From: Pollutimonas subterranea
GTDB taxonomy: Bacteria; Pseudomonadota; Gammaproteobacteria; Burkholderiales; Burkholderiaceae_B
Reading direction: 5' to 3'
Assembly (NCBI RefSeq): GCF_002849655.1
Contig: NZ_PDNW01000015.1
Location: forward strand, 49,775-113,774
DNA: 64,000 bases
Shown here in pieces: positions 1 through 64,000 of the stretch (within the stretch, counting starts at the first letter, position 1; the number at the start of each line of letters is the position of its first letter). A program made the translations under genes and the position numbers. The notes under the pieces were generated by a model. The model saw nothing but the letters and a program-made list of their open reading frames with translations, made no database searches and was not told where the DNA came from.

Positions 1-156
1 AATATAGATTTCGTCTTAATGAATTCAGTGACAGCAAAAAAATCTTACTGGAACCTGAACGTTAGCATAAATTAAGACGCTGCAACACACAAAAAGTTCC
101 TTCGCACGAGAAGACAAGCCTTCGCGAAGCAGCCATACTGTGTGACGCGATGGGAA

Positions 157-966
157 TCAGCCCAGATTGACGCCTTCGTGCAAGGCGACCATGCCGGCGC
201 TGAGATTGAAATAGCGAACCCGCGACAGACCGGCGGTTTCGAGCATGCCCGCAAGCGTGGCCTGGTCGGGGTGCATGCGTATGGATTCGGCCAGGTAGCG
301 GTAGCTTTCTTCGTCGCCCGCCACCTTCTTGCCCAGCCACGGCAGGATATTGAAGGAATACCAATCGTAGGCCGGCGCCAGCGGCTTGGCCACGCGCGAG
401 AACTCCAGCACCAGCAGTTTGCCGCCCGGCTTGAGCACGCGCCGCATTTCCGCGAGCGCACGGTCTTTGTGCGTCATGTTGCGCAAGCCGAAAGCGACGC
501 TTACGCGATCGAAATAAGCCGATGGATAGGGCAGTTTTTCGGCATCGCACACCGCTGTGGGAATAAGCATGCCGCTGTCGGTAAGGCGATCGCGCCCCAC
601 CCGCAGCATGGAGTCGTTGATGTCGGTAAGCCAGACTTCGCCCGAAGGACCGGCCCGCTTGGCGAATGCGCGTGCCAAGTCGCCCGTGCCGCCGGCGATA
701 TCGAGCACCTTCATACCGGGGCGCACATCGGCGCGGCCGATAGTGAACGCCTTCCAGACACGATGCAGCCCCACCGACATGAGGTCGTTCATGACGTCGT
801 AACGACTGGCCACCGAGTGGAAAACCTCGGCGACCTTGCCTGCCTTTTCTTTTTCGCCTACGGTCTTGAAACCGAAATGCGTGCTGGCTTCGGCGGACGA
901 AGCGGATGGGCCGTTATCTGGCGAGGGAGTACGGGTATTTTGCATGGTTTGATTATCGTACAACAT
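157..966 (-). CDS. ubiE: UbiE ubiquinone/menaquinone C-methyltransferase
   Basis: SAM-dependent C-methylation of the 2-polyprenyl-1,4-benzoquinol ring in ubiquinone biosynthesis, acting at the inner face of the membrane. The protein has the UbiE signature early on ([16 protein letters not shown]), then the SAM-binding loop [10 protein letters not shown], and the second family block [10 protein letters not shown] followed by [15 protein letters not shown]. It ends in the usual [12 protein letters not shown] tail. I chose the ATG at 966 because an AGGCGGGA purine stretch sits just upstream; a GTG at 981 and an ATG at 945 are alternatives, and the extra N-terminal 20-30 residues look non-conserved. 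It is divergent from phoB. Family assignment is very secure. Confidence 0.97.
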
Positions 967-1097
967 TATGTCCCGCCTCACGGCAAAAAAACCGGCACCG
1001 CATGACCGTTTTCACAAACCTGAAATATTGGCGCCATATTATGCCTAGTATGCATTTTTCCTGAACTATCATTCATCTTCAATACTGACCAGACCCT

Positions 1098-1799
1098 ATG
1101 AGCACCACCATACTAGTTGTAGAGGACGAGCCGGCGATCCAGGAGCTGATCGCGGTAAACCTTTCGTTTGCCGGTCACAAGGTGCTGCGCGCCTTCGATG
1201 CCGAACAGGCTCAAACCTTGATCCGCGCCGAGCTCCCCGACCTCATCGTGCTGGACTGGATGCTGCCCGGTGCTTCCGGCATCACGCTGGCCCGGCAATT
1301 GCGCTCCGACGAGCGTACGCGCCAGGTGCCCGTCATCATGCTGACCGCCAAGGGCGCCGAGCACGACAAGATCGAAGGGCTGGAGGCCGGTGCCGACGAC
1401 TACATCACCAAGCCGTTCTCGCCGAAGGAACTGATGGCACGTATCAAGGCGGTTCTGCGCCGGCGCGCGCCCCAGCTGACCGACGATCTGATCCAGATCG
1501 GCACCTTGCTCCTGGATCCGGCCACGCACCGGGTCAGGGGCGGAGAAATATCGTTGACCGTCGGTCCCACCGAGTTTCGCCTGCTACACTTTTTCATGAC
1601 GCACACCGAGCGCGTCTTTTCGCGGGCACAGTTGCTGGACCAGGTCTGGGGCGATCATGTCTTCGTCGAAGAACGCACGGTGGACGTACATATCCGGCGC
1701 CTGCGCAAAGCCCTGGAACCCAGCCAGCACGAGAACCATATCGAGACCGTTCGCGGCGCGGGCTACCGGTTCACCGCCCAGCCGCCCAAGTTCGCATAG
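1098..1799 (+). CDS. phoB: Phosphate regulon response regulator PhoB
   Basis: Two-component response regulator that activates Pho-box promoters when phosphate is scarce. It has an OmpR-type layout: receiver domain (residues 3-118) with acidic pocket E9/D10, phospho-acceptor D53 in LIVLDWMLPG and K105 in YITKPFSP, then a winged helix (about 130-228) with the typical ERTVDVHIRRLRKAL recognition-helix region. Its length of 233 residues is normal. It is followed after 49 bases by phoR in the same direction, the classical arrangement. No convincing Pho box was found in the 130 bases upstream by eye. Confidence 0.96.
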   Translation: MSTTILVVEDEPAIQELIAVNLSFAGHKVLRAFDAEQAQTLIRAELPDLIVLDWMLPGASGITLARQLRSDERTRQVPVIMLTAKGAEHDKIEGLEAGADDYITKPFSPKELMARIKAVLRRRAPQLTDDLIQIGTLLLDPATHRVRGGEISLTVGPTEFRLLHFFMTHTERVFSRAQLLDQVWGDHVFVEERTVDVHIRRLRKALEPSQHENHIETVRGAGYRFTAQPPKFA

Positions 1800-1848
1800 C
1801 CCTGCCATCAAACACGCTCACCACGATTCCCCTTGAAACCTTGCATAC

Positions 1849-3147
1849 ATGACTAAGACATTAATAACCATAGGTATATGGGCGGCATTGGGGTGGTTGA
1901 CGGGATCATGGCTGGGAGCAAGCACCGGCTGGGCAGTATTTGCCTTCGGCCTGCTCCTGATGATATTGGTCAGTGGCCTGCAGCTCTCGCGCATCTCGAA
2001 GTGGGTCAGGAATATCGAGGAGCCGCCCCCGCCGTCTGTCGGGCCCTGGGACGAAGTGCTGGCGCCCATATACCGCAAGCTGCGCCAGGACAGGAAGGAA
2101 ATCGACGAGCTCACCCGCCAAGTCGATGTCATTATGCTCGCCGCCGAGGCCTTGCCCGACGGGGCCATAACCCTGAATGAGTCGATGCTGTTGACCTGGT
2201 GCAATCAGACTGCCTGCGATCATATCGGTCTCCAGCTGGAAAAGGATCGCAACCACAGCATTTTCAACATACTGCGCGCTCCTGAATTCAACCGCTACGC
2301 GCGACAAAGCACCTGGCCCGGCCCCGTATTGCTGCACCTGCAGAACGAGGGCCAGGAAAAATCCCTGCTGGTGCAACTGGCGCCTTATGGCGTAGGCCGG
2401 TTCCTGATCGTCACGCGCGATGTCACCCAGGTCGAAAAACTGGAAACCACGCGCAAGGATTTCGTGGCCAATGTGTCCCATGAGCTGCGGACGCCGCTGA
2501 CTGTGCTGTCCGGCTTCCTGGAGACGATGCGCGACATGCCTGCCGAGTCGCTGAGCGCCGAACAGAAAGAGCGCTACCAGAACATGATGCTGGAACAGGC
2601 CGAGCGCATGCAGGCGATCGTGGCAGACCTGCTGACCTTGTCCACGCTGGAGTCCGCGCCCACGGCCAGTGGCGAGCCGGTGCGCATGAGCACCGTCATT
2701 CACGAGGCGTTGCGCCAAGCGCAGATACTGTCCCGAGGACAGCACGTCTTTATCGAGAATATCGCCGAAGACTTGTGCGTTACCGGCATGGAAACCGAAT
2801 TGGCGTCGGCTGTGTCCAATCTTCTGACCAACGCTATACGGTATACCCCCAAAGATGGCACGATCACGGTCAGCTGGTACCGCACGGAAAGCGGCCACGC
2901 CTGCTACTCGGTGCAGGACACCGGAATAGGGATTGCGTCGCAAGACATTCCACGCCTGACCGAGCGCTTCTACAGGGTGGACCGAGGTCGTTCGCGCGCC
3001 ACCGGCGGCACGGGCCTGGGCCTGGCCATTACCAAGCATGTCGCCATGCGCCACAACGCCGAACTGACCATACACAGCCGCCTGGGGGCGGGCAGTATTT
3101 TCTCTGTGGCATTTCCTCCGAACCGGGTCAGTATCGAGGAGTCGTAG
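1849..3147 (+). CDS. phoR: Phosphate regulon sensor histidine kinase PhoR
   Basis: Membrane histidine kinase that phosphorylates or dephosphorylates PhoB according to phosphate supply. Two short hydrophobic segments at the N-terminus (about 5-43) are followed by a charged linker and a PAS-like region (about 90-190). The HisKA domain carries the H-box VSHELRTPLT (phospho-histidine near residue 211), and the ATPase domain has the N-box LLTNAIRYTP, the G1 box QDTGIGIA and the G2 box GGTGLGLAI. The lack of a large periplasmic domain fits PhoR, which senses through the Pst/PhoU complex. No pst genes lie in the window. Confidence 0.94.
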   Translation: MTKTLITIGIWAALGWLTGSWLGASTGWAVFAFGLLLMILVSGLQLSRISKWVRNIEEPPPPSVGPWDEVLAPIYRKLRQDRKEIDELTRQVDVIMLAAEALPDGAITLNESMLLTWCNQTACDHIGLQLEKDRNHSIFNILRAPEFNRYARQSTWPGPVLLHLQNEGQEKSLLVQLAPYGVGRFLIVTRDVTQVEKLETTRKDFVANVSHELRTPLTVLSGFLETMRDMPAESLSAEQKERYQNMMLEQAERMQAIVADLLTLSTLESAPTASGEPVRMSTVIHEALRQAQILSRGQHVFIENIAEDLCVTGMETELASAVSNLLTNAIRYTPKDGTITVSWYRTESGHACYSVQDTGIGIASQDIPRLTERFYRVDRGRSRATGGTGLGLAITKHVAMRHNAELTIHSRLGAGSIFSVAFPPNRVSIEES

Positions 3148-3219
3148 GGGGTACGTCAATTGCAGCAATATTTAGCGAAATAACATTAAAATGGCCGCTG
3201 ACCTGATATGGAGCCTTTG

Positions 3220-3648
3220 ATGTCGCAAACTACCATCCCCCCATTCCACCTTGCATTTCCTGTGCGCGACCTGGCTGAGGCGCGCACATTCTATGGCGAA
3301 TTGCTAGGCTGTCCCGAAGGCCGTTCATCCAATGAATGGATAGATTTCAATTTCTTTGGCCACCAGATCGTCACGCACCTGGCGCCCGATGAATGCGGCA
3401 GCACGGTTACGAACAATGTCGATGATCACAACGTTCCCGTACGCCACTTCGGCGCGGTACTCGACATGAACGTCTGGGAATCGCTGGCCGAGAAGCTGAA
3501 AGCCGCCGGCACCAAGTTCGTCATCGAGCCCTATGTGCGCTTCAAGGGCGAAGTCGGCGAGCAAGCCACCATGTTCTTCCTTGATCCCTCGGGCAATGCA
3601 CTGGAGTTCAAGGCGTTCAAGAATATTGAGTCCCTGTTCGCCAAATAA
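3220..3648 (+). CDS. VOC-superfamily protein (glyoxalase/bleomycin-resistance fold)
   Basis: A 142-residue protein of the vicinal oxygen chelate fold with the opening [17 protein letters not shown], an internal GHQIVTHL strand and the closing block [15 protein letters not shown]. Candidate metal ligands (the His in FHLAF and the Glu in ALEFK) are in the usual places. I took the ATG at 3220, where GGAG at 3210-3213 gives correct spacing, rather than the ATG at 3208 that contains that GGAG. It lies 15 bases upstream of pxpB and may be co-transcribed. The substrate is unknown; similar small VOC proteins are annotated as dioxygenases or glyoxalases without proof. Confidence 0.85.
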
Positions 3649-3662
3649 GGGCGTCTCACCGC

Positions 3663-4367
3663 ATGCCGTGGGAAATCGTGCCGCAAGGCGATCGCTGCCT
3701 GGTGCTGGTCTTCGGGGACCAGGTCAATATCGAGATCGGCCTGAAATGCGCCACGGCCGCGGCTGCGCTGCGTGCCGCCCGCATCGACGGCATCAGCGAC
3801 ATCGTTCCCACGTTCAATTCGGTTGCACTGCATTATCAGCCCCGCCCATCCGGGGCGGACACCGGCTTCCGGCACCTGGCCGGCGAAATCGATAAAGTCC
3901 TGGAGCAGGCATTCGCCCGGAATGCCGCGCCCATTACACCCCGGCAAATCAACATTCCCGTATGCTACGGCGACGCCTATGGCCCCGACCTGGCCCACGT
4001 TGCGCAGCACTGCCATCTTTCGCAAGACGAGGTAATTCGCCTGCACAGCGAGACCCCTGCGCACGTTTTCATGCTGGGATTCGCACCGGGCGCGCCGTAT
4101 ATCGGCATGCACGACCCAAGGCTGGCCATCGGCCGGCGCAGCACTCCGCGCACCGACGTACCCGCCGGTTCAGTGGCCATCGCCAACTTGCAAACGATGA
4201 TCTATCCCAATATGTCGCCGGGCGGCTGGCATATCATCGGCGCAACGCCGCTGGTGTTGTTCGATCCATTCGAAAGTCCGGCCGCCTTGCTGGCGCCCGG
4301 AGACACGGTCCGGTTTATTCCCATCAGCGCCGAAGAATTTCTTGCCGCAAGGCACGAGCGCGCATGA
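3663..4367 (+). CDS. pxpB: 5-oxoprolinase subunit PxpB (KipI-like)
   Basis: Subunit of the prokaryotic ATP-dependent 5-oxoprolinase PxpABC, which opens 5-oxoproline (pyroglutamate) to glutamate; also known as the KipI/Allophanate hydrolase subunit 1 fold. Recognisable blocks are the N-terminal GDRCLVLVFGD, the central HNxxV-like stretch VIRLHSETPAHVFMLGFAPGAPYIG, the RSTPRTDVPAGSVAIA block and GGWHIIGATP near the C-terminus. At 234 residues it is of usual length. Its stop overlaps the start of pxpC (ATGA at 4364-4367), so the two are translationally coupled. The third subunit pxpA is not adjacent. Confidence 0.93.
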   Translation: MPWEIVPQGDRCLVLVFGDQVNIEIGLKCATAAAALRAARIDGISDIVPTFNSVALHYQPRPSGADTGFRHLAGEIDKVLEQAFARNAAPITPRQINIPVCYGDAYGPDLAHVAQHCHLSQDEVIRLHSETPAHVFMLGFAPGAPYIGMHDPRLAIGRRSTPRTDVPAGSVAIANLQTMIYPNMSPGGWHIIGATPLVLFDPFESPAALLAPGDTVRFIPISAEEFLAARHERA

Positions 4368-5353
4368 GCATCACCGTTATAAAGCCGGGCTTGCTGTCAA
4401 GCTTCCAGGACCTGGGCCGATTCGGCCATCAGCACCTGGGCGTACCGGTGGGCGGCGCAATGGATGGCCGGGCCCACCGGCTGGCCAATCTGCTGGCCGG
4501 CAACACCGGGGATGAAGCTACGCTTGAGGTCACACTGGTCGGGCCCACATTGCGCTTTGACGCAGCGGGCTGCATCGCCATCAGCGGCGCTCACCTGAGC
4601 CCCACGCTTAACCAACAGCCCATACCCAATAATCGTCCGCTGATCGTGCGTGCCGGCGATGTCCTTGCGTTCGGCGCCCGGACCGCTGGATTGCGCTCAT
4701 ATATCGCCTGGAACGGCGGCATCGCACTGCCTTCGGTGCTGGGCAGCCGCAGCACTTACCTGCGCGGAGGCTTCGGCGGTTTCCATGGACGGGCGCTCAG
4801 GAAAGGCGATGTGCTCAACATGCTGGGCGAACTGGACGCAAGCGCACTCGACGACCTGGAGCAGGAGCTCTGGAGGATCAAAGTGTATTTGCCGGCGATA
4901 CTGGGCCTGGTCCCCAGGGCGTCGATACGTGTCATGCGCGGCGCGCACACCCCGCTGTTTACCGATGGCTCGATTGCCGATTTCTTTGCCGGTGAATACC
5001 GCATCGGCCCACAGTCCGAGCGTATGGGCTACCGCCTGCAGGGTGCGCAACTGTTGCTCAAGAGCAGCACCCAATTGCTGTCGGAAGCCACCAGCTTCGG
5101 CAGCATACAGGTCCCGCCTGACGGCAATCCCATCATCCTTATGGCGGACCGCCAGACGACCGGCGGCTACGCAAAAATCGGGCATGTGGCCACCGTCGAC
5201 CTGCCCGTTATCGCGCAATGCATGCCGGGCGAAACCCTAAGCTTTACGGAAATTGCGCTGACTCAAGCCCAACGGCTGGACAGCCAAAGGGAAGAGGCCT
5301 TCGCGCAATTGCACCGGGACCTGTCCCCTCTGCGCGCCCTATTCGAGCGCTAA
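4364..5353 (+). CDS. pxpC: 5-oxoprolinase subunit PxpC (KipA-like)
   Basis: Partner of PxpB in 5-oxoproline hydrolysis; biotin-dependent carboxyltransferase-like fold (KipA/allophanate hydrolase subunit 2). The start is set by the ATGA overlap with pxpB; the same frame stays open upstream but that part only shadows pxpB. Family blocks are VIKPGLLSSFQDLGRFG at the N-terminus, GVPVGGAMDGRAHRLANLL, the IAWNGGI strand and near the end GSIQVPPDGNPIILMADRQTTGGYAKIGHV. Length is 329 residues. The 3' end overlaps the convergent STAS gene by 15 bases. Without pxpA (LamB/YcsF family) nearby, the enzyme must be completed from elsewhere in the genome. Confidence 0.93.
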   Translation: MSITVIKPGLLSSFQDLGRFGHQHLGVPVGGAMDGRAHRLANLLAGNTGDEATLEVTLVGPTLRFDAAGCIAISGAHLSPTLNQQPIPNNRPLIVRAGDVLAFGARTAGLRSYIAWNGGIALPSVLGSRSTYLRGGFGGFHGRALRKGDVLNMLGELDASALDDLEQELWRIKVYLPAILGLVPRASIRVMRGAHTPLFTDGSIADFFAGEYRIGPQSERMGYRLQGAQLLLKSSTQLLSEATSFGSIQVPPDGNPIILMADRQTTGGYAKIGHVATVDLPVIAQCMPGETLSFTEIALTQAQRLDSQREEAFAQLHRDLSPLRALFER

Positions 5354-5671
5354 GGCCGTGGCCCGGCTATCCACCACAGTGAGTATGGACAAAAAGCCGC
5401 TGATGTCGAAGACTTCGTGCACATGAGGCTGCATGCCGCACAAGACCAGGCGACCGGACTTCTGCTTCAAACGCTTGGCAAGTAAAAGCATCACCCGCAA
5501 TCCGGCGCTGGAAATGTAGTCGAGCCGGCCCATATCGAGGACCCACCGGTGCTCGCCTTGTTCGACCAGGGCCAGGAGTTCGGATTCCAGCGCTGCGGCA
5601 TTGGCGCTATTGATCTGGCCGGCCGTGGACACGACCAGTACTTCTCCGATTTTTTCGCTAGTAAGGCTCAT
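5339..5671 (-). CDS. STAS-domain anti-sigma-factor antagonist (RsbV/SpoIIAA-like)
   Basis: A 110-residue single-domain STAS protein, the size of SpoIIAA/RsbV. In partner switching the unphosphorylated antagonist binds an RsbW-type kinase and frees its target; phosphorylation on a conserved serine cancels this. The phospho-site segment is DYISSAGLRVML (51-62), with Ser55 the likely acceptor. I chose the ATG at 5671 because the open frame upstream reads through the intergenic dyads and has no STAS homology. It is divergent from the permease and lies next to the matching kinase (7607-8050) and phosphatase (11694-13715), so it is probably their substrate. Confidence 0.92.
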   Translation of the reverse strand: MSLTSEKIGEVLVVSTAGQINSANAAALESELLALVEQGEHRWVLDMGRLDYISSAGLRVMLLLAKRLKQKSGRLVLCGMQPHVHEVFDISGFLSILTVVDSRATALALE

Positions 5672-5700
5672 GGGACTACCATAATGTTGGAAGTAAATTG

Positions 5701-5795
5701 TTGATTGAAGAATCAAATAGTATCTGGACAATATAATACGCGACAAAACACGCTGGCCATACCAGTACGCTGTTTGGCTACCAAACAGCGTACTG
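5701..5795. promoter_or_regulatory. Divergent intergenic control region with two inverted repeats
   Basis: This region lies between the divergent STAS and permease genes. A 6-base inverted repeat TTGATT/AATCAA with a 4-base gap sits at 5701-5716. A TATAAT hexamer at 5732-5737 could be a -10 box for the permease, though no good -35 is visible. At 5763-5777 and 5781-5795 there is a perfect 15-base inverted repeat (left arm CAGTACGCTGTTTGG) separated by CTA. It has no T-run, so it reads as an operator dyad or a leader hairpin rather than a terminator. It ends 30 bases before the permease ATG. Confidence 0.55.
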
Positions 5796-5825
5796 CCGTA
5801 GTCGGAACCTTCAAAGGTCATCCCC

Positions 5826-7589
5826 GTGAAAAAAATAACGCTGCCGCCGCTCCCGCCCAGCACGCGCCCCCCCGACCTGGCCTACGCCTCATCGGAGATA
5901 CCGCCGCACTTTGCCCTGATAGGGCTGGCCCTGCAACATGCGGCAACGGCGCTTGCCCTGATCGCCTATGTGCTGGCCTCGGCAAAGATCTCGGGGCTGA
6001 GCGGCGACGTTACACGCAGCATGGTAACGGCCACCATCATCGGGATGGCCATGGCAACATTCTTCCAGTCCTGGGGCGGACGGCTGGGGTCAGGCACCCT
6101 GCTTGTGCATATCCCCGACCCGCTCCTTGTCGTGCTGTCGGGCATGGTAGCCGCGGAGTACGGCGCCGGAGGACTGGTCGCGGTCGGATTGGTGAATGGC
6201 GCCATGGCGCTGGGTGCCGGCTACCTGGTTCCACGCCTGCGGGCTGTTCTGCCGCCCACCGTAGCCGGCGTCGTCATCTGCATTGCCGGCCTGTCGCTGA
6301 CGGCATCAGCCTTGTCGCACACCACCGGCATGGGCCAGACGGGTGAGGTGGATGGCCGCGACGCGCTGATAGGCGGCTGTACGCTGCTGGTCATCATGGC
6401 ACTGTCCATATGGGGCAGCCGCCGCGTCAAGCTGTTTGCCTTGTTGTGCGGCCTGATTACCGGTGTGGCACTGGCGGCCATCCTGGGCAATCTTCACGGT
6501 GTCGAGACATTGGCGACAACCCCGGTATTCGGCCTTCCACATATTCCCGTCCCGGTGCTTAATGTCGACCCCGGCCTGCTGGTGGCTATCGGCCTGCTGG
6601 CCGTCATGACGCAACTCGACACCTTCGGCAGCGTCGTGCTGATGCAGAAAATGAACGACAGCGACTGGCGGCGCGCGGATATGAACATGGCCGGCCTCGG
6701 CATCAGGGCCAACGGCCTGGCGAATCTGCTCGGCGCATGGCTGGGAGCCTACCCCAACGCCACCTCGTCCGCCAATATTGCGCTATGCCATATAAGCCGG
6801 TCCACATCGCGCTGGATCGGCCTTGGCACGGCAGGCGTGTTGGCGCTGCTGGCCTTCCTGCCGCAGGTGTCCATGGCCTTGACATTGATTCCCACTCCCG
6901 TCATCGGTGCGGTTGAAATCTATGCGGCCGCCTACCTGGTGGTCTCGGGCATTGAACTCATTGCCTCGCGTGCGCTGGATTCGCGAGGCATCTTCATGGT
7001 GGGCCTTTCGTTCATTGCAGGAATGGGCGTCATTTTCCTGCCAGGACTGGCCGATACGGCACCCGCCTATGCGCAATTTTTGGTCAAGAACGGCATTATC
7101 GTTGCCGGGATCACCGCCATCAGCCTGAACCTGCTCTTTCGCCTCGGCACATCGCAACGCGCCACGCAGGTACTGGACACCAAGGCCATCGACATCCCGC
7201 TTACGCAGCAGATCGTGAATTTCGTTGAAAGCAAGGGCGCCGGCTGGAGCGCGCGCCGCGAGGCCGTAAGCCGTGCGGCGCAAGCGGCGCTGGAAGCTGC
7301 GGAAGCCATACAGTCGGCAGACGACCGCCAACTGGTGGAGATCCGCGGCAGCTTCGACGAATTCAATCTTGATATCGAGCTCCTGCACCGTGGGCCCCCG
7401 CTGATACTGGACGCATCCCGGGCCGCGTCCGACCCCAACCTGCTGGATATCGAGGACGAGGCGTTCAATGCGGCGCTGGACCAGGCGTTGGCGGGCGTAT
7501 CGCACACGCTGCTCAAGCGCCTTACCGACAAGCTCAGTAGCGGAATTCGAGGCGAATATTCCTACGTCCGGTTACACTTCGATCATTAG
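5826..7589 (+). CDS. SLC23/NCS2-type purine-pyrimidine permease fused to a degenerate RsbW-like domain
   Basis: Residues about 20-440 form a 14-segment UraA/xanthine permease-like transporter: many hydrophobic helices, a QHA motif in the first helix (GLALQHAATA) and a Q/E-x-P-like substrate region (SWGGRLGSGTLL). The last 130 residues are soluble and can be aligned by eye to the RsbW-like kinase encoded just downstream: both have W-x-x-R at the start of the first helix, and the final strands match (GEYSYVRLHF against NEQNHLRLTA). The ATP-binding residues are lost: the N-box Asn is absent, the G1 box DNG is HRG, and the G2 glycines are missing. It looks like a membrane transporter with a pseudo-kinase tail. 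Substrate unknown. Confidence 0.85.
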   Translation: MKKITLPPLPPSTRPPDLAYASSEIPPHFALIGLALQHAATALALIAYVLASAKISGLSGDVTRSMVTATIIGMAMATFFQSWGGRLGSGTLLVHIPDPLLVVLSGMVAAEYGAGGLVAVGLVNGAMALGAGYLVPRLRAVLPPTVAGVVICIAGLSLTASALSHTTGMGQTGEVDGRDALIGGCTLLVIMALSIWGSRRVKLFALLCGLITGVALAAILGNLHGVETLATTPVFGLPHIPVPVLNVDPGLLVAIGLLAVMTQLDTFGSVVLMQKMNDSDWRRADMNMAGLGIRANGLANLLGAWLGAYPNATSSANIALCHISRSTSRWIGLGTAGVLALLAFLPQVSMALTLIPTPVIGAVEIYAAAYLVVSGIELIASRALDSRGIFMVGLSFIAGMGVIFLPGLADTAPAYAQFLVKNGIIVAGITAISLNLLFRLGTSQRATQVLDTKAIDIPLTQQIVNFVESKGAGWSARREAVSRAAQAALEAAEAIQSADDRQLVEIRGSFDEFNLDIELLHRGPPLILDASRAASDPNLLDIEDEAFNAALDQALAGVSHTLLKRLTDKLSSGIRGEYSYVRLHFDH

Positions 7590-7606
7590 CCTCTTTTTTT
7601 GACGCC

Positions 7607-8050
7607 ATGTCGACACTTGCCACCCTGTCGCTGATCCCAGGCCCCCAAGCCATACCGCAAGCGCTGGCGTGGCTGGAATCCGTCGCCGAGCAGCAACATT
7701 GGGCCCCGCGCATGGCCTTCAAGCTGCAACTGTGCCTGGACGAAGCACTGACAAATATTGTCACCTACGGCTTTGGCGACCAGCCTGGGCGCGATGCGCA
7801 GGGGCATATTGCATTGTCCATAAGCGCAGAGGGCCAACGACTCGCATTGGATATCATCGATAATGGGATCGCCTACGATCCAACGCAGGGCCAGCCGGCT
7901 GCGCTTGCAGAGTCGCTTGACGACGCAACTATCGGCGGTCACGGTCTGCGGCTCATGCAACATTATCTGGAAGACATCGAGTATCGGCGCGTCAACGAGC
8001 AGAATCACCTGCGCCTGACTGCGACGCCTGAACCCGATCCCGTCGGCTGA
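7607..8050 (+). CDS. RsbW/SpoIIAB-like ATP-binding anti-sigma-type serine kinase
   Basis: A 147-residue GHKL-fold protein of the anti-sigma-factor kinase family. It has an intact N-box LDEALTNIV (E46, N50), a G1 box IIDNGIAYDP (D85-N86-G87) and a G2 box IGGHGLRLM (110-116). Family members bind ATP, phosphorylate a STAS antagonist on serine and hold a partner protein, classically a sigma factor. The obvious substrate is the STAS protein at 5339-5671. It starts 17 bases after the permease and ends 3 bases before the alanine racemase start, so permease, kinase and racemase form one operon. No sigma factor is encoded in the window, so its output target is unknown. Confidence 0.92.
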   Translation: MSTLATLSLIPGPQAIPQALAWLESVAEQQHWAPRMAFKLQLCLDEALTNIVTYGFGDQPGRDAQGHIALSISAEGQRLALDIIDNGIAYDPTQGQPAALAESLDDATIGGHGLRLMQHYLEDIEYRRVNEQNHLRLTATPEPDPVG

Positions 8051-8053
8051 ACC

Positions 8054-9163
8054 ATGCACGGGGCTTTTACCTGCATAGACCGCGACGCCATTGCCCATAA
8101 CCTTCTGGCAATCCGGCGGCATCTGCAGGTGGAGCCGGGCGCAAAGCGCCCCTTAATGTGGGCCGTCGTCAAGGCCGATGCGTACGGCCATGGCCTTGAA
8201 CACGTCCTGCCAGCCCTGCATGCGGCCGACGGACTGGCGGTGCTGTGCGCCGCCGACGCCTATCGTTGCCGCATGCTGGGTTGGACCAAGCCCCTGCTGG
8301 CCATGTGCGGCCACTTCACCCTCGATGAACTCAACGACCCTGCTCTTTACCCTTTGCATGTGGTGATCGAACATGCCGGCCAACTGGAACAGCTGGAGCG
8401 CCTTGCCGGCGGTGTTTCACCACATGCGTGGCTACGCCACGCCGGCCGGCTGCACCATGCCGGCTTTCAGGCGAAAGACTACCCACTCGCCTATGCCCGG
8501 CTCCAAGGGCTGTTGGCCGCCGGCCACGTGTCGGGCATCGGGCATTTCCAGCACTATGCCAATGCGGAGGACGCTGCGGACTTGGGGCTTGAACGACAGT
8601 CGTTCAAGCAACTGACGACTGGCTTGCCGGGCCGGATCTGTACCGAGAACTCCGCTGCTCTCCTAATCGATTCCGCATCGGCGGCGAGCACGGACTGGTT
8701 GCGCACCGGGATTGTTCTTTATGGCGTAAGTCCCTTGTCCGGTCACACCGGCCCCGACCTGGGGCTCAAACCCGCCATGGCCCTATATGCTCCGATCTAT
8801 GGTATTCAAGAACTAGGCAGCGGCGACGGCGTAGGGTATAACAGTGCCTTTCGGGCCGACCGGGCGCTGCGTATCGGATTAGTGCGCTGCGGCTATGCGG
8901 ATGGTTACCCGCGCACCGCACCCAGCGGCTGTCCCGTCCTGGTGGGGGGCATGAGGGCCCGCATTCTGGGCCGCGTGTCCATGGATACGCTCACCATTGA
9001 TCTCACCAACTTGCCCCACGTGGCTACAGGCGACAGCGTCACGCTGTGGGGCACGGTGAACTTGCCGGTGGAAGACGTCGCACGTGCCGCCGGGACTATC
9101 GCCGCGCAGTTGCTCACCGGTCTTACAGCACGGGTGCCACGGCGGCTTGCGGGCGCTGCCTGA
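8054..9163 (+). CDS. alr: Alanine racemase (PLP-dependent)
   Basis: Interconverts L- and D-alanine for peptidoglycan. The PLP lysine is K40 in AVVKADAYGHG, and the second catalytic base Y262 sits in GVGYNSAFRA; the block CGYADGYPR and the C-terminal MDTLTIDLT/GDSVTLWG strands are typical. Its 369 residues are normal. It begins 3 bases after the RsbW-like gene, so translational coupling is likely. Its 3' end overlaps the convergent sensor-MFS gene by 41 bases. Sitting inside a partner-switching operon is odd for this enzyme; it may be a dedicated paralogue rather than the housekeeping copy, which cannot be decided here. Confidence 0.93.
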   Translation: MHGAFTCIDRDAIAHNLLAIRRHLQVEPGAKRPLMWAVVKADAYGHGLEHVLPALHAADGLAVLCAADAYRCRMLGWTKPLLAMCGHFTLDELNDPALYPLHVVIEHAGQLEQLERLAGGVSPHAWLRHAGRLHHAGFQAKDYPLAYARLQGLLAAGHVSGIGHFQHYANAEDAADLGLERQSFKQLTTGLPGRICTENSAALLIDSASAASTDWLRTGIVLYGVSPLSGHTGPDLGLKPAMALYAPIYGIQELGSGDGVGYNSAFRADRALRIGLVRCGYADGYPRTAPSGCPVLVGGMRARILGRVSMDTLTIDLTNLPHVATGDSVTLWGTVNLPVEDVARAAGTIAAQLLTGLTARVPRRLAGAA

Positions 9164-11561
9164 GACCGGGCGCGAACACCAGAAAGGCCAGGGTCGCGAT
9201 CAGGTAGATCCCACCGGTCACGACAAGTCCGCCGGAAATTCCCATGGAAGCAAACAGGCCTCCCACCAGCAAGGGACCGAGCATCTGGCCGAATTTATCC
9301 GCGGCCCGCATAACGCTGGTGGCGCCGGCGGCGCCATAGTCTTGTACGGCTTTCAGGTCCAGCATATAGGCAGCCTGGGCGCCCCCCGCAAAACAGCTGG
9401 CCAACGCAAGCAATACCACGGCCGCCGCGGCGGCCAGCAGGCCGCTGGCAAAATACAGGCTAAGCAGGCCAGCGCTGCCTATCAGCCCGCCTGCCACGAT
9501 CCAGTGTTTCTTGCTGGCGCTTTGATCCGCGACGCGGCCCATATAGGGCCCGATATAGATCACAAACAGGCCGTACAGCATGAGGACCCGCCCGACGCTG
9601 GAGGCCGTAGCCCCATACGCCTCGAGATACAAGGGAAGCGCGTAGGTAAGCAGCCCGACCTGGGCAATGGAAAAAGGAATGACACAACCCAGCAGCAATA
9701 AGCCGAAGTCCCTGGTCAGCAACAGGCGCCGCAGCGCCGTCCATGATTTCCCGGCCCTGGACGAGACCGCCTGCGCCGAGAGCTGGCGATAGGGCCACAT
9801 CAGGGTAAGGACGCCCACCAACGGCAGGCACAACAGCGCCGCGCCAATATAAAAAACAGCAGCAAAACCCAACTGCTGCATCAGCATGGCACCCACTGCC
9901 GCGCCAGACAGGTGACCGGCAAACAGTCCGGCGATGACCGTGGCCATGTTGCGTCCACGATAAGCGGCGGGACTGCGCGTCACGATAAAACCCTGCAAGC
10001 CCATCCAGGCAAGGCCGTAACCCAGTCCAACCAGGCCGCGGGCCAATACCAAACCGGGCAGGGTATCAACGCCGGCGCAAGCAAGGTTGCCCAGGACCGA
10101 TACCAGCACACCAGCCAACACCGGCGTCTGCCAGCCACGGCGGTCCGTCAGCCGCCCTGCTAGCAAGGCAGTCATCAGGCCGCAGCCCATTTCGGCGGCA
10201 ATCGGCAATGCCATCAGGAACTCGGCCGCCGGACCGTTACCGCCATCGGGCAACAGGGTGCGCGCCAGGATAGGGAGGAAACTGAGTGGCAGGGCCAACG
10301 CAAACAGGAAGCCGAACATGACCGGCCGCACTACTTGTCCTACACCGGAGAGGTCATCCAGGCCTTGCGTTTCGCCCGTCGCCGTCTGCTTGCGCACGGC
10401 AAAGGCCCGATCCATGAGCAGTGTCAACAACAGCAACAGCTCGATGGCGGCAACCAACGCGACCACTGCGACCGTGGCTGCGTCCATAATCCGTTCACGC
10501 ACGCCGGCAGCAATCAGGTCCTGGTCCAGCATCACGTCCAGCCGGGCCAGTACCGGACCGGTCCCTGCTGCCTGCAGGGGAAACACCAGGATGTTTTCGG
10601 AAGCGATATCCGCATCGGCCAACCCAGGCAGTAATCCCTTTGCATCGGCGCGGACCAATACCCGCCCATCGGCATCCTGCAGCTGCAGCTCCTTGATCAG
10701 CGGAAATGAACGGGCGAGCCGCATCATGGGCCGCTCGACGCCGGCAAGCCGCTCGGGCTCGATGCCGTAGCCCAGCACGCGGTTCAGGTCATGCCGCAGC
10801 CCTTCACCCAGCATGCGCGTGTTATCGCGGCTTACGCTTACCCATACATCGCGAAAAGTCTGGATCGTGTAGGCGGCATACAAGCCCTGTGCTAGCAGAA
10901 GCACCAGCAGAGGCGCCACCATCCTGGCCTTGCTGGCGGCGGCTACGCGGTGCAAGGGCAGTCCATAACGAAACGTCAGCACCAACAGCAAGGCAGCGCC
11001 CAGCGTGGTGACCGCCAATACCCTGAGGTTTTCAAGAAGCAATGCGCTGTCCCCCGCATTCCCGGCTTGCACCTGAAGCACGAGCGCCCCCGTGATGCGT
11101 CCGCCGCCCTCACCCAGCGGCAGCGCGAGCTGCAAGGCCTTTCCTTCGCGGCGTTGTACCGTAGCGGACCGTTGCGGCCCGGAAGAAAGGAGATCCAGCA
11201 GAGGGCCTGGTGTCGGCGCCTGAGCGAGCGTGGCGATCACACGCCCGTCAGCCAACACCACACTGGCGCCCAGCATATCGGGAACGCGGACCTGCAAATC
11301 GGCCAGCAATTGCGACAAACCAAAAAACTGTGGCAGGGGCTTGCCCAGGTCGAGCCCGGTTTGTATTTGCGCCGATGTCTGGCGAGCCATCAAGCCGACC
11401 CGCTCGGCCGTGTTGTCGGACACCAATCGATTCAGGGCGGAAAGACTCAATGCACCGATCAAACCCTGCGCCAGCAGGAGCACCACCATACACGCCAGCA
11501 ATATGTCTCGCATGGGCCGGCGGCGCCTGGATACCTTGTGTAGCGGCTTGTCATTCATCAT
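9123..11561 (-). CDS. Membrane protein: periplasmic sensor module fused to an MFS transporter
   Basis: An 812-residue protein in two halves. The N-terminal 390 residues carry a membrane anchor (about 18-42), a periplasmic domain (about 45-175), two further helices (about 180-240), a second periplasmic stretch (about 245-350) and another helix, resembling the input half of a receptor kinase. From about 405 onward there are roughly 12 hydrophobic segments with MFS features, including the loop GRLTDRRGW between segments 2 and 3 and GRVADQSASK in the second half. There is no HAMP or kinase domain. It is divergent from the RsbU-like gene and convergent with alr. A sensing transporter role is inference. 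Confidence 0.8.
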   Translation of the reverse strand: MMNDKPLHKVSRRRRPMRDILLACMVVLLLAQGLIGALSLSALNRLVSDNTAERVGLMARQTSAQIQTGLDLGKPLPQFFGLSQLLADLQVRVPDMLGASVVLADGRVIATLAQAPTPGPLLDLLSSGPQRSATVQRREGKALQLALPLGEGGGRITGALVLQVQAGNAGDSALLLENLRVLAVTTLGAALLLVLTFRYGLPLHRVAAASKARMVAPLLVLLLAQGLYAAYTIQTFRDVWVSVSRDNTRMLGEGLRHDLNRVLGYGIEPERLAGVERPMMRLARSFPLIKELQLQDADGRVLVRADAKGLLPGLADADIASENILVFPLQAAGTGPVLARLDVMLDQDLIAAGVRERIMDAATVAVVALVAAIELLLLLTLLMDRAFAVRKQTATGETQGLDDLSGVGQVVRPVMFGFLFALALPLSFLPILARTLLPDGGNGPAAEFLMALPIAAEMGCGLMTALLAGRLTDRRGWQTPVLAGVLVSVLGNLACAGVDTLPGLVLARGLVGLGYGLAWMGLQGFIVTRSPAAYRGRNMATVIAGLFAGHLSGAAVGAMLMQQLGFAAVFYIGAALLCLPLVGVLTLMWPYRQLSAQAVSSRAGKSWTALRRLLLTRDFGLLLLGCVIPFSIAQVGLLTYALPLYLEAYGATASSVGRVLMLYGLFVIYIGPYMGRVADQSASKKHWIVAGGLIGSAGLLSLYFASGLLAAAAAVVLLALASCFAGGAQAAYMLDLKAVQDYGAAGATSVMRAADKFGQMLGPLLVGGLFASMGISGGLVVTGGIYLIATLAFLVFAPGLRQRPQAAVAPVL

Positions 11562-11620
11562 ATTGCGGCCGACAATGCGGCACCACCTTGCTTTTAGGGT
11601 TACTGCAACCGCAATAGTAA

Positions 11621-11649
11621 TTTACAATTTGCCGCAAAACTACTATTCC
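11621..11649 (+). promoter_or_regulatory. Candidate sigma-70-type promoter of the RsbU-like gene
   Basis: TTTACA at 11621-11626 and TATTCC at 11644-11649 are separated by 17 bases, 45 bases upstream of the phosphatase ATG. The -10 match is moderate. This is found by eye only. Confidence 0.3.
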
Positions 11650-11693
11650 TCGCCCACACTCGGCGCATTTCCCGCCCAACAGAGCATCCATTC

Positions 11694-13715
11694 ATGCGTT
11701 TGACCTCGTTGCGCAGCAAAATCTTCCTACTTGTCGGAATCACCCTCCTGGCAGGCGCAATTGCCGTCATGCTGGTCACACAGCGCGACGTGACGCGCAC
11801 CGTGGTGGCCAGCGAAGAAGTGGCCGTACGCAATGTGCTGAACTTGCTGATTAAAGATAGCGAGGCCCGCTGGGGCGGCTTGCTCACCGACAAGATATCC
11901 ACGGTGCGCGCCGGACGCGGTGAACTGGCCAGCCTGGGCGCCACCATGCGATCCGTGCTCGACATGTACGTCGAGCAGGTGGAGCAAGGCAGCCTTGACA
12001 CGGAACAGGCGCAAGCGCTGGCAAGGCAATGGATTGCCGACATGCCCGTAAACGCCCAGCGCTTTGCCTTTGCCTTCGGGCCGGAACTCGTCACCCTGAC
12101 CAGTAGCAGGCACGAAATGACCGGGCAGGACTTGTCGACAGTTACCGATTTCAAGGGCAATGCATTAGCCGCCGCAGCCTATCAGGAAGCACGAACCGTC
12201 GGCCAGAGTTTTGCCATTTACCGATGGCCGGCCTCAGGCGACCCGGGCGCGTCCGGTCTGCGTTATGCCTGGTTCGGCTACTTCGAGCCCTGGGACTGGC
12301 TGTTTGCCATCAGCGGTGACGCCCATGCCATCGTCACGCAGTTCGACCAGCGCCGCGATGAAATGGAAACGTCGATCAAGGAGGTGCTGCAGTCATTGCA
12401 GATCGCACGATCCGGATTTGCCTTCATTCTTACCGGCGAAGACCAACCGCTCGCCCCCTTGCCGCAGGCCCACACAGGACTATTGGACGAACAGGACACG
12501 GCCACCAGCCGAACGCTGCGCCAACTTTTGCGCAGCGTACCAAGCAATGGCGATATCGAAACCCTGCAATTCGATCCAGTCGATAACGGCGAACCCTGGC
12601 AAATCAGCGCAGCGCATTTCAAGCCCCTGGGCTGGACGATCGTGGCGGCCGTTCCTGCACAGGACCTTACCAGTGCGGCCACATCGCTGCGCAATCGCCT
12701 GGGCTGGATCTTCCTGCTGGTATTGGCGGTTACGCTGGCCGTTGCGTGGGCCCTGTCGGCACGGCTTACGCGCCCGCTGCAGCAGCTCAGCGATTTCGCC
12801 CGCGCTTTGCCGGACCAGGACCTCAGCGTGGCCAGCCCCATACCTGAACACATTTCTCGCCTACCCCTGAAACAGCCCGACGAAGTGGGACGCCTGGCCG
12901 CCACCTTCATCTTCATGGACCAGCAACTGCGCGAGAAAATCGCCAGTCTGCTGCTCGAAACCTCCAGCCGGGAGCGCTTCGAAAGCGAGCTGAATATCGC
13001 ACGGGACATACAGATGGGCCTACTGCCCACTCCGCTGGCGAGCGAGGTCCTGCGGCAGGTCGACCTCTACGCCACCATGATTCCGGCCAAGGAAGTGGGC
13101 GGCGACCTATACGACTATTTCATGCTGCCTGATGGCCGCCTGTGTTTCGCCATTGGCGATGTATCCGGCAAGGGCGTGCCGGCCGCCTTGTTCATGGCCA
13201 TCACCCGTACCCTGATCCGTGCCTCGGCCGAAGACGAAACCGATCCGGCCATGCTTATGGAACGCGTCAACAATCGCCTGTCGGAAAACAACCCTAACAT
13301 GATGTTCGTTACCCTGGTGATCGGGGTTCTGGACCTCGTCACCGGCGACCTGGACTGGTCCAACGGCGGCCACCCCGCGCTGTGCCTGGTGCAGACGGAC
13401 GGCCAATTACGCCTGCTGGAAGGACGTAGCGGCCCTGCCTGCGGCGTGCAGGAAGACCTTCCCTACCGAAGATTCTCAACCAGGCTTGAACCCGGCGAAA
13501 TTCTCCTGGGCTATACGGACGGTGTCACCGAGGCGGTGGGGCCGGACGGCACGCTTTACGGCGAAGAACGTCTATTCGCCAGGCTTGCCGGACTGCAGGA
13601 AAGCAGCGCTGTGGACTTCTCCACCACGCTGCTGCAGGACTTGCACGAATTCGTCCAGCAAACCGAACAATCGGATGACATCACTTTGATTGCCGCAAAA
13701 AGGGCCACGCCATGA
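11694..13715 (+). CDS. Membrane SpoIIE/RsbU-type PP2C phosphatase with Cache-like sensor and HAMP
   Basis: A 673-residue receptor phosphatase. A membrane helix at about 10-30 is followed by a periplasmic sensor region (about 35-340), a second helix (about 343-362), a HAMP segment (about 363-425) and a SpoIIE-type PP2C domain. Metal-binding blocks are GGDLYDYF (near 468), AIGDVSGKGVPA (near 488) and SDDITLIA close to the end. Such enzymes dephosphorylate STAS antagonists, here presumably the protein at 5339-5671, when a periplasmic ligand is sensed. It overlaps the next gene by ATGA (13712-13715), so a substrate-binding protein is made with it. Confidence 0.92.
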   Translation: MRLTSLRSKIFLLVGITLLAGAIAVMLVTQRDVTRTVVASEEVAVRNVLNLLIKDSEARWGGLLTDKISTVRAGRGELASLGATMRSVLDMYVEQVEQGSLDTEQAQALARQWIADMPVNAQRFAFAFGPELVTLTSSRHEMTGQDLSTVTDFKGNALAAAAYQEARTVGQSFAIYRWPASGDPGASGLRYAWFGYFEPWDWLFAISGDAHAIVTQFDQRRDEMETSIKEVLQSLQIARSGFAFILTGEDQPLAPLPQAHTGLLDEQDTATSRTLRQLLRSVPSNGDIETLQFDPVDNGEPWQISAAHFKPLGWTIVAAVPAQDLTSAATSLRNRLGWIFLLVLAVTLAVAWALSARLTRPLQQLSDFARALPDQDLSVASPIPEHISRLPLKQPDEVGRLAATFIFMDQQLREKIASLLLETSSRERFESELNIARDIQMGLLPTPLASEVLRQVDLYATMIPAKEVGGDLYDYFMLPDGRLCFAIGDVSGKGVPAALFMAITRTLIRASAEDETDPAMLMERVNNRLSENNPNMMFVTLVIGVLDLVTGDLDWSNGGHPALCLVQTDGQLRLLEGRSGPACGVQEDLPYRRFSTRLEPGEILLGYTDGVTEAVGPDGTLYGEERLFARLAGLQESSAVDFSTTLLQDLHEFVQQTEQSDDITLIAAKRATP

Positions 13716-14890
13716 TCCGCCATTTCATGCTTGCTTTATTGACGTGCGCCAGCCTGTTCGGCGCCCCCATCCTGCACGCCCAGATCGCGGCCGAACCCAG
13801 CCCATCATCCGCCAAGGTCTTTGCCACGACGCCGGCGACCAAAGCGGATGGGACGCGCTGGCGCCTGGGCTATGTGGAAAGCGGCGACTATGGCGATTAT
13901 CCGTTAACACTGGGCGAGATCGCCGACGGCCTGCAAAACCTGGGCTGGTTGCGCTACCGGGGCAGCCGCCCCGATGGCTTGTCCGGCCAGGCACTGTGGC
14001 AATGGCTGGCGGCAAATATCGATAGTGACCATCTGCACTTCGTGCCTGACGCCTATTGGCAGCCCGGCAACTTCGATGCCGAAAAGCGCGAACCCATGCG
14101 CGCCGCGATCGCCGCACGCATCAAGGAGAAGAGCGACATCGACCTGATGATCGCCATGGGCACATGGGCGGGACAAGACATGCGCAAGCTGGGTCCGCCC
14201 CTGGCCACGGTCGTGGGCTCGACCAGCGACCCGATCGGCGCAGGCATTTCCGACAGCGTGCAAGACAGCGGCCTCGACCAGTTGCACGCGCGTATCGAGC
14301 CCGAGCGCTATCCGCGCCAACTGCGCCTGTTCCGGGAAATCGTCCCCTTCAAGACGCTGGGCATCGTCTATGAAGACAGCCCTGAAGGTCGGACATACGG
14401 CGCGGTCGCCGCCGTGGAAGAAGTAAGCCGCAAGCTGGATTTCAAGGTCGTGCATTGCCACGCCCGCTCCAGCAGCGTCCCGATCGAAACGGCTGTGGAT
14501 AATGCGCTGCGCTGTTACAAGGATCTCGCCGAACAACATGTCGACGCTGTCTATGTCACAACGCATCGCGGCGTGAGCAGCAGCTCGATCGGCGCCATCG
14601 CCCGTGTCCTGGCGCAGGCCAAGATAGCCAGCTTTTCGATGGCGGGGTCGAAGGAGGTGGAGCAAGGAATACTCCTGAGCCTGGCCCAGGCCGACGTCTC
14701 GTACGTAGGGCTGTTCCATGCCGAAACCATCGCCCGGATACTGAATGGCGCAAAGCCCCGCGAAATCAGCCAGGTATGGATAGACCCGCCCAAGATCGCC
14801 CTGAACCTCGCCACGGCGCGCACCATAGGCTTTGACCCTCCGGTGGACATCCTGCTGGCCGCCGACGAAGTCTACGAGGCCCGGCCGTAG
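13712..14890 (+). CDS. Periplasmic ABC-type substrate-binding protein (ABC_sub_bind family)
   Basis: A 392-residue exported protein with signal peptide 1-24 ending in ILHAQ. The mature part matches the ABC_sub_bind fold: RWRLGYVESGDYGDYPLTL at the front, LMIAMGTWAGQDM, then VVGSTSDPIGAGI and FKTLGIVYEDSPEGRTYG, closing with INP-like PPKIALNLATARTIGFDPP. No permease or ATPase gene follows, so it is an orphan binding protein. Because its start overlaps the phosphatase stop, it may deliver a ligand to the phosphatase sensor rather than feed a transporter; this is inference. The 3' end overlaps the convergent gene by 19 bases. Confidence 0.87.
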   Translation: MIRHFMLALLTCASLFGAPILHAQIAAEPSPSSAKVFATTPATKADGTRWRLGYVESGDYGDYPLTLGEIADGLQNLGWLRYRGSRPDGLSGQALWQWLAANIDSDHLHFVPDAYWQPGNFDAEKREPMRAAIAARIKEKSDIDLMIAMGTWAGQDMRKLGPPLATVVGSTSDPIGAGISDSVQDSGLDQLHARIEPERYPRQLRLFREIVPFKTLGIVYEDSPEGRTYGAVAAVEEVSRKLDFKVVHCHARSSSVPIETAVDNALRCYKDLAEQHVDAVYVTTHRGVSSSSIGAIARVLAQAKIASFSMAGSKEVEQGILLSLAQADVSYVGLFHAETIARILNGAKPREISQVWIDPPKIALNLATARTIGFDPPVDILLAADEVYEARP

Positions 14891-16419
14891 CAATCCGGGT
14901 GTAGCGCCGTATGTAAGGGCAGTAAGCCCTGCAGGCGGCCTTCGCCCCCCGGCAGGCTGTTCCACGTCTCCATCAAGCGATCAGCGCCGCTACGTCCGGA
15001 TTGCAAGACGTAGTCGGCATAGGCCAGGTGGTGTGCATCATCGGCGTGCAAACCTCCATGTGCGACCGCAAGCACGTCCGCGCACAGCGCGCGCACACGC
15101 GTATCCGCCAAGCCATCGCGTATGGCCACTTGCCTGAGCCGGCCCAGTTCGTCCCAGCCCCAATCCTGCACCAGTTGCCACGAGGCTTCCGGCTCGGCCA
15201 GCAAGCCCTGCTGCAAGGCCGTCGGCGCAACAAGTACCGAACGGGCTTCCTGCCTGCCTGCCTCGCGCACCAGGCAGGCGTCGGCGAAGCCCGCGCCCGG
15301 CGCCCTGCCTTCGATATAGCCGTCTACGCCGCAGGCTGCAAACAAAGCCTCCAGGCCTCCGTCCCTGTCCCACGCAGCCAGCACATCGGCCAGGCAGGGC
15401 AGCTCGGCCAAGCGATAGCGCCATCGTGCATCCAGGAACTGGGCGATCTGCGAATGTTCGAAGTGCATGGCATGCGCGGTGATCGACGCGGGCTCTCCGT
15501 TATCGGTCCGCCGGCCAGTCCATAGACCGGTGCGCAGGAAATCGCTCAGGCAAGGGTCGCCGTCCAGGATCACCGTAGGCGCCGACTTGTAGTCATAACG
15601 ATGAAGCAGGGGCAGGCTGCGCGATACCGTACCCGCCTGGAACATCCAGCGAAAATAATCGCCCAGGTCGCGGAATGGGCGTGCCGGATACTGGGCCAGC
15701 ATCGCGTCGCCGACAAAGCGCGCCGGCTCGAACACCCGCGGCCAGATCGTGAGCCGATTCTCCTTGAGACCCGTGGCTGCACCGGATTCCAGCGGACTGT
15801 TGGCAAACAGCGCAATGCTGGCGGCCGCCAGGCCCAGCACCACATTCAAGGACCGGGCCGCGCCTGCGATCGGCACCGAGGTATTCGCGCCGTTCTGCGC
15901 CTTGGCATCCATGCCTTCCCAGTGATGCCAGCCGCGATGATCCCGCAGCTCGCGATAAATGGGCCTGGGCACGCAGACACGGTCATACCAGGCGGCATCG
16001 CGGGGGCAGTCGGGGTGTTGGGAAACATTCAGGACACAAGCGCCGTCCGCATCCAGGGCGCCCAGCGTATCGGCCAACTCACGATGCGCCAAGGCGCTCA
16101 GGCGCGCCAGGCCTCCGGGACCGCCTTCCACCGCAACGGTGGCGGTCTCCAGCAGATTGAAGCCATTGTCCAGGCCGCAGTAGGCCTCATCGGTTTGCAG
16201 GCCCACGCAGCGTCCGGAAAGCAGGACAGGCGTGGAGGATACGCCTCTTGTCCGTTTGATACGGCTCAACGCGTCGAAATAACGGTCGACCGGGAGGCTC
16301 GCGCCGCTGACCGCGTGCGCCACCACCATTTCCATTTCCAGCCCCAGGCGGGGCGGGTAGGCTACTGAGGCAAGGGATCGGCTACAGGAAGAGCTGGTAG
16401 GCGGGATTTTCGGATTCAT
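14872..16419 (-). CDS. Glutamate-cysteine ligase-like (GCS2-type) protein
   Basis: A 515-residue protein that resembles carboxylate-amine/glutamate-cysteine ligases: an early acidic strand RLGLEMEMVV, the block DNGFNLLETATVAVEGG, and a central ANTSVPIAGAARSLNVVLGL with NSPLESG and KENRLTIWPR, as in enzymes that activate a glutamate carboxylate. Whether it makes gamma-glutamylcysteine or another gamma-glutamyl compound is unknown. It begins inside the 3' end of ilvA (38-base overlap), which implies coupled translation. The first 20 residues look non-conserved, so a later start is possible. Confidence 0.7.
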   Translation of the reverse strand: MNPKIPPTSSSCSRSLASVAYPPRLGLEMEMVVAHAVSGASLPVDRYFDALSRIKRTRGVSSTPVLLSGRCVGLQTDEAYCGLDNGFNLLETATVAVEGGPGGLARLSALAHRELADTLGALDADGACVLNVSQHPDCPRDAAWYDRVCVPRPIYRELRDHRGWHHWEGMDAKAQNGANTSVPIAGAARSLNVVLGLAAASIALFANSPLESGAATGLKENRLTIWPRVFEPARFVGDAMLAQYPARPFRDLGDYFRWMFQAGTVSRSLPLLHRYDYKSAPTVILDGDPCLSDFLRTGLWTGRRTDNGEPASITAHAMHFEHSQIAQFLDARWRYRLAELPCLADVLAAWDRDGGLEALFAACGVDGYIEGRAPGAGFADACLVREAGRQEARSVLVAPTALQQGLLAEPEASWQLVQDWGWDELGRLRQVAIRDGLADTRVRALCADVLAVAHGGLHADDAHHLAYADYVLQSGRSGADRLMETWNSLPGGEGRLQGLLPLHTALHPDCYGRAS

Positions 16420-17890
16420 TCCAGTAAGGGTAGCCCAGGCCGTCCAGGAAGTCCTTGAATTCTTTCTTGTCGGCCGGCGGCACCTGTATGCCCACCAGGA
16501 TGCGGCCGTAGTCGTCGCCCTGGTTCCGATAGTGGAACAGGCTGATGTTCCAGTCCGGGCTCATGGCACCCAGGAACTTGATCAGCGCGCCGGGCCGTTC
16601 AGGGAATTCGAAGCGAAACAGCAGCTCGTGCTCGGCCAATGCCGATCGCCCGCCCACCATATAGCGCAAATGGGTCTTGGCCATTTCATTGCCGGTGAGA
16701 TCCAGCGTGGGAAAACCTTTCTTGCGGAAACTATTGGCCAGCTTTTCAGGCTCCGCCGCCGAGGCGATCTGCAGGCCCACGAATACATGCGCCTGTTCCG
16801 CGTCGGAAATCCGGTAGTTGAATTCCGTCACGCTGCGATTACCCACGGCTTCGCAAAGACGCAGGAAGCTGCCCCGCTTTTCCGGCAAGGTCAGCGCGAA
16901 CAAGGCTTCACGGGCTTCGCCCACATCGGCGCGTTCGGCCACAAACCGCAGCCGGTCAAAATTCATGTTGGCGCCGCAGGTAATGGCCACCAGCGTCTTG
17001 CCCTTCCACTTGTGTTCCGCGGCATAACGCTTGGCCCCCGCCAGCGCCAAGGCACCGGCCGGTTCCAGCACGCTGCGGGTGTCCTGGAATACATCCTTGA
17101 TCCCCGCGCAGATGGCGTCCGTGTCGACCAGTACAAAGTCGTCGACGTATTTCCGGGTGAGCTTGAAGGTTTCGGCACCCACCTGCTTGACCGCCGTACC
17201 GTCGGAAAACAAGCCCACATCGGTCAGCGTGATGCGTCGACCGGCCTTGACACTGCGCCTCATGGCGTCGGAATCGACCGTCTGTACGCCTATGACCATG
17301 GTTTCGGGCCGCAACTGCTTGATATAGGCCGCCACACCGGATATAAGGCCGCCGCCCCCTATCGCCACGAATACGGCATCGATAGGTCCGCTGTGCTGGC
17401 GCAGGATCTCCATGCCCACCGTGCCCTGGCCCGCGATGACGTCAGGATCGTCAAAGGGATGGACGAAGGTCAGTTTTTCCTTTTTCTCGATTTCCCTGGC
17501 GTGCTCGTGGGCGTCGGAAAAGCTGTCGCCGAACAACACCACTTCGCCTCCAAAACCGCGCACTGCATCGATCTTGACGTTAGGCGTGGTAACCGGCATG
17601 ACGATGACCGCACGACAACCCAGGCGCCTGGCCGACAACGCCACGCCTTGGGCATGATTGCCCGCCGACGCCGCAATGACGCCGCGCTTCAGGTCCGCCG
17701 GGCTGAGATTGGCCATCTTGTTATACGCCCCGCGCAGCTTGAAGCTGAATACCGGTTGCGTATCTTCGCGCTTCAACAGAATCTTGTTATTAATTCGAGC
17801 CGAAATCAGGGGAGCAAATTCTAGGGCCGACTCGATAGCGACGTCGTAAACCTTGGAGTTCAGGATGCGCTTAAGATAATCTGTTGACAT
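16382..17890 (-). CDS. ilvA: Biosynthetic threonine ammonia-lyase (threonine deaminase)
   Basis: Converts threonine to 2-oxobutanoate, the first step of isoleucine synthesis. PLP lysine K51 lies in FSFKLRGAYNKM; the phosphate-binding glycine loop is VAIGGGGLISG. The C-terminal third holds two ACT-like regulatory domains (LFALTLPEKRGSFLRL and FRFEFPERPGALIKFL), marking the long, isoleucine-inhibited form. Length of 502 residues is as expected. The downstream ligase-like gene overlaps it by 38 bases on the same strand. Confidence 0.96.
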   Translation of the reverse strand: MSTDYLKRILNSKVYDVAIESALEFAPLISARINNKILLKREDTQPVFSFKLRGAYNKMANLSPADLKRGVIAASAGNHAQGVALSARRLGCRAVIVMPVTTPNVKIDAVRGFGGEVVLFGDSFSDAHEHAREIEKKEKLTFVHPFDDPDVIAGQGTVGMEILRQHSGPIDAVFVAIGGGGLISGVAAYIKQLRPETMVIGVQTVDSDAMRRSVKAGRRITLTDVGLFSDGTAVKQVGAETFKLTRKYVDDFVLVDTDAICAGIKDVFQDTRSVLEPAGALALAGAKRYAAEHKWKGKTLVAITCGANMNFDRLRFVAERADVGEAREALFALTLPEKRGSFLRLCEAVGNRSVTEFNYRISDAEQAHVFVGLQIASAAEPEKLANSFRKKGFPTLDLTGNEMAKTHLRYMVGGRSALAEHELLFRFEFPERPGALIKFLGAMSPDWNISLFHYRNQGDDYGRILVGIQVPPADKKEFKDFLDGLGYPYWNESENPAYQLFL

Positions 17891-17991
17891 GGAAAAAGAA
17901 GGGGTTCATAGGTAAACGAGCAGAATACCATAGCGTCCGCGACGCATCGGGGCAGGCGCAAGACGGCATTTCAGCGATACACTAACGCGCT

Positions 17992-18513
17992 ATGGAAGCA
18001 ATGTTGCAATCGTCGGTACACTGGCTGCTCCTTACTCTTGCCTTGCCAAGCGTAGGGCTCAGCGCCATTTTCATCGTCGCCCTCATCTCCGCGACCCTGC
18101 TTCCGCTGGGTTCCGAACCAGCCGTTTTCGGCTTAGTAAAGATTGCGCCCGACATGTTCTGGCCCGCCATCCTGGTTGCCACCCTGGGCAATACCACGGG
18201 TGGCGCCATCAGCTACGGCATGGGCCTGGGTGCTGAAAAAGCCTACGAGCGCTGGCGCGAAAAGCATCCGGAAAAACAGCATCACAAGGCCGGCGGCCGC
18301 TGGCACGACTACATCAGCTACTGGCTGCATAGACTGGGTCCGCCCGCTCTGTTTTTTTCATGGGTTCCCGTTTTCGGTGATTTGCTGTGCGCGGTCGCCG
18401 GCTGGCTGCGCCTGCCTTTCTGGCCCAGCGTCGCCTATATGGCGTTCGGCAAGTTCCTGCGCTACGCCATCATGACCGCAGCCCTCATCTGGTTCTTTCC
18501 CGGCAAAGTCTGA
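17992..18513 (+). CDS. YqaA-type DedA/SNARE-associated membrane protein
   Basis: A 173-residue inner-membrane protein with four to five hydrophobic segments. The family block LLPLGSEPAVFGLV lies near residue 37, followed by GNTTGGAISYGMGLG and, near the C-terminus, ALFFSWVPVFGDLLCAVAGWLRLP, all typical of the YqaA branch of the DedA superfamily, which is linked to lipid scrambling and membrane homeostasis. ATGs at 17992 and 18001 are both possible starts. It is divergent from ilvA and followed by a palindrome. Confidence 0.88.
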   Translation: MEAMLQSSVHWLLLTLALPSVGLSAIFIVALISATLLPLGSEPAVFGLVKIAPDMFWPAILVATLGNTTGGAISYGMGLGAEKAYERWREKHPEKQHHKAGGRWHDYISYWLHRLGPPALFFSWVPVFGDLLCAVAGWLRLPFWPSVAYMAFGKFLRYAIMTAALIWFFPGKV

Positions 18514-18516
18514 GCC

Positions 18517-18531
18517 GGTTTGGTCCAAACC
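18517..18531. promoter_or_regulatory. Perfect 15-base palindrome upstream of the FAD/Fe-S oxidoreductase
   Basis: GGTTTGG and CCAAACC are separated by a single T, 53 bases before the oxidoreductase ATG. The inner part resembles GntR-family operators that control lactate and acyl-CoA genes, but no GntR gene is adjacent. No T-run follows, so a terminator is unlikely. Confidence 0.4.
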
Positions 18532-18584
18532 TGTCGTTATCCCTTACACTATGTCTTTAAGGGCCACCTTCTTTTCCTTCCCCC

Positions 18585-21500
18585 ATGAACGCCCCCATCG
18601 CCAGCCAATTACTCGCCGCTACGCTTCCTCTCTCGGCCACCACGCGCCTGCGTGAAATCCCCTACAACTACACGTCGTACTCCGATCGTGAAATCGTGTT
18701 GCGCTTGCTGGGGTCCGAGGCATGGCAAATGCTTTCCGAACTTCGCGAGGAACGCCGGACCGGCCGTTCGGCCCGCATGCTGTTCGAAGTGCTGGGCGAC
18801 ATCTGGGTGGTACGGCGCAATCCTTACCTGGTCGACGACCTGCTCGACAACCCCAAGCGCCAGAACCTGCTTATCCAGGCGCTGAACCACCGGCTGGGCG
18901 AAGTCGACAACCGGCGCGACAATAGCGTGGCCGAACGCGACAGCAAAGTGGCCCGCCTGCTGGCGGCGGCGCGCACCGCGGTAGCCGAATTCGAAGAAGA
19001 ATTCAGCCGTACCCGGGACCTGCGCAAGAAGGCCGTACGCACCCTGTCGCGCATCACCGCCAAGGACAACATCAAGTTCGACGGACTGTCGCGCGTCTCG
19101 CACGTCACTGACGCCACCGACTGGCGTGTCGAATATCCCTTCCTGGTGCTCACACCCGACACGGAAAACGAAATGGCCGCGCTGGTGCGCGCCTGTATCG
19201 AGCTCGAGCTGACCATCATCCCGCGCGGAGGCGGCACCGGCTATACAGGCGGCGCCATTCCCCTTACCTGGCGCTCGGCCGTCATCAATACCGAGAAGCT
19301 CGACACCCTGGGCGCCGTCGAAGTCTCGCAACTGCCCGGCGTCGCCGACCCGGTCCGCACCATACACACCGGCGCGGGCGTCGTGACGCGCCGCATTGCC
19401 GAAGCCGCCGAAGCCGCCGGGCATGTATTCGCCGTCGACCCCACGTCCGCCGACGCCTCCTGTGCGGGCGGCAACGTGGCCATGAATGCCGGCGGCAAGA
19501 AAGCCGTCCTGTGGGGCACCGCCCTGGACAACCTGGCCGGATGGCGCATGGTCGACCCCGACGGCAACTGGCTGGATGTCACCCGCCTGGATCACAACAT
19601 GGGCAAGATCCACGACGCGGCCGAGGCACGATTCCTGTTGCAGTGGTCCGACGGCAAAGCGCTGCCCGGCGCCCTGCCTTTGCGCAACGAAACACTGGTC
19701 ATCGACGGCTCGCGTTTTCGCAAGGCCGGCCTTGGCAAAGACGTCACCGACAAGTTCCTGTCAGGCCTGCCCGGTGTGCAGAAAGAAGGCTGCGACGGCC
19801 TCATTACCTCGGCACGGTGGGTGCTGCACCGCATGCCCGCCCATACGCGTACCGTCTGCATGGAATTCTTCGGGCAGGCGCGTGACGCGGTGCCGTCCAT
19901 TGTCGAGGTCAAAGACTATCTCGACGGGCCGGGCCGGGAACGCGGCGCCATTCTCGCGGGCCTGGAACACCTGGACGAACGCTACCTGCGCGCAGTCGGC
20001 TACGCCACCAAAAGCAAGCGCGGCGGACTGCCAAAAATGGTGTTGATCGGTGATATCGTCGGCGATGACGCCGATGCCGTCGCCATCGCCGCCAGCGAAG
20101 TCGTACGCATTGCCAACACCCGCCATGGCGAAGGTTTCGTCGCGGTCAGCCCTGAAGCCCGCAAGAAATTCTGGCTGGACCGCGCCCGCACCGCCGCCAT
20201 CGCGCGCCACACCAATGCCTTCAAGATCAACGAAGACGTCGTCATCCCCTTGAATCGCATGGGCGAATACACCGACTCCATTGAACGCATCAACATAGAA
20301 CTGTCCACGCGCAACAAACTGCGCCTGCTCGACAAGCTCGAAGACTTCCTCAATGGCGACCTGCCCATCGGCAAGATCGAAGATCACGACGATGCCGAGC
20401 ACACCCGCGCCGAGATCCTCGCCAGCCGCACGCAAGACGCCATAGGCACGATCCAGGCCGTGCGCCGCCGCTGGACCTGGCTGCTGGACAACATGGATGC
20501 GCCGCTCGCCCAGAACATGGACGTCTTCGGCACCCTGGGCATGGACGAACTGGCTCCCATGCTCACCCAGCGCCTGGCCGAACAGCCGGACGCCCGCGTG
20601 TTCGACGTCGTGCAGGATCGCAGCATACGCGTGTCCTGGAAGACCGAAGTCCGTGCCCTGATGGAACGCTATTTCGCCGGCGCCGATTGCGCCGCCGTGC
20701 TGGCCGAACTGCAGGCCATCCACGACCGTGTGCTCAAAGGCCGCGTGTTCGTGGCCTTGCACATGCATGCCGGCGACGGCAACGTCCACACCAACATCCC
20801 GGTCAACTCCGACGACTACGAGATGCTGCGCGAAGCCAACGAGGCCGTGGCGCGCATCATGCAGATCGCCCGCGACCTGGACGGCGTAATATCCGGCGAA
20901 CACGGCATCGGCCTGACCAAGTACGAATACCTGACGCAAGAAGAGCTCCAGCCCTTCCAGGACTACAAGCAGCGCATCGACCCGGAAGGCCGCTTCAACA
21001 AGGGCAAGCTTATGCCCGGGGCCGACCTGCGCCACGCCTGGACGCCCAGCTTCAACCTGCTGGGCCATGAATCGCTGATCATGCAGCGCAGTGAAATCGG
21101 CTCGATTTCCAACGCCATCAAGGACTGCCTGCGTTGCGGCAAGTGCAAGCCGGTGTGCGCCACCCATGTGCCGCGCGCCAACCTGCTGTATTCGCCCCGC
21201 AATAAAATCCTGGCCACGTCCCTGCTGATCGAAGCCTTCCTGTATGAAGAACAGACCCGGCGCGGCGTCAGCCTGAAGCACTGGGAAGAATTCGAAGACG
21301 TCGCCGACCACTGCACCGTTTGCCACAAGTGCTACAACCCCTGTCCGGTCGACATCGACTTCGGCGACGTTTCCATGGAAATGCGCGCCCTGCTGCGCGG
21401 CATGGGCAAGAAATCGTTCAATCCCGGAACGACCGCCGCCATGTTCTTCCTGAACGCCAAGGACCCGCGCGTCATCAAGGCCACCCGTACCGCCATGATA

Positions 21501-22526
21501 GACATCGGCTACAAGGCACAGCGCCTGGCCCATGACGTCCTTGCACTGCCCGCGCGCAAACAAGTCGCCGCCCCGCCCGCCACCGTGGGCAAGGCGCCCA
21601 TGCGCGAGCAGGTCATCCACTTCATCAACAAGAAGATGCCCGGCGGCCTGCCCAAGCAGACCGCCCGCAAGCTGCTGGACATCGAGGACGCCGACTACGT
21701 CCCCATCATCCGCAACCCGGCCGCCACGACGCCCGAAACCGAAGCCGTGTTCTACTTCCCCGGCTGCGGTTCCGAGCGCCTGTTTTCGCAGGTAGGCCTG
21801 GCCACCCAGGCTATGCTGTGGCATGCCGGCGTGCAAACTGTGCTGCCTCCCGGCTACCTCTGCTGCGGCTACCCGCAGCGCGGCAACGGCATGACGGACA
21901 AGGCCGAGAAAATCATCACCGACAACCGCGTGCTGTTCCATCGCATGGCCACCACGCTGAACTACCTCGACATCAAGACCGTCGTCGTCAGCTGCGGTAC
22001 CTGCTACGACCAGTTGTCCGGCTACGAATTCGAGAAAATATTCCCAGGATGCCGCCTCATCGACATCCACGAATACCTGCTGGAAAAAGGGATAGAAATG
22101 AATGGCGTGCAAGGCGTGCGCTACATGTATCACGACCCCTGCCACACCCCCATGAAGCTGCAGGAGCCCATGAAAACGGTCAAGGCGCTGGTGGGCGATA
22201 CCGCCATCAAGACCGACCGATGCTGCGGCGAATCAGGCACCCTGGCCGTATCGCGCCCCGACATCTCGACCCAGATACGATTCCGCAAGGAAGAAGAACT
22301 CGCCAAGAACACCGCCACCATACGCGCCGACGGCTTCGAGGGTGAAGTCAAAATGCTCACCTCCTGTCCGTCCTGCCTGCAAGGCCTCTCGCGCTTCGAG
22401 GGCGACACTGGCATGGATGCCGACTATATCGTCGTCGAAATGGCCCGCCACATCCTGGGTGCCGACTGGATGCAGGACTACGTACGCGACGCGAATGCCG
22501 GGGGGATAGAGCGGGTGTTGGTGTAG
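18585..22526 (+). CDS. Giant FAD-linked oxidoreductase with two [4Fe-4S] and two CCG domains (D-lactate-dehydrogenase-like)
   Basis: A 1313-residue fusion. Order: an N-terminal DUF3683-like region (about 25-170), a PCMH/FAD_binding_4 domain with the glycine-rich flavin loop [12 protein letters not shown] (near 213) and the block [13 protein letters not shown] in the FAD-oxidase C part (near 770). Then a ferredoxin pair, [11 protein letters not shown] (near 848) and [14 protein letters not shown] (near 911), and two cysteine-rich CCG modules ([20 protein letters not shown], then [19 protein letters not shown]). This equals LldE/GlcF plus GlcD/Dld in one chain, so a quinone-linked 2-hydroxy-acid dehydrogenase is likely. 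The substrate is not fixed by sequence. Confidence 0.9.
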
Positions 22527-22615
22527 CGGGCACGCTTCATGAAGCGCCGTACACTTCTTTTTCTTGCCCGCATGAGTGACGGCCAACGCATTACATCCAT
22601 CATGGCCGGGTTTGA

Positions 22616-22888
22616 CGTGGCCTGGCGCCTAGCGAAGGCCAAAAGATCGAGTTTCCGGCTGATCGCCAACTGTATTGGGAGCCAGACCCGGCAACGCTCC
22701 CAGTCGGTTGGGTGGCCCTTCCCGCCGTCGAGCAAATGCAAATTACCACCATTTACGACTTTACCTTTGACGAGCGCCTGGCGTCGCTGGGTACCGACGC
22801 TGCTGGACAGCGACTACGCGACCTCATGGGCCAAACCGCTACTCGTAGCGGCCATCATTCGGACAGCAGCCGACGTGCTACCATATAG
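22616..22888 (+). other. Stretch with possible gene remnant, unidentified
   Basis: Between the oxidoreductase and the toxin-antitoxin pair, about 390 bases have no convincing gene. One frame is open at 22616-22888 and gives protein-like text without a start codon (for example LYWEPDPATLPVGWVALP), ending at a TAG. The preceding frame-shifted codons (ITSIMAGFDVAWRLA) could be its front end. I do not recognise the family. A 14-base palindrome CGCTTCATGAAGCG lies at 22533-22546, just after the oxidoreductase stop. Confidence 0.2.
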
Positions 22889-22917
22889 TAATCCTGTAAC
22901 ACATAAGGGCGAGAGCC

Positions 22918-23205
22918 ATGAGTGAAGCAACTTTTACTTTCCGGGTTGATGAGTCTCTTAAATCTGACTTTGCCACTGCCGCCAAAGCCCGCGACCGTAG
23001 TAGCGCGCAGCTCCTGCGCGACTTCATGCGCGAGTTCGTACAGCAGCAAGAAGATGTGGCCGCACAGAACGCCTGGTTCCGTCGTCAGGTGCAAATTGGC
23101 ATTGATTCGGCCAATGCTGGCAATCTTATACCAGCAGCCGACGTTGAAGCCAAGTTCGCGGCCAAACGGGCGGCCACACGCCGCCGACTTGAAACGTCGA
23201 AATGA
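22918..23205 (+). CDS. Ribbon-helix-helix antitoxin (ParD/CopG-like)
   Basis: A 95-residue protein with an N-terminal RHH DNA-binding motif: the strand ATFTFRVDESL followed by helices with KARDRSSAQLLRDFMREFV. The C-terminal half is charged and probably wraps the toxin. It is coupled to the downstream RelE/ParE-type toxin by an ATGA overlap (23202-23205), the usual order of antitoxin then toxin. RHH antitoxins normally repress their own promoter; no clear operator was identified in the preceding 60 bases. Confidence 0.87.
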   Translation: MSEATFTFRVDESLKSDFATAAKARDRSSAQLLRDFMREFVQQQEDVAAQNAWFRRQVQIGIDSANAGNLIPAADVEAKFAAKRAATRRRLETSK

Positions 23206-23486
23206 TAGAACTGTACTGGACGCTTGAAGCTACCCAGGACCGCGAAGCGATATATCATTACATTGAGGCCGACAATCCTGCTGCCGCACTGGCCCTTGAT
23301 GAGCTGTTCGCAGAGAAGGCCGGCCGCCTGATCGATCATCCCGGTCTTGGGCGTGCTGGTCGCGTCGCCGACACTCGCGAGCTGATAGTGCACCAAAATT
23401 ACATTCTGGTTTACGACTTGGCCGACGGCCAGATACGCGTGCTCCGTGTGCTGCATGCAGCTAGGCAATGGCCGCCGCAGAAGTGA
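23202..23486 (+). CDS. RelE/ParE-superfamily toxin
   Basis: A 94-residue small basic-fold toxin. Typical features are the opening ELYWTLEATQDREAIYHYI, the ALDELFAEKAGRLIDHPGLGRAGRV block and the terminal strands TRELIVHQNYILVYDLADGQIRVLRVLHAARQW. These match ParE/RelE family members that either poison gyrase or cleave mRNA; ParE-type is more likely given the RHH antitoxin. Start by ATGA overlap with the antitoxin. Complete and apparently intact. Confidence 0.88.
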   Translation: MIELYWTLEATQDREAIYHYIEADNPAAALALDELFAEKAGRLIDHPGLGRAGRVADTRELIVHQNYILVYDLADGQIRVLRVLHAARQWPPQK

Positions 23487-23541
23487 AACAAGCATGACTT
23501 CATCAGCAAGACCCCATGGGCCGCTGCGAATAAGACTATTC

Positions 23542-24432
23542 TTATTTACTTAACTTTCGCCCGCCATATTCAGCAAGGCCTATCCCCATCAGGATCATCG
23601 TCAGGGCAGCCGCGTGATAAACGTGAAATACCTCTCCGAGTATAGTGACTGCCAGCAATGCACCCCAGACGGGCAGCAGGTTGATGAACAAGCCGGCACG
23701 ATTGGCCCCGATCAGCTCCACAGCCCGGATGTAGAAAACCTGCCCCAAAAAAGTCGGAAATATGACGATGTAAATAATCGCGGACCAACCGTGCATATCC
23801 GGGAATAGGGTCGCCCCTTGCGCCATTTCAACCATCAGCAAAGGCACGGACGCCAACGTTGCCCCCAAACAGAAAATGAACATCAAACTGGTCCAGTGCA
23901 CCTGGGGCTTGCTACGTAGTGCAGCCGTGTAGACGCCATAGGAGATGATCGCGACAAGCATCAGCGCATCGCCAACATTGATATTCAGAGCAATCAAATC
24001 AGCGAAGTCACCCCGTACTGCGATGACGATCACCCCTACAAACGAAATCAAAAACCCTATCGCCTGCTCCACGCCGATGCGGCTGGCAAACATAATGAAG
24101 CTGGCACAAAATACGAACAGCGGCATGCCTCCCTGCAAAATGCTGGTATTGATTGCGGTGGTATGGATCAATGCGTAATAGAGCGCGACGCTGAAACCTG
24201 TGAACCCCATCGCCCCCAGCAACAGCAAATAGACCAGCCGTGACCGGATCACCGGCCAATCTGCAGCGATCTGGTGTCTCTTGAAGAAATACAGTGCCAC
24301 CATCACACTTGCCCAGCGAATAGTGACGAGGACCATCGGCGAGACATGGCCAACCGCCAATTTGCCCGCGATTGAATTACCCGCCCAGAACAGGGTGGTC
24401 AATGCCAGGAGAGCATACGCTTTATAAATCAC
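23542..24432 (-). CDS. DMT-superfamily exporter (EamA, ten-helix)
   Basis: A 296-residue membrane protein with about ten hydrophobic segments in two EamA repeats. The first repeat starts with LALTTLFWAGNSIAGKLAVG and the second with NVGDALMLVAIISYGVYTAAL; late segments include NLLPVWGALLAVTILGEVFH. Such carriers export amino acids or metabolites; the substrate is unknown. It is alone on the minus strand, downstream of a structured element and a short tandem repeat. Confidence 0.88.
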   Translation of the reverse strand: MIYKAYALLALTTLFWAGNSIAGKLAVGHVSPMVLVTIRWASVMVALYFFKRHQIAADWPVIRSRLVYLLLLGAMGFTGFSVALYYALIHTTAINTSILQGGMPLFVFCASFIMFASRIGVEQAIGFLISFVGVIVIAVRGDFADLIALNINVGDALMLVAIISYGVYTAALRSKPQVHWTSLMFIFCLGATLASVPLLMVEMAQGATLFPDMHGWSAIIYIVIFPTFLGQVFYIRAVELIGANRAGLFINLLPVWGALLAVTILGEVFHVYHAAALTMILMGIGLAEYGGRKLSK

Positions 24433-24580
24433 AGCAGCCGCTCAGTCATAGACGCACAATAGACAAATAGACAGTGGATAGTAGGTAGTAGGTAGTAGGT
24501 AGTAGGTAGTAGGCGGACAACACCGACAGCCCTTATTTTCACTCTTCATCGGCTTCGTCGTCCAATATCCACATCTTCAA
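24433..24580. other. Non-coding stretch between DMT gene and structured element A
   Basis: No gene is seen here. It holds the upstream region of the DMT exporter, a five-unit heptamer repeat (24479-24513) and the approach to element A. Together with element A and the 64 bases before the apt stop, 438 bases are without a gene. Confidence 0.6.
24479..24513. repeat. Five tandem copies of the heptamer TAGTAGG
   Basis: Five perfect consecutive units of TAGTAGG occupy these 35 bases, about 50 bases upstream of the DMT exporter start. Repeats like this can change length by slippage. No reading frame crosses it. Confidence 0.95.
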
Positions 24581-24806
24581 GGCGCCGGTGGCCGCTGCGG
24601 GCCAGGCGAAATTTGAGCGCGCCCTGCGGTCGGCCTGGATCGGGGATACAAGCCCGCGCTGTCCGAGCGGGACGCTTACGGACAGCCAGTGGCTGTCCGT
24701 TCCGCGAGTTCGCGGGCGCCCCGATCCGGGCTGACCGCAGGGTCTGCCCCGGCGAAGCACGGGGCCGCAGCGATATTGAGCAGGGTCCGCAGCGGCCACC
24801 GGCGCC
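24581..24806 (-). repeat. Structured non-coding element, copy A (nested stems)
   Basis: 226 bases with long-range pairing. Outer stem: 24581-24600 with 24787-24806, 20 of 20 pairs. Inner stem: 24622-24645 with 24719-24742, 24 pairs including two G-U. Core: a closing pair GCCCGCG/CGCGGGC, the block CTGTCCGAGC (24659-24668), a perfect inverted repeat 24678-24700 centred on CCA-G-TGG, and GCGAGTTC plus GCGGGCGCC (24704-24720). A small hairpin GCCCC/GGGGC lies at 24746-24765 between the inner and outer right arms. It begins 64 bases after the apt stop codon when read on the minus strand. The same architecture recurs at 33551-33774. I could not name a known RNA family. Confidence 0.7.
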
Positions 24807-24870
24807 GCTTAAGAAAGAAGATGGCAGCTCCAACATGCGAGTCGCCACAGCATCCCAAATCAGTAGCGGG

Positions 24871-25428
24871 TCAATCCCCGTCGAACGAGCAAACCGTATA
24901 AATATCCAGCCCCGTTTCCTTCAGCGCCTTCGACCCGCCCAAATAAGGCAAATCGATAATCGCCGCCGCCTCCACCACATTCGCCCCAAGACGCTGCAGC
25001 AGCTTCGACGCCGCCACCATCGTCCCGCCCGTCGCGATCAAATCATCAATCAGCAACACCCGCTGGCCCGGACGCACCGAATCCGTATGCATCTCCACCG
25101 TTGCATTCCCATACTCCAGCGAATACTCCTCCGCCACCGTATCGAACGGCAACTTCCCCTTCTTGCGCACCGGCACGAAACCCAGGTTCAGCTCATACGC
25201 CAGCACGGCACCCAGAATAAAGCCCCGCGCATCCACACCCGCGACCAGGTCCAGACGCTGCCGCATATACCGGTACACGAACAAATCGATAAGCACCCGG
25301 AACGAACGCGGGTCTTGAAGCACAGGCGTGATATCGCGAAAGGTAATGCCGGGCTTGGGCCAATTGGGAACGCTACGAATCGCGTTGCGAACGTAGTCGG
25401 CAGGATCAATATGCATGTGTTTCGCCAA
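24871..25428 (-). CDS. apt: Adenine phosphoribosyltransferase
   Basis: Purine salvage: adenine plus PRPP gives AMP. The PRPP-binding motif [13 protein letters not shown] lies near residue 124, preceded by the dimer-interface block [17 protein letters not shown] and the front block [14 protein letters not shown], all diagnostic. Length of 185 residues is usual. An ATG 15 bases inside (25413) is an alternative start. It is divergent from kdsD and followed on its own strand by structured element A. Confidence 0.96.
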
Positions 25429-25646
25429 AACTGAAAATAGCTGAAAAGAAGACAGCCCCTATTTTCGCATGTGCACTGCCATGCTCGGGCCAGCCATAAC
25501 TATACGCGGCTATACGCGGGCCATCGCACCGGCGGCTTTCACAATCCACGCTTTTACAAATAAACCACACAAGCAATGATGAAATCGGCCGCACCTTCGC
25601 CATCATTGCCCGTCCACAGCCATGGATGTACGTTTAAAATCATCGC
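25429..25646. other. Divergent apt/kdsD intergenic region
   Basis: 218 bases between divergent genes. A short direct repeat TATACGCGG occurs twice around 25500-25520. No clear promoter hexamers or terminator were identified by eye. Confidence 0.4.
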
Positions 25647-26648
25647 ATGGACAAAACACCCACCTCCGCACCAGCCGCCCCGGCAGGCGAAACACTGGCC
25701 TCCGCGCACCGCACCTTCGCCATCGAGATCGCCGCGCTGCAGGCCTTGGACGCCTCCCTTGACGACACATTCCGCCAGGCCGTCGCAATGCTGCTCGACT
25801 GCCAGGGCCGCGTCGTCGTCACCGGCATAGGAAAATCCGGCCATATCGCCCGGAAAATCGCCGCAACCCTGGCGTCCACCGGCACGCCGGCTTTTTTCAT
25901 GCACGGCGCCGAAGCGGTCCATGGCGACCTGGGCATGCTGACCCGCCAGGACATCGTCCTTGCCATTTCCTATTCCGGCACCGGCCAGGAGCTCCTCACG
26001 GTCCTCTCGGTCGCCAAGCGCATGGGTGCGCCCCTTATCTCGATCACGGGCTATCCCGAGTCCGAACTGGCGCGCAGCGCCGACCTGCACCTTAACGCCC
26101 ACGTCGAGCAAGAGGCCTGCCCCTTGAACCTGGCGCCCACCGCCAGCACCACGGCCGCCCTGGTGCTGGGCGATGCGCTGGCCGTAGCGTGCCTCGAGGC
26201 GCGCGGGTTCAGCCGCGAAGACTTTGCCCGCTCGCACCCGGGCGGAGCACTGGGACGGCGCCTGCTTACCTTCGTGCGCGATGTCATGCGTCAAGGCAGC
26301 GCGCTACCGATCGTTCCGGCCCATGCCAAGGTACCCGATGCACTGGTCGAAATGTCGGCCAAGGGCATGGGCATGACTATTGTCGTCGACGACAAGCAGG
26401 CACCGGTGGGCATCTTCACCGATGGCGACCTGCGCCGCCTCATTGCCCGCCACGGCGACATCCGCCTGCTTACCGTGGCCGACGGCATGACCCGCAATCC
26501 GAAAAGTGTGCCGCCCGGGGCTCTGGCCATCGAGGCGGCCACGCTGATGGATGCCGGCCGGCTGAACCAGATGCTCGTGCTCGACGATACCGGGCTATTA
26601 TTAGGAGCTTTACACATGCATGACCTGCTCGCTGCCAAGGTCATCTAG
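25647..26648 (+). CDS. kdsD: Arabinose-5-phosphate isomerase KdsD (KpsF/GutQ family)
   Basis: Isomerises ribulose-5-phosphate to arabinose-5-phosphate, the first step to Kdo for lipopolysaccharide. An N-terminal SIS domain (about 40-190) has GRVVVTGIGKSGHIARKIAATL and FMHGAEAVHGDLG; it is followed by the family block RSHPGGALGRRL and two CBS domains (about 215-333). At 333 residues it is standard. It is first gene of the run kdsD-kdsC-lptC-lptA-lptB, with gaps of 15, 4, 5 and 60 bases. Confidence 0.95.
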   Translation: MDKTPTSAPAAPAGETLASAHRTFAIEIAALQALDASLDDTFRQAVAMLLDCQGRVVVTGIGKSGHIARKIAATLASTGTPAFFMHGAEAVHGDLGMLTRQDIVLAISYSGTGQELLTVLSVAKRMGAPLISITGYPESELARSADLHLNAHVEQEACPLNLAPTASTTAALVLGDALAVACLEARGFSREDFARSHPGGALGRRLLTFVRDVMRQGSALPIVPAHAKVPDALVEMSAKGMGMTIVVDDKQAPVGIFTDGDLRRLIARHGDIRLLTVADGMTRNPKSVPPGALAIEAATLMDAGRLNQMLVLDDTGLLLGALHMHDLLAAKVI

Positions 26649-26663
26649 AACCTGCGTGCCCAA

Positions 26664-27263
26664 ATGAACTTTCCCACCATTTCACATCCCGCCGAAGCTC
26701 TCGTCCTGGCCAAGATCGCGCCCGCAGTACTCGAGCGCGCGCGCCAGGTCCGCGTCATGGCCTTCGACGTCGACGGCGTACTGACCGACGGCTGCCTCTG
26801 GTATGGCGAGCACGGCGAGCTCATGAAGCGTTTCAATGCCCTCGATGGCCATGGTTTGCGCCTCATGCGGGAAAGCGGCATCACCGTCGCCCTGATCACA
26901 GGCCGCGAAGGCCCTATCCTGGCGCGCCGCGCCGCCGAACTGGGCATTGCGCTGGTCCAGCAGGGCATACGCGACAAATCGCAGGCGGTCGTGGCGCTTG
27001 CCCGGGACCAGGGATGCTTGCTCAGCGAAGTCGGCTATATGGGCGACGACATCATCGACCTGCCGGCGCTGCAGCGCGTGGGCTTTGCCGCCAGCGTACC
27101 CAATGCGCCCGCTTATGTCTCGCAGGTGGCGCACTGGGTGTCGACCAAGCCGGGCGGATCGGGCGCCGTGCGCGAATGCTGCGATCTCATCCTGGCGGCA
27201 CAAGGCCGCCTCGGCGCCTTTTTCTCGCCCACAGCCATGCTGATGAGCGGCGCCATCCAATAA
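26664..27263 (+). CDS. kdsC: 3-deoxy-manno-octulosonate-8-phosphatase KdsC
   Basis: HAD-family phosphatase that releases Kdo from Kdo-8-phosphate. Motif I is FDVDGVLTDG (near 34), motif II ITGREGPI, and motif III/IV GYMGDDIIDLP. It lacks a cap domain, as KdsC tetramers do. The length of 199 residues includes a 20-residue N-terminal extension compared with the E. coli enzyme core. It lies between kdsD and lptC, as in most Proteobacteria. Confidence 0.95.
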   Translation: MNFPTISHPAEALVLAKIAPAVLERARQVRVMAFDVDGVLTDGCLWYGEHGELMKRFNALDGHGLRLMRESGITVALITGREGPILARRAAELGIALVQQGIRDKSQAVVALARDQGCLLSEVGYMGDDIIDLPALQRVGFAASVPNAPAYVSQVAHWVSTKPGGSGAVRECCDLILAAQGRLGAFFSPTAMLMSGAIQ

Positions 27264-27267
27264 GACC

Positions 27268-27882
27268 ATGAAAGAACGCGCCCCCGCCCTTATTGCCGTA
27301 GGCTTGCTGATCGCACTGGTGTTTGGCACCTTCTGGGCGGCCGACTACGCGCAACGGGCCATCGCTATCGATCCCCCCCGACGCATCACGCACGAACCCG
27401 ACTCGTGGGCCAACGATTTCGTCATGATACGCACCGACCCCGCAGGCGTTGCCATCAACCGCCTGGAAGGCACTTTCATGCAGCATTTTCCGGACAATGA
27501 CTCCTACGAGATCACTAAGGCAAAAGCCATAGGCCAGCAGCCCAATTCTCCGATTACCATAGGAACGTCCGACACGGCGGTCATGGACCAGAATGGCGAG
27601 CGTATCGTCATGACGGGCAATGCCCATGTACACCGCATGCCGGGCGAAGGCAGGGCCGCCATGGACGTCACCAGCGACGTGCTTACCATCAGGCCGGATG
27701 ACAATTTATTATTTACCGATCATCCGGCGCTGGTGGTCAATGGCAACTCGACCATGAACGGCAAAGGCATGCGTTACGATAACAATACCCGTCAGCTGCA
27801 AGTGTTTTCGGCGACCGACGTAAAGATCTCCGGCCAAGACTCGCAGCCAGGCTCTTCCACCAAACCTGATACGACAAAATAA
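27268..27882 (+). CDS. lptC: LPS export protein LptC
   Basis: Bitopic inner-membrane component of the Lpt bridge that passes lipopolysaccharide from LptB2FG to LptA. One N-terminal membrane helix (about 6-24) is followed by a beta-jellyroll periplasmic domain; typical stretches are DFVMIRTDPAGVAINRLEGTFMQHFPDNDSYEI and TDHPALVVNGNSTMNGKGM. Family identity rests on position between kdsC and lptA as well as fold-like pattern, since LptC is poorly conserved. Start is 4 bases after the kdsC stop. Confidence 0.92.
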   Translation: MKERAPALIAVGLLIALVFGTFWAADYAQRAIAIDPPRRITHEPDSWANDFVMIRTDPAGVAINRLEGTFMQHFPDNDSYEITKAKAIGQQPNSPITIGTSDTAVMDQNGERIVMTGNAHVHRMPGEGRAAMDVTSDVLTIRPDDNLLFTDHPALVVNGNSTMNGKGMRYDNNTRQLQVFSATDVKISGQDSQPGSSTKPDTTK

Positions 27883-27887
27883 AAACC

Positions 27888-28541
27888 ATGAACCTTAAGC
27901 GACCTATCTCCCTTGCTGCGTGGCTGTTCGCATCCGCGCTGGTTGGCCTTGCGGGCACAACGCACGCCCAGGCGCCGGCTCAAGCGCCGGCCCAGCAGTC
28001 CGCTCCCGCTCCCGCCGCCTCGCCAGGCACCGCGCCAGCCGAAGAACCCGACACTCTGATCCTGTCCGACACCTTGAATTACGACGACATCAAGAAGGAA
28101 AGCGTTTTCACGGGCAATGTCATCATGACGCGCGGTCTCATGACCCTGCATTCCGACAAACTCACGATGCGCGAAGATGCCGAAGGCTTCCAGTTCGGCA
28201 CCGCCACCGTCGAACCAGGCAAGCTTGTATTCATCCGCCAGGAAACCCCCGAGAAATTCGAAGTCCTTGAAGCACGCGGCCTACGCGCCGAGTACGATGG
28301 CAAGAAAGAGCAGATCGAAATGATAGGCCAGGCCGTGGTCACCCGCTACATCTGCGGCAAGGCGTTCGACAACGTCAAGGGCGAGCGCGTCATCTACCAC
28401 CAGACTACCGGCACCTACCAGGCCTACGGCGGCGCAAATTCAGCCGCCGCGGGCGGCAGGGTTCGCTCGATGGCTCGGCCCCAGGCCAAAGCCGACGCCG
28501 CCGCCGCCGAATGCCGGGAAAAGTCGGCGCCGCGCAAATAA
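27888..28541 (+). CDS. lptA: Periplasmic LPS transport protein LptA
   Basis: Periplasmic bridge protein of lipopolysaccharide export. Signal peptide 1-27 ends in THAQA, then a low-complexity Ala/Pro linker precedes the OstA domain: SDTLNYDDIKKESVFTGNV, LTMREDAEGFQ, then GQAVVTRYICGKAFDNVKGERVIYHQTTGTY. Length of 217 residues is slightly above the E. coli protein because of the linker and an Ala/Lys-rich tail. Five bases separate it from lptC. Confidence 0.94.
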   Translation: MNLKRPISLAAWLFASALVGLAGTTHAQAPAQAPAQQSAPAPAASPGTAPAEEPDTLILSDTLNYDDIKKESVFTGNVIMTRGLMTLHSDKLTMREDAEGFQFGTATVEPGKLVFIRQETPEKFEVLEARGLRAEYDGKKEQIEMIGQAVVTRYICGKAFDNVKGERVIYHQTTGTYQAYGGANSAAAGGRVRSMARPQAKADAAAAECREKSAPRK

Positions 28542-28601
28542 AACGCCGCTACGCAGCCAGCTTGCGCCCCGGCATTACCTGATATCAAAAAGCACCTGTT
28601 T

Positions 28602-29396
28602 ATGTTTCCTTCGAACAAGCCGGCCTCCGGTGGAACCCGCTCTCCCAGCGCCGCTGCGGGCAGCCTGCATGCCACCGGTCTGCGCAAGACCTACGGCAAG
28701 CGTACCGTCGTGCACGACGTCTCGCTGTCGGTCGACAGTGGCGAAGTCGTGGGCCTATTGGGCCCGAACGGCGCAGGCAAGACCACCAGCTTCTACATGA
28801 TTGTGGGCATAGTACCCACCGATGCGGGGCGTATCGAGATCGACGGCAAGGCTATTACCAGCATGCCCATGCACAAGCGGGCGCGCATGGGTTTGTCCTA
28901 CCTGCCGCAAGATGCGTCGGTGTTCCGCCGCCTTACCGTTGAAGAAAACATCCGCGCCGTACTCGAACTGCAACTGGACGACACCGGCCGGCCGCTCACG
29001 TCCGCGCTTATCGGCGAGCACCTGGAATCGCTGATCGACGAATTGCAGATCGGCCATATCCGGCGCAATACCGCCATATCGCTGTCGGGCGGCGAACGAC
29101 GGCGCGTCGAAATCGCCCGCGCACTGGCTACGCATCCGCGCTTCATCCTTCTTGACGAGCCCTTTGCCGGCGTGGACCCCATCGCCGTCATCGAAATCCA
29201 GCGCATTGTCCACTTCCTGAAGGGCCGGAATATCGGCGTGCTGATCACCGATCACAACGTGCGCGAAACCCTGGGTATTTGCGACCGCGCCTATATCATC
29301 AGCGAAGGCAAGGTGCTGACCAACGGCCATCCCAGCGAAATTATCGACAACGAGGCCGTGCGCAAGGTTTATCTGGGCAAGAACTTCAAAATGTAG
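28602..29396 (+). CDS. lptB: LPS export ABC ATPase LptB
   Basis: ATPase that powers LPS extraction with LptF/LptG. Walker A is [11 protein letters not shown], the signature [15 protein letters not shown], and Walker B with the catalytic Glu is [13 protein letters not shown]; the switch His is in [10 protein letters not shown]. The first 20 residues are an extra non-conserved leader compared with E. coli LptB. The gene normally found next, rpoN, is absent: only 150 non-coding bases separate lptB from hpf. Confidence 0.96.
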
Positions 29397-29546
29397 CCGG
29401 GTGATTCGCCCCGGCTTGATCTGGCGCACTTGATTTACTCTGCATAATCTATACACTGAAATCATTAACAACGCATTACAAGGAGAACCATCACACCCCT
29501 GAACGCGCATACCGCGCACCCCTCATTTCTGCAAGGAGAGCACAAT
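29397..29546. other. lptB-hpf spacer; no rpoN
   Basis: 150 bases with no open frame of note, in the place where rpoN sits in E. coli and many other Proteobacteria. A weak hairpin GCCGGG/CCCGGC at 29396-29415 overlaps the end of lptB. A good ribosome-binding site AAGGAGAG precedes hpf. Confidence 0.6.
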
Positions 29547-29876
29547 ATGAACCTGAGTCTTACTGGCCGTCATCTAGAAGTCACTCCCGCTATCCGCGAG
29601 TACGTAATGAACAAAATGGCACGCATCACGCGGCATTTTGATAACGTTATCGACACCCAGGTCATTCTCTCGATCGAGCGTCTCAATCACACCGCCGAAA
29701 TCACCATGCGCTTACGTGGAAAAGACATCCACTGCGAAGCCGTCGACGAAAACCTCTATGCAGCCATCGACTTGCTCGCCGACAAAATAGATCGGCAGGT
29801 CATCAAGTACAAGTCCAAGGTGCAAGACCACGCTCACGAGCCTGTCAAGCGGCAAGAAATTCCTGCCGTGGAATAA
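29547..29876 (+). CDS. hpf: Ribosome hibernation-promoting factor (HPF/RaiA family, short form)
   Basis: Binds the 30S decoding region and promotes ribosome dimerisation in stationary phase. The 109-residue single-domain form has the opening MNLSLTGRHLEVTPAIREYV and the strand/helix pattern AEITMRLRGKDIHCEAVDENLYAAIDLLADKIDRQVIKYK. A strong ribosome-binding site lies upstream. It is followed by a likely terminator and then ptsN. Confidence 0.95.
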   Translation: MNLSLTGRHLEVTPAIREYVMNKMARITRHFDNVIDTQVILSIERLNHTAEITMRLRGKDIHCEAVDENLYAAIDLLADKIDRQVIKYKSKVQDHAHEPVKRQEIPAVE

Positions 29877-29954
29877 TCCCATCCAGCTTTACGTGCGCCC
29901 CGGCCGGCACAAACCGCGCCCACTCTGACTAGCGCTTCGTAATCCTGGCAAACT

Positions 29955-29983
29955 GGCCTCAATCGCCTCAAGTGATTGGGGCC
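29955..29983 (+). terminator. Candidate intrinsic terminator after hpf
   Basis: Stem 29955-29964 (GGCCTCAATC) pairs with 29974-29983 (GATTGGGGCC) over ten positions, one of them G-U, with a nine-base loop, followed by TTGGTTATCC. The downstream tract is only moderately T-rich, so efficiency is uncertain. It separates hpf from ptsN. Confidence 0.55.
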
Positions 29984-30021
29984 TTGGTTATCCTGCTTTG
30001 TATGGCGGCACCCAAACCCCA

Positions 30022-30027
30022 TATAAT
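30022..30027 (+). promoter_or_regulatory. Consensus -10 TATAAT immediately before ptsN
   Basis: A perfect TATAAT at 30022-30027 with a weak -35 TTGTAT 18 bases upstream (29998-30003). Transcription would begin near 30034, essentially at the ptsN ATG (30035), which would give a leaderless message. It may be coincidental. Confidence 0.35.
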
Positions 30028-30034
30028 AACCACT

Positions 30035-30490
30035 ATGAACTTAATGTCGCGTATCTTGCCGCTGTCGAATGTTGTGCTTGATTTGGCTGCCACCAGCAAG
30101 AAAAGAGCATTCGAACAAGCCGGCCTGCTCTTTGAAAATCAGCACGGAATAGCCCGCACGGCAGTTTTTCAAAGCCTCATTGCCCGCGAACGGCTCGGCT
30201 CCACAGCGCTCGGCCATCACGTGGCGGTTCCGCACGGACGCATCAAGGACCTCAAGGAGCCTTGTGCCGCCTTCATCCGGCTGGCTGATCCGGTGCGCTT
30301 TGACACCACCGACGGGCGCCTGGCCAGCCTGCTGTTCATTCTGCTGGTTCCCGAAACGGCCACACAGACGCACCTGGAGCTGCTGGCCGAGATTGCCAAG
30401 CTCATGTCCGACCCCAAGCTGCGGCAAACCCTGTCCACCGAAACCGACCCGGCCGCCGTCCACAGGCTTCTCACCTCCTCGCCCGCCTAA
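30035..30490 (+). CDS. ptsN: Nitrogen-PTS EIIA protein PtsN
   Basis: EIIA-Ntr of the nitrogen phosphotransferase system; its phosphorylation state regulates potassium and metabolic functions. The phospho-histidine is in [13 protein letters not shown]. The family opening [17 protein letters not shown] sets the start at 30035; the frame is open further upstream but reads through the terminator region. 151 residues is normal. It is followed 10 bases later by hprK, the common proteobacterial arrangement. Confidence 0.94.
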
Positions 30491-30500
30491 GGCCATCCGC

Positions 30501-31430
30501 ATGCTGACCATACATGAACTCGTCAGTGACAACGCGGACAAGATCCCGTTCACCTGGATCGCCGGCGCCAATTCGGCCAACCGGCTTATTCCAGACGTAG
30601 GCATGTCGGGCGCCGACCTGGTGGGTCACCTGAACCTGATCCACCCGGCACGCATACAGGTGTTCGGCGCGGAAGAGCTCTCTTACTACACACGCTTCGA
30701 GATCAGGCGTCGCGTCCATCACCTTGAAGACCTCGTAACGGGGGGGGTGCCGGCCATACTCATTGCCGACGGAATGGCCCCGCCCGACGACCTGCGCGAC
30801 TTCTGCAACCAGCAGAACATCCCCCTGCTGTCGACCTCCATAGAAGCCGCCCAGCTGATCGACCTGCTGCGCATCTACCTGGGCAAGCGGCTGGCGCCAA
30901 AAACCACCGTCCATGGCGTGTTCATGGACGTGCTGGGCGTGGGCGTACTCATTACCGGCGAATCCGGACTGGGGAAAAGCGAACTTGCCCTCGAACTGAT
31001 TTCGCGCGGGCACGGTCTGGTGGCCGACGATGCCGTCGAACTTTCGCGCACCGCACCGAACATGATCGAGGGCCACTGCCCGCCTTTATTGCAGAATCTG
31101 CTCGAAGTCCGCGGCCTGGGCCTGCTTGATATACGTACGATTTTCGGCGAGACGTCGGTGCGCCGGAAAATGAAGCTCAAGCTGTTGGTGCATCTTATCC
31201 GGTCCACCCCCGACGCCTTCGAACGCCTGCCTGTGCAGGACCAGACCGAAGACGTCCTGGGCATACCGATACGCCGCGTCATGCTGCAAGTGGCAGCCGG
31301 GCGAAATCTGGCGGTACTCGTCGAGGCCGCAGTACGCAATACCATCCTTGCCTTGCGCGGCATCGACACCATGGGCGAGTTCATCGAGCGCCAGGCCCTG
31401 GCCATCATGGAAAGCAGTCGCCGCGAATAA
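30501..31430 (+). CDS. hprK: HPr kinase/phosphorylase
   Basis: Bifunctional serine kinase/phosphorylase acting on HPr. The P-loop is [14 protein letters not shown] and the family signature [17 protein letters not shown] is present; the block [20 protein letters not shown] is typical of the C-terminal domain. I set the start at the ATG 30501 ([11 protein letters not shown]), because the open frame further upstream only overlaps ptsN. 309 residues. With ptsN and rapZ it belongs to a PTS-related operon; HPr and EI genes are not in the window. Confidence 0.95.
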
Positions 31431-31526
31431 GGCCGCGCCGGCTGCAACGCGGCTTGTAGCCATTCTTCGAACACCCGGGATGCACGCTCTTGACCGCATC
31501 CTTCAACGTGGAAAACCCCCATCGTC

Positions 31527-32399
31527 ATGTTGAACATTGTCCTGATCACAGGAATCTCCGGCTCCGGCAAATCGGTTGCCCTGCGTTTGCTTGAAGATGC
31601 GGGTTATACCTGCGTCGATAACCTGCCGGTGCGCTTTCTCCACGAATTCATTGCCAACACGCGCGAAAGCGGCCTGGAGCGTGTCGCTGTATCGATAGAC
31701 GTGCGTTCGCCCGGCGAAATCAACGAGCTTCCCGACGTCATTACCGGTTTGCGGGCGATGGGCACCGCATTCCGGGTCATTTTCCTGGATGCCAATGACC
31801 ATACCCTGCAACAGCGTTATTCCGAGTCGCGGCGCCGTCATCCCCTGACCAACCGCCTGCAGGCGGGCGGCAAATCGCCTTCCCTGCAAGAGTGCATCGA
31901 TACCGAGCGCGAACTGCTGGCGCCCCTGCGCGAGCAGGAACACGTCATCGACACCTCCGACCTCACACCCGGACAGCTGCGCGCCTGGGTACGCGACCTG
32001 GTCCAGGCGGACCGGGCGCCTGTCGTGCTGACCTTCGAATCTTTTGCCTACAAACGCGGCGTACCCGGCGATGCCGACCTGGTGTTCGATGTGCGCTGCC
32101 TGCCCAACCCCCATTACGACAGCGCCTTGCGCCCGCTGACGGGACGCGACGAACCTGTGGCAAAATGGCTGGGGCAATTCGGCAGCGTTGAAACCATGAT
32201 CGAAGACATTGCCGGATTTATCCGGCGCTGGCTGCCTCTTTACATGCAAGATACCCGAAGTTACCTAACGGTGGCGGTGGGATGCACCGGCGGCAAGCAC
32301 CGATCGGTCTACGTTACCGAGCAGCTCGCCCAGCGCTTTGCCGATCACTCGCCGCTTTTGATTAGGCATCGCAACCAGCCGCCACCCGACCTGCCATGA
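31527..32399 (+). CDS. rapZ: RNase adapter / P-loop protein RapZ (YvcJ family)
   Basis: In E. coli RapZ guides RNase E to the GlmZ small RNA and so controls amino-sugar supply. The P-loop ITGISGSGKSVALRLLED, the block DNLPVRFLHEF and the C-terminal GCTGGKHRSVYVTEQLA are diagnostic. 290 residues. It overlaps the downstream rlpA-like gene by ATGA at 32396-32399. Confidence 0.95.
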   Translation: MLNIVLITGISGSGKSVALRLLEDAGYTCVDNLPVRFLHEFIANTRESGLERVAVSIDVRSPGEINELPDVITGLRAMGTAFRVIFLDANDHTLQQRYSESRRRHPLTNRLQAGGKSPSLQECIDTERELLAPLREQEHVIDTSDLTPGQLRAWVRDLVQADRAPVVLTFESFAYKRGVPGDADLVFDVRCLPNPHYDSALRPLTGRDEPVAKWLGQFGSVETMIEDIAGFIRRWLPLYMQDTRSYLTVAVGCTGGKHRSVYVTEQLAQRFADHSPLLIRHRNQPPPDLP

Positions 32400-33475
32400 C
32401 ATCACGACGCCTTCCCATCCCGCTTCTTGCCTTATGCATCATCCTCGCCATCCTGGCCGGCTGCTCCACGCCGAAGAAGACCGGCACCAAAGGCAGCACC
32501 ACGCGCGGCGGCGGCTATTACATGGATGACGGGCCTGGCTCGAACATACCGCCCGGCATCGAAAACATCCCCGATGCAGTTCCACAGATTGAAGTACACG
32601 CCCCGGCAAACTTCCGGCCTTATGTCGTGTTCGGCAAGAAATATGTTCCGGTCAGCGACGAAAAACCCTTCCGCGAAGAAGGCACGGCGTCCTGGTACGG
32701 ACGCAAATTCCACGGCAAGAAAACCGCCAATGGCGAAGTCTACGACATGTACGCAATGTCGGCCGCCCACCCCACGTTGCCCATACCCAGCTATGCCCGC
32801 GTGACCCACGCCAATACTGGAAAATCCGTGGTCGTACGCGTCAATGACCGCGGACCGTTCCACAGCAAGCGCATCATCGACGTTTCCTATGTCGCGGCCA
32901 GCAAGCTGGGCCTGATAGGCCCCGGCAGCGGCCAGGTCATCGTCGAAGCCATCACCAACGACGACATACGGAATACGCGAGTGGCCAGTACGCCTGCCGC
33001 GCCACGAACGGTCCGAGTCAGCGAGTCGCGGCCGGCCGAGACGCGACCGGCACCAGTGAAAATTGCACAAATGACGCAGCCGCTGCCCGACGCGCTCGAG
33101 GTACTGCGGCTCAGCGAGGCCCGACCTACCGAAGCCAACCCGGACGCCCTGCATGCTCTGAAGACCGACGACCAGATCGGCCATATCACCCCGGCCGGCA
33201 CAGGCACCCAGGCCGAGGTGGTGCAGGACCAGCCCAGTCCCGGACAAATCTATCTTCAATTCGGCGCGTTCAGCGCCTCGCACACCGCCAACGGCCTGGC
33301 CCAAAAAATTAATCAGCAAATCAGCCAGGTTGAAAGCCGCCCGGCCAAGATCCGAACTGTCAACGAACTGCACAAAGTTCAGATAGGCCCTTATTCCTCA
33401 CGCACCGAAGCCGTGAATGCGGCCTTTCGCATCCGGGAAGTCACAGGCATACAAGCCACGCTTGCCTTGAGCTAA
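32396..33475 (+). CDS. rlpA: RlpA-like septal lytic transglycosylase lipoprotein with SPOR domain
   Basis: A lipoprotein (lipobox LAGC, Cys22) with a double-psi beta-barrel domain (about 93-190: GTASWYGRKFHGKKTANGE, then VVRVNDRGPFHSKRIIDVSYVAA, with the catalytic Asp in NDRGP) and a C-terminal SPOR domain (about 283-358). RlpA cuts peptidoglycan lacking stem peptides at the division septum, and SPOR takes it there. A Pro/Ala/Thr-rich linker joins the domains. Coupled to rapZ by ATGA. Confidence 0.93.
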   Translation: MTSRRLPIPLLALCIILAILAGCSTPKKTGTKGSTTRGGGYYMDDGPGSNIPPGIENIPDAVPQIEVHAPANFRPYVVFGKKYVPVSDEKPFREEGTASWYGRKFHGKKTANGEVYDMYAMSAAHPTLPIPSYARVTHANTGKSVVVRVNDRGPFHSKRIIDVSYVAASKLGLIGPGSGQVIVEAITNDDIRNTRVASTPAAPRTVRVSESRPAETRPAPVKIAQMTQPLPDALEVLRLSEARPTEANPDALHALKTDDQIGHITPAGTGTQAEVVQDQPSPGQIYLQFGAFSASHTANGLAQKINQQISQVESRPAKIRTVNELHKVQIGPYSSRTEAVNAAFRIREVTGIQATLALS

Positions 33476-33550
33476 CGGATTTTCGGTGCAAGTGCTTACG
33501 GCTTGAGGCGCACGGTGGCTAGTAGGCTGGCCCAAGCTTCGCTCATGCAA

Positions 33551-33774
33551 AAAGGCGGGTGTGTCGGGGGCTGTGCAGGCGCCTCGCGCACGCCGTTTCG
33601 GTCAGTCCCATCGAGGAGGCGAGGCCGCGGCTGTCTGAGCCCGACGGGTGTCGGGCCACTGGCCCGACCGGGCGAGTTCCGCGGGCGCCTCGATGGCACT
33701 GACCGAAACGGGCACCCTGGCAACGCCAGGGCGTGACGCGTGAAGCCGAAACAGCCCCCGACTCACCCGCCTTT
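33551..33774 (-). repeat. Structured non-coding element, copy B (nested stems)
   Basis: 224 bases with the same plan as 24581-24806. Outer stem: 33551-33574 with 33751-33774, 23 of 24 pairs. Inner stem: 33594-33616 with 33688-33710, 22 of 23. Core: palindromic CCGCGG closing pair, block CTGTCTGAGC (33631-33640), inverted repeat 33650-33668 centred on CCA-C-TGG, then GCGAGTTC and GCGGGCGCC (33672-33689). A small hairpin CCCTGGC/GCCAGGG at 33715-33731. The stems differ in sequence from copy A but keep pairing. It begins 72 bases after the rsmI stop on the minus strand, and on that strand ends in a T-run (complement of 33549-33553). The remaining bases of 33476-33846 show no gene. Confidence 0.7.
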
Positions 33775-33846
33775 CTAAAGAACAGATAGCCGCCCCAACG
33801 CCTCGGCAATGCAGCCATCCTTATAGCCACCTCGACCAAAAACCCG

Positions 33847-34779
33847 CTAATCCGTCTTCTGACGCCCCAGCGCCAAGGCATACAACACATCGCGCGGCAT
33901 TCCCGTGACCTTGGCCGCCACCTTGCTTGCATCGCGCAGCGACATGGTCTCCAGCAAGGCGTCCAGCAACACCAGGGTGGACGGATCGATATCTTCCGTC
34001 GCCTTGGCGTCATCCGCTTCGTGCACGATCAGTACGAACTCTCCCTGGCTGCGATGAGCGTCCTCGGCCAGCCAGGCCGCCGCGTCGGCCAACGGCATGG
34101 TGACCACCTGCTCGAAGCGCTTGGTCAATTCACGCGCGATCGTCAATTTGCGCATGGGCCCGCAGACCTGCAGCATGTCCTTTACCGCGGCGCCCAACCG
34201 GTGCGGCGACTCGAACATCACGATAGGTGCCGGCACGGCACACCAGCGCTGCAGCCACTTCTGGCGTGCGCCGGCCTTGGGCGGCATGAAACCGGCAAAG
34301 ACATAGGCGGGATTTTCGTCGGACGTAACGCCGCTGGCCATCAACGCCGCAATGACGGCGCTGGCGCCTGGAATGGCAATCACGCCATAACCGGCATCGC
34401 GCGCGGCGCGCACGATGCGGGCGCCCGGGTCGCTTACCGCGGGCGCTCCCGCATCGGACACCAGCGCCACCCGTTCACCGTTGGACAAGCGATCGACAAT
34501 GGCCTGCGCCGCTTCGGCCTCGTTATGCCGATGCGCCGCAATCAGCGGCGTACTGACGCCCCAGGCATCCATCAGCGGCCGGCTTGCGCGTGTGTCCTCC
34601 GCCGCGATCACGTCGCAGCGGGCCAGCGTCTGCCAGGCACGCAAGCTCATGTCGCCCAGGTTTCCTATGGGTGTCGCCACGACGTAGAGCGTGGCCGTGG
34701 GCCAGTGCTGCGCGTCCACGCGCTCGGTGAGACGTTTCCATGTCGCTGGAGTGTCCAAGAAATCGGGCGTTTCATTCAT
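33847..34779 (-). CDS. rsmI: 16S rRNA (cytidine(1402)-2'-O)-methyltransferase
   Basis: Methylates C1402 of 16S rRNA at the decoding site. The tetrapyrrole-methylase-like SAM fold shows VVATPIGNLGDMSLRA, CDVIAAEDTR, LVSDAGAPAVSDPG and IPGASAVIAALMASG. I set the start at the ATG 34779 (MNETPDFLD); the frame continues upstream across yraN on the other strand but carries no homology. Divergent from yraN with 33 bases between, as in E. coli. Element B lies downstream. Confidence 0.95.
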   Translation of the reverse strand: MNETPDFLDTPATWKRLTERVDAQHWPTATLYVVATPIGNLGDMSLRAWQTLARCDVIAAEDTRASRPLMDAWGVSTPLIAAHRHNEAEAAQAIVDRLSNGERVALVSDAGAPAVSDPGARIVRAARDAGYGVIAIPGASAVIAALMASGVTSDENPAYVFAGFMPPKAGARQKWLQRWCAVPAPIVMFESPHRLGAAVKDMLQVCGPMRKLTIARELTKRFEQVVTMPLADAAAWLAEDAHRSQGEFVLIVHEADDAKATEDIDPSTLVLLDALLETMSLRDASKVAAKVTGMPRDVLYALALGRQKTD

Positions 34780-34812
34780 ACTAGGAAACAAAGCCTTTAG
34801 AAGGATAAAAAG

Positions 34813-35316
34813 ATGGCCCAGGACCCGAGCCCGTATGACCTGGCGCAGGCGGCGCAGAAGGTAGCGCTTCGGGCGCGACGGCGCGCGCAACAGCGTAAAA
34901 GCCGGCAAGCCTTGCTGACGTCGCAAATCGATGCCGAACGCCCGCGGCCGCAGCGTTCGCCCACGCAGAAAGCCGGCTACCAGGGCGAGGAACAGGCCGG
35001 GCGCCATCTGCTAGCCAGCGGCCTGATCATAGTAAGCCGAAACCTGCGCGCCAAGACCGGCGAAATCGACCTGGTGGCGCTGGACGGCAACATACTGGTG
35101 TTTATCGAGGTCCGCCAAAGGCACTCGCAGCAATACGGTGGCGCGGCCGCCAGTGTAAACCGGGATAAGCAGCGCCGCCTCATCCATACGGCACAGTACT
35201 TCCTGCCGCGCCTGACCCAGCGCTATTGCGGCGGCGTTACACCCGCCTGCCGCTTCGACGTCGTCAGCCTGGAGCCCGACGGCCTGGTCTGGATCAAGGG
35301 TGCATTTGCCCTATAG
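34813..35316 (+). CDS. yraN: YraN/UPF0102 nuclease-like protein
   Basis: A 167-residue protein with a PD-(D/E)xK-like core: GYQGEEQAGRHLLASGLIIVSRNLR, then KTGEIDLVALDGNILVFIEVRQR and the CRFDVV strand near the end. The family is conserved between rsmI and diaA in many Proteobacteria, but its molecular role is not firmly established. The first 55 residues are a basic extension absent from short homologues; an internal start is possible. Confidence 0.9.
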   Translation: MAQDPSPYDLAQAAQKVALRARRRAQQRKSRQALLTSQIDAERPRPQRSPTQKAGYQGEEQAGRHLLASGLIIVSRNLRAKTGEIDLVALDGNILVFIEVRQRHSQQYGGAAASVNRDKQRRLIHTAQYFLPRLTQRYCGGVTPACRFDVVSLEPDGLVWIKGAFAL

Positions 35317-35384
35317 CCGCGGCTTGCGGCATGAGTGACACAAGATTACTTCCGTTCACGAATTTTGCATTCGAACATGAGATA

Positions 35385-35987
35385 ATGGCCGCTATGGACA
35401 TGACCTCTCACATGACGTCGCATTTCAACGACGCTATCGACGCCTTCAAACTGAGTGCGCGCGAACTCGCCGCGCCCTTGTCCGCGTCCGTAGACCTCGT
35501 CTTCGGATCGCTGGCCAATAACGGCAAGATCCTGGCTTGCGGCAATGGCGGCTCAGCGGCCGATGCCCAGCACTTTATCGCCGAACTCGTCGGCCGATTC
35601 GAACGCGACCGCCTGCCCTTGGGGGGCGTGGCGCTCAATACCGATACCTCCATCATGACCGCGGTCGGCAACGACTACGGGTTCGACGCCATCTTCGAAC
35701 GCCAGGTCACGGCCCTGGGCCAGCCGGGCGATGTCCTGGTGGCCATCTCCACCAGCGGCAATTCCGCCAACGTCATCCGGGCCATCGACGCTGCACACGA
35801 CCGCGAAATGCCGGTCATTGCCCTGACCGGCAAAGGCGGCGGAAAAATCGGCGAAATCCTGTTCGACACCGACATCCATCTTTGCGTACCGCACGATCGC
35901 ACCATGCGCATCCAGGAAGTACACATCGTGCTGCTGCACGCCTTGTGCGACGGGATCGACGCGCTATTACTAGGAGACACGCTTTAA
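35385..35987 (+). CDS. diaA: SIS-domain protein DiaA / GmhA-like (phosphoheptose isomerase family)
   Basis: About 200 residues of the SIS fold with ILACGNGGSAADAQHFIAELVGRFERDR, MTAVGNDYGFDAIFERQV and AISTSGNSANVI. Sequence alone fits both DiaA (binds DnaA and helps initiation) and GmhA (sedoheptulose-7-phosphate isomerase); the context rsmI-yraN-this gene-dolP favours DiaA. Several ATGs are possible (35331, 35385, 35394, 35400, 35412); I chose 35385 by homology of length. The stop overlaps the dolP start by one base (TAATG). Confidence 0.85.
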   Translation: MAAMDMTSHMTSHFNDAIDAFKLSARELAAPLSASVDLVFGSLANNGKILACGNGGSAADAQHFIAELVGRFERDRLPLGGVALNTDTSIMTAVGNDYGFDAIFERQVTALGQPGDVLVAISTSGNSANVIRAIDAAHDREMPVIALTGKGGGKIGEILFDTDIHLCVPHDRTMRIQEVHIVLLHALCDGIDALLLGDTL

Positions 35988-36706
35988 TGTCTACATCACG
36001 ACGCGCTCAACGCCTATGGCTGGCCACGCTTGCTCTCGCGGGCATCACCGCCCTATCGGGCTGCGGATTGCTGGTGGTGGGCGGAACCGCCGCCACCACC
36101 GCCACGGTTGCCACCGACCGCCGCACCGCCGGCGAACAGGTCGAGGACCAAGCCATTGAAATGAAAGTCGGCGCAGAAATGCGCAAGCTGTTCCCCGGCG
36201 ATAACGCTCGCGTCAATGCCACCTCGTACGCGGGCCTTGTGCTGCTGACGGGCGACATCCCCGCGGGGCAAGATAAACAGCAGGCAACCACCGCGGCCAA
36301 GCAGGTCGAAAAAGTAAAGAACGTCATCAACGAAATCCGCATAGGTGAAATCACCCCGGTCAGCGTGCGCAGTAATGACACCTGGCTCACCTCCAAGGTG
36401 AAAGCCACCCTCATCAACACCAAGGGCGTACCCACGCGTACCATCGTGGTGACCACCGAACGCGGCATTGTTTATCTGCTGGGCAGGGTCACCGCCACAG
36501 AAGGACAAATGGCCGGCGTCGCGGCATCCGGGGTTACCGGCGTCAACAAGGTAGTAAAATTGTTCGAGATCGTTCCGGCATCAAGCATTAACGAACCCGT
36601 CGCCACGCCGGCGGCCCCCGTGCATAACGGAAACTCCGGCACCATGTCGGCGCAGCCACCCGGTACCGGGGCCAGCGACGGCGTGGAAACCATGCCGGTT
36701 CAATAA
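35987..36706 (+). CDS. dolP: Dual-BON-domain outer-membrane lipoprotein DolP (YraP-like)
   Basis: A 239-residue lipoprotein: lipobox ALSGCG with Cys25, then two BON domains (about 48-116 and 124-195) with the typical LTGDIPAGQDKQQATTAAKQVEKVKNV and VYLLGRVTATEGQMAGVAAS patterns. DolP supports outer-membrane integrity and binds anionic lipid. A Pro/Ala/Gly-rich tail of about 40 residues is extra compared with E. coli. Start set by TAATG overlap with diaA. Confidence 0.92.
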   Translation: MSTSRRAQRLWLATLALAGITALSGCGLLVVGGTAATTATVATDRRTAGEQVEDQAIEMKVGAEMRKLFPGDNARVNATSYAGLVLLTGDIPAGQDKQQATTAAKQVEKVKNVINEIRIGEITPVSVRSNDTWLTSKVKATLINTKGVPTRTIVVTTERGIVYLLGRVTATEGQMAGVAASGVTGVNKVVKLFEIVPASSINEPVATPAAPVHNGNSGTMSAQPPGTGASDGVETMPVQ

Positions 36707-36727
36707 AATCAGGCTTTACGAATCAAC

Positions 36728-37219
36728 ATGAAAAAAGCATTCATAGGCATCGTTGTCGTGCTAGCCCTGGCCGGGGCGGGCATTTGGCAATTCGCGGGCT
36801 CGGCCAAAACGGTGCCCGACCTTACGTTCACGTCCCTGACGGGCGAAAAGATCACCACGCAAGACCTTCGCGGCAAGGTGGTGCTGGTCAAGTTCTGGGC
36901 CACCAGCTGTGTGACCTGCATTGCACAAATGCCCGACGCCATACAGAACTATGTCGATCTATCGCCCCGGGGCTTCGAGACCATTGCCGTTGCCATGCAA
37001 TACGACCCGGCCAATTACGTCAAGAATTACGCCGAAACGCGCAAACTGCCCTTTACCGTGGCCATCGACTCGCGAGGCGAGATCGCCAAGGCATTCGGCG
37101 ATGTAAAACTTACTCCCACCTCCTTCCTGATCGACAAGGAAGGCCATATCATCAAGCGTTATCTTGGCAATTACGATAAAGCCGCTTTTCTGAGCACCGT
37201 CAACAAGGCGCTCGGGTAA
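36728..37219 (+). CDS. Membrane-anchored TlpA/ResA-like thioredoxin
   Basis: 163 residues: an uncleaved signal anchor (about 4-22) and a thioredoxin fold with active site WATSCVTC (CVTC) and the cis-proline region KLTPTSFLIDKEG. The AhpC-TSA/TlpA type usually reduces periplasmic disulfides, for example in cytochrome c maturation. No ccm genes are nearby. It lies 21 bases after dolP and is followed by a likely terminator. Confidence 0.9.
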   Translation: MKKAFIGIVVVLALAGAGIWQFAGSAKTVPDLTFTSLTGEKITTQDLRGKVVLVKFWATSCVTCIAQMPDAIQNYVDLSPRGFETIAVAMQYDPANYVKNYAETRKLPFTVAIDSRGEIAKAFGDVKLTPTSFLIDKEGHIIKRYLGNYDKAAFLSTVNKALG

Positions 37220-37263
37220 GTTGGGCAGCCAGCCGGGCCCATATGGCCAGTTTCATATTCAGC

Positions 37264-37292
37264 ACCCGGGCATGCCCAGCATCCCGGGTTTT
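37264..37292 (+). terminator. Intrinsic terminator after the thioredoxin gene
   Basis: Stem ACCCGGG (37264-37270) pairs with CCCGGGT (37283-37289) around a 12-base loop and runs into TTTT. It lies 45 bases after the stop and 44 bases before argB. Confidence 0.6.
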
Positions 37293-37326
37293 GCACATCT
37301 AACGGGCCACCAAGCCCCAACCTTGA

Positions 37327-38235
<909 letters not shown>

Positions 38236-38240
38236 TCGCA

Positions 38241-39101
38241 ATGCGGGCACTCCGGACTGTTGTCGCGTCGCATCGGCCAGCGCGCACGATGCGCGCGACG
38301 GACACGGCGGGTTCAGCGCAAACTGTGTGGCTGTTCGACCTGGACAACACACTGCACGACTGCTCCAAGGGCATATTCGGGGCCATCGACAGCGCCATGG
38401 CCCAGGCGGTGGCGACCACGCTGAATATCGACATGGACGCGGCCAACGTGCTGCGCAAGACCTACTGGAAGCGCTACGGCGCCACGGTCATCGGCATGGC
38501 GCGCCACCATAACGTCGACGCCAACGCCTTCCTTGAATTAAGCCATAACTTCGAAGTTGCGCCGCTGGTGCATTGTGAAACAGGCCTGTCGCGCAAGCTG
38601 CAGCTTCTGCGCGGCCGCAAAATACTGCTTACCAACGCACCGTTGAAGTATGCGCGCGAAGTCCTGAAAACACTGGGCATCCTGCATCACTTCGAAGGGC
38701 TGTGGGCCATCGACCATATGCGACTGCAAGGGCACATGCGTCCCAAGCCATCGGCGGCCCTCATGCGTCAGGTCCTGGCCCGGCTGCGAGTGCCGGCCAG
38801 CCAGGTCGTGCTGGTGGAAGACACGCTGCGCAACCTTAAGACCGCCCGCCAGGTTGGCATGCGCACCGTGCATATCTTTCACCCGGGCACGCCTTTTTCC
38901 AGCCTGCACAAAGGCCGTTGCGACTATGTGGACGTGCGCGTCAACTCTGTCGGGAAACTGCTATCGGGCCGGCATCGGATTGGGCATCGGGGTGGCAGCC
39001 ATTGCTGCGGTCGCCGCTGCGATGGCAGCCATTGCTGCGGTCAGCGCTGCGATGGCCTTCGCTACGGTGGGCACATACCGGGCACGCCGGATCGCGCTTG
39101 A
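38241..39101 (+). CDS. HAD-family pyrimidine 5'-nucleotidase-like phosphatase
   Basis: HAD hydrolase of the pyrimidine 5'-nucleotidase subgroup: motif I VWLFDLDNTLHDCSKG, motif II KILLTNAPLKYAREVL, motif III RPKPSAALM, motif IV VVLVEDTLRNLKTA. It likely dephosphorylates nucleoside monophosphates. Starts at 38241 or 38289 are possible. The last 50 residues (GRHRIGHRGGSHCCGRRC onward) are unlike the family and arise from a 161-base tail-to-tail overlap with moeB, containing a 30-base tandem duplication. The functional protein probably ends near residue 235. Confidence 0.88.
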   Translation: MRALRTVVASHRPARTMRATDTAGSAQTVWLFDLDNTLHDCSKGIFGAIDSAMAQAVATTLNIDMDAANVLRKTYWKRYGATVIGMARHHNVDANAFLELSHNFEVAPLVHCETGLSRKLQLLRGRKILLTNAPLKYAREVLKTLGILHHFEGLWAIDHMRLQGHMRPKPSAALMRQVLARLRVPASQVVLVEDTLRNLKTARQVGMRTVHIFHPGTPFSSLHKGRCDYVDVRVNSVGKLLSGRHRIGHRGGSHCCGRRCDGSHCCGQRCDGLRYGGHIPGTPDRA

Positions 39102-39810
39102 AGCGTATGGTGTTCCACTGCATAGTCAATGCGTCCAGGCACAGCATGCGCCCGACCAGCGGCTCGCCGATGCCGGTCAAGACCTTGATGGCTTCGGCGG
39201 CCTGCGTACTGCCCACAATGCCCACCAGGGGGGCCAGCACGCCGGTGGTGGCGCAACGCAACTCTTCGACGTCATCGGCCTCGGGAAACAGGCAGTGATA
39301 GCAGGGCGCGTCATCGTGCCGCAGATCAAACACGCTGATCTGGCCGGCAAACCGTATGGCCGCACCAGACACCAGGGGCTTGCGCTGCGCCACGCACGCC
39401 CGGTTAACGGCATGCCGCGTAGCGAAGTTGTCGCAGCAATCGAGGACCAGGTCCGCGGCCGCCACTTGCTCGGCCAGATCGTGGTCGTCCAGGCGACGCA
39501 CCAGCGCCTGCACCCGCACCTCGGGATTTAGCGCCGCCAGGGTCTGCTTGCCGGATTCGGCCTTGAACTTGCCGATGCGGTCGCTGGTATGCAGGATTTG
39601 CCGTTGCAAGTTGCCCAGGTCGACCTCATCGTCGTCGGCCAGCACGATGTGGCCAACCCCCGATGAAGCCATATAGAAAGCGGCCGGCGAACCCAGGCCG
39701 CCCGCCCCCACTATCAGCACCCGGGCCGCCAGCAGGCGTTCCTGCGCTTCGATCCCGAACTCGTCCAGCAGGATATGCCTGGCATAGCGCAGTAGCTGCT
39801 GGTCGTCCAT
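38941..39810 (-). CDS. moeB: MoeB/ThiF/HesA-family adenylyltransferase
   Basis: E1-like enzyme that adenylates the C-terminal glycine of MoaD or ThiS. The nucleotide loop is VGAGGLGSPAAFYMASSGVG, followed by LADDDEVDLGNLQRQ; zinc cysteines occur in CYHCLFPEADD and CPVC. 289 residues. The C-terminal 40 residues after CPVC are an oddly basic Ser/Asp/Arg repeat (RSEGHRSADRSNGCHRSGDRSNGC) encoded by the tandem repeat in the overlap with the convergent HAD gene. Its ATG overlaps the ctpA stop by one base. Confidence 0.9.
   Translation of the reverse strand: MDDQQLLRYARHILLDEFGIEAQERLLAARVLIVGAGGLGSPAAFYMASSGVGHIVLADDDEVDLGNLQRQILHTSDRIGKFKAESGKQTLAALNPEVRVQALVRRLDDHDLAEQVAAADLVLDCCDNFATRHAVNRACVAQRKPLVSGAAIRFAGQISVFDLRHDDAPCYHCLFPEADDVEELRCATTGVLAPLVGIVGSTQAAEAIKVLTGIGEPLVGRMLCLDALTMQWNTIRFKRDPACPVCAHRSEGHRSADRSNGCHRSGDRSNGCHPDAQSDAGPIAVSRQS
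38994..39053. repeat. Two tandem 30-base units inside two overlapping genes
   Basis: Units 38994-39023 and 39024-39053 are identical except at two adjacent positions. Being a multiple of three they keep both frames open, adding ten residues to the C-terminus of the HAD protein on the plus strand and ten to MoeB on the minus strand. Confidence 0.93.
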
Positions 39811-41363
39811 TATTGTGCCTTGATCAGGCCGTCCGGTGTGATCCTGTAGCGCTCGAATTGGCCATCATTTGATTTCACTGGGCTTTTTTTTTCAGCGGCT
39901 GGGGCGGTCTTGCTGGCCGGCGAAACCAATTTTTCGGGAGTGCCGGACTTGCCGGCCTTGGCCGCTTCATTGGCCTTGTCGGCGTTCAGCGCCAGGGTGG
40001 GGTCTGTCTTCTTCACGGGCCGCCCTTCAAGGAAATTGATGGCCTGCTTCAGTTGATAGTCGTCGGCGCCGCCGAACTCGAACATCTTGGGTTCGATCTT
40101 GTTTTCTTCGGCCGCGGCCGTGGCAGCCGCTTCCTCGGCCTGCGCGGCGTTGACCAGATGCCTTTGCAGGTCGACTTCGCGCGGCAGGCGGAACAGGTCG
40201 CCCTGGGCGGTGTCATCGACTTCGATGTCGGGCTCGACGCCTGTTACCTGGATGGATCGGCCGGACGGCGTGTAGTAGCGTGCGGTAGTCAGCTTGATGC
40301 CGGTGTCTTCGCTGAGCGGCAGCACACTTTGCACCGAGCCCTTGCCGAACGTGCGGTTGCCCATGACTTTGGCCCGCTTATGGTCTTGCAAGGCGCCCGC
40401 CACGATTTCAGATGCCGACGCCGAGCCGACGTTGACCAGCACCACCATGGGCACCGTCTTGCTCCAGGGAGCGATATTGGCCAGGGAGTCGGAAGGGCCG
40501 CCGCTGAGGAATCCGCGCATGTAGTCCGACGGCTTGGCGTAGTATTCGCGATTCGACGATGGCACGCGGCCTTTGGTGGATACGACCATGACGTTGGGCT
40601 GCAGGAAAGCCGACGACACGCCGATGGCACTGTCGAGCAGGCCGCCCGGGTCGTTGCGCAGATCGAGCACCAGCGCTTTCGGCGGGGCCTTGGCGCCCAG
40701 GGCCGTCAATTGGGTGGCCAGATCGGAAGCGGTGCGTTCCTGGAACTGCGCAATGCGTATGTAGGCGATATTGTCATCCAGCATCTTGCTGCGCACGCTG
40801 CGCACCTTGATGAGATCGCGCACGATGGTCACGACCACGGGCTTGTCGCGACCCTGGCGCATGATGGTCAGGATAATGGACGTTTGCGGCTCGCCGCGCA
40901 TCAGCTTGATGGCGTCGTTCAGCGTCATGCCCTTGGTGGGCTTGCCGTCGATATGGGTGATCAGGTCGCCGCTAAGAATGCCGGCGCGCGCCGCAGGGGT
41001 GTCTTCGATAGGCGCGATAACCTTGGGCATGCCGTCTTCGCTGCCGATTTCGATGCCCAGGCCGCCGAAGCCGCCTTGCGTAATGGCTTCCATTTCCTTG
41101 AATGCCTCGGCATCCAGGTAAGTGGAATGCGGATCCAGGTCGGCGAACATGCCCTTGATGGCGTCGTTGATGAGCTGCTCGTCGCCCACGGGCTCTACGT
41201 AGCTGCTTTTGATGGCCGCAAACACATTGGCGAACTGCTGTAATTCTTTAAGCGGCAAAGGTTCGCCGCGCTGCGCGGCCGCCGTTATGCCCAGGCTTAT
41301 CAGTACGCCGCCAAGCGCGCCCGCCACCACCAACCCAAAACCGCCAAACCTGCGAGCGCTCAT
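39810..41363 (-). CDS. ctpA: C-terminal processing protease CtpA (S41 family)
   Basis: Periplasmic tail-specific protease. N-terminal signal/anchor (about 8-32), a PDZ domain (about 75-175, containing GGFGGLGIEIG and GILSGDLITHIDGKPT) and the S41 catalytic domain with the nucleophile in VGSASASEIVAGAL and the lysine in NRTFGKGSVQ. I chose the ATG at 41363 because GGGA lies six bases before it; an ATG two codons upstream has no spacing. A Lys/Ala/Pro-rich tail of about 80 residues follows the protease domain. It lies between envC and moeB on the same strand. Confidence 0.95.
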   Translation of the reverse strand: MSARRFGGFGLVVAGALGGVLISLGITAAAQRGEPLPLKELQQFANVFAAIKSSYVEPVGDEQLINDAIKGMFADLDPHSTYLDAEAFKEMEAITQGGFGGLGIEIGSEDGMPKVIAPIEDTPAARAGILSGDLITHIDGKPTKGMTLNDAIKLMRGEPQTSIILTIMRQGRDKPVVVTIVRDLIKVRSVRSKMLDDNIAYIRIAQFQERTASDLATQLTALGAKAPPKALVLDLRNDPGGLLDSAIGVSSAFLQPNVMVVSTKGRVPSSNREYYAKPSDYMRGFLSGGPSDSLANIAPWSKTVPMVVLVNVGSASASEIVAGALQDHKRAKVMGNRTFGKGSVQSVLPLSEDTGIKLTTARYYTPSGRSIQVTGVEPDIEVDDTAQGDLFRLPREVDLQRHLVNAAQAEEAAATAAAEENKIEPKMFEFGGADDYQLKQAINFLEGRPVKKTDPTLALNADKANEAAKAGKSGTPEKLVSPASKTAPAAEKKSPVKSNDGQFERYRITPDGLIKAQ

Positions 41364-41453
41364 GCACATTCCCGAATTAATTGAACTCAAATTACCCGCC
41401 GCCACAACCCTGCGGAGTGCCGGATAAACGTCGTTATCCAAATAGTACCGAAT

Positions 41454-42938
41454 TTACTGACGTAACCAAAGCAGCGGATTCACCGGCGTGCCCTGATGCC
41501 GGATTTCAAAGTATAGACCCGAGTCCACCTGCCCGCCCGTCGCGCCCACCGTCGCAATGGTGTCGCCAGTATCGACCACGTCGCCCACGCGCTTCAATAG
41601 GCTCTGGTTATGGCCATACACACTAAGGTATTTGGCGCCGTGGTCCACGATGATGATATTGCCGAAACCTCCGAGCCAACTGGCGTACACCACTCGTCCC
41701 GGTGCAATGACCCGCACCTTAGTGCCTTCAGGGGAACGCAGCACAATGCCGCGCCACAGCCCGCCGTCGGGCCGGTCGGCGCCGAAACGCCCCAGCACGT
41801 CGTTGCTGCGCACCGGATACGGCGCGCCTTTTTTCAAGCCCGCGAAGCCGCCGGGAGGCGCCAGCTGCGGCTGCGCAACACCGGGCGCGGTGCCCTTGAT
41901 GGACTCGGTGCCCAGGTCTTCCGGAGGCGGCACCGGCTTGGGCGGCGGACGGGCAGCCGCCTCTTCGGCGGCGCGCGCTTCGGCACGGGCCCGTTCAACC
42001 TGCAGCCTTGCCCTTTCCGCCTCTTTTTCGTCCTGCAGGCGCCGTGCGCGCTCTTGCGCGGCCGTGGCTTCTTGCTCGGCCTTGCGGGCCGCCGCCCGCG
42101 CGCGTTCGAGCTCGCGGCGGCGCTCCAGCGCAGCCTGCCTGGCCTGTTCGGCTTTGCGCGCCTCGTCGGCCTTGCGTTTTTCTTCAGCCAGCCGCGCCTC
42201 TTCGGCCTGCTTGGCGATGGCTTTTTCCAGGCCTTCAACCAGGTTGCCCAGGCGCTGGTCGTTGCGCTGCAGGCGCTCAGCCTGGCTGCGCTGTTCCTTC
42301 AATGCGCCGCTGATGCGCTCCAGCACTTTTTCACGCTCGGCTTTCTGTTCTTCAAGCGCTTCTTTTTGCTGGACGGTGTCTTGTGCGAGCTTCACGAGCT
42401 CTTTCTGGTGGGTTTCCGACCTGCCCTGCAGCACGGCAAGCTCGTCCAGGGCGTGGCGCACGGCCCGCACGGCGTCGGCCTGCGCCTTGGAGATATAGCC
42501 CAGGTAGCTGAGGTCGCGCCCGATGGTTTGCGGATCGTCGCCCGACAGCAATGCCGTCCACGGCGACAGGCCGCCGGCATACTGGGCCCGCAACTGGTCG
42601 CCTAGTTCTTGCTGACGCGTTCCCAGTTGCTGCTTTTGCTTGGCGATTTGCGCCGCCAGTTTCTTGAGCTCGAGCTCGACGCGATCCCGCCGTTCGGCCA
42701 GTTCCGCCAATCGCCTGTTGGTGGACGAAATGGCGGATTCGGATTCCTTCAAGGCATCGGCCGCGTCCTGGCGCGAGGATTCCTGGCTATCGATTTCCTT
42801 TTGCAGGGCCTGGATCCGCGCGCGCAATTCGGATTGCTGTTTCCTGGCCTCGGCCTGCTTCTGCGCAAGCGTTGGCTCGGCCGCGCAGGCCATTCCCGCC
42901 CACAAGGCCAGTACGACAGAACCGAACACACGCCGCAT
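41454..42938 (-). CDS. envC: EnvC-type murein hydrolase activator (coiled coil plus degenerate LytM/M23)
   Basis: 494 residues: signal peptide 1-19, a long coiled coil (about 22-255), an Ala/Arg/Glu-rich segment (about 255-340) and a C-terminal LytM domain (about 380-490). The zinc ligands of active M23 enzymes are missing: GLWRGIVL stands where HxGxD is expected and YGHNQS replaces the HxH motif, as in EnvC, which activates amidases at the septum instead of cutting itself. I set the start at 42938, two bases after the gpmA stop; the upstream frame shadows gpmA. The coupling with gpmA is conserved in Betaproteobacteria from memory. Confidence 0.93.
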   Translation of the reverse strand: MRRVFGSVVLALWAGMACAAEPTLAQKQAEARKQQSELRARIQALQKEIDSQESSRQDAADALKESESAISSTNRRLAELAERRDRVELELKKLAAQIAKQKQQLGTRQQELGDQLRAQYAGGLSPWTALLSGDDPQTIGRDLSYLGYISKAQADAVRAVRHALDELAVLQGRSETHQKELVKLAQDTVQQKEALEEQKAEREKVLERISGALKEQRSQAERLQRNDQRLGNLVEGLEKAIAKQAEEARLAEEKRKADEARKAEQARQAALERRRELERARAAARKAEQEATAAQERARRLQDEKEAERARLQVERARAEARAAEEAAARPPPKPVPPPEDLGTESIKGTAPGVAQPQLAPPGGFAGLKKGAPYPVRSNDVLGRFGADRPDGGLWRGIVLRSPEGTKVRVIAPGRVVYASWLGGFGNIIIVDHGAKYLSVYGHNQSLLKRVGDVVDTGDTIATVGATGGQVDSGLYFEIRHQGTPVNPLLWLRQ

Positions 42939-42939
42939 G

Positions 42940-43692
42940 CTATTCCTTGGAGGCTTTGCCCTGGTTGGCCACGGCGGCCATTGCCGCCTCGATCTCGGCC
43001 GGGTCGCCCAGATAATAGTGGCGTATCGGGCGCAAGTCGTCGTCCAGTTCATACACCAGGGGCTGGCCCGTGGGAATATTCATGTGGACGATGTCTTCGT
43101 CTGAAATGCCGTCCAGGTGCTTGATGAGCGCGCGCAGGCTGTTGCCATGCGCGGACACCAGCACCCGGCGGCCCGCGCGGATGGCGGGCGCAATGGATTC
43201 ATTCCAGAAAGGCAATACGCGCTCGACCGTATCGGCCAGGCATTCCGTGGCCGGCAGCTTGTCGGCGGCAATCTTGGCATAGCGGCGATCGAAACGCGGA
43301 TGGCGCGGATCGTCGTGGTCCAGGGGATTGGGTGCAATGGCATAGGCGCGGCGCCAGATCAAAACCTGTTCATCGCCGAACTTTTGCGCCGTTTCGGCTT
43401 TGTTCAGGCCCTGCAGGGCGCCGTAATGGCGCTCGTTCAGGCGCCAGCTGAGCCCCGTGGGCGTATGCATGGCATCCATGGCGTCCAGGGCGATCCACAA
43501 GGTGCGGATGGCGCGTTTCAGGACCGAGCAATACGCCAGGTCGAACTCAAAGCCTTTTTGCTTGAGCAGTTCACCGGCCAGCCACGCCTGTTCGCGCCCG
43601 GTGTCCGTCAGGTCGACGTCGGTCCAGCCGGTGAATCGGTTTTCAAGGTTCCACTGGCTTTCGCCGTGTCGCATCAGAACAAGTTTATGCAT
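42940..43692 (-). CDS. gpmA: 2,3-bisphosphoglycerate-dependent phosphoglycerate mutase
   Basis: Glycolytic interconversion of 3- and 2-phosphoglycerate. The phospho-histidine motif [37 protein letters not shown] and the second histidine block [13 protein letters not shown] are all present. 250 residues, the dPGM length. Divergent from the rhodanese gene and followed directly by envC. Confidence 0.97.
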
Positions 43693-43731
43693 AAGAAAAG
43701 ACGCCTAAAAGTTGAAATTCGCTGTCCATTT

Positions 43732-43737
43732 TATAAT
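43732..43737 (+). promoter_or_regulatory. Possible -10 box for the rhodanese-grxC-secB-gpsA run
   Basis: A perfect TATAAT lies 45 bases before the GTG start at 43782. TTGAAA at 43712-43717 is a fair -35 but only 14 bases away, so the pairing is doubtful. Confidence 0.35.
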
Positions 43738-43781
43738 CGTCTGATTCTGTCCTTTTTCCAAGGACATATTCGGGATATATC

Positions 43782-44192
43782 GTGGACTTTTTTCTTGATC
43801 AGAACAACCTTATTGTTATATTCGTTGCCATCGCATCGGGCGTCATGCTGATGCTGCCCAACATCCTGAAAGGCGGCGGAAAATCCGTCGGCGTGCAGGA
43901 AGCCGTACAGCTGGTGAACCACAAGCAAGGCATTTTCCTGGACGTACGCAGCCCTGACGCCTTCAAGACCGCAAGCATACCGCAGGCGCGCAATTTGCCG
44001 GCTGCCGATGTAACGAGCAAGCTGGGCACCTTGCCCAAGAACAAGCCTATCATCGTTGTATGCGACCAGGGCCGGGACTCCGCAAGAATTGCGGGCTCCT
44101 TGCGCAAACAAGGCTATGAAGAAACTGTCAGCCTTGCCGGCGGCCTGCAGGCATGGATCAAAGACGGCCTGCCTTTGTCCAAAAAGTCCTGA
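43782..44192 (+). CDS. Membrane-anchored rhodanese-like protein
   Basis: 136 residues: an N-terminal membrane helix (about 8-28) and a rhodanese domain with GIFLDVRSPDAFKTASIPQARNLP and the active cysteine in IIVVCDQGRDSARI. It uses a GTG start (GTGGACTTTTTT). Family members transfer sulfane sulfur; this anchored form is YibN-like and usually precedes grxC and secB, as here. Confidence 0.92.
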   Translation: MDFFLDQNNLIVIFVAIASGVMLMLPNILKGGGKSVGVQEAVQLVNHKQGIFLDVRSPDAFKTASIPQARNLPAADVTSKLGTLPKNKPIIVVCDQGRDSARIAGSLRKQGYEETVSLAGGLQAWIKDGLPLSKKS

Positions 44193-44222
44193 TCGCTTGT
44201 TTTTTCATCTTGAGGAACCATC

Positions 44223-44480
44223 ATGGCAACCGTAACAATGTACAGTACCGCCGTATGTCCATACTGCGTCCGTGCCGAAATGCTGCTCAAGCAGCGCGGC
44301 GTGACTGAAATCGAAAAGATCCGCATCGACTTGAACCCCGAGCAGCGCGCCATCATGATGGAACGCACGGGCCGTCGCACGGTACCGCAGATCTATATTG
44401 GCGACACCCATGTGGGCGGCTACGACGACCTGGCAGCGCTCGATCGCGCCAACGGCCTGATGCCCCTGCTTACTGCCTGA
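44223..44480 (+). CDS. grxC: Glutaredoxin 3
   Basis: 85-residue glutathione-dependent disulfide reductase with active site [10 protein letters not shown] (CPYC), the cis-Pro block [11 protein letters not shown] and the glutathione-binding [12 protein letters not shown]. Standard length; placed between the rhodanese and secB. Confidence 0.96.
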
Positions 44481-44521
44481 CCCCCACGGCATCCATCAAC
44501 CCACCCCTTTCAGGAAACACT

Positions 44522-45052
44522 ATGGCCGACCAGAACCAAAACAGCCAGGAAAACCAAGATAGCCAGGACCCCAGTTTCAGCCTGCAGCGCACCTACGTCA
44601 AAGACTTGTCGCTGGAAATGCCCAATGCACCCCAGATCTTCCTGGAACAGGAAGGTCCGACGGTGGAAGTATCGATCAATGTCGGCGGCCAGCGCCTTGC
44701 CGAAACCGTCTACGAAGCCTCTGTAACGGCCACGGTGACCACGCGCATCGGCGACAAGGTCCTGTACCTGGTCGAAGCCACGCAAGCCGGTATTTTCGAA
44801 GCGGCCAACATTCCGGCCGACCAGCTCGATCCGCTCATCGGCATTGTGTGCCCCACCATGCTTTATCCTTACCTGCGTGCCAACGTGGCCGACGCCATCA
44901 CGCGCACGTCGCTGCCGCCGCTGCACCTGGCCGAAGTCAACTTCCAGGGCCTGTACGAACAGCGCGTTGCCCAGCTGGCCGAAGAGCAACAGGGTCAGCA
45001 AGGCCAGCAGGACTCCGGCCTGATCCTTCCTCCCGGCATGACCCGTCAGTAA
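44522..45052 (+). CDS. secB: Protein-export chaperone SecB
   Basis: Tetrameric cytosolic chaperone that delivers preproteins to SecA. Family blocks: [51 protein letters not shown] and [18 protein letters not shown]. 176 residues with a Gln-rich tail. The last codons and the following bases form a short duplication, ATGACCCGTCAGTA twice around 45038-45066, so the gene's end may have been copied by slippage. Confidence 0.96.
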
Positions 45053-45075
45053 TGACCCGTCAGTAAAAGGACACC

Positions 45076-46134
45076 ATGAGCGCTACCACCCAGCGTATTC
45101 ACGTCGCGGTACTCGGCGCGGGAAGCTGGGGCACAGCGCTCGCGGCACTGGCCTGCTCACAGGCCGACACCCTTATCTGGGCGCGCGACCCGGCGGCCGT
45201 GCTCGAACTGAACACGCAGCATCGCAACACCCGTTATCTGCCCGACATCACGTTGCCGCCTACCTTGCGTGCGACGGCCAGCCTCCGGCAAGCCATCGAT
45301 CACGCATGCGCCGACGGCGTGGATCATGGCGTCATCATCCTGGGTGTACCCGTAGCAGGTCTGCATGAAATCTGTACGCAGATAGCCGCCATGCTGCGCC
45401 GACCTTGCGCCACGCGCATCACGCTGGCATGGACCTGCAAGGGCTTTCAGCACGAAACCGGCTTGCTGCCCCACCAGATAGCACAGGACGCCTTGTCCGA
45501 CTGGCCAGAACTGAACCTGGGTGTGCTGTCCGGCCCCTCCTTCGCCCACGAGGTCGCCCAAGGGCTTCCGGTCGCGCTTACCCTTGCCACCCTGGGCCCA
45601 CGGCACGAAAGCGCCGCAGGCGCCGTCCTGGCCGCACTGCACGGCACCAACGCCCGCATCTATACCAGCACCGACGTCATCGGCGTGGAGGTCGGCGGCG
45701 CCTTGAAGAACATCATGGCCATTGCCTGCGGCATTTCCGACGGGCTGGGCCTGGGCACCAACGCGCGAGCCGCGCTGATTACCCGCGGCCTTGCCGAAAT
45801 GCAGCGCCTGGGCCTGGCCTTGGGCGGACAGGCAGAGACCTTTGCCGGGCTTGCCGGCCTGGGCGACCTGGTGCTTACCGCCACCGGTGCGCTGTCGCGC
45901 AACCGCCAAGTGGGGCTGGCCATCGGCGCAGGCGAGCCCCCGCAGCAAATATTGGCGGGCGGTGTTACCGCAGAGGGGGTGCGCTGCGCGCGCGCCGCCC
46001 TGCAGTTGGGTCGCCTGCACAACATAGATTTACCTATTACCGCCGCCGTCTGCGGCGTGCTTTTCGACGGCCTTGCTCCGCGCGAGGCCGTATCCAGCTT
46101 GCTCGCGCGCGAAGCCCGCGCCGAAGCGGCCTGA
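45076..46134 (+). CDS. gpsA: NAD(P)-dependent glycerol-3-phosphate dehydrogenase
   Basis: Makes sn-glycerol-3-phosphate for phospholipids. Rossmann loop [27 protein letters not shown], the catalytic lysine in [18 protein letters not shown] and the C-terminal [13 protein letters not shown] block. 352 residues. Last gene of the rhodanese-grxC-secB-gpsA run. Confidence 0.96.
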
Positions 46135-46159
46135 CGCCCCCCTCAACAAGGAAACCCCG

Positions 46160-47161
46160 ATGACTGGCTTCTCAACGCTGCGCCGCCACCTGAATTTATC
46201 CGTACTGGGCATGGCGACACTGGGCGCATTGCTGCTTGCTCCCGCCGCCGGCGCCGCCGACTGGCCCACCCGGCCCGTACAACTGGTCGTTCCCTTTCCG
46301 GCCGGTTCATCGCCCGACACCCTGGCGCGCGCCATTGCAGAGCCGCTGTCCAAAGACCTGGGCCAGCCGGTGGTGGTGGAAAACAAGCCGGGCGCCGGCG
46401 GCAATATCGGCACGCGCCACGCCAGCAAGGCCAAGCCTGACGGCTATACCTTGCTGCTGACCATCAACGGACCCATGGTCACCGCGCCCACGCTGTACAA
46501 GAACACGCTGGGATACGATCCCCTGACCGATCTCGATCCCATCAGCCTGGTCGGCACCAGCCCCAACGTACTGGTCGTGCCCAACGACTCGCCGGCCAAG
46601 ACGCTGAAGGAATTCGTGCAACTGGCCAAAGACCAACCAGGCGCCCTGAACTACGGCACCGTAGGCCCCGGAAGCTCTTCGCATCTGGGAATGGCCATGC
46701 TGGAACACGAAGCCGGCATCACGCTGCAGCAAATTCCTTATACCGGGTTTCCGCAAATCACCACGTCGATCATTGCCGGCGATATCCAGGCCGGATTCAT
46801 GGTGCCGGGCGTTGCCATGCCTCAAGTCAATGCCGGCAAGATGCGCGCGCTGGCCATCACCAGCCTGGAGAGCAGCGAACTGCTGCCCGGCGTGCCCACC
46901 ATGGCCTCACAAGGCTACCCAGGCTTTGAATCGATTTCATGGGACGCCATCTTCGTGCCTGCCGGAACACCGGCCGATATCGTGAAGCGCTTGAACACGT
47001 CGATTACCGAAATCCTGGCCTTGCCCGATGTGAAGAAAAAGATGGCATCGTTGTACTTCACCCCCGCTGCGTCCACGCCGGCAGAACTGACCGCGATGAT
47101 CAAGGCCGAAAAAGTTCGTTGGGACGAAGTGATCAGCCGCCTGAATTTGTCGCTGGACTGA
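46160..47161 (+). CDS. Bug-family tripartite tricarboxylate transporter receptor
   Basis: Periplasmic solute receptor (Bug/TctC family, expanded in Alcaligenaceae). Signal peptide of about 32 residues ends in AGAADWP; then the family opening RPVQLVVPFPAGSSPDTLARAIAE, ENKPGAGGNIG, PDGYTLLL, and the C-terminal FVPAGTPADIVKRLN. I set the start at 46160; the frame upstream shadows gpsA. No TctA/TctB permease genes adjoin, so it is an orphan receptor, as most Bug proteins are. Its last 11 bases are part of a 17-base direct repeat with 48538-48554. Confidence 0.92.
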   Translation: MTGFSTLRRHLNLSVLGMATLGALLLAPAAGAADWPTRPVQLVVPFPAGSSPDTLARAIAEPLSKDLGQPVVVENKPGAGGNIGTRHASKAKPDGYTLLLTINGPMVTAPTLYKNTLGYDPLTDLDPISLVGTSPNVLVVPNDSPAKTLKEFVQLAKDQPGALNYGTVGPGSSSHLGMAMLEHEAGITLQQIPYTGFPQITTSIIAGDIQAGFMVPGVAMPQVNAGKMRALAITSLESSELLPGVPTMASQGYPGFESISWDAIFVPAGTPADIVKRLNTSITEILALPDVKKKMASLYFTPAASTPAELTAMIKAEKVRWDEVISRLNLSLD

Positions 47162-47166
47162 TCTGA
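47150..47166. repeat. 17-base direct repeat, left copy
   Basis: TCGCTGGACTGATCTGA at the very end of the Bug gene recurs exactly at 48538-48554. The two copies bracket 1.37 kb holding the broken Rpn-type gene. Confidence 0.9.
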
Positions 47167-47269
47167 AGGATGTAAAACGAGGACAAGCCGAGTTCCTGGC
47201 CCGTAACCCGTATCGCTGGATGCGTTAGCGGGTAAGGAGCTTCTTGCCGCGTCGAAATAGGGCTGCTAT

Positions 47270-48290
47270 CTACAGAGCAAACACATCGTCCAGCGTTTTG
47301 GCATCCAGAATGTTCAGCGACCACGTTTCGAGCTGAGCTGGTGTAGCGGTATTGATACGTTCCCGTAGCGCTGGTGACAAGGGGCCGAATTTGCGAACAA
47401 GCTGGCGTTGTAGAAGCATGGTTTCGCCCTGGCGCAGGCCTCTTTTCATGCCTTTCTCGATACCTCTCTCGATACCTTTTTCCAGCCCTTCTTCCATCCC
47501 AAGAGCCATGCCTTTTTCCAGGCCACGCTTTTCACTCCGGCGTTCTATGCTGGTAACGAATGCCATTTTATGCTCCTGTTCTATCTTGATCATTGCCTGA
47601 TCGAAGGCGGGTTCAAGTCCGGCGGGAAGTGTCATCATCCAGTCAACCAGGCGAAATATCTGCAAGAGGTTCTCGCGCCCATATTCGTATTGATACATCA
47701 ACCGTACGATTCGGGTCTTGGATGCCAGGCGTTGCGTGCCGTTTTGACGGGTTTGCTGGGCCTGCAACTGGGCCATTACCACCACCGCAAACGGGTTGTG
47801 TTGCGCCTGGCGTACCAGTTCCTCCCAGCGATCCAGCCATGAGGCCAAGTGTACGACAGGAAAGTAAAACTGGACATGGCAGGCGTTCAAATTGCTCTGG
47901 GAATAGAGCAGGTGAGTGTTGCCACCGGTGCTGGCGGTCAGCACGCCCAGACTGATTAAGCTCGTCTGCTGTGGCGTGCCGTCGGGTGCCGCCCGATGTT
48001 TCGGATAATGATCGTTGATTCGATAAAAGTACTGAAACATGCGTTGGCCGAAACGCTGCAAAGCCGCTGCACCCATGGTGCCGCCCTGGTCGCACCAGCT
48101 TATCGGCATAGCGCCGCCTGGATATCGCGTCGCGGCCAATGGCCTGAAGCTCCTTATCCAGGAAAACGGGCGGGTCAGACCAATCGATCTGCCCGTGCAG
48201 CCAAGGCGCGAGTAAGGCCAGGAAGTCGGCAAAGTAAAACGCCAGCGCCTCTTTCCATGGGCTGTCGTAGTCGGCGGGCGGCGTGGCCAT
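47270..48290 (-). pseudogene. Frameshifted Rpn-family PD-(D/E)xK nuclease/transposase-like gene
   Basis: The front (48290 to about 48105) reads MATPPADYDSPWKEAL, then FLDKELQAIGRD and RRYADKLV, the usual opening of Rpn/DUF4351-type proteins. From about 48100 the frame changes and continues as RFGQRMFQYFYRINDHYPKH, SWLDRWEELVRQAQHNPFAVVVMAQLQ and IFRLVDWMMTLP to a heptad-like EKGMALGMEEGLEKG repeat and a DUF4351-type tail. The HVEVQG-type catalytic strand expected at the junction is missing, so bases were lost as well as shifted. Members are linked to RecA-independent recombination. Either a decayed gene or, less likely, a sequencing error. Confidence 0.82.
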
Positions 48291-48586
48291 GGCGATGATC
48301 CTGGTGAATAATCAAGTCACACTCTAGGCCGAACTACTCCGTGTCAATAGGCGTAGTTCGCTCAAATGTCAGGGTCGGAAAATTCGGACTCAAGGGCCAT
48401 ACGACTTTCCATTTCACGCCTTTCACCCAAGCGTTCTAGCCGTCAAATTCATAAGCAGAATTTGAACCGAGCTTTTCCGGCGGATTCGATGATGGCGTGG
48501 GCACGATGGGATTAACGAGCAAAATGAGTCACGATTATCGCTGGACTGATCTGATTGACCTAAGGCGGGGCTGGCTCGCCCGCTGG
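48291..48586. other. Spacer between Rpn remnant and brnA
   Basis: 296 bases without a recognisable gene. Contains the right copy of the 17-base direct repeat (48538-48554) and a GC-rich segment GGCGGGGCTGGCTCGCCC just before the brnA stop that might fold as a weak hairpin. Confidence 0.5.
48538..48554. repeat. 17-base direct repeat, right copy
   Basis: Exact copy of 47150-47166; see that entry. Here it lies outside any gene. Confidence 0.9.
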
Positions 48587-48895
48587 CTACTTCAACGAAG
48601 ACAGCATTTCCCGCCGCAAAATCGCATTGATGCGCGATTGATAGCCCTTGCCCTGCGATCGCAGCCAAGCTAGCACATCAGAATCGATCCGCACGGTGGT
48701 TGACGTTTTGGTAGGCTTGTAAAACTTGCCCTGTTCGGCATTTTTCCAGAATTCTGCCGACAGAGGTGGCATATCGCTGTAGTCGACATCCCCTTCACGG
48801 CGCGCCGCCAACGCCGCCAGTTCAGCCTTTTGCTTTGCGCTCAGTGGCGGTAGGTTGGCCAGTTCCACTTCGTGCTTAACGGGTTTCTTGCTCAT
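48587..48895 (-). CDS. brnA: BrnA-type antitoxin
   Basis: 102 residues. The C-terminal part has the BrnA-type pattern KTSTTVRIDSDVLAWLRSQGKGYQSRINAILRREM, a ribbon-helix-helix DNA-binding fold used for autoregulation; the front contains two copies of a PPLSA motif. It starts 20 bases inside the end of the toxin gene, so the two are coupled. I set the start at 48895 (MSKKPVKHEV). Confidence 0.88.
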   Translation of the reverse strand: MSKKPVKHEVELANLPPLSAKQKAELAALAARREGDVDYSDMPPLSAEFWKNAEQGKFYKPTKTSTTVRIDSDVLAWLRSQGKGYQSRINAILRREMLSSLK

Positions 48896-49181
48896 AACGT
48901 CGCCTTTCTTTGCTATCGGCCGCTCTGGCCGAGACAATGCGGATGATATCGATGACCTGGCCGTCCTTGTTTACCTCAGAGACCGTGTGGGCGACCAGAA
49001 GCAGAAGATAGCCATCGACAGTCCCGAGCGTCTGCCAGCGTTGCTCGCCGTCCTGAACGCGCTCGGGTCCGGTTAACGCGAACGGATCGGCGAACACTCG
49101 CATCGCCATCTCGAAGCTCACGCCATGTTTGCGCCGATTGAATACCGCCTTCGCGGCATCCCATTCAAAGCGCATCAACAT
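48876..49181 (-). CDS. brnT: BrnT-type toxin (RelE-like fold, DUF497)
   Basis: 101 residues starting MLMRFEWDAAKAVFNRRKHGVSFEMA, the BrnT hallmark (FEWDxxKAxxNxxKHGVSFE), with the RIVSARAADSKERRRYE end carrying the basic catalytic residues. BrnT is a ribonuclease toxin. Toxin-first order with brnA overlapping its 3' end is the family's usual plan. An ATG at 49175 is an alternative start. Looks intact. Confidence 0.92.
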   Translation of the reverse strand: MLMRFEWDAAKAVFNRRKHGVSFEMAMRVFADPFALTGPERVQDGEQRWQTLGTVDGYLLLLVAHTVSEVNKDGQVIDIIRIVSARAADSKERRRYEQETR

Positions 49182-49402
49182 ACAAAAACGTTACTACGAA
49201 ATTGTATGCTATGCAATGGCATACTCCTGTACGGTTCGCCCTTGGAATTGTGGCTATCAACGGTGATTTGATGCCATAACATACGCAGAACAGGCCTATA
49301 ACCATTTGATAGTAAATGGACTTTATTGTCTCGATGCTCTGACGCAATCTTATGAAATGAGGATCTGAACAGACTCGACCCCCGCTCCACTGGCTAGGCC
49401 AG
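49182..49402. other. Spacer upstream of brnT, no gene seen
   Basis: 221 bases, visibly more AT-rich than the surroundings, between brnT and the transposase remnant. Probably holds the brnTA promoter; no clear hexamer pair was chosen. Open frames here have no protein-like character. Confidence 0.4.
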
Positions 49403-49727
49403 CTAGGGTAGTGCTTCATTCTGTTTGAAACTTAAGCGGCAGTTGGGACGAATGACCTTTTGAAAGATATCGCGGGCCTTGGCGGTCCAGATAAATGGCC
49501 TGTGATTTCCATTGTGATGGGCGAGATAATCATCAATGGCAGCAGAGCTGCCAGTTTCTGGATAAATTGCAGATCACGCAAGACCTTGAAGGCCTCTACC
49601 CTTTTGCGGCTTAAGGCCGTGGGGCAAGCCGCCTTGCACATAGCGTTCGAGCCAGCGCCCGGCGAACGCTCGTTGTGCTCGACCGTGAAAGTCGTTCCAG
49701 CGTCCTCTGTTCGTCGGCGCTAAGCAT
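49403..49727 (-). pseudogene. Internally deleted IS630-type transposase remnant
   Basis: The last 46 codons (49540 to 49403) read AIDDYLAHHNGNHRPFIW then TAKARDIFQKVIR, the C-terminal signature of IS630-type DDE transposases. At the other end, an ATG at 49727 opens with LSADEQRTLERLSRS, the N-terminal helix, and a neighbouring frame reads RWLERYVQGGLP, as in the helix-turn-helix region. The roughly 300-residue catalytic middle is gone and frames are shifted. No terminal inverted repeats were located. It abuts the truncated CcdB-like gene. Confidence 0.75.
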
Positions 49728-49729
49728 GA

Positions 49730-49981
49730 GTGTCGGTGCGATACGTATATCAAGGCTCCGGGTACCTCATCAATGTCCAAGCAGACTTGATGCGCCAGTT
49801 CAATACACGTATGGTGATTCCGCTGCTACCCCTTGCCGAAGCGCTGAAGCCGGCAAAGACGCTCAACCCCTTGTTTAATATAGAAGGCATCGAGCACTCA
49901 ATGGTGACCCAGTACATGGCTGCGGTTCCCGTCAAAGACCTCAAAGTCGCGGCATGGGCCCCAATCCGACGATCCGTCTAA
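49730..49981 (+). pseudogene. Truncated CcdB-like toxin, no antitoxin
   Basis: 83 residues from a GTG start. The CcdB pattern is clear: YVYQGSGYLINVQADLM, NTRMVIPLLPLAEALKPAK, LNPLFNIEGIEHSMVTQYMAAVPVKDL. The last 20 or so residues of the family, which in F-plasmid CcdB end in the gyrase-contacting Trp-Gly-Ile, are replaced by AAWAPIRRSV and a stop that overlaps the trmL end by four bases. No CcdA-like gene precedes it; the transposase remnant sits there instead. It is probably inactive. Confidence 0.72.
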
Positions 49982-50448
49982 ACGCCGCCCGCGAACCCTG
50001 ACTGTCGCCAGGCTTCGAACACCGTAACCGCCACGGCATTCGACAGATTAAGACTGCGCTGTTGCGGCATCATGGGCAGACGCAGGCGCTGCCCTTCCGG
50101 AAAAAACGTCATTTCCTCGGGCGTCATGCCGGCGGTTTCCCGGCCAAACACGAAAACGTCGCCCGGCAGGAATACGGTTTGGCCGATCAGCTGCGCGCCT
50201 TTGGTCGTCAGTGCGAAACGCCGCTCCGGCGCCCCGCCTATTTTTTCCAGGGCCAGCGCCAGGTTGTCATGCACCTGCATGGCGGCCCATTCGTGATAAT
50301 CCAGGCCGGCGCGTTTCAGGCGCGTGTCGTCCAGCTCGAACCCCAGGGGTCGCACCAGGTGCAGGTTGGCGCCGGTATTGGCCGCCAGTCGGATCACATT
50401 GCCGGTGTTCGGAGGAATTTCCGGCGAGACGAGAACGATATGAAACAT
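49978..50448 (-). CDS. trmL: tRNA (cytidine(34)-2'-O)-methyltransferase TrmL
   Basis: SPOUT-fold enzyme that methylates the wobble base of leucine tRNAs. 156 residues with VSPEIPPNTGNVIRLAANTGA, VFGRETAGMTPE and the knot-forming LPMMPQQRSLNLSNAVAVTVFEAWRQ. Typical length and complete. It ends at the accessory patch. Confidence 0.95.
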   Translation of the reverse strand: MFHIVLVSPEIPPNTGNVIRLAANTGANLHLVRPLGFELDDTRLKRAGLDYHEWAAMQVHDNLALALEKIGGAPERRFALTTKGAQLIGQTVFLPGDVFVFGRETAGMTPEEMTFFPEGQRLRLPMMPQQRSLNLSNAVAVTVFEAWRQSGFAGGV

Positions 50449-50472
50449 GCGTGGCGGGATGGGTCCGGTGGA

Positions 50473-51336
50473 TCAGGAACGCGAGGTCCAGGCAAGAAGG
50501 TCGATGACCAGGTTCTTGAACAGCTCGCGCAACGCCTGGTAGCCGTCGGTAGGCCGCAGGGTGACTTCATCCATATACAGCTTGCGATTGACTTCCAGCT
50601 GCAGGCTGTGGCGATTATGGGCCGGGTCGCCGTAGCGGCGGACGAGTTCTACGCCTTTGTAGGGCGCGTTGATGGCAACCTCGTAGCCGCGTTCACGCAG
50701 CCACGCGGCGATAAATTCGCGGAATTCCGGCGCACTGGTGGTGCCGTCGCGGTCGCCGAGAACAAAGTCGGGGTGCACCAGGCCGGGCGTATCGGTGGCA
50801 TAGGCCCCGGCAACGCTGGGCATGGAGTGGCAGTTGATGTGCCAGACTTTGCCATGTGCCGCATGGACGGCGTCAAGCGTTTGCTTGACCGCGCCATGGT
50901 ATGGCTTCCAGCACGCGTCGATACGGTGCCGAACTTCGTTGATGGACAGCTTGCGATCGTACAGCGGCGTGCCGTCGTCCAGCATGCGCCAGATCAGGCC
51001 CTTGCCCAGGCGAACCTTGGGCGAGTCGGGCACAGGTTCAGGCCACGCCGCGTCCAGCAGCAAGCCGTCGATTTCTTCTTCACCGCGATTGGCGTCGATA
51101 TAAGCACGCGGAAAGCGCGCCTCGATCAGGGGAACGCCCAGCGATGGGGCATCGCCCCACAGGTCGGCGACCCAGGTGTCTTCAGCGGTACGCAACACAC
51201 CCGCCCCCACCGCGGAATCAAAATCCGGCGGGTAAGTCGTGCCGCTGTGCGGCGAATCCAGGACCAATGCTGCCGGTGCGGATTCCGGCATATGAAGCCG
51301 GTACGAAAGAGGATGGGTGTGTGAGCGCAACGTCAT
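50473..51336 (-). CDS. N-formylglutamate amidohydrolase family protein
   Basis: 287 residues of the FGase fold: LVLDSPHSGTTYPPDF at the front, EARFPRAYIDANRGEEEIDG, VWHINCHSMPSV and DGTTSAPEFREFIAAWLRERGYEVAINAPYKGVELVRRYGDP. The enzyme releases formate from N-formylglutamate, the last step of one histidine degradation route. No hut genes are nearby; it is 21 bases from the Bug receptor gene upstream on the same strand, so a role in using an imported acid is possible. Confidence 0.9.
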   Translation of the reverse strand: MTLRSHTHPLSYRLHMPESAPAALVLDSPHSGTTYPPDFDSAVGAGVLRTAEDTWVADLWGDAPSLGVPLIEARFPRAYIDANRGEEEIDGLLLDAAWPEPVPDSPKVRLGKGLIWRMLDDGTPLYDRKLSINEVRHRIDACWKPYHGAVKQTLDAVHAAHGKVWHINCHSMPSVAGAYATDTPGLVHPDFVLGDRDGTTSAPEFREFIAAWLRERGYEVAINAPYKGVELVRRYGDPAHNRHSLQLEVNRKLYMDEVTLRPTDGYQALRELFKNLVIDLLAWTSRS

Positions 51337-51357
51337 AGTAAGTACAACAAAAAGAGG

Positions 51358-52338
51358 TTAGTCGATGGAAATGCCGGCTTGCTTGGCCACGATGGCGCTC
51401 TGATCGATACGATCGGAGATCTGCTTGGCGTATTCGGCTGGCGTGTTGCCGATAGGCGCGGCGCCCAGGGAAGCAAGGCGTTCAATGACTTCAGGCGACT
51501 TCAAGACCTTGACCGTAGCCGCATTGAGCTTTTCCAGGATGTCGGCAGGCAGGCCGGCGGGGGCGATAAGGCCGAACCACGATGCATCGTTGACTTCAGG
51601 AAGGCCCACTTCGGCAAAGGTGGGAACGTCTGGCAATGCGGCTACGCGCTGCGGCCAGGCCACAGCCAATGCACGCAGCTTGCCGGCCTTGATGTGCGGC
51701 AGCGATGTGGGCAGGTTGTCGAAGAAAGCATCGACTTGTCCGGCCAGGGTATCGGTCAGCGCCGGGCCTGATCCACGATATGGCACGTGCAGCAGGTCTG
51801 TCTTGGAGGCCATCTTGAACAGTTCACCCATCATGTTGGCCACCGAGCCGTGGCCGGCCGATGCGTAGCTGAGCGCACCTGGCTCGGACTTGGCCAATGC
51901 CACGAACTCTTGCATGTTCTGGGCCTTGACCTTCGGGTTTACCGTCATGACGTTAGGAACGGCGGCAACGTTGGTGATGGGGGTGAAGTCTTTCTTGGCA
52001 TCGAAGGGCAGCTGCTTGTAGACAGCGGGATTGATGCCGTGCGTGCTGACCGTGGCAATGCCCAGCGTGTAGCCATCCGGCTTGGCCTTGGCGATGGCAT
52101 TGCTGCCGATCGAGCCGCCTGCGCCGCCACGGTTTTCCGCGATAACGGTCTGGCCCAGTTCAGCAGTCAGGCGTTCAGCCACGATACGGCCCACGACGTC
52201 GGTGGTGCCGCCTGCGGGAAATGGAATGATCAGGGCGATGGGGCGGCTGGGATAGCTCTCGGCCTGGGCGGATGCAACCATGGGCATAATTGCCAGTGCG
52301 CCGATCATAAGGCCGAGAATACGTTTCTGGTGTCGCAT
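51358..52338 (-). CDS. Bug-family tripartite tricarboxylate transporter receptor
   Basis: 326 residues; signal peptide about 1-24 (ending VASAQA), then YPSRPIALIIPFPAGGTTDVVGRIVAE, ENRGGAGGSIGSNAIAKAKPDGYTLGI, and IAPAGLPADILEKLN. I set the start at ATG 52338 because the upstream frame only runs across the control region. Divergent from a LysR regulator, with a 9-base inverted repeat between them, and followed by N-formylglutamate amidohydrolase. Ligand unknown. Confidence 0.93.
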   Translation of the reverse strand: MRHQKRILGLMIGALAIMPMVASAQAESYPSRPIALIIPFPAGGTTDVVGRIVAERLTAELGQTVIAENRGGAGGSIGSNAIAKAKPDGYTLGIATVSTHGINPAVYKQLPFDAKKDFTPITNVAAVPNVMTVNPKVKAQNMQEFVALAKSEPGALSYASAGHGSVANMMGELFKMASKTDLLHVPYRGSGPALTDTLAGQVDAFFDNLPTSLPHIKAGKLRALAVAWPQRVAALPDVPTFAEVGLPEVNDASWFGLIAPAGLPADILEKLNAATVKVLKSPEVIERLASLGAAPIGNTPAEYAKQISDRIDQSAIVAKQAGISID

Positions 52339-52459
52339 GGGGATGTAGCTCCTGTGGGTAAAACGGATCGTCGATGACGCCGCATGGACCGATTTTAGTT
52401 CGTAGGTATTGTTGCAGCGACGTAACAATGGCACAAGCGAAAGAAAGTGAGTATCATAT

Positions 52460-52481
52460 TCCAGGTAGGAATACCTGGAAC
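52460..52481. promoter_or_regulatory. Perfect 9-base inverted repeat in the Bug/LysR divergent region
   Basis: TTCCAGGTA (52460-52468) and its exact complement TACCTGGAA (52473-52481) are separated by GGAA. It lies 36 bases before the LysR start, a typical place for a LysR recognition site that controls itself and the divergent gene. Confidence 0.6.
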
Positions 52482-52516
52482 CACGCTGCTTTCACTGTCC
52501 ATGACAAGGATCTTCT

Positions 52517-53461
52517 TTGCGCCGCCACTGCCCCTCACTGGTTGCCTTGCAAGCCTTCGAGGCCGTTGCAACCCACGGCAGCCTTACCCGCGCGGCGCAA
52601 TCGCTGCATATCAGCCAGGGCGCGGTCAGCAAGCAGATCAAGCAACTGGAAACCTTCCTGACGATCGAGCTATTCCAACGGCAACGCTACGGCCTTGAAC
52701 TCACCGCCGCCGGCCAGCGCTACTTGCAGGAGATCGCACCGGCGCTCAGCCGCATCGAAGCCGCCAGCCTGGAAGCCATGGCGCCCCCGGTCAAGGGCGG
52801 TGAACTGCGCATCACCTGCATGCCCACCCTGGGCGCGAAATGGCTCATACCCAAGCTGCCCGACTTCTTCCAACACTGGCCCGAGATCAACCTTACCTTC
52901 CTGCCCCACCGATACGGCTATGACTTTTCCACGCCGCAAGTCGATGCCTCCATGCGCTTTGGCGACGGCGTCTGGCCGGACTGCCAGGCCGACTATGTCG
53001 TAGGCAGGGCCATCGTGCCGGTGGCCAAGCCCGGGGTATTTTCCCTGCCGGTGGCCAGCCCCGAACAGCTCGCCGCCCTGCCGCTGCTGCAGCACGTATC
53101 GGCGCCGCATGCCTGGCATGACTGGATGCATGCAGTGGCGGCCCATCCCAAGCAATTGAATACGGGCCCCAGCTTCGACCAGTTCTCGCTATTGACCGAA
53201 GCCGCCATTGCCGGCCTGGGCGTGGCGTTGATCCCCGCCTGCCTTATCGAGGAGGAGCTGCGCAGCGGCAAGCTGGAACAGGTCTATGACATGGCGATCC
53301 TGGACCGCCAGGGCTACTACCTGTGCTACCCGCCTGATCGCGCCGAACTGCCCGAATTACAGGTATTCCGTGCCTGGCTGCGCGAGCAGGGCCTGGAAAA
53401 CCAGGCACGCATGCGCCTGGCCTCGATGCATCATAGCCCTGGCTTGCCCGCGCCCGAATAA
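52517..53461 (+). CDS. LysR-family transcriptional regulator (GcvA-like)
   Basis: 314 residues. The winged helix-turn-helix is LVALQAFEAVATHGSLTRAAQSLHISQGAVSKQIKQLE; the rest is the periplasmic-binding-protein-like effector domain with the GcvA-like stretch LPHRYGYDFSTPQVDASMRFGDG. The first codon is TTG at 52517 (TTGCGCCGCCAC); no in-frame ATG is better placed. It likely controls the divergent Bug gene and perhaps the amidohydrolase. The 3' end overlaps comF by 31 bases, convergent. Confidence 0.92.
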   Translation: MRRHCPSLVALQAFEAVATHGSLTRAAQSLHISQGAVSKQIKQLETFLTIELFQRQRYGLELTAAGQRYLQEIAPALSRIEAASLEAMAPPVKGGELRITCMPTLGAKWLIPKLPDFFQHWPEINLTFLPHRYGYDFSTPQVDASMRFGDGVWPDCQADYVVGRAIVPVAKPGVFSLPVASPEQLAALPLLQHVSAPHAWHDWMHAVAAHPKQLNTGPSFDQFSLLTEAAIAGLGVALIPACLIEEELRSGKLEQVYDMAILDRQGYYLCYPPDRAELPELQVFRAWLREQGLENQARMRLASMHHSPGLPAPE

Positions 53462-54225
53462 GGCGTGCGCGCCACGACCAGGCCATACACAGCCGCCGCC
53501 CCCGCCGACTTGAATTGCTGCGCAATGCGATGCAGCGTGCTGCCGGTGGTCAGCACGTCGTCGACCACGGCAATGACTGCACCGTCGACACGCGAGGGGC
53601 AGTCATACAAGTGCTGCACACTGCCGGCCCGTTCACGGCGGGTCAGATGCGTCTGGCGTCCTCCTTCCCGAGCGCGTCGCAGCAAGCCCGGCCGGCACGC
53701 CATATTCAGCTCACTGGCCAGGCCCCGGGCAATTTCGGCCGCCGGGTTGAAGCCCCGCGCCAGTATGGATGCCTTGCTGGCGGGCACCGGCACCAGTATG
53801 GCGTTTGCAGGCAAGGCAGGCGCCGCCGTGCGGACCGTCTGGGCCAACAAGCCCACCAGCATGGCGGCACTGGTAAAGCGCCGACCCGCTTTCAGGTTGT
53901 GAATCAGCAAGTCGCCGGGCGGCGCGTAATCGAAGGCGGCAATGATGCGATCAAACGCCGGCGCCCGCCCGCTGCAATCGGCGCAACAGGCCGGGTCCGC
54001 CAGGGCCAGGAAGCACACTGGGCAGCGCGCTGTGTTGGCATTTATTGAACGCAATACCGCGGCCATGCAGAACCGACACAGCGAGCCGCCGCGTGCGTCG
54101 CCCTGGCACAAGCCGCAAGCGCTGGGGATGCGCGCCAGGCATGCCCGGCCGGCCAGGTAAAGCCGGCGACGCATACCCCCACGGCGAGCCTGCCCAGACT
54201 CGCACGGCACGAATAGATCGGCCAT
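53431..54225 (-). CDS. comF: ComF-family phosphoribosyltransferase-like protein
   Basis: 264 residues from ATG 54225 (MADLFVPCES); a TTG at 54243 is an alternative. Front: a zinc-ribbon region with CGLCQGDARGGSLCRFC and CPVCFLALADPACCADC. Back: a PRTase fold with ILVPVPASKASILARGFNPAAEIA and the PRPP motif IAVVDDVLTTGSTL. ComF helps DNA uptake by natural transformation in naturally competent species; other roles are unclear. Its tail overlaps the LysR gene. Confidence 0.92.
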   Translation of the reverse strand: MADLFVPCESGQARRGGMRRRLYLAGRACLARIPSACGLCQGDARGGSLCRFCMAAVLRSINANTARCPVCFLALADPACCADCSGRAPAFDRIIAAFDYAPPGDLLIHNLKAGRRFTSAAMLVGLLAQTVRTAAPALPANAILVPVPASKASILARGFNPAAEIARGLASELNMACRPGLLRRAREGGRQTHLTRRERAGSVQHLYDCPSRVDGAVIAVVDDVLTTGSTLHRIAQQFKSAGAAAVYGLVVARTPYSGAGKPGL

Positions 54226-54330
54226 AATAGATCCCTGATGCAAATCGGTCGCGCCTGGCGCATATCGCCGTGGCGGCCCTGACGCTATCTCAGCACGTTC
54301 CAGCCTCCCATTCCATACCTTTGCCGATAA

Positions 54331-55305
54331 ATGTCACAGCCTCCTTCACTGCGCGTAAGCCCGAACCATGTCAGCCAGCAGTTCGCCCGGCGCAGTCCGC
54401 TTGATACCGCCCAATTCCTGTACGGCGAAATTGCACAACGGATGCTGCAGCGCCTGAGCTATATACGGATACAACCCGTCTTCGTGCTCGACGCCGGCTG
54501 CGGCGCTGGCCATGCTGTGGAACCCTTGCGCGGCCGCTATCCCGAAATGAACTACAAGGGCCTGGACAGTTGCGCCCCCTTGCTCGAGGCCGCGCGTCAA
54601 CGCTACCAGGCCAAGCCCGGTTTCTGGCACAAGCTGCGCAACAAGCCGACGTTACCGGTGGAATTCATCAAGGCCGACATGGCCGAATCCGGCCTGCCCG
54701 CCGAAAGCCTGGACCTGGTCTGGTCCAACATGGCGCTGCACTGGCACCCCGAACCCCACCAGGTACTCAGCGAATGGCGACGCATTCTTAAGCCCGGCGC
54801 CCTGGCCATGTTTTCCTGCCTGGGTCCCGGCTCCCTGGCCGAATTGCGCCGCGCCATCGTCGACGCCGACCTGCTCACCACCACACCGCAGTATGTCGAC
54901 ATGCACGACTTTGGCGACCTGCTGGTCGAACGGGGCTTTTCCGACCCGGTTATGGACCAGGAAATCCTCACGCTCACCTATCGCACGCCGGAAAAGCTGC
55001 TGGAAGACATCCAGGCGTTGGGCGGCAACCCCAGCCTGGACCGCAAGCGCGGCCTGTCGGGGAAGCAATGGAAGCAAAGGCTGCTGGACGCGCTCGAAAA
55101 CCAGCGCCAGCTCGACGGCACCATCCACCTGACCATGGAAGTGGCCTACGGCCATGCGTGGCGCTCGGCCAGCATGCGCGGCAAGCTCGGTGAAACCCGA
55201 ATCTCGGTGGCGTCCATAGGCAAGGCTTCGCCAGGCAAGGCCTCGACGGAGCGCGCCGGCGACAAACCGGGGCCTACGGTCAGGCCCCGAAAAATAGACG
55301 AATAA
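54331..55305 (+). CDS. BioC-like SAM-dependent methyltransferase
   Basis: 324 residues. SAM loop VLDAGCGAGHAVEPL, acidic second strand YKGLDSCAPLL, and LDLVWSNMALHWHPEPHQVLSEWRRILKPGALAMFS. This pattern and the position next to comF match BioC, malonyl-ACP O-methyltransferase of biotin synthesis, but other class I methyltransferases look similar. A basic low-complexity tail of about 35 residues is extra. A stem CGGGGCCT/AGGCCCCG lies at 55268-55289 within the final codons. Confidence 0.8.
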   Translation: MSQPPSLRVSPNHVSQQFARRSPLDTAQFLYGEIAQRMLQRLSYIRIQPVFVLDAGCGAGHAVEPLRGRYPEMNYKGLDSCAPLLEAARQRYQAKPGFWHKLRNKPTLPVEFIKADMAESGLPAESLDLVWSNMALHWHPEPHQVLSEWRRILKPGALAMFSCLGPGSLAELRRAIVDADLLTTTPQYVDMHDFGDLLVERGFSDPVMDQEILTLTYRTPEKLLEDIQALGGNPSLDRKRGLSGKQWKQRLLDALENQRQLDGTIHLTMEVAYGHAWRSASMRGKLGETRISVASIGKASPGKASTERAGDKPGPTVRPRKIDE

Positions 55306-55324
55306 TCAGAACGCCCATAATAAT

Positions 55325-55362
55325 AAGAACGCCTTGCCTACGTAAGAACGCCCCGCCTACGC
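55325..55362. repeat. Two 19-base tandem units after the methyltransferase gene
   Basis: AAGAACGCCTTGCCTACGT (55325-55343) is followed by a copy with three T-to-C changes (55344-55362). A further partial copy, CAGAACGCCC, begins at 55308. It lies between convergent gene ends and codes for nothing evident. Confidence 0.85.
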
Positions 55363-55381
55363 GGGCCGTTCGTCCCGGCGG

Positions 55382-56080
55382 TCAGGAGGCCAGGTTCTTC
55401 TTGCGCGACGACTCGATACCCAGCTGCTTGAGCTTGCGATACAAGTGCGTGCGCTCCAGGCCGGTTTTCTCGGACACGCGCGTCATGCTGTGGTTTTCGC
55501 GGCCCAGGTGATATTCGAAATAGATGCGTTCGAATTCGTCGCGCGCATCGCGCAAAGGCTGGTCCAGCGAGATGCTGCCCAATAGCGAATTGTTCTGGTC
55601 GGGCACAACCTCGGGAACCGCCATGACCGGACTGCTTGTGACCAATGGCTGGTTCTGCTCGAACGCATGGCGTTCGGCAGGCACCCGCGCGTTAATGGCG
55701 TGCGATGCCCTTAACACCGGCCGGGCCAGGCCTGCCGCCACCGTTTTCAGCAGCTTTTGCAGCGTAATAGGTTTTTCAAGAAAATCCACCGCGCCGATGC
55801 GTGTTGCCTCGACCGCGGTATCCACCGTGGCGTGCCCGCTCATCATGATCACCGGCATATCGAGCAGGCCCTGCGAGCTCCATTCCTTCAGCAAGCTGAC
55901 ACCATCGGTGTCGGGCATCCAGATATCCAGCAAGACCAGATCAGGCCGAGCACGCAAGCGCGCCGCCCGCGCCTGCGCGGCGTTTTCGGCAAGCTCTATT
56001 GTGTGTCCTTCATCGTAAAGAATCTCGGACAAGAGCTCACGGATACCAATTTCGTCGTCAACAACCAGGATTCTGGCCAT
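55382..56080 (-). CDS. ntrX: NtrX-like response regulator lacking the AAA+ domain
   Basis: 232 residues: a receiver domain (1-118) with ILVVDDEIGIRE, phospho-acceptor D52 in LVLLDIWMPD and K102 in FLEKPIT; then a low-complexity linker (about 125-165) and a Fis-type helix-turn-helix (about 170-228: FERIYFEYHLGRENHSMTRV, GLERTHLYRKLKQLGI). Full NtrX proteins are about 450 residues with a central AAA+ domain containing GAFTGA; here it is absent without frame damage. It starts 7 bases after ntrY. The protein should regulate by DNA binding only. Confidence 0.92.
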   Translation of the reverse strand: MARILVVDDEIGIRELLSEILYDEGHTIELAENAAQARAARLRARPDLVLLDIWMPDTDGVSLLKEWSSQGLLDMPVIMMSGHATVDTAVEATRIGAVDFLEKPITLQKLLKTVAAGLARPVLRASHAINARVPAERHAFEQNQPLVTSSPVMAVPEVVPDQNNSLLGSISLDQPLRDARDEFERIYFEYHLGRENHSMTRVSEKTGLERTHLYRKLKQLGIESSRKKNLAS

Positions 56081-56086
56081 AAAGCG

Positions 56087-58480
56087 TCACCTACCTATTT
56101 TTTTCGCATTATCGTTCCCTTGCGTAGCTACGTCCAGCGACGCAGCATCGACAAGGCGCGTCAAGAGGATGGAAATGCGAGCTCCCCCTTCACGGCGGTT
56201 CGAAATATCGATTCGGCCGCCGTGCTCCTCGATGATCTTCTTAACTATAGCAAGCCCTAGACCTGTACCCGCCGCCTTGGTGGTGACATAAGGCTCGAAC
56301 ACACGTGCCAGCACTTGCGGTGCAAACCCAGAACCATTATCGGACACCGTAAGGCGCACTGCCAAATGCTCGGGCCCATCGTCGCTTTTGGTCTTGGTCA
56401 ACCTAGTCTGCACATAAATGCGCGCGTCGGCAAGTGCATGGTCCTGAAGGGCCGCATCGCGCGCATTCGCCAGCAAGTTATGAATGACCTGGCGCAACTG
56501 GGTCACGTCGCCTTCGATCTCCGGCACCTCGGCATCGAAATCCACGGCAATGGGCACGCTGGCACCGTCTTCGCGAACCGCTCCCCCGGCGGGATCCCAG
56601 CCATACAGGCCCAGCACTTCGCCGATCAAGCCATTGATGTTGATATGCTGCATCTGCGCCGGCGGCGTACGCGCATACTCGCGAAAATCATCGACCATCT
56701 TCTTGAGCGATGCCACCTGGTTCACGATTGTATTCGTGGACCGCGTCAGGATAGCCGCATCGGCGTCGTTCAGGCGCCCGCCCAGTTTCATGGCCAGGCG
56801 CTCGGCCGACAATTGTATGGGCGTCAGCGGATTCTTGATTTCGTGCGCCAGCCTTCGGGCGACCTCGCCCCACGCCACAGTACGATTGGCCGAGATCACT
56901 TCGCTGATGTCGTCAAACACCACCAGGTAGCCGTTGCCCCGCCCGTCCACGCTCAAATGCGTGCCGCGCGCCAGCAAGGTCACGATGTGCTTCTTGGTTT
57001 CATTGTCGGCGGCCGCTTCCAGCTCAAGCTCGAACTGCTGCTGCCAGTACAGCTTCTCCGAGCCCACCGCAGTGTGCGCGGCAAAGGCCTGGCGTATCAG
57101 CTGAGACAAGGCGAAAGCGCCGTCCACGGTCTCCAGCGGCCGGCCTTTCACCGAGCGCAGATCGACACGGAGTATGCTTTGCGCGCCCTGATTGAACATG
57201 GTCACGCGGAACATCTCATCAAACACCAGCACGCCCGACGAAAGATTGCTGAGCACCGATTCCAAATACACATTGGATCGCTCAAGCTGCTGGCGGTTAT
57301 TCTCGACCATATGCCGCGCCTCATCCAACTGACGCGTCATGGCGTTGAACGATCGCGTCAGCTGTCCGATCTCGTCTTTCTCGGGCGGCTCAGGCAATGG
57401 CCGGTAGTCGCCCACCCCCACCGCCTGCGTACCGGCGGCCAACGTCAGCAAAGGCCGCACCAGCCGCCTGGACACGGCCAGCGCCACGGCAACCGCCGCG
57501 AACACCGCGAAGATCAAGGCCAGGGTCAGCGTGATGCCGTACAACTTGCGCAGTCCCAGGCGCGACAGCGCCAGCTCCTGGTAATCGCGAAAGCCCTGCT
57601 GCACCTGGTTGGCATTGCGCGCTATCTGGTCGGGCACCGGCTGTATGACCTGCAGCCAGCGCGTGTCGGACGCCACGCCCAGCGTGGTTGTCAGACGGTC
57701 CGGCGTGACGATGGGCGTGACCACCCGCAAGTGCAGGCCGGCCTCGTCCGGCACATCGGGATCAGCACCGCTGGCGGGGACCTCATCGGCTTCGGCGGCC
57801 GAATAGCCCCGCGAAACCCGCAACTGGTTCATCACGCTGGATGGCGGCAGATCAGGCAGCAACTGTCCGTAGGCAGCCGATGAAAACGCCACCAGCCGGC
57901 CATTGCCGGTAAACACCAGCGCCTCGGACACGTCGCTACTCTCGCGCAGGCGGGTGATGGCCATGGCCATATCGGCATCGCTGCCGCTGCCCAGCCGGGT
58001 CGCCATATCCCTGGCGCGCGAATTAAGGTCGGCAAGCTGCGAATCGAGCGCAGCCCGTCCCAGGTTAAGTCCGGCCTCCAGCGCACTGTCGACGCGCACA
58101 TTGAACCAGGACTCGATGGACTTGGACATGAATTGCACGGACAGCACGTAAATGAAGGCGCCCGGCAAGATTCCGATCAGCGTGAAATACAAGGCAAAAC
58201 GGGCGGTCAGGCGTGCACCGAATTGGCGCCTACGTATCTGGCGCAGCAGGCGCGCGGCCAATATGGCCACCCAGGAAATCAGCGCAACGGCCAGTATGCC
58301 GTTGAGTATCAACAAGGCCTCGTACTGCTGGGCATACCGCGACGCATTGCCGGTTGACCACACCAGCAGGGCGAGCAAAGCCAGCGCGCTGCATGCAGCA
58401 ACGAACAAAGCCAGCCGCAAGCCCCAGCGAACTAAGGCCGGGGCTCGTCGAGCGAGATTGAAAAAGTGAAATTTTTCCAT
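56087..58480 (-). CDS. ntrY: NtrY-like membrane sensor histidine kinase
   Basis: About 797 residues. Several N-terminal membrane segments (about 15-110) precede a periplasmic region, a further helix (about 310-335), HAMP (about 335-390), a PAS domain (about 400-510) and the kinase: H-box RLAHEIKNPLTPIQLSAERLA, N-box HNLLANARDAA, G1 SDNGSGFAP, G2 GTGLGLAIVKKIIEEHGG. It is paired with ntrX directly downstream. Starts at 58498 and 58480 are possible. The 5' end overlaps DUF4390. Redox or nitrogen signals are proposed for relatives; here unknown. Confidence 0.93.
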   Translation of the reverse strand: MEKFHFFNLARRAPALVRWGLRLALFVAACSALALLALLVWSTGNASRYAQQYEALLILNGILAVALISWVAILAARLLRQIRRRQFGARLTARFALYFTLIGILPGAFIYVLSVQFMSKSIESWFNVRVDSALEAGLNLGRAALDSQLADLNSRARDMATRLGSGSDADMAMAITRLRESSDVSEALVFTGNGRLVAFSSAAYGQLLPDLPPSSVMNQLRVSRGYSAAEADEVPASGADPDVPDEAGLHLRVVTPIVTPDRLTTTLGVASDTRWLQVIQPVPDQIARNANQVQQGFRDYQELALSRLGLRKLYGITLTLALIFAVFAAVAVALAVSRRLVRPLLTLAAGTQAVGVGDYRPLPEPPEKDEIGQLTRSFNAMTRQLDEARHMVENNRQQLERSNVYLESVLSNLSSGVLVFDEMFRVTMFNQGAQSILRVDLRSVKGRPLETVDGAFALSQLIRQAFAAHTAVGSEKLYWQQQFELELEAAADNETKKHIVTLLARGTHLSVDGRGNGYLVVFDDISEVISANRTVAWGEVARRLAHEIKNPLTPIQLSAERLAMKLGGRLNDADAAILTRSTNTIVNQVASLKKMVDDFREYARTPPAQMQHININGLIGEVLGLYGWDPAGGAVREDGASVPIAVDFDAEVPEIEGDVTQLRQVIHNLLANARDAALQDHALADARIYVQTRLTKTKSDDGPEHLAVRLTVSDNGSGFAPQVLARVFEPYVTTKAAGTGLGLAIVKKIIEEHGGRIDISNRREGGARISILLTRLVDAASLDVATQGNDNAKKIGR

Positions 58481-59007
58481 GGGGTAGCAAGAGACCATGC
58501 ACTGCTGTTAAAGGCATCGACCTGAAATGGCCGTGCCAGCAGCGAGGTGTTCAGACGCAAGCGCAGTCGTCCTTCGTAGAGTTCATCGGTTTCCAGGTCT
58601 TTAATATCGGCCACGTCCCAGCCGCGTATATTGCGCAGCAGCGACAAGGCATCGTCCAGCGATGATTCGGGCAATGACAAATCGCCCGACCCCACGCGCC
58701 ACTGGCGGGTCAGGGCGTTGTAGACCACGCGCCAGGTCTTTTGCTCGCTGATCACCGTCTTGTCGAACCACCACCAGCGCTTGGACACGACTTCCAGGTC
58801 GGCGGTGAAATAAATGGGAACGCCCTTTTGCGCGGCATTGCGCAAGTCGCCACTGACGGCAAAGTCGATATCGGCGTCGATATACAGCTTGCCGTCGCGC
58901 ACGACAGGCTCCACGCGCACCACGCGTTCGGCTTCCGGCTGTGCGCCGGCATCGACGAACGCGACCAGCGACACGCACAGGAACACAGACAGCAAGAGTC
59001 GTAGCAT
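58432..59007 (-). CDS. DUF4390 exported protein
   Basis: About 191 residues with a signal peptide (LRLLLSVFLCVSLVAFVDAGA) and the DUF4390 pattern: VRDGKLYIDADIDFAVSGDLRNAAQKGVPIYF, RWWWFDKTVI, then YNALTRQWRVGSGDLSLPESSLDDALSLL. Conserved between rsmB and ntrY in Betaproteobacteria; function not known to me. Chosen start ATG 59007; a GTG at 59013 is also possible. It overlaps ntrY. Confidence 0.88.
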   Translation of the reverse strand: MLRLLLSVFLCVSLVAFVDAGAQPEAERVVRVEPVVRDGKLYIDADIDFAVSGDLRNAAQKGVPIYFTADLEVVSKRWWWFDKTVISEQKTWRVVYNALTRQWRVGSGDLSLPESSLDDALSLLRNIRGWDVADIKDLETDELYEGRLRLRLNTSLLARPFQVDAFNSSAWSLATPWKNFTFSISLDEPRP

Positions 59008-59058
59008 TACCACTCAGCGATACCCTATAAGGAAAATCTATCCGTTATTTTTGACGAC

Positions 59059-60417
59059 TCATGCTTTCTTGGCAAACAAGGCATAGAAGAAACCGTCGGA
59101 CGACAGTAATGGATCACTCGCCAAAGGCAGCAATTGTCCCGGCGCGGGTTTGCGGACGGCGTCAGCGTGGCGCGCCATGAATTGCGCCGCCTGCTGTTCG
59201 CCTTCTTGAGGAAAGATGGAACACGTTGCATATAGCAGATGCCCGCCCGGCTTCACTGTTTGCCACAAGGCATCCACGATGCCGGCCTGCAGGGCAGCAG
59301 TCTTGGCAATGTCGGTATCGCGGCGCAACCAACGGATATCTGGATGGCGGCGCACGACACCGGATGCCGTGCAGGGCACATCGGCCAATACCGCATCGAA
59401 ATGACGCCCGTCCCACCACGCATTCACGTCCATGGCGTCGGCACAGCGCATCGTAACATTGGCGCCGCCCAGCCCCAGGCGATGAAGATTCTGCTCGACC
59501 CGCTCCAGGCGCATGGCATCGGAGTCCAGCGCCAGCAGCTCAATGTCGGCGAGCTCCAGCAAATGGGCCATCTTGCCGCCCGGGGCGGCACAGGCGTCCA
59601 GAACCCGCATGCCGGGCTCAACCGGCAGCAACTGCGCGGCCTGCTGGGCGGCGAGGTCTTGCACCGACCACCAGCCTTGTTCGAAACCCGGCACCGACTG
59701 GACCGGGCGTGGCGTAGAAAGAACAATCGCCCCCGGGGCAGGTGACATGGCCTGTATGCCTGCCGCATCGAGTTCGGCCAGCATCTTTTCCACCGACGAA
59801 CGCCTGGCATTCACCCGCAGCGTCATAGGGCCAGGACGGTTGGCGGCCGATAACAATTCCTGCCATTGCGCCGGGTAAGCACGGCGCACCTGGGTGATCC
59901 ACCACTTGGGATGATTGAAAACCGCTACCGGGTTTTGCCTGGCCTGGGCTAAAATAGCATTTCTTTCCCGGATAAAGCCCCTAAGCGTCGCATTAAGCAA
60001 GCCTTTATAGGACTGCAGCTTGCGTTGGCCGGCCACGGCATTTACCGCCTGGTCCACCACCGTATGCACGGCGTACACGGGTACATCGCGGCGCGCAACG
60101 TGGTCGGGCGACGCATCGTCGGCAAATTCCACCGCGGCATCCAGCAATGCCAGCGACACCAGCAGCACGGCGTCGAACAAGGCATTGGGCGGCGTGCGCT
60201 GCACCAGCAGCTGCTTTATTTCACGCACCAGGCCCAGTCGGCGCATTACATGAAACGCGATGGCCTGGCTGGCAGCGCGCAACGGCGCAGGAGTAGCCGC
60301 AAGGCTATCGGTCAACGATGCGCCCGCCAGCACGGCTTGCACATTTTGCGCGCTGGCCAGGATGGTGTCGGACAAGGTTACGGAGTTACGAGGGGGCTTG
60401 GAAGGAATATCGGTCAC
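59059..60417 (-). CDS. rsmB: 16S rRNA (cytosine(967)-C5)-methyltransferase RsmB
   Basis: 452 residues with an N-terminal NusB-like RNA-binding domain (about 20-165) and a C-terminal SAM domain: [37 protein letters not shown] (first catalytic-site cysteine) and [16 protein letters not shown] (nucleophile). Starts with GTG at 60417. First gene of the run rsmB-DUF4390-ntrY-ntrX and divergent from rimO. Confidence 0.95.
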
Positions 60418-60521
60418 CGGGCAAAGACCTAAACAGGATTTGCTCTCGACTTTATCATCAATTGGCTAACGGTCATCTTTTTCTCTTTATCGAGCCTGCG
60501 GCTCAACGAGGTTATACATAC

Positions 60522-61835
60522 ATGAGTTCCCCAAAAGTCGGCTTTGTCAGTCTGGGATGCCCCAAAGCGCTGGTTGACTCCGAGCGCATCCTGACTCAAC
60601 TGCGCACTGAAGGCTATGTCATCACGCCCGATTACGACAATGCCGACGTCGTGGTGGTCAACACCTGTGGCTTCATCGACAGCGCCAAGGCCGAATCGCT
60701 GGACGCCATCGGCGAGGCCATTGCCGAGAACGGCAAGGTCATCGTTACCGGCTGCATGGGTGTCGACGAATCGCTGATCCGCGAAATCCATCCTGCGGTG
60801 CTGTCGGTAACCGGCCCGCAGCAATACGAACAAGTGGTTCGCGCCGTGCACGAAGCCGCGCCGCCGAATCTCAATCACGACCCCTATATCGACCTGGTGC
60901 CGCCCCAGGGCATCAAGCTGACCCCGCGCCACTATGCCTACCTGAAAATATCCGAAGGCTGCAATCACCGCTGCAGCTTCTGTATCATTCCCTCCATGCG
61001 CGGCGACCTGGTCAGCCGCCCGATCGGCGACGTCATGGGCGAAGCCGAGCGCCTGGTCAAGGCCGGCGTCAAGGAATTGCTGGTCATCTCCCAGGACACC
61101 AGTGCCTATGGCGTGGACGTCAAGTTCCGCAGCGGCTTCTGGAACGGCCGTCCCATCAAGACCCACATGACGCAACTCAGCGAGGCGCTCTCGGAATTCG
61201 GCGTATGGACGCGGCTGCACTACGTCTACCCCTATCCGCACGTGGATGAAATCATTCCCCTAATGGCCGACGGCAAAATTTTGCCTTACCTGGACATCCC
61301 CTTCCAGCACGCCAGCCCCAAGATTCTCAAGCTGATGAAGCGCCCGGCCTTCGAAGACCGCACCATGGCGCGCATCAAGCGCTGGCGCGAGGCCTGTCCC
61401 GACCTTACCCTGCGCTCGACCTTCATCGTCGGTTTCCCCGGTGAAACCGAGGAAGACTTCCAGTACCTGCTGGACTGGATGACCGAGGCCCAGCTGGACC
61501 GCGTCGGCTGCTTCCAGTATTCACCCGTGCAGGGCGCTCGGGCCAACGACCTGGCCGATCACGTGCCCGATGAAGTCAAGCAGGAACGCTGGGACCGCTT
61601 CATGGCGCACCAGCAGGCCATTTCCACGGCGCGCCTGGCACAGAAAGTCGGCCGCGACATCGACGTACTGATCGATGAAGTCAATGAAGACGGCGCCATC
61701 GGCCGATCCAGCGCCGACGCGCCGGAGATCGACGGCAACGTCTTCGTGGACAGCGAGCGCGTGCTCAAGCCCGGCGACATGGTGCGCGCGCGCGTGACCG
61801 ATTCAGACGAATACGACCTGTACGCCGAAGCCTGA
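60522..61835 (+). CDS. rimO: Ribosomal protein S12 methylthiotransferase RimO
   Basis: Radical-SAM enzyme that methylthiolates Asp88 of S12. 437 residues: N-terminal UPF0004 domain with [16 protein letters not shown] and [13 protein letters not shown], radical-SAM cluster [15 protein letters not shown], and a TRAM domain at the end. I set the start at 60522 ([14 protein letters not shown]); the frame upstream shadows rsmB. Confidence 0.96.
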
Positions 61836-61875
61836 GCGGCAGTGCAATGTGGCATCGCCCTACAAGCTTGAAAAC

Positions 61876-63147
61876 ATGAAAACTGCCAAAACCATGCCCG
61901 CGCTCAATCCCACGCGCCTGTGGGATCGCGTCGACGCCCTTGCCCAATACACCGTTCCCGGCCAACCCTGGACACGCCGTGCATTTTCCGACCTGTTCCT
62001 GCAAGGCCGCGCCTGGCTCAGGGCGGAATTCGAGGCCGCGGGACTGACGGTTCACCTGGATGCCGCCGGCAACCTGGTCGGACGGCGCGAAGGCCGCAAC
62101 CCCGGCGCCAAGCCCATCGTTACGGGGTCACACTGCGATACCGTCATGAGCGGCGGGCGTTTCGACGGCATCATAGGCGTGCTCGCCGGCATCGAAGTGG
62201 CGCACGCGCTGCATGAACAAGGCATCACCCTTGAGCACCCCTTCGAAGTCATCGACTTCCTGTCCGAGGAGCCCAGCGACTACGGAATTTCCTGCGTCGG
62301 CAGCCGTGCGCTGGCCGGCCTACTGGACGACGCCATGCTTAATGAGCGTGACCAGGCGGGTGAAACGCTGGCCACCGGCATAGCGCGCATAGGCGGCAAG
62401 CCCGGGGCGCTGTCCATGCCCTTGCGCCCCGCCGGCAGCACGGCGGCGTTCGTCGAACTGCACATCGAGCAGGGGCCGGTGCTGGAAACCAACAACTTGC
62501 CTATCGGCATCGCCACGAATATCGTGGGCATCCGGCGTTTCAAGGTCGTGGTCGACGGCCAGCCCGACCATGCCGGCACTACCCCCATGGACATCCGCCG
62601 CGATGCCCTGGTGGGTGCGGCCCGCATTATTGAAGCCGTCAATGGCCATGCGCGCCGCATGCTGGACGGCCCGCACTATGTCGTGGCGACGATCGGACAC
62701 CTGCTTCTTACGCCGAATGCGTCCAACGCCGTGCCTGGTCATGTTGAAATGATGCTGGAAGTGCGCAGCGACAGTCCGGCCGTCCTGGAGACCTTTGCGG
62801 AAGACGTCATGTCGGAGGTGCGCGCCAGCGTTGAATCCCTGGGCCTGCAGTTGGCCTGCACGCAGCTCAGCAATTCCCTGCCGACCGACTGCACGCCCTT
62901 CATGGTGGACCTGATCGAAGGCGCGGCCCGGGCACTGGGCTATGCGTCCATGCGCATGCCCAGCGGTGCCGGCCACGATGCCGTCTACCTTGCCAAGTCG
63001 GGCCCCATGGGAATGATCTTCATACCCTGCCTAAAAGGCCGCAGCCACTGTCCTGAGGAATGGATCGAGCCTCAGCAACTGCTGGACGGCACGCGCGTAC
63101 TGTATGAAACCGTGATGGCGCTGGACCGCAGTCTGGCGGTGGACTGA
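61876..63147 (+). CDS. M20-family Zn amidohydrolase (N-carbamoyl-amino acid/allantoate amidohydrolase type)
   Basis: 423 residues. Metal ligands and dimer signatures: VTGSHCDTVMSGGRFDG, DFLSEEPSDYG, FVELHIEQGPVLE, DGQPDHAGTTPMDIRRD and the late SGAGHDAVYLA. This group hydrolyses ureido or carbamoyl compounds such as allantoate, ureidoglycine or N-carbamoyl-amino acids; substrate not fixed. In DFLSEEPSDYG the family more often has EEGxRF, which is slightly unusual. The GTG at 61849 is an alternative start. Confidence 0.9.
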   Translation: MKTAKTMPALNPTRLWDRVDALAQYTVPGQPWTRRAFSDLFLQGRAWLRAEFEAAGLTVHLDAAGNLVGRREGRNPGAKPIVTGSHCDTVMSGGRFDGIIGVLAGIEVAHALHEQGITLEHPFEVIDFLSEEPSDYGISCVGSRALAGLLDDAMLNERDQAGETLATGIARIGGKPGALSMPLRPAGSTAAFVELHIEQGPVLETNNLPIGIATNIVGIRRFKVVVDGQPDHAGTTPMDIRRDALVGAARIIEAVNGHARRMLDGPHYVVATIGHLLLTPNASNAVPGHVEMMLEVRSDSPAVLETFAEDVMSEVRASVESLGLQLACTQLSNSLPTDCTPFMVDLIEGAARALGYASMRMPSGAGHDAVYLAKSGPMGMIFIPCLKGRSHCPEEWIEPQQLLDGTRVLYETVMALDRSLAVD

Positions 63148-63162
63148 TCGTTTCGTCGAAGA

Positions 63163-63873
63163 TTACAGCTCGAGAGAACCCTGCGGAGGCGTCCATCCCA
63201 GCCCGGCCCCCCGCGACCTTGCCACATAGACGGCGGCGTTCCGGTTATGGACGTCCAGGCGTTGATACAAGCCTTCCGTATGCGCCTTGGTCGTTGCCAC
63301 CGAAATATTCAGGCGGCGCGCTATGGTCTTCAAGGCCTCGCCGCGAGCCAACAGCACCAAGACCTCGTATTGCCGCGGCGTAAGCCCCAGCAGCGACGAC
63401 TCGTTGCGCACCGCTTCGAGTGTGACTTCGGGCAGAGCCGGAGCCGGCAATGACAATGACGCTGGTGCCGGCGCGCATGCTAATGCCGGCGTTGGCTCGG
63501 GGTCCAACATCCAGGGCGAAGACCTTCCTCCCGCCAGGATAAGCTCAATACAAGCCATAAAAACCTCGGGGGCCGCCGCCTTATCGACGAAGCCGCCGAC
63601 AATGGGCGGCAAGGCGTGGTTCAGGGCTGGTGTCGGTTCGCCATCCAGCATCAGGATAATGCCTTTAGGCGAAAAAGCGCGTTCACTGGCCTGGATAAGC
63701 GAATCACGCCTTTCGGGCGAGGGTATGGACAGCAGCACAAGACCGCCTTGCTTGCTTTGATCGGGCGGCTGATCCAGCGTCGCATAGCCATACCCCTCGA
63801 TGGTGGTATCGGGTAACACGTGCGAGAGCAATTGCACAATTCCTGTGCGCAACATGACATTCCGCTCTAACAC
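63163..63873 (-). CDS. LuxR-type regulator with an atypical receiver-like N-terminus
   Basis: 236 residues. The C-terminal LuxR helix-turn-helix is clear: LTPRQYEVLVLLARGEALKTIARRLNISVATTKAHTEGLYQRLDVHNRNAAVYVA. The N-terminal 115 residues have the helix-strand rhythm of a response-regulator receiver (RNVMLRTGIVQLL in place of DDHPLVREGL) but no acidic pocket or phospho-Asp can be identified, and an Ala/Pro-rich linker follows. A GTG at 63873 or ATG at 63855 starts the gene. Signal and target are unknown. Confidence 0.85.
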   Translation of the reverse strand: MLERNVMLRTGIVQLLSHVLPDTTIEGYGYATLDQPPDQSKQGGLVLLSIPSPERRDSLIQASERAFSPKGIILMLDGEPTPALNHALPPIVGGFVDKAAAPEVFMACIELILAGGRSSPWMLDPEPTPALACAPAPASLSLPAPALPEVTLEAVRNESSLLGLTPRQYEVLVLLARGEALKTIARRLNISVATTKAHTEGLYQRLDVHNRNAAVYVARSRGAGLGWTPPQGSLEL

Positions 63874-64000
63874 GAATGGTACTTACTTAGCGCCCGAGAA
63901 GTTGAGGTCGTACGGCCAAGTGACTGATTAAACAGGAGGGCGGGCCGTCCCAAGGCTTGGTAGGATGGGAGTTCTCACACAACCGTCCATCTCGCCAAAG
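63874..64000. other. Right end of window, no gene seen
   Basis: 127 bases upstream of the LuxR-type gene. No open frame or clear promoter was identified; the next gene lies outside the window. Confidence 0.4.

Follow-up and report, generated by a model that had tools for sequence, protein, structure and literature searches.

REP and REPIN sequences are inverted palindromes that are dispersed between genes and go together with a RAYT transposase, and integron attC sites, whose recognition depends on folded shape more than on sequence, lie in direct rows beside an integrase. The elements described here differ from REP/REPIN in being far larger, in having two unlike members and in occurring in hosts of which 34 of 40 returned no Y1 transposase; they differ from attC sites in that neighbouring elements diverge. 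Bacterial MITEs measure ~100-200 bp, have TA ends and give stable stem-loop transcripts, according to the excerpted text of PMC2229807. Correia/NEMIS, RUP and ERIC, as presented in that excerpt, resemble the present family in being non-coding, multi-copy and intergenic, with inverted ends, a terminal TA and transcripts predicted as stem-loops. Each of them is a single palindrome of ~100-200 bp (PMC2229807), whereas the present units measure ~380-730 bp and contain either one element or two divergent ones, which share a conserved branched fold and are spread across a class. A transposase matching these units was not found. Pneumococcal repeats are enriched downstream of genes, and BOX, RUP and SPRITE are likewise structured small repeats in that position, for which terminator or 3′-stabiliser roles have been proposed; the excerpted text of that study contains no divergent pair of branched folds and does not use the word 'compensatory' (PMC3049150). 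Stem-loop repeat families are mentioned for the bordetellae in an excerpt of PMC2267715. A literature search lying mostly outside subscription papers found no description of the present repeat, so that it is possibly in print.

The window, a 64,000-nt stretch of the Pollutimonas subterranea genome, contains two copies of the element, A and B, both solo. Copy A comprises the following features.

24581..24806, plus strand: copy A, the whole folded element, a solo copy (shuffle test, covariance-model search and fold)
24581-24603/24784-24806, plus strand: outer stem P1, 23 pairs, one of them G-U
24622-24645/24719-24742, plus strand: inner stem P2, 24 pairs, two of them G-U
24652-24658/24711-24717, plus strand: third stem P3, followed by the conserved loop CTGTCCGAGC / GCGAGTTC
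24678-24687/24691-24700 (24678..24700), plus strand: apical dyad with the centre CCA-G-TGG
24746-24751/24760-24765 (24746..24765), plus strand: side hairpin at the three-way junction
24562..24566, plus strand: CCAAT motif lying upstream of P1; the family is enriched in C[CA]AT at such a distance
24808..24815, plus strand: tail CTTAAGAA after P1; related tails, often in tandem, lie behind other copies

A first-pass annotation, made from the letters of the sequence, had described a perfect outer stem of 20 bases, which proved to be longer and to include a G-U pair. Its inner stem was placed correctly, and the central dyad on CCA-N-TGG and the side hairpin that it reported were both located. The fold of copy A has a z-score of -11.4, and none of 200 shuffles folded as low; the reverse strand (z -9.6 against shuffles) folds less well than the forward strand. 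Of the neighbouring genes, apt is directed against the element and a permease is directed away from it. Neither an empty site nor an inverted end was found for copy A. Upstream, a GTAGTAG heptamer forms a short tandem array (window ~24480-24513) that is mostly missing in a sister species (genome G003).

Copy B was found to be part of a larger unit.

33551..33774, plus strand: copy B, the whole folded element, right member of a pair whose left member is missing
33551-33561/33764-33774 plus 33563-33574/33751-33762, plus strand: outer stem
33593-33616/33688-33711, plus strand: inner stem P2, 24 positions with one mismatch
33473..33849, no strand assigned: B unit, a 377-bp insertion from the TA in the rlpA stop codon to the TA in the rsmI stop codon
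33473..33502, plus strand: left inverted end of the B unit, degenerate
33820..33849, minus strand: right inverted end of the B unit, degenerate

The same plan had been claimed for both copies. This stands for the fold and for the length of the inner stem, and the unpaired blocks CTGTCYGAGC, GCGAGTTC and GCGGGCGCC are indeed present in A and B; what had been taken as the whole of copy B is an element sitting within the insertion. The reported distance of 64-72 bases from the stops of minus-strand genes is about right (ORF ends at 24871 and 33847). Copy B has a z-score of -12.5, again with 0 of 200 shuffles as low, and its reverse strand (z -11.0 against shuffles) folds about equally well. The open reading frames that cross the copies, 24546-24848 (minus) and 24613-25434 (plus) at A and 33543-34013 (minus) at B, look like by-products of the repeat and not like genes.

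The B unit ends in the stop codons of rlpA (33473-33475) and rsmI (33847-33849). TA is present at both termini, and the inverted ends match at 12 of the first 15 bases and at 18 of 30 overall. At the rlpA-rsmI junction the element occurs in the window's own genome and in the sister species, where a relic of the left member is retained; it is missing from G002, G006 and G012, and also from G001 and G004, in which the gap between the genes is short. The duplication of TA rests on this comparison with other species. Judged by these comparisons, copy B is an insertion; it lies between the two stop codons, and its degenerate inverted ends are at TA. The junction is polymorphic for it, as is characteristic of MITEs. 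Inverted ends, a further MITE property, are present in the B unit, and many sister copies have no detectable ends. The first-pass annotation had named, as a refuting case, a known mobile element whose termini explain the stems. This applies in part: copy B does lie in a unit that resembles a mobile element, but its inverted ends are outside the stems and leave them unexplained.

The covariance-model search proposed by the first-pass annotation recovered further homologues with covariation, both in the window's own genome and beyond it. Model R1 was built from 24 sequences, and a refined model, R2, was used to scan the class. BLAST and R1 identified 13 copies in the window's genome, including A and B; they form an A-like subfamily of six (L001-L006) and a B-like one of seven (L008-L014). 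Within the bacterial family, R1 detected copies in 40 of 81 genomes (E 1e-4); matches were also obtained in 19 of 200 genomes of the order (1e-5) and in 28 of 274 genomes of the class (R2), the own genome being counted each time. The highest copy number in the 81-genome scan is at least 34, and fuller scans gave 29 copies in G004, 24 in G006, 32 in G022 and 53 in G005. The family is dispensable, since it is missing from 41 of the 81 genomes, and it is patchy even within one genus (g2), where two of three genomes carry copies. A search with a DNA pattern returned 52 stretches in named genomes: 43 in Alcaligenaceae bacterium CGII-64, four in a Ramlibacter metagenome assembly, two in Pollutimonas nitritireducens and one each in CAII-52, bin26 and a Pusillimonas assembly.

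The suggested comparison with Rfam gave no match over the curated cut-off, either in the window or in 15 related loci, and a known RNA family was rejected on this basis; permissive searches produced sub-threshold matches only, one across three loci and five across five loci. Similarity searches found no match for copy A in plasmids, for copy B in phages, for L225 in plasmids or for L227 in phages, and L233 matched a single plasmid record over 7% of the query. In genome G108 (L228:3125-5217), five weak model matches, all oriented alike, lie within a row of near-identical repeats. These sequences do not contain the GCGAGTT motif, and the same-strand matches may be false.

The elements share a common plan. 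From the outside inward, it consists of P1, an asymmetric loop, a three-way junction with the side hairpin, and P2; then follow a loop of approximately ANGCAAGG opposite CGCC, P3, a loop of CTGTYTGAGC opposite GCGAGTT, P4 and the apical hairpin. Where GAGC is changed to GAAC, the opposite GCGAG is changed to GTGAG (L002, L004), and from this reading of the alignment the GAGC/GCGAG loop may hold a tandem G.A. Of 88 elements, 73 have a P2 of 23-24 bp; in elements from other bacterial families, its lengths gather around 11 and around 24. Degenerate repeats containing a TAAGAAC-like motif are found behind P1 in many copies. The outer stem is followed by degenerate tandem repeats of ~14-40 bases, which vary in number from copy to copy (L098, L104, L141 and CGII-64 loci such as L163).

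Covariation was assessed in an alignment of 94 distinct elements. Pairing is retained in 96.3% of cells, and 35 of 36 pairs have changed on both sides. The covariation score is 0.844, compared with at most 0.130 when the partners are slid, and none of 500 shuffles reached it. As this alignment had been fitted to the model, P2 was recounted by local alignment with equal penalties for G-U and A-C. Across 88 elements the recount gave 1888 Watson-Crick pairs, 120 G-U, one A-C and 83 others. The same stem in 45 distinct elements from other bacterial families gave 649 Watson-Crick pairs, 31 G-U, two A-C and 18 others. For P1, identical scoring yielded 104 G-U against 54 A-C, and a looser alignment running past the stem 109 against 112; the P1 counts are weaker evidence because the alignments overrun the stem. 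By the large excess of G-U over A-C, it is one single strand that is under selection and not a DNA cruciform, since a cruciform or arm-to-arm copying would treat both alike. Moreover, the outward strand is more stable than its reverse in 82 of 94 elements.

At five sites, the window's genome and the sister species share a copy. Base pairs were counted there with the own-genome fold alone and a random-placement control; a joint structure prediction for the two sequences was not used, as it favours a count of zero broken pairs. The five sites hold 12 compensatory changes, 15 one-sided changes and 7 broken pairs, compared with 1.2, 20.5 and 37.0 under random placement. Thus the fold is conserved at the five shared sites. 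Copy A is identical at 225 of 226 positions, while the surrounding apt stretch matches at 439 of 480, the left intergenic region at 78 of 110 and the right at 40 of 74; just upstream of the element, 43 of 50 bases are kept. The other four copies differ at 14 to 30 positions. The identity of copy A is exceptional and was not used as proof for the family.

Covariation on one strand, the hallmark of a structured RNA, is thus found in the 94-element alignment, in the P2 recount, at the shared sites and outside the bacterial family. The first-pass annotation had proposed, from compensatory changes between A and B, a functional folded RNA or single-stranded DNA. The 94-element covariation, the asymmetry between G-U and A-C and the five shared sites bear this out, and such sequence comparisons support a conserved strand that acts in one of these two forms.

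The orientation of neighbouring elements is strongly biased. Among 85 matches in three genomes, 22 of the 23 neighbouring pairs within 2.5 kb run minus-then-plus, one runs plus-plus and none is convergent. Integron attC sites were ruled out by this geometry. In loci of other bacterial families, 11 of 14 and 6 of 11 neighbours are divergent. In G006, read by eye, two members from unlike subfamilies recur together. The left member in CGII-64 is a reduced element. In G036, all 20 of 20 loci hold a single element within ~600 bases, which indicates that solo copies, too, are able to spread or persist. The solo copies of this genome (L129-L148) lie among short REP-like repeats (GTAGCGGCACCC...), and no Y1 transposase was found in G036.

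Gene context was tallied for 33 copies drawn from the 52 named loci, 28 of them in CGII-64, with mechanical ORF calls. Twenty-two copies lie between convergent genes, eight have both genes directed against the element, two have both along it and one lies between divergent genes; in 30 of the 33, the 3′ end of the downstream gene faces the element. In 73 regions upstream of P1, C[CA]AT peaks in one 10-base bin with 28 occurrences, each of the other 18 bins having 0-11. Neither copy A nor copy B has a sigma-70 promoter match. No intrinsic terminator (GC-rich hairpin, short loop, T run) was detected at A or B with a consensus that does not extend to a stem closed over 200 bases.

Units resembling that of copy B were found in other genomes. 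Sister units of 414 bp (L012), 404 bp (L284) and 725 bp (L279) have ends that match at 24, 22 and 16 of 30 bases, respectively. The unit end sequence is TAGAGCATTTTCGGTTCAAGTG. In genome G387, a paired unit of ~540 bp with sharp, longer inverted ends was read by eye in seven of nine loci. The end pattern occurs at 21 places in three of the five genomes searched (reversed control, one), and 15 of these 21 loci contain a model match (E <0.001). In 34 sister windows, the strict pattern was present four times on the left and never on the right, so that many copies have lost their ends or never had them.

The Y1 transposase family (PF01797) was detected in 13 of 81 genomes and in 6 of the 40 that bear copies; it was not found in the remaining 34, the window's own genome among them, and REP/RAYT was rejected as the mover. 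An open frame adjoining the B-like copy L014 (L106:4463-4783) presumably resembles the end of an IS5-type transposase. Four wide divergent pairs (L098, L099, L100 and L101) flank unlike genes, namely those for a 364-aa protein without a Pfam match, ParE, a nitroreductase and a DUF2971 protein. A cargo transposon was discarded, as the four interiors carry unlike genes, which may or may not have moved with the pair. Outside the bacterial family (L225, L227, L231, L233 and L235), a second hairpin of the TTACTTTTCTT...AAGAAAAGTAA type and GC-rich inverted ends border the divergent pairs by eye, making the whole unit there a chain of hairpins.

Taken together, these results identify, with high confidence, a family of inserted, structured repeats. 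The fuller model that we favour, tentatively and at somewhat less than an even chance, is of multi-copy non-coding repeats of ~140-230 nt whose neighbours diverge and whose outward folded strand is likely transcribed, forming a predicted cis RNA module near message 3′ ends. The unit is likely a TA-inserting miniature transposon, with outward strands that are likely RNAs acting in cis near gene ends. The divergent pair would be the original form of the unit, with A, B and other solo copies as its remnants. A putative transposase, acting in trans through the inverted ends, would have delivered the unit to TA sites, and those insertions that fell at gene ends would have survived, with a stop codon provided by the unit ends. 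Given the outward orientation of the elements, a message running into the unit from either flank would carry the far element in its folding orientation near the 3′ end, and would end in that fold or be shielded by it. Selection would then maintain each copy. Up to 53 copies per genome, with selection on each, would fit an action in cis better than a redundant role in trans. It is also possible, though unlikely, that these units represent a class of transposon whose cargo is a pair of divergent fixed RNAs, providing both flanking messages with a rigid, exonuclease-resistant and transcript-insulating 3′ module for which the host keeps the copies in place.

Several observations sit uneasily with an action in cis. 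Neither neighbour of copy A reads it in the folding direction, which speaks against this reading unless the element has a promoter of its own, and the preference for gene ends may be mere tolerance of insertions there. No promoter or terminator match was found at either copy, the family is dispensable, the outer-stem counts are less one-sided, and the strict pattern seldom found inverted ends like those of B; all of these also count against the model. A plug or a terminator would hardly require conserved loops and a fixed stem; these suggest a bound protein or a tertiary fold. Owing to these features and the orientation of copy A, confidence in the cis module is modest, and trans-acting and selfish explanations were retained. 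The elements might be mobile RNA genes, with each outward strand transcribed from its own promoter into a folded RNA that acts in trans and is probably protein-bound. The conserved unpaired loops and near-fixed stem length look like a protein-bound or tertiary fold, the C[CA]AT peak lies just upstream of P1, and copy A is kept almost entirely in the sister species together with most of the bases preceding it. We nevertheless consider this unlikely, as neither a sigma-70 match at A or B nor a partner protein was found, and redundancy would weaken selection on individual copies, yet the fold is kept at five sites.

A purely selfish fold, which serves only the movement of the element, either in the form of single-stranded DNA or as an RNA that helps the transposase, and brings the host no gain, would account for the patchiness within genera, the large copy numbers of some genomes, the insertion of B, the units with inverted ends and the paired ends. 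A dead selfish copy has no need of the double changes that preserve pairing at shared sites, although the copies are possibly active in both species; furthermore, the two folding strands of a pair lie on opposite DNA strands, which is not so in IS200/IS605 ends. We regard this explanation as unlikely too, slightly more so than the mobile RNA genes. The repeats are dispersed, palindromic and intergenic like REP/REPIN moved by RAYT or integron attC sites, and G036 has short REP-like repeats beside its copies and G108 a weak same-strand row. With the Y1 family so rare among copy-bearing genomes and not found in the window's own, neighbours that diverge instead of forming direct rows, and G108 sequences that are without GCGAGTT, membership of either known group is very improbable. 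Least credible is a fold under no selection, produced by arm-to-arm copying of inverted repeats or existing as a cruciform of double-stranded DNA: the inverted repeats are long and nested and the reverse strands fold well too, but neither process explains G-U so far above A-C, and the outward strand is mostly the more stable one.

If the cis RNA module is the correct model, the stray frames of ORF lists hide a family of structured RNA, with dozens of copies per genome at most, that selection keeps copy by copy in Gammaproteobacteria of scattered families, within the genome set as drawn. Work on RNA structure would then have about a hundred natural variants of a single fold to use, and mobile DNA would supply ready-made RNA 3′ ends.
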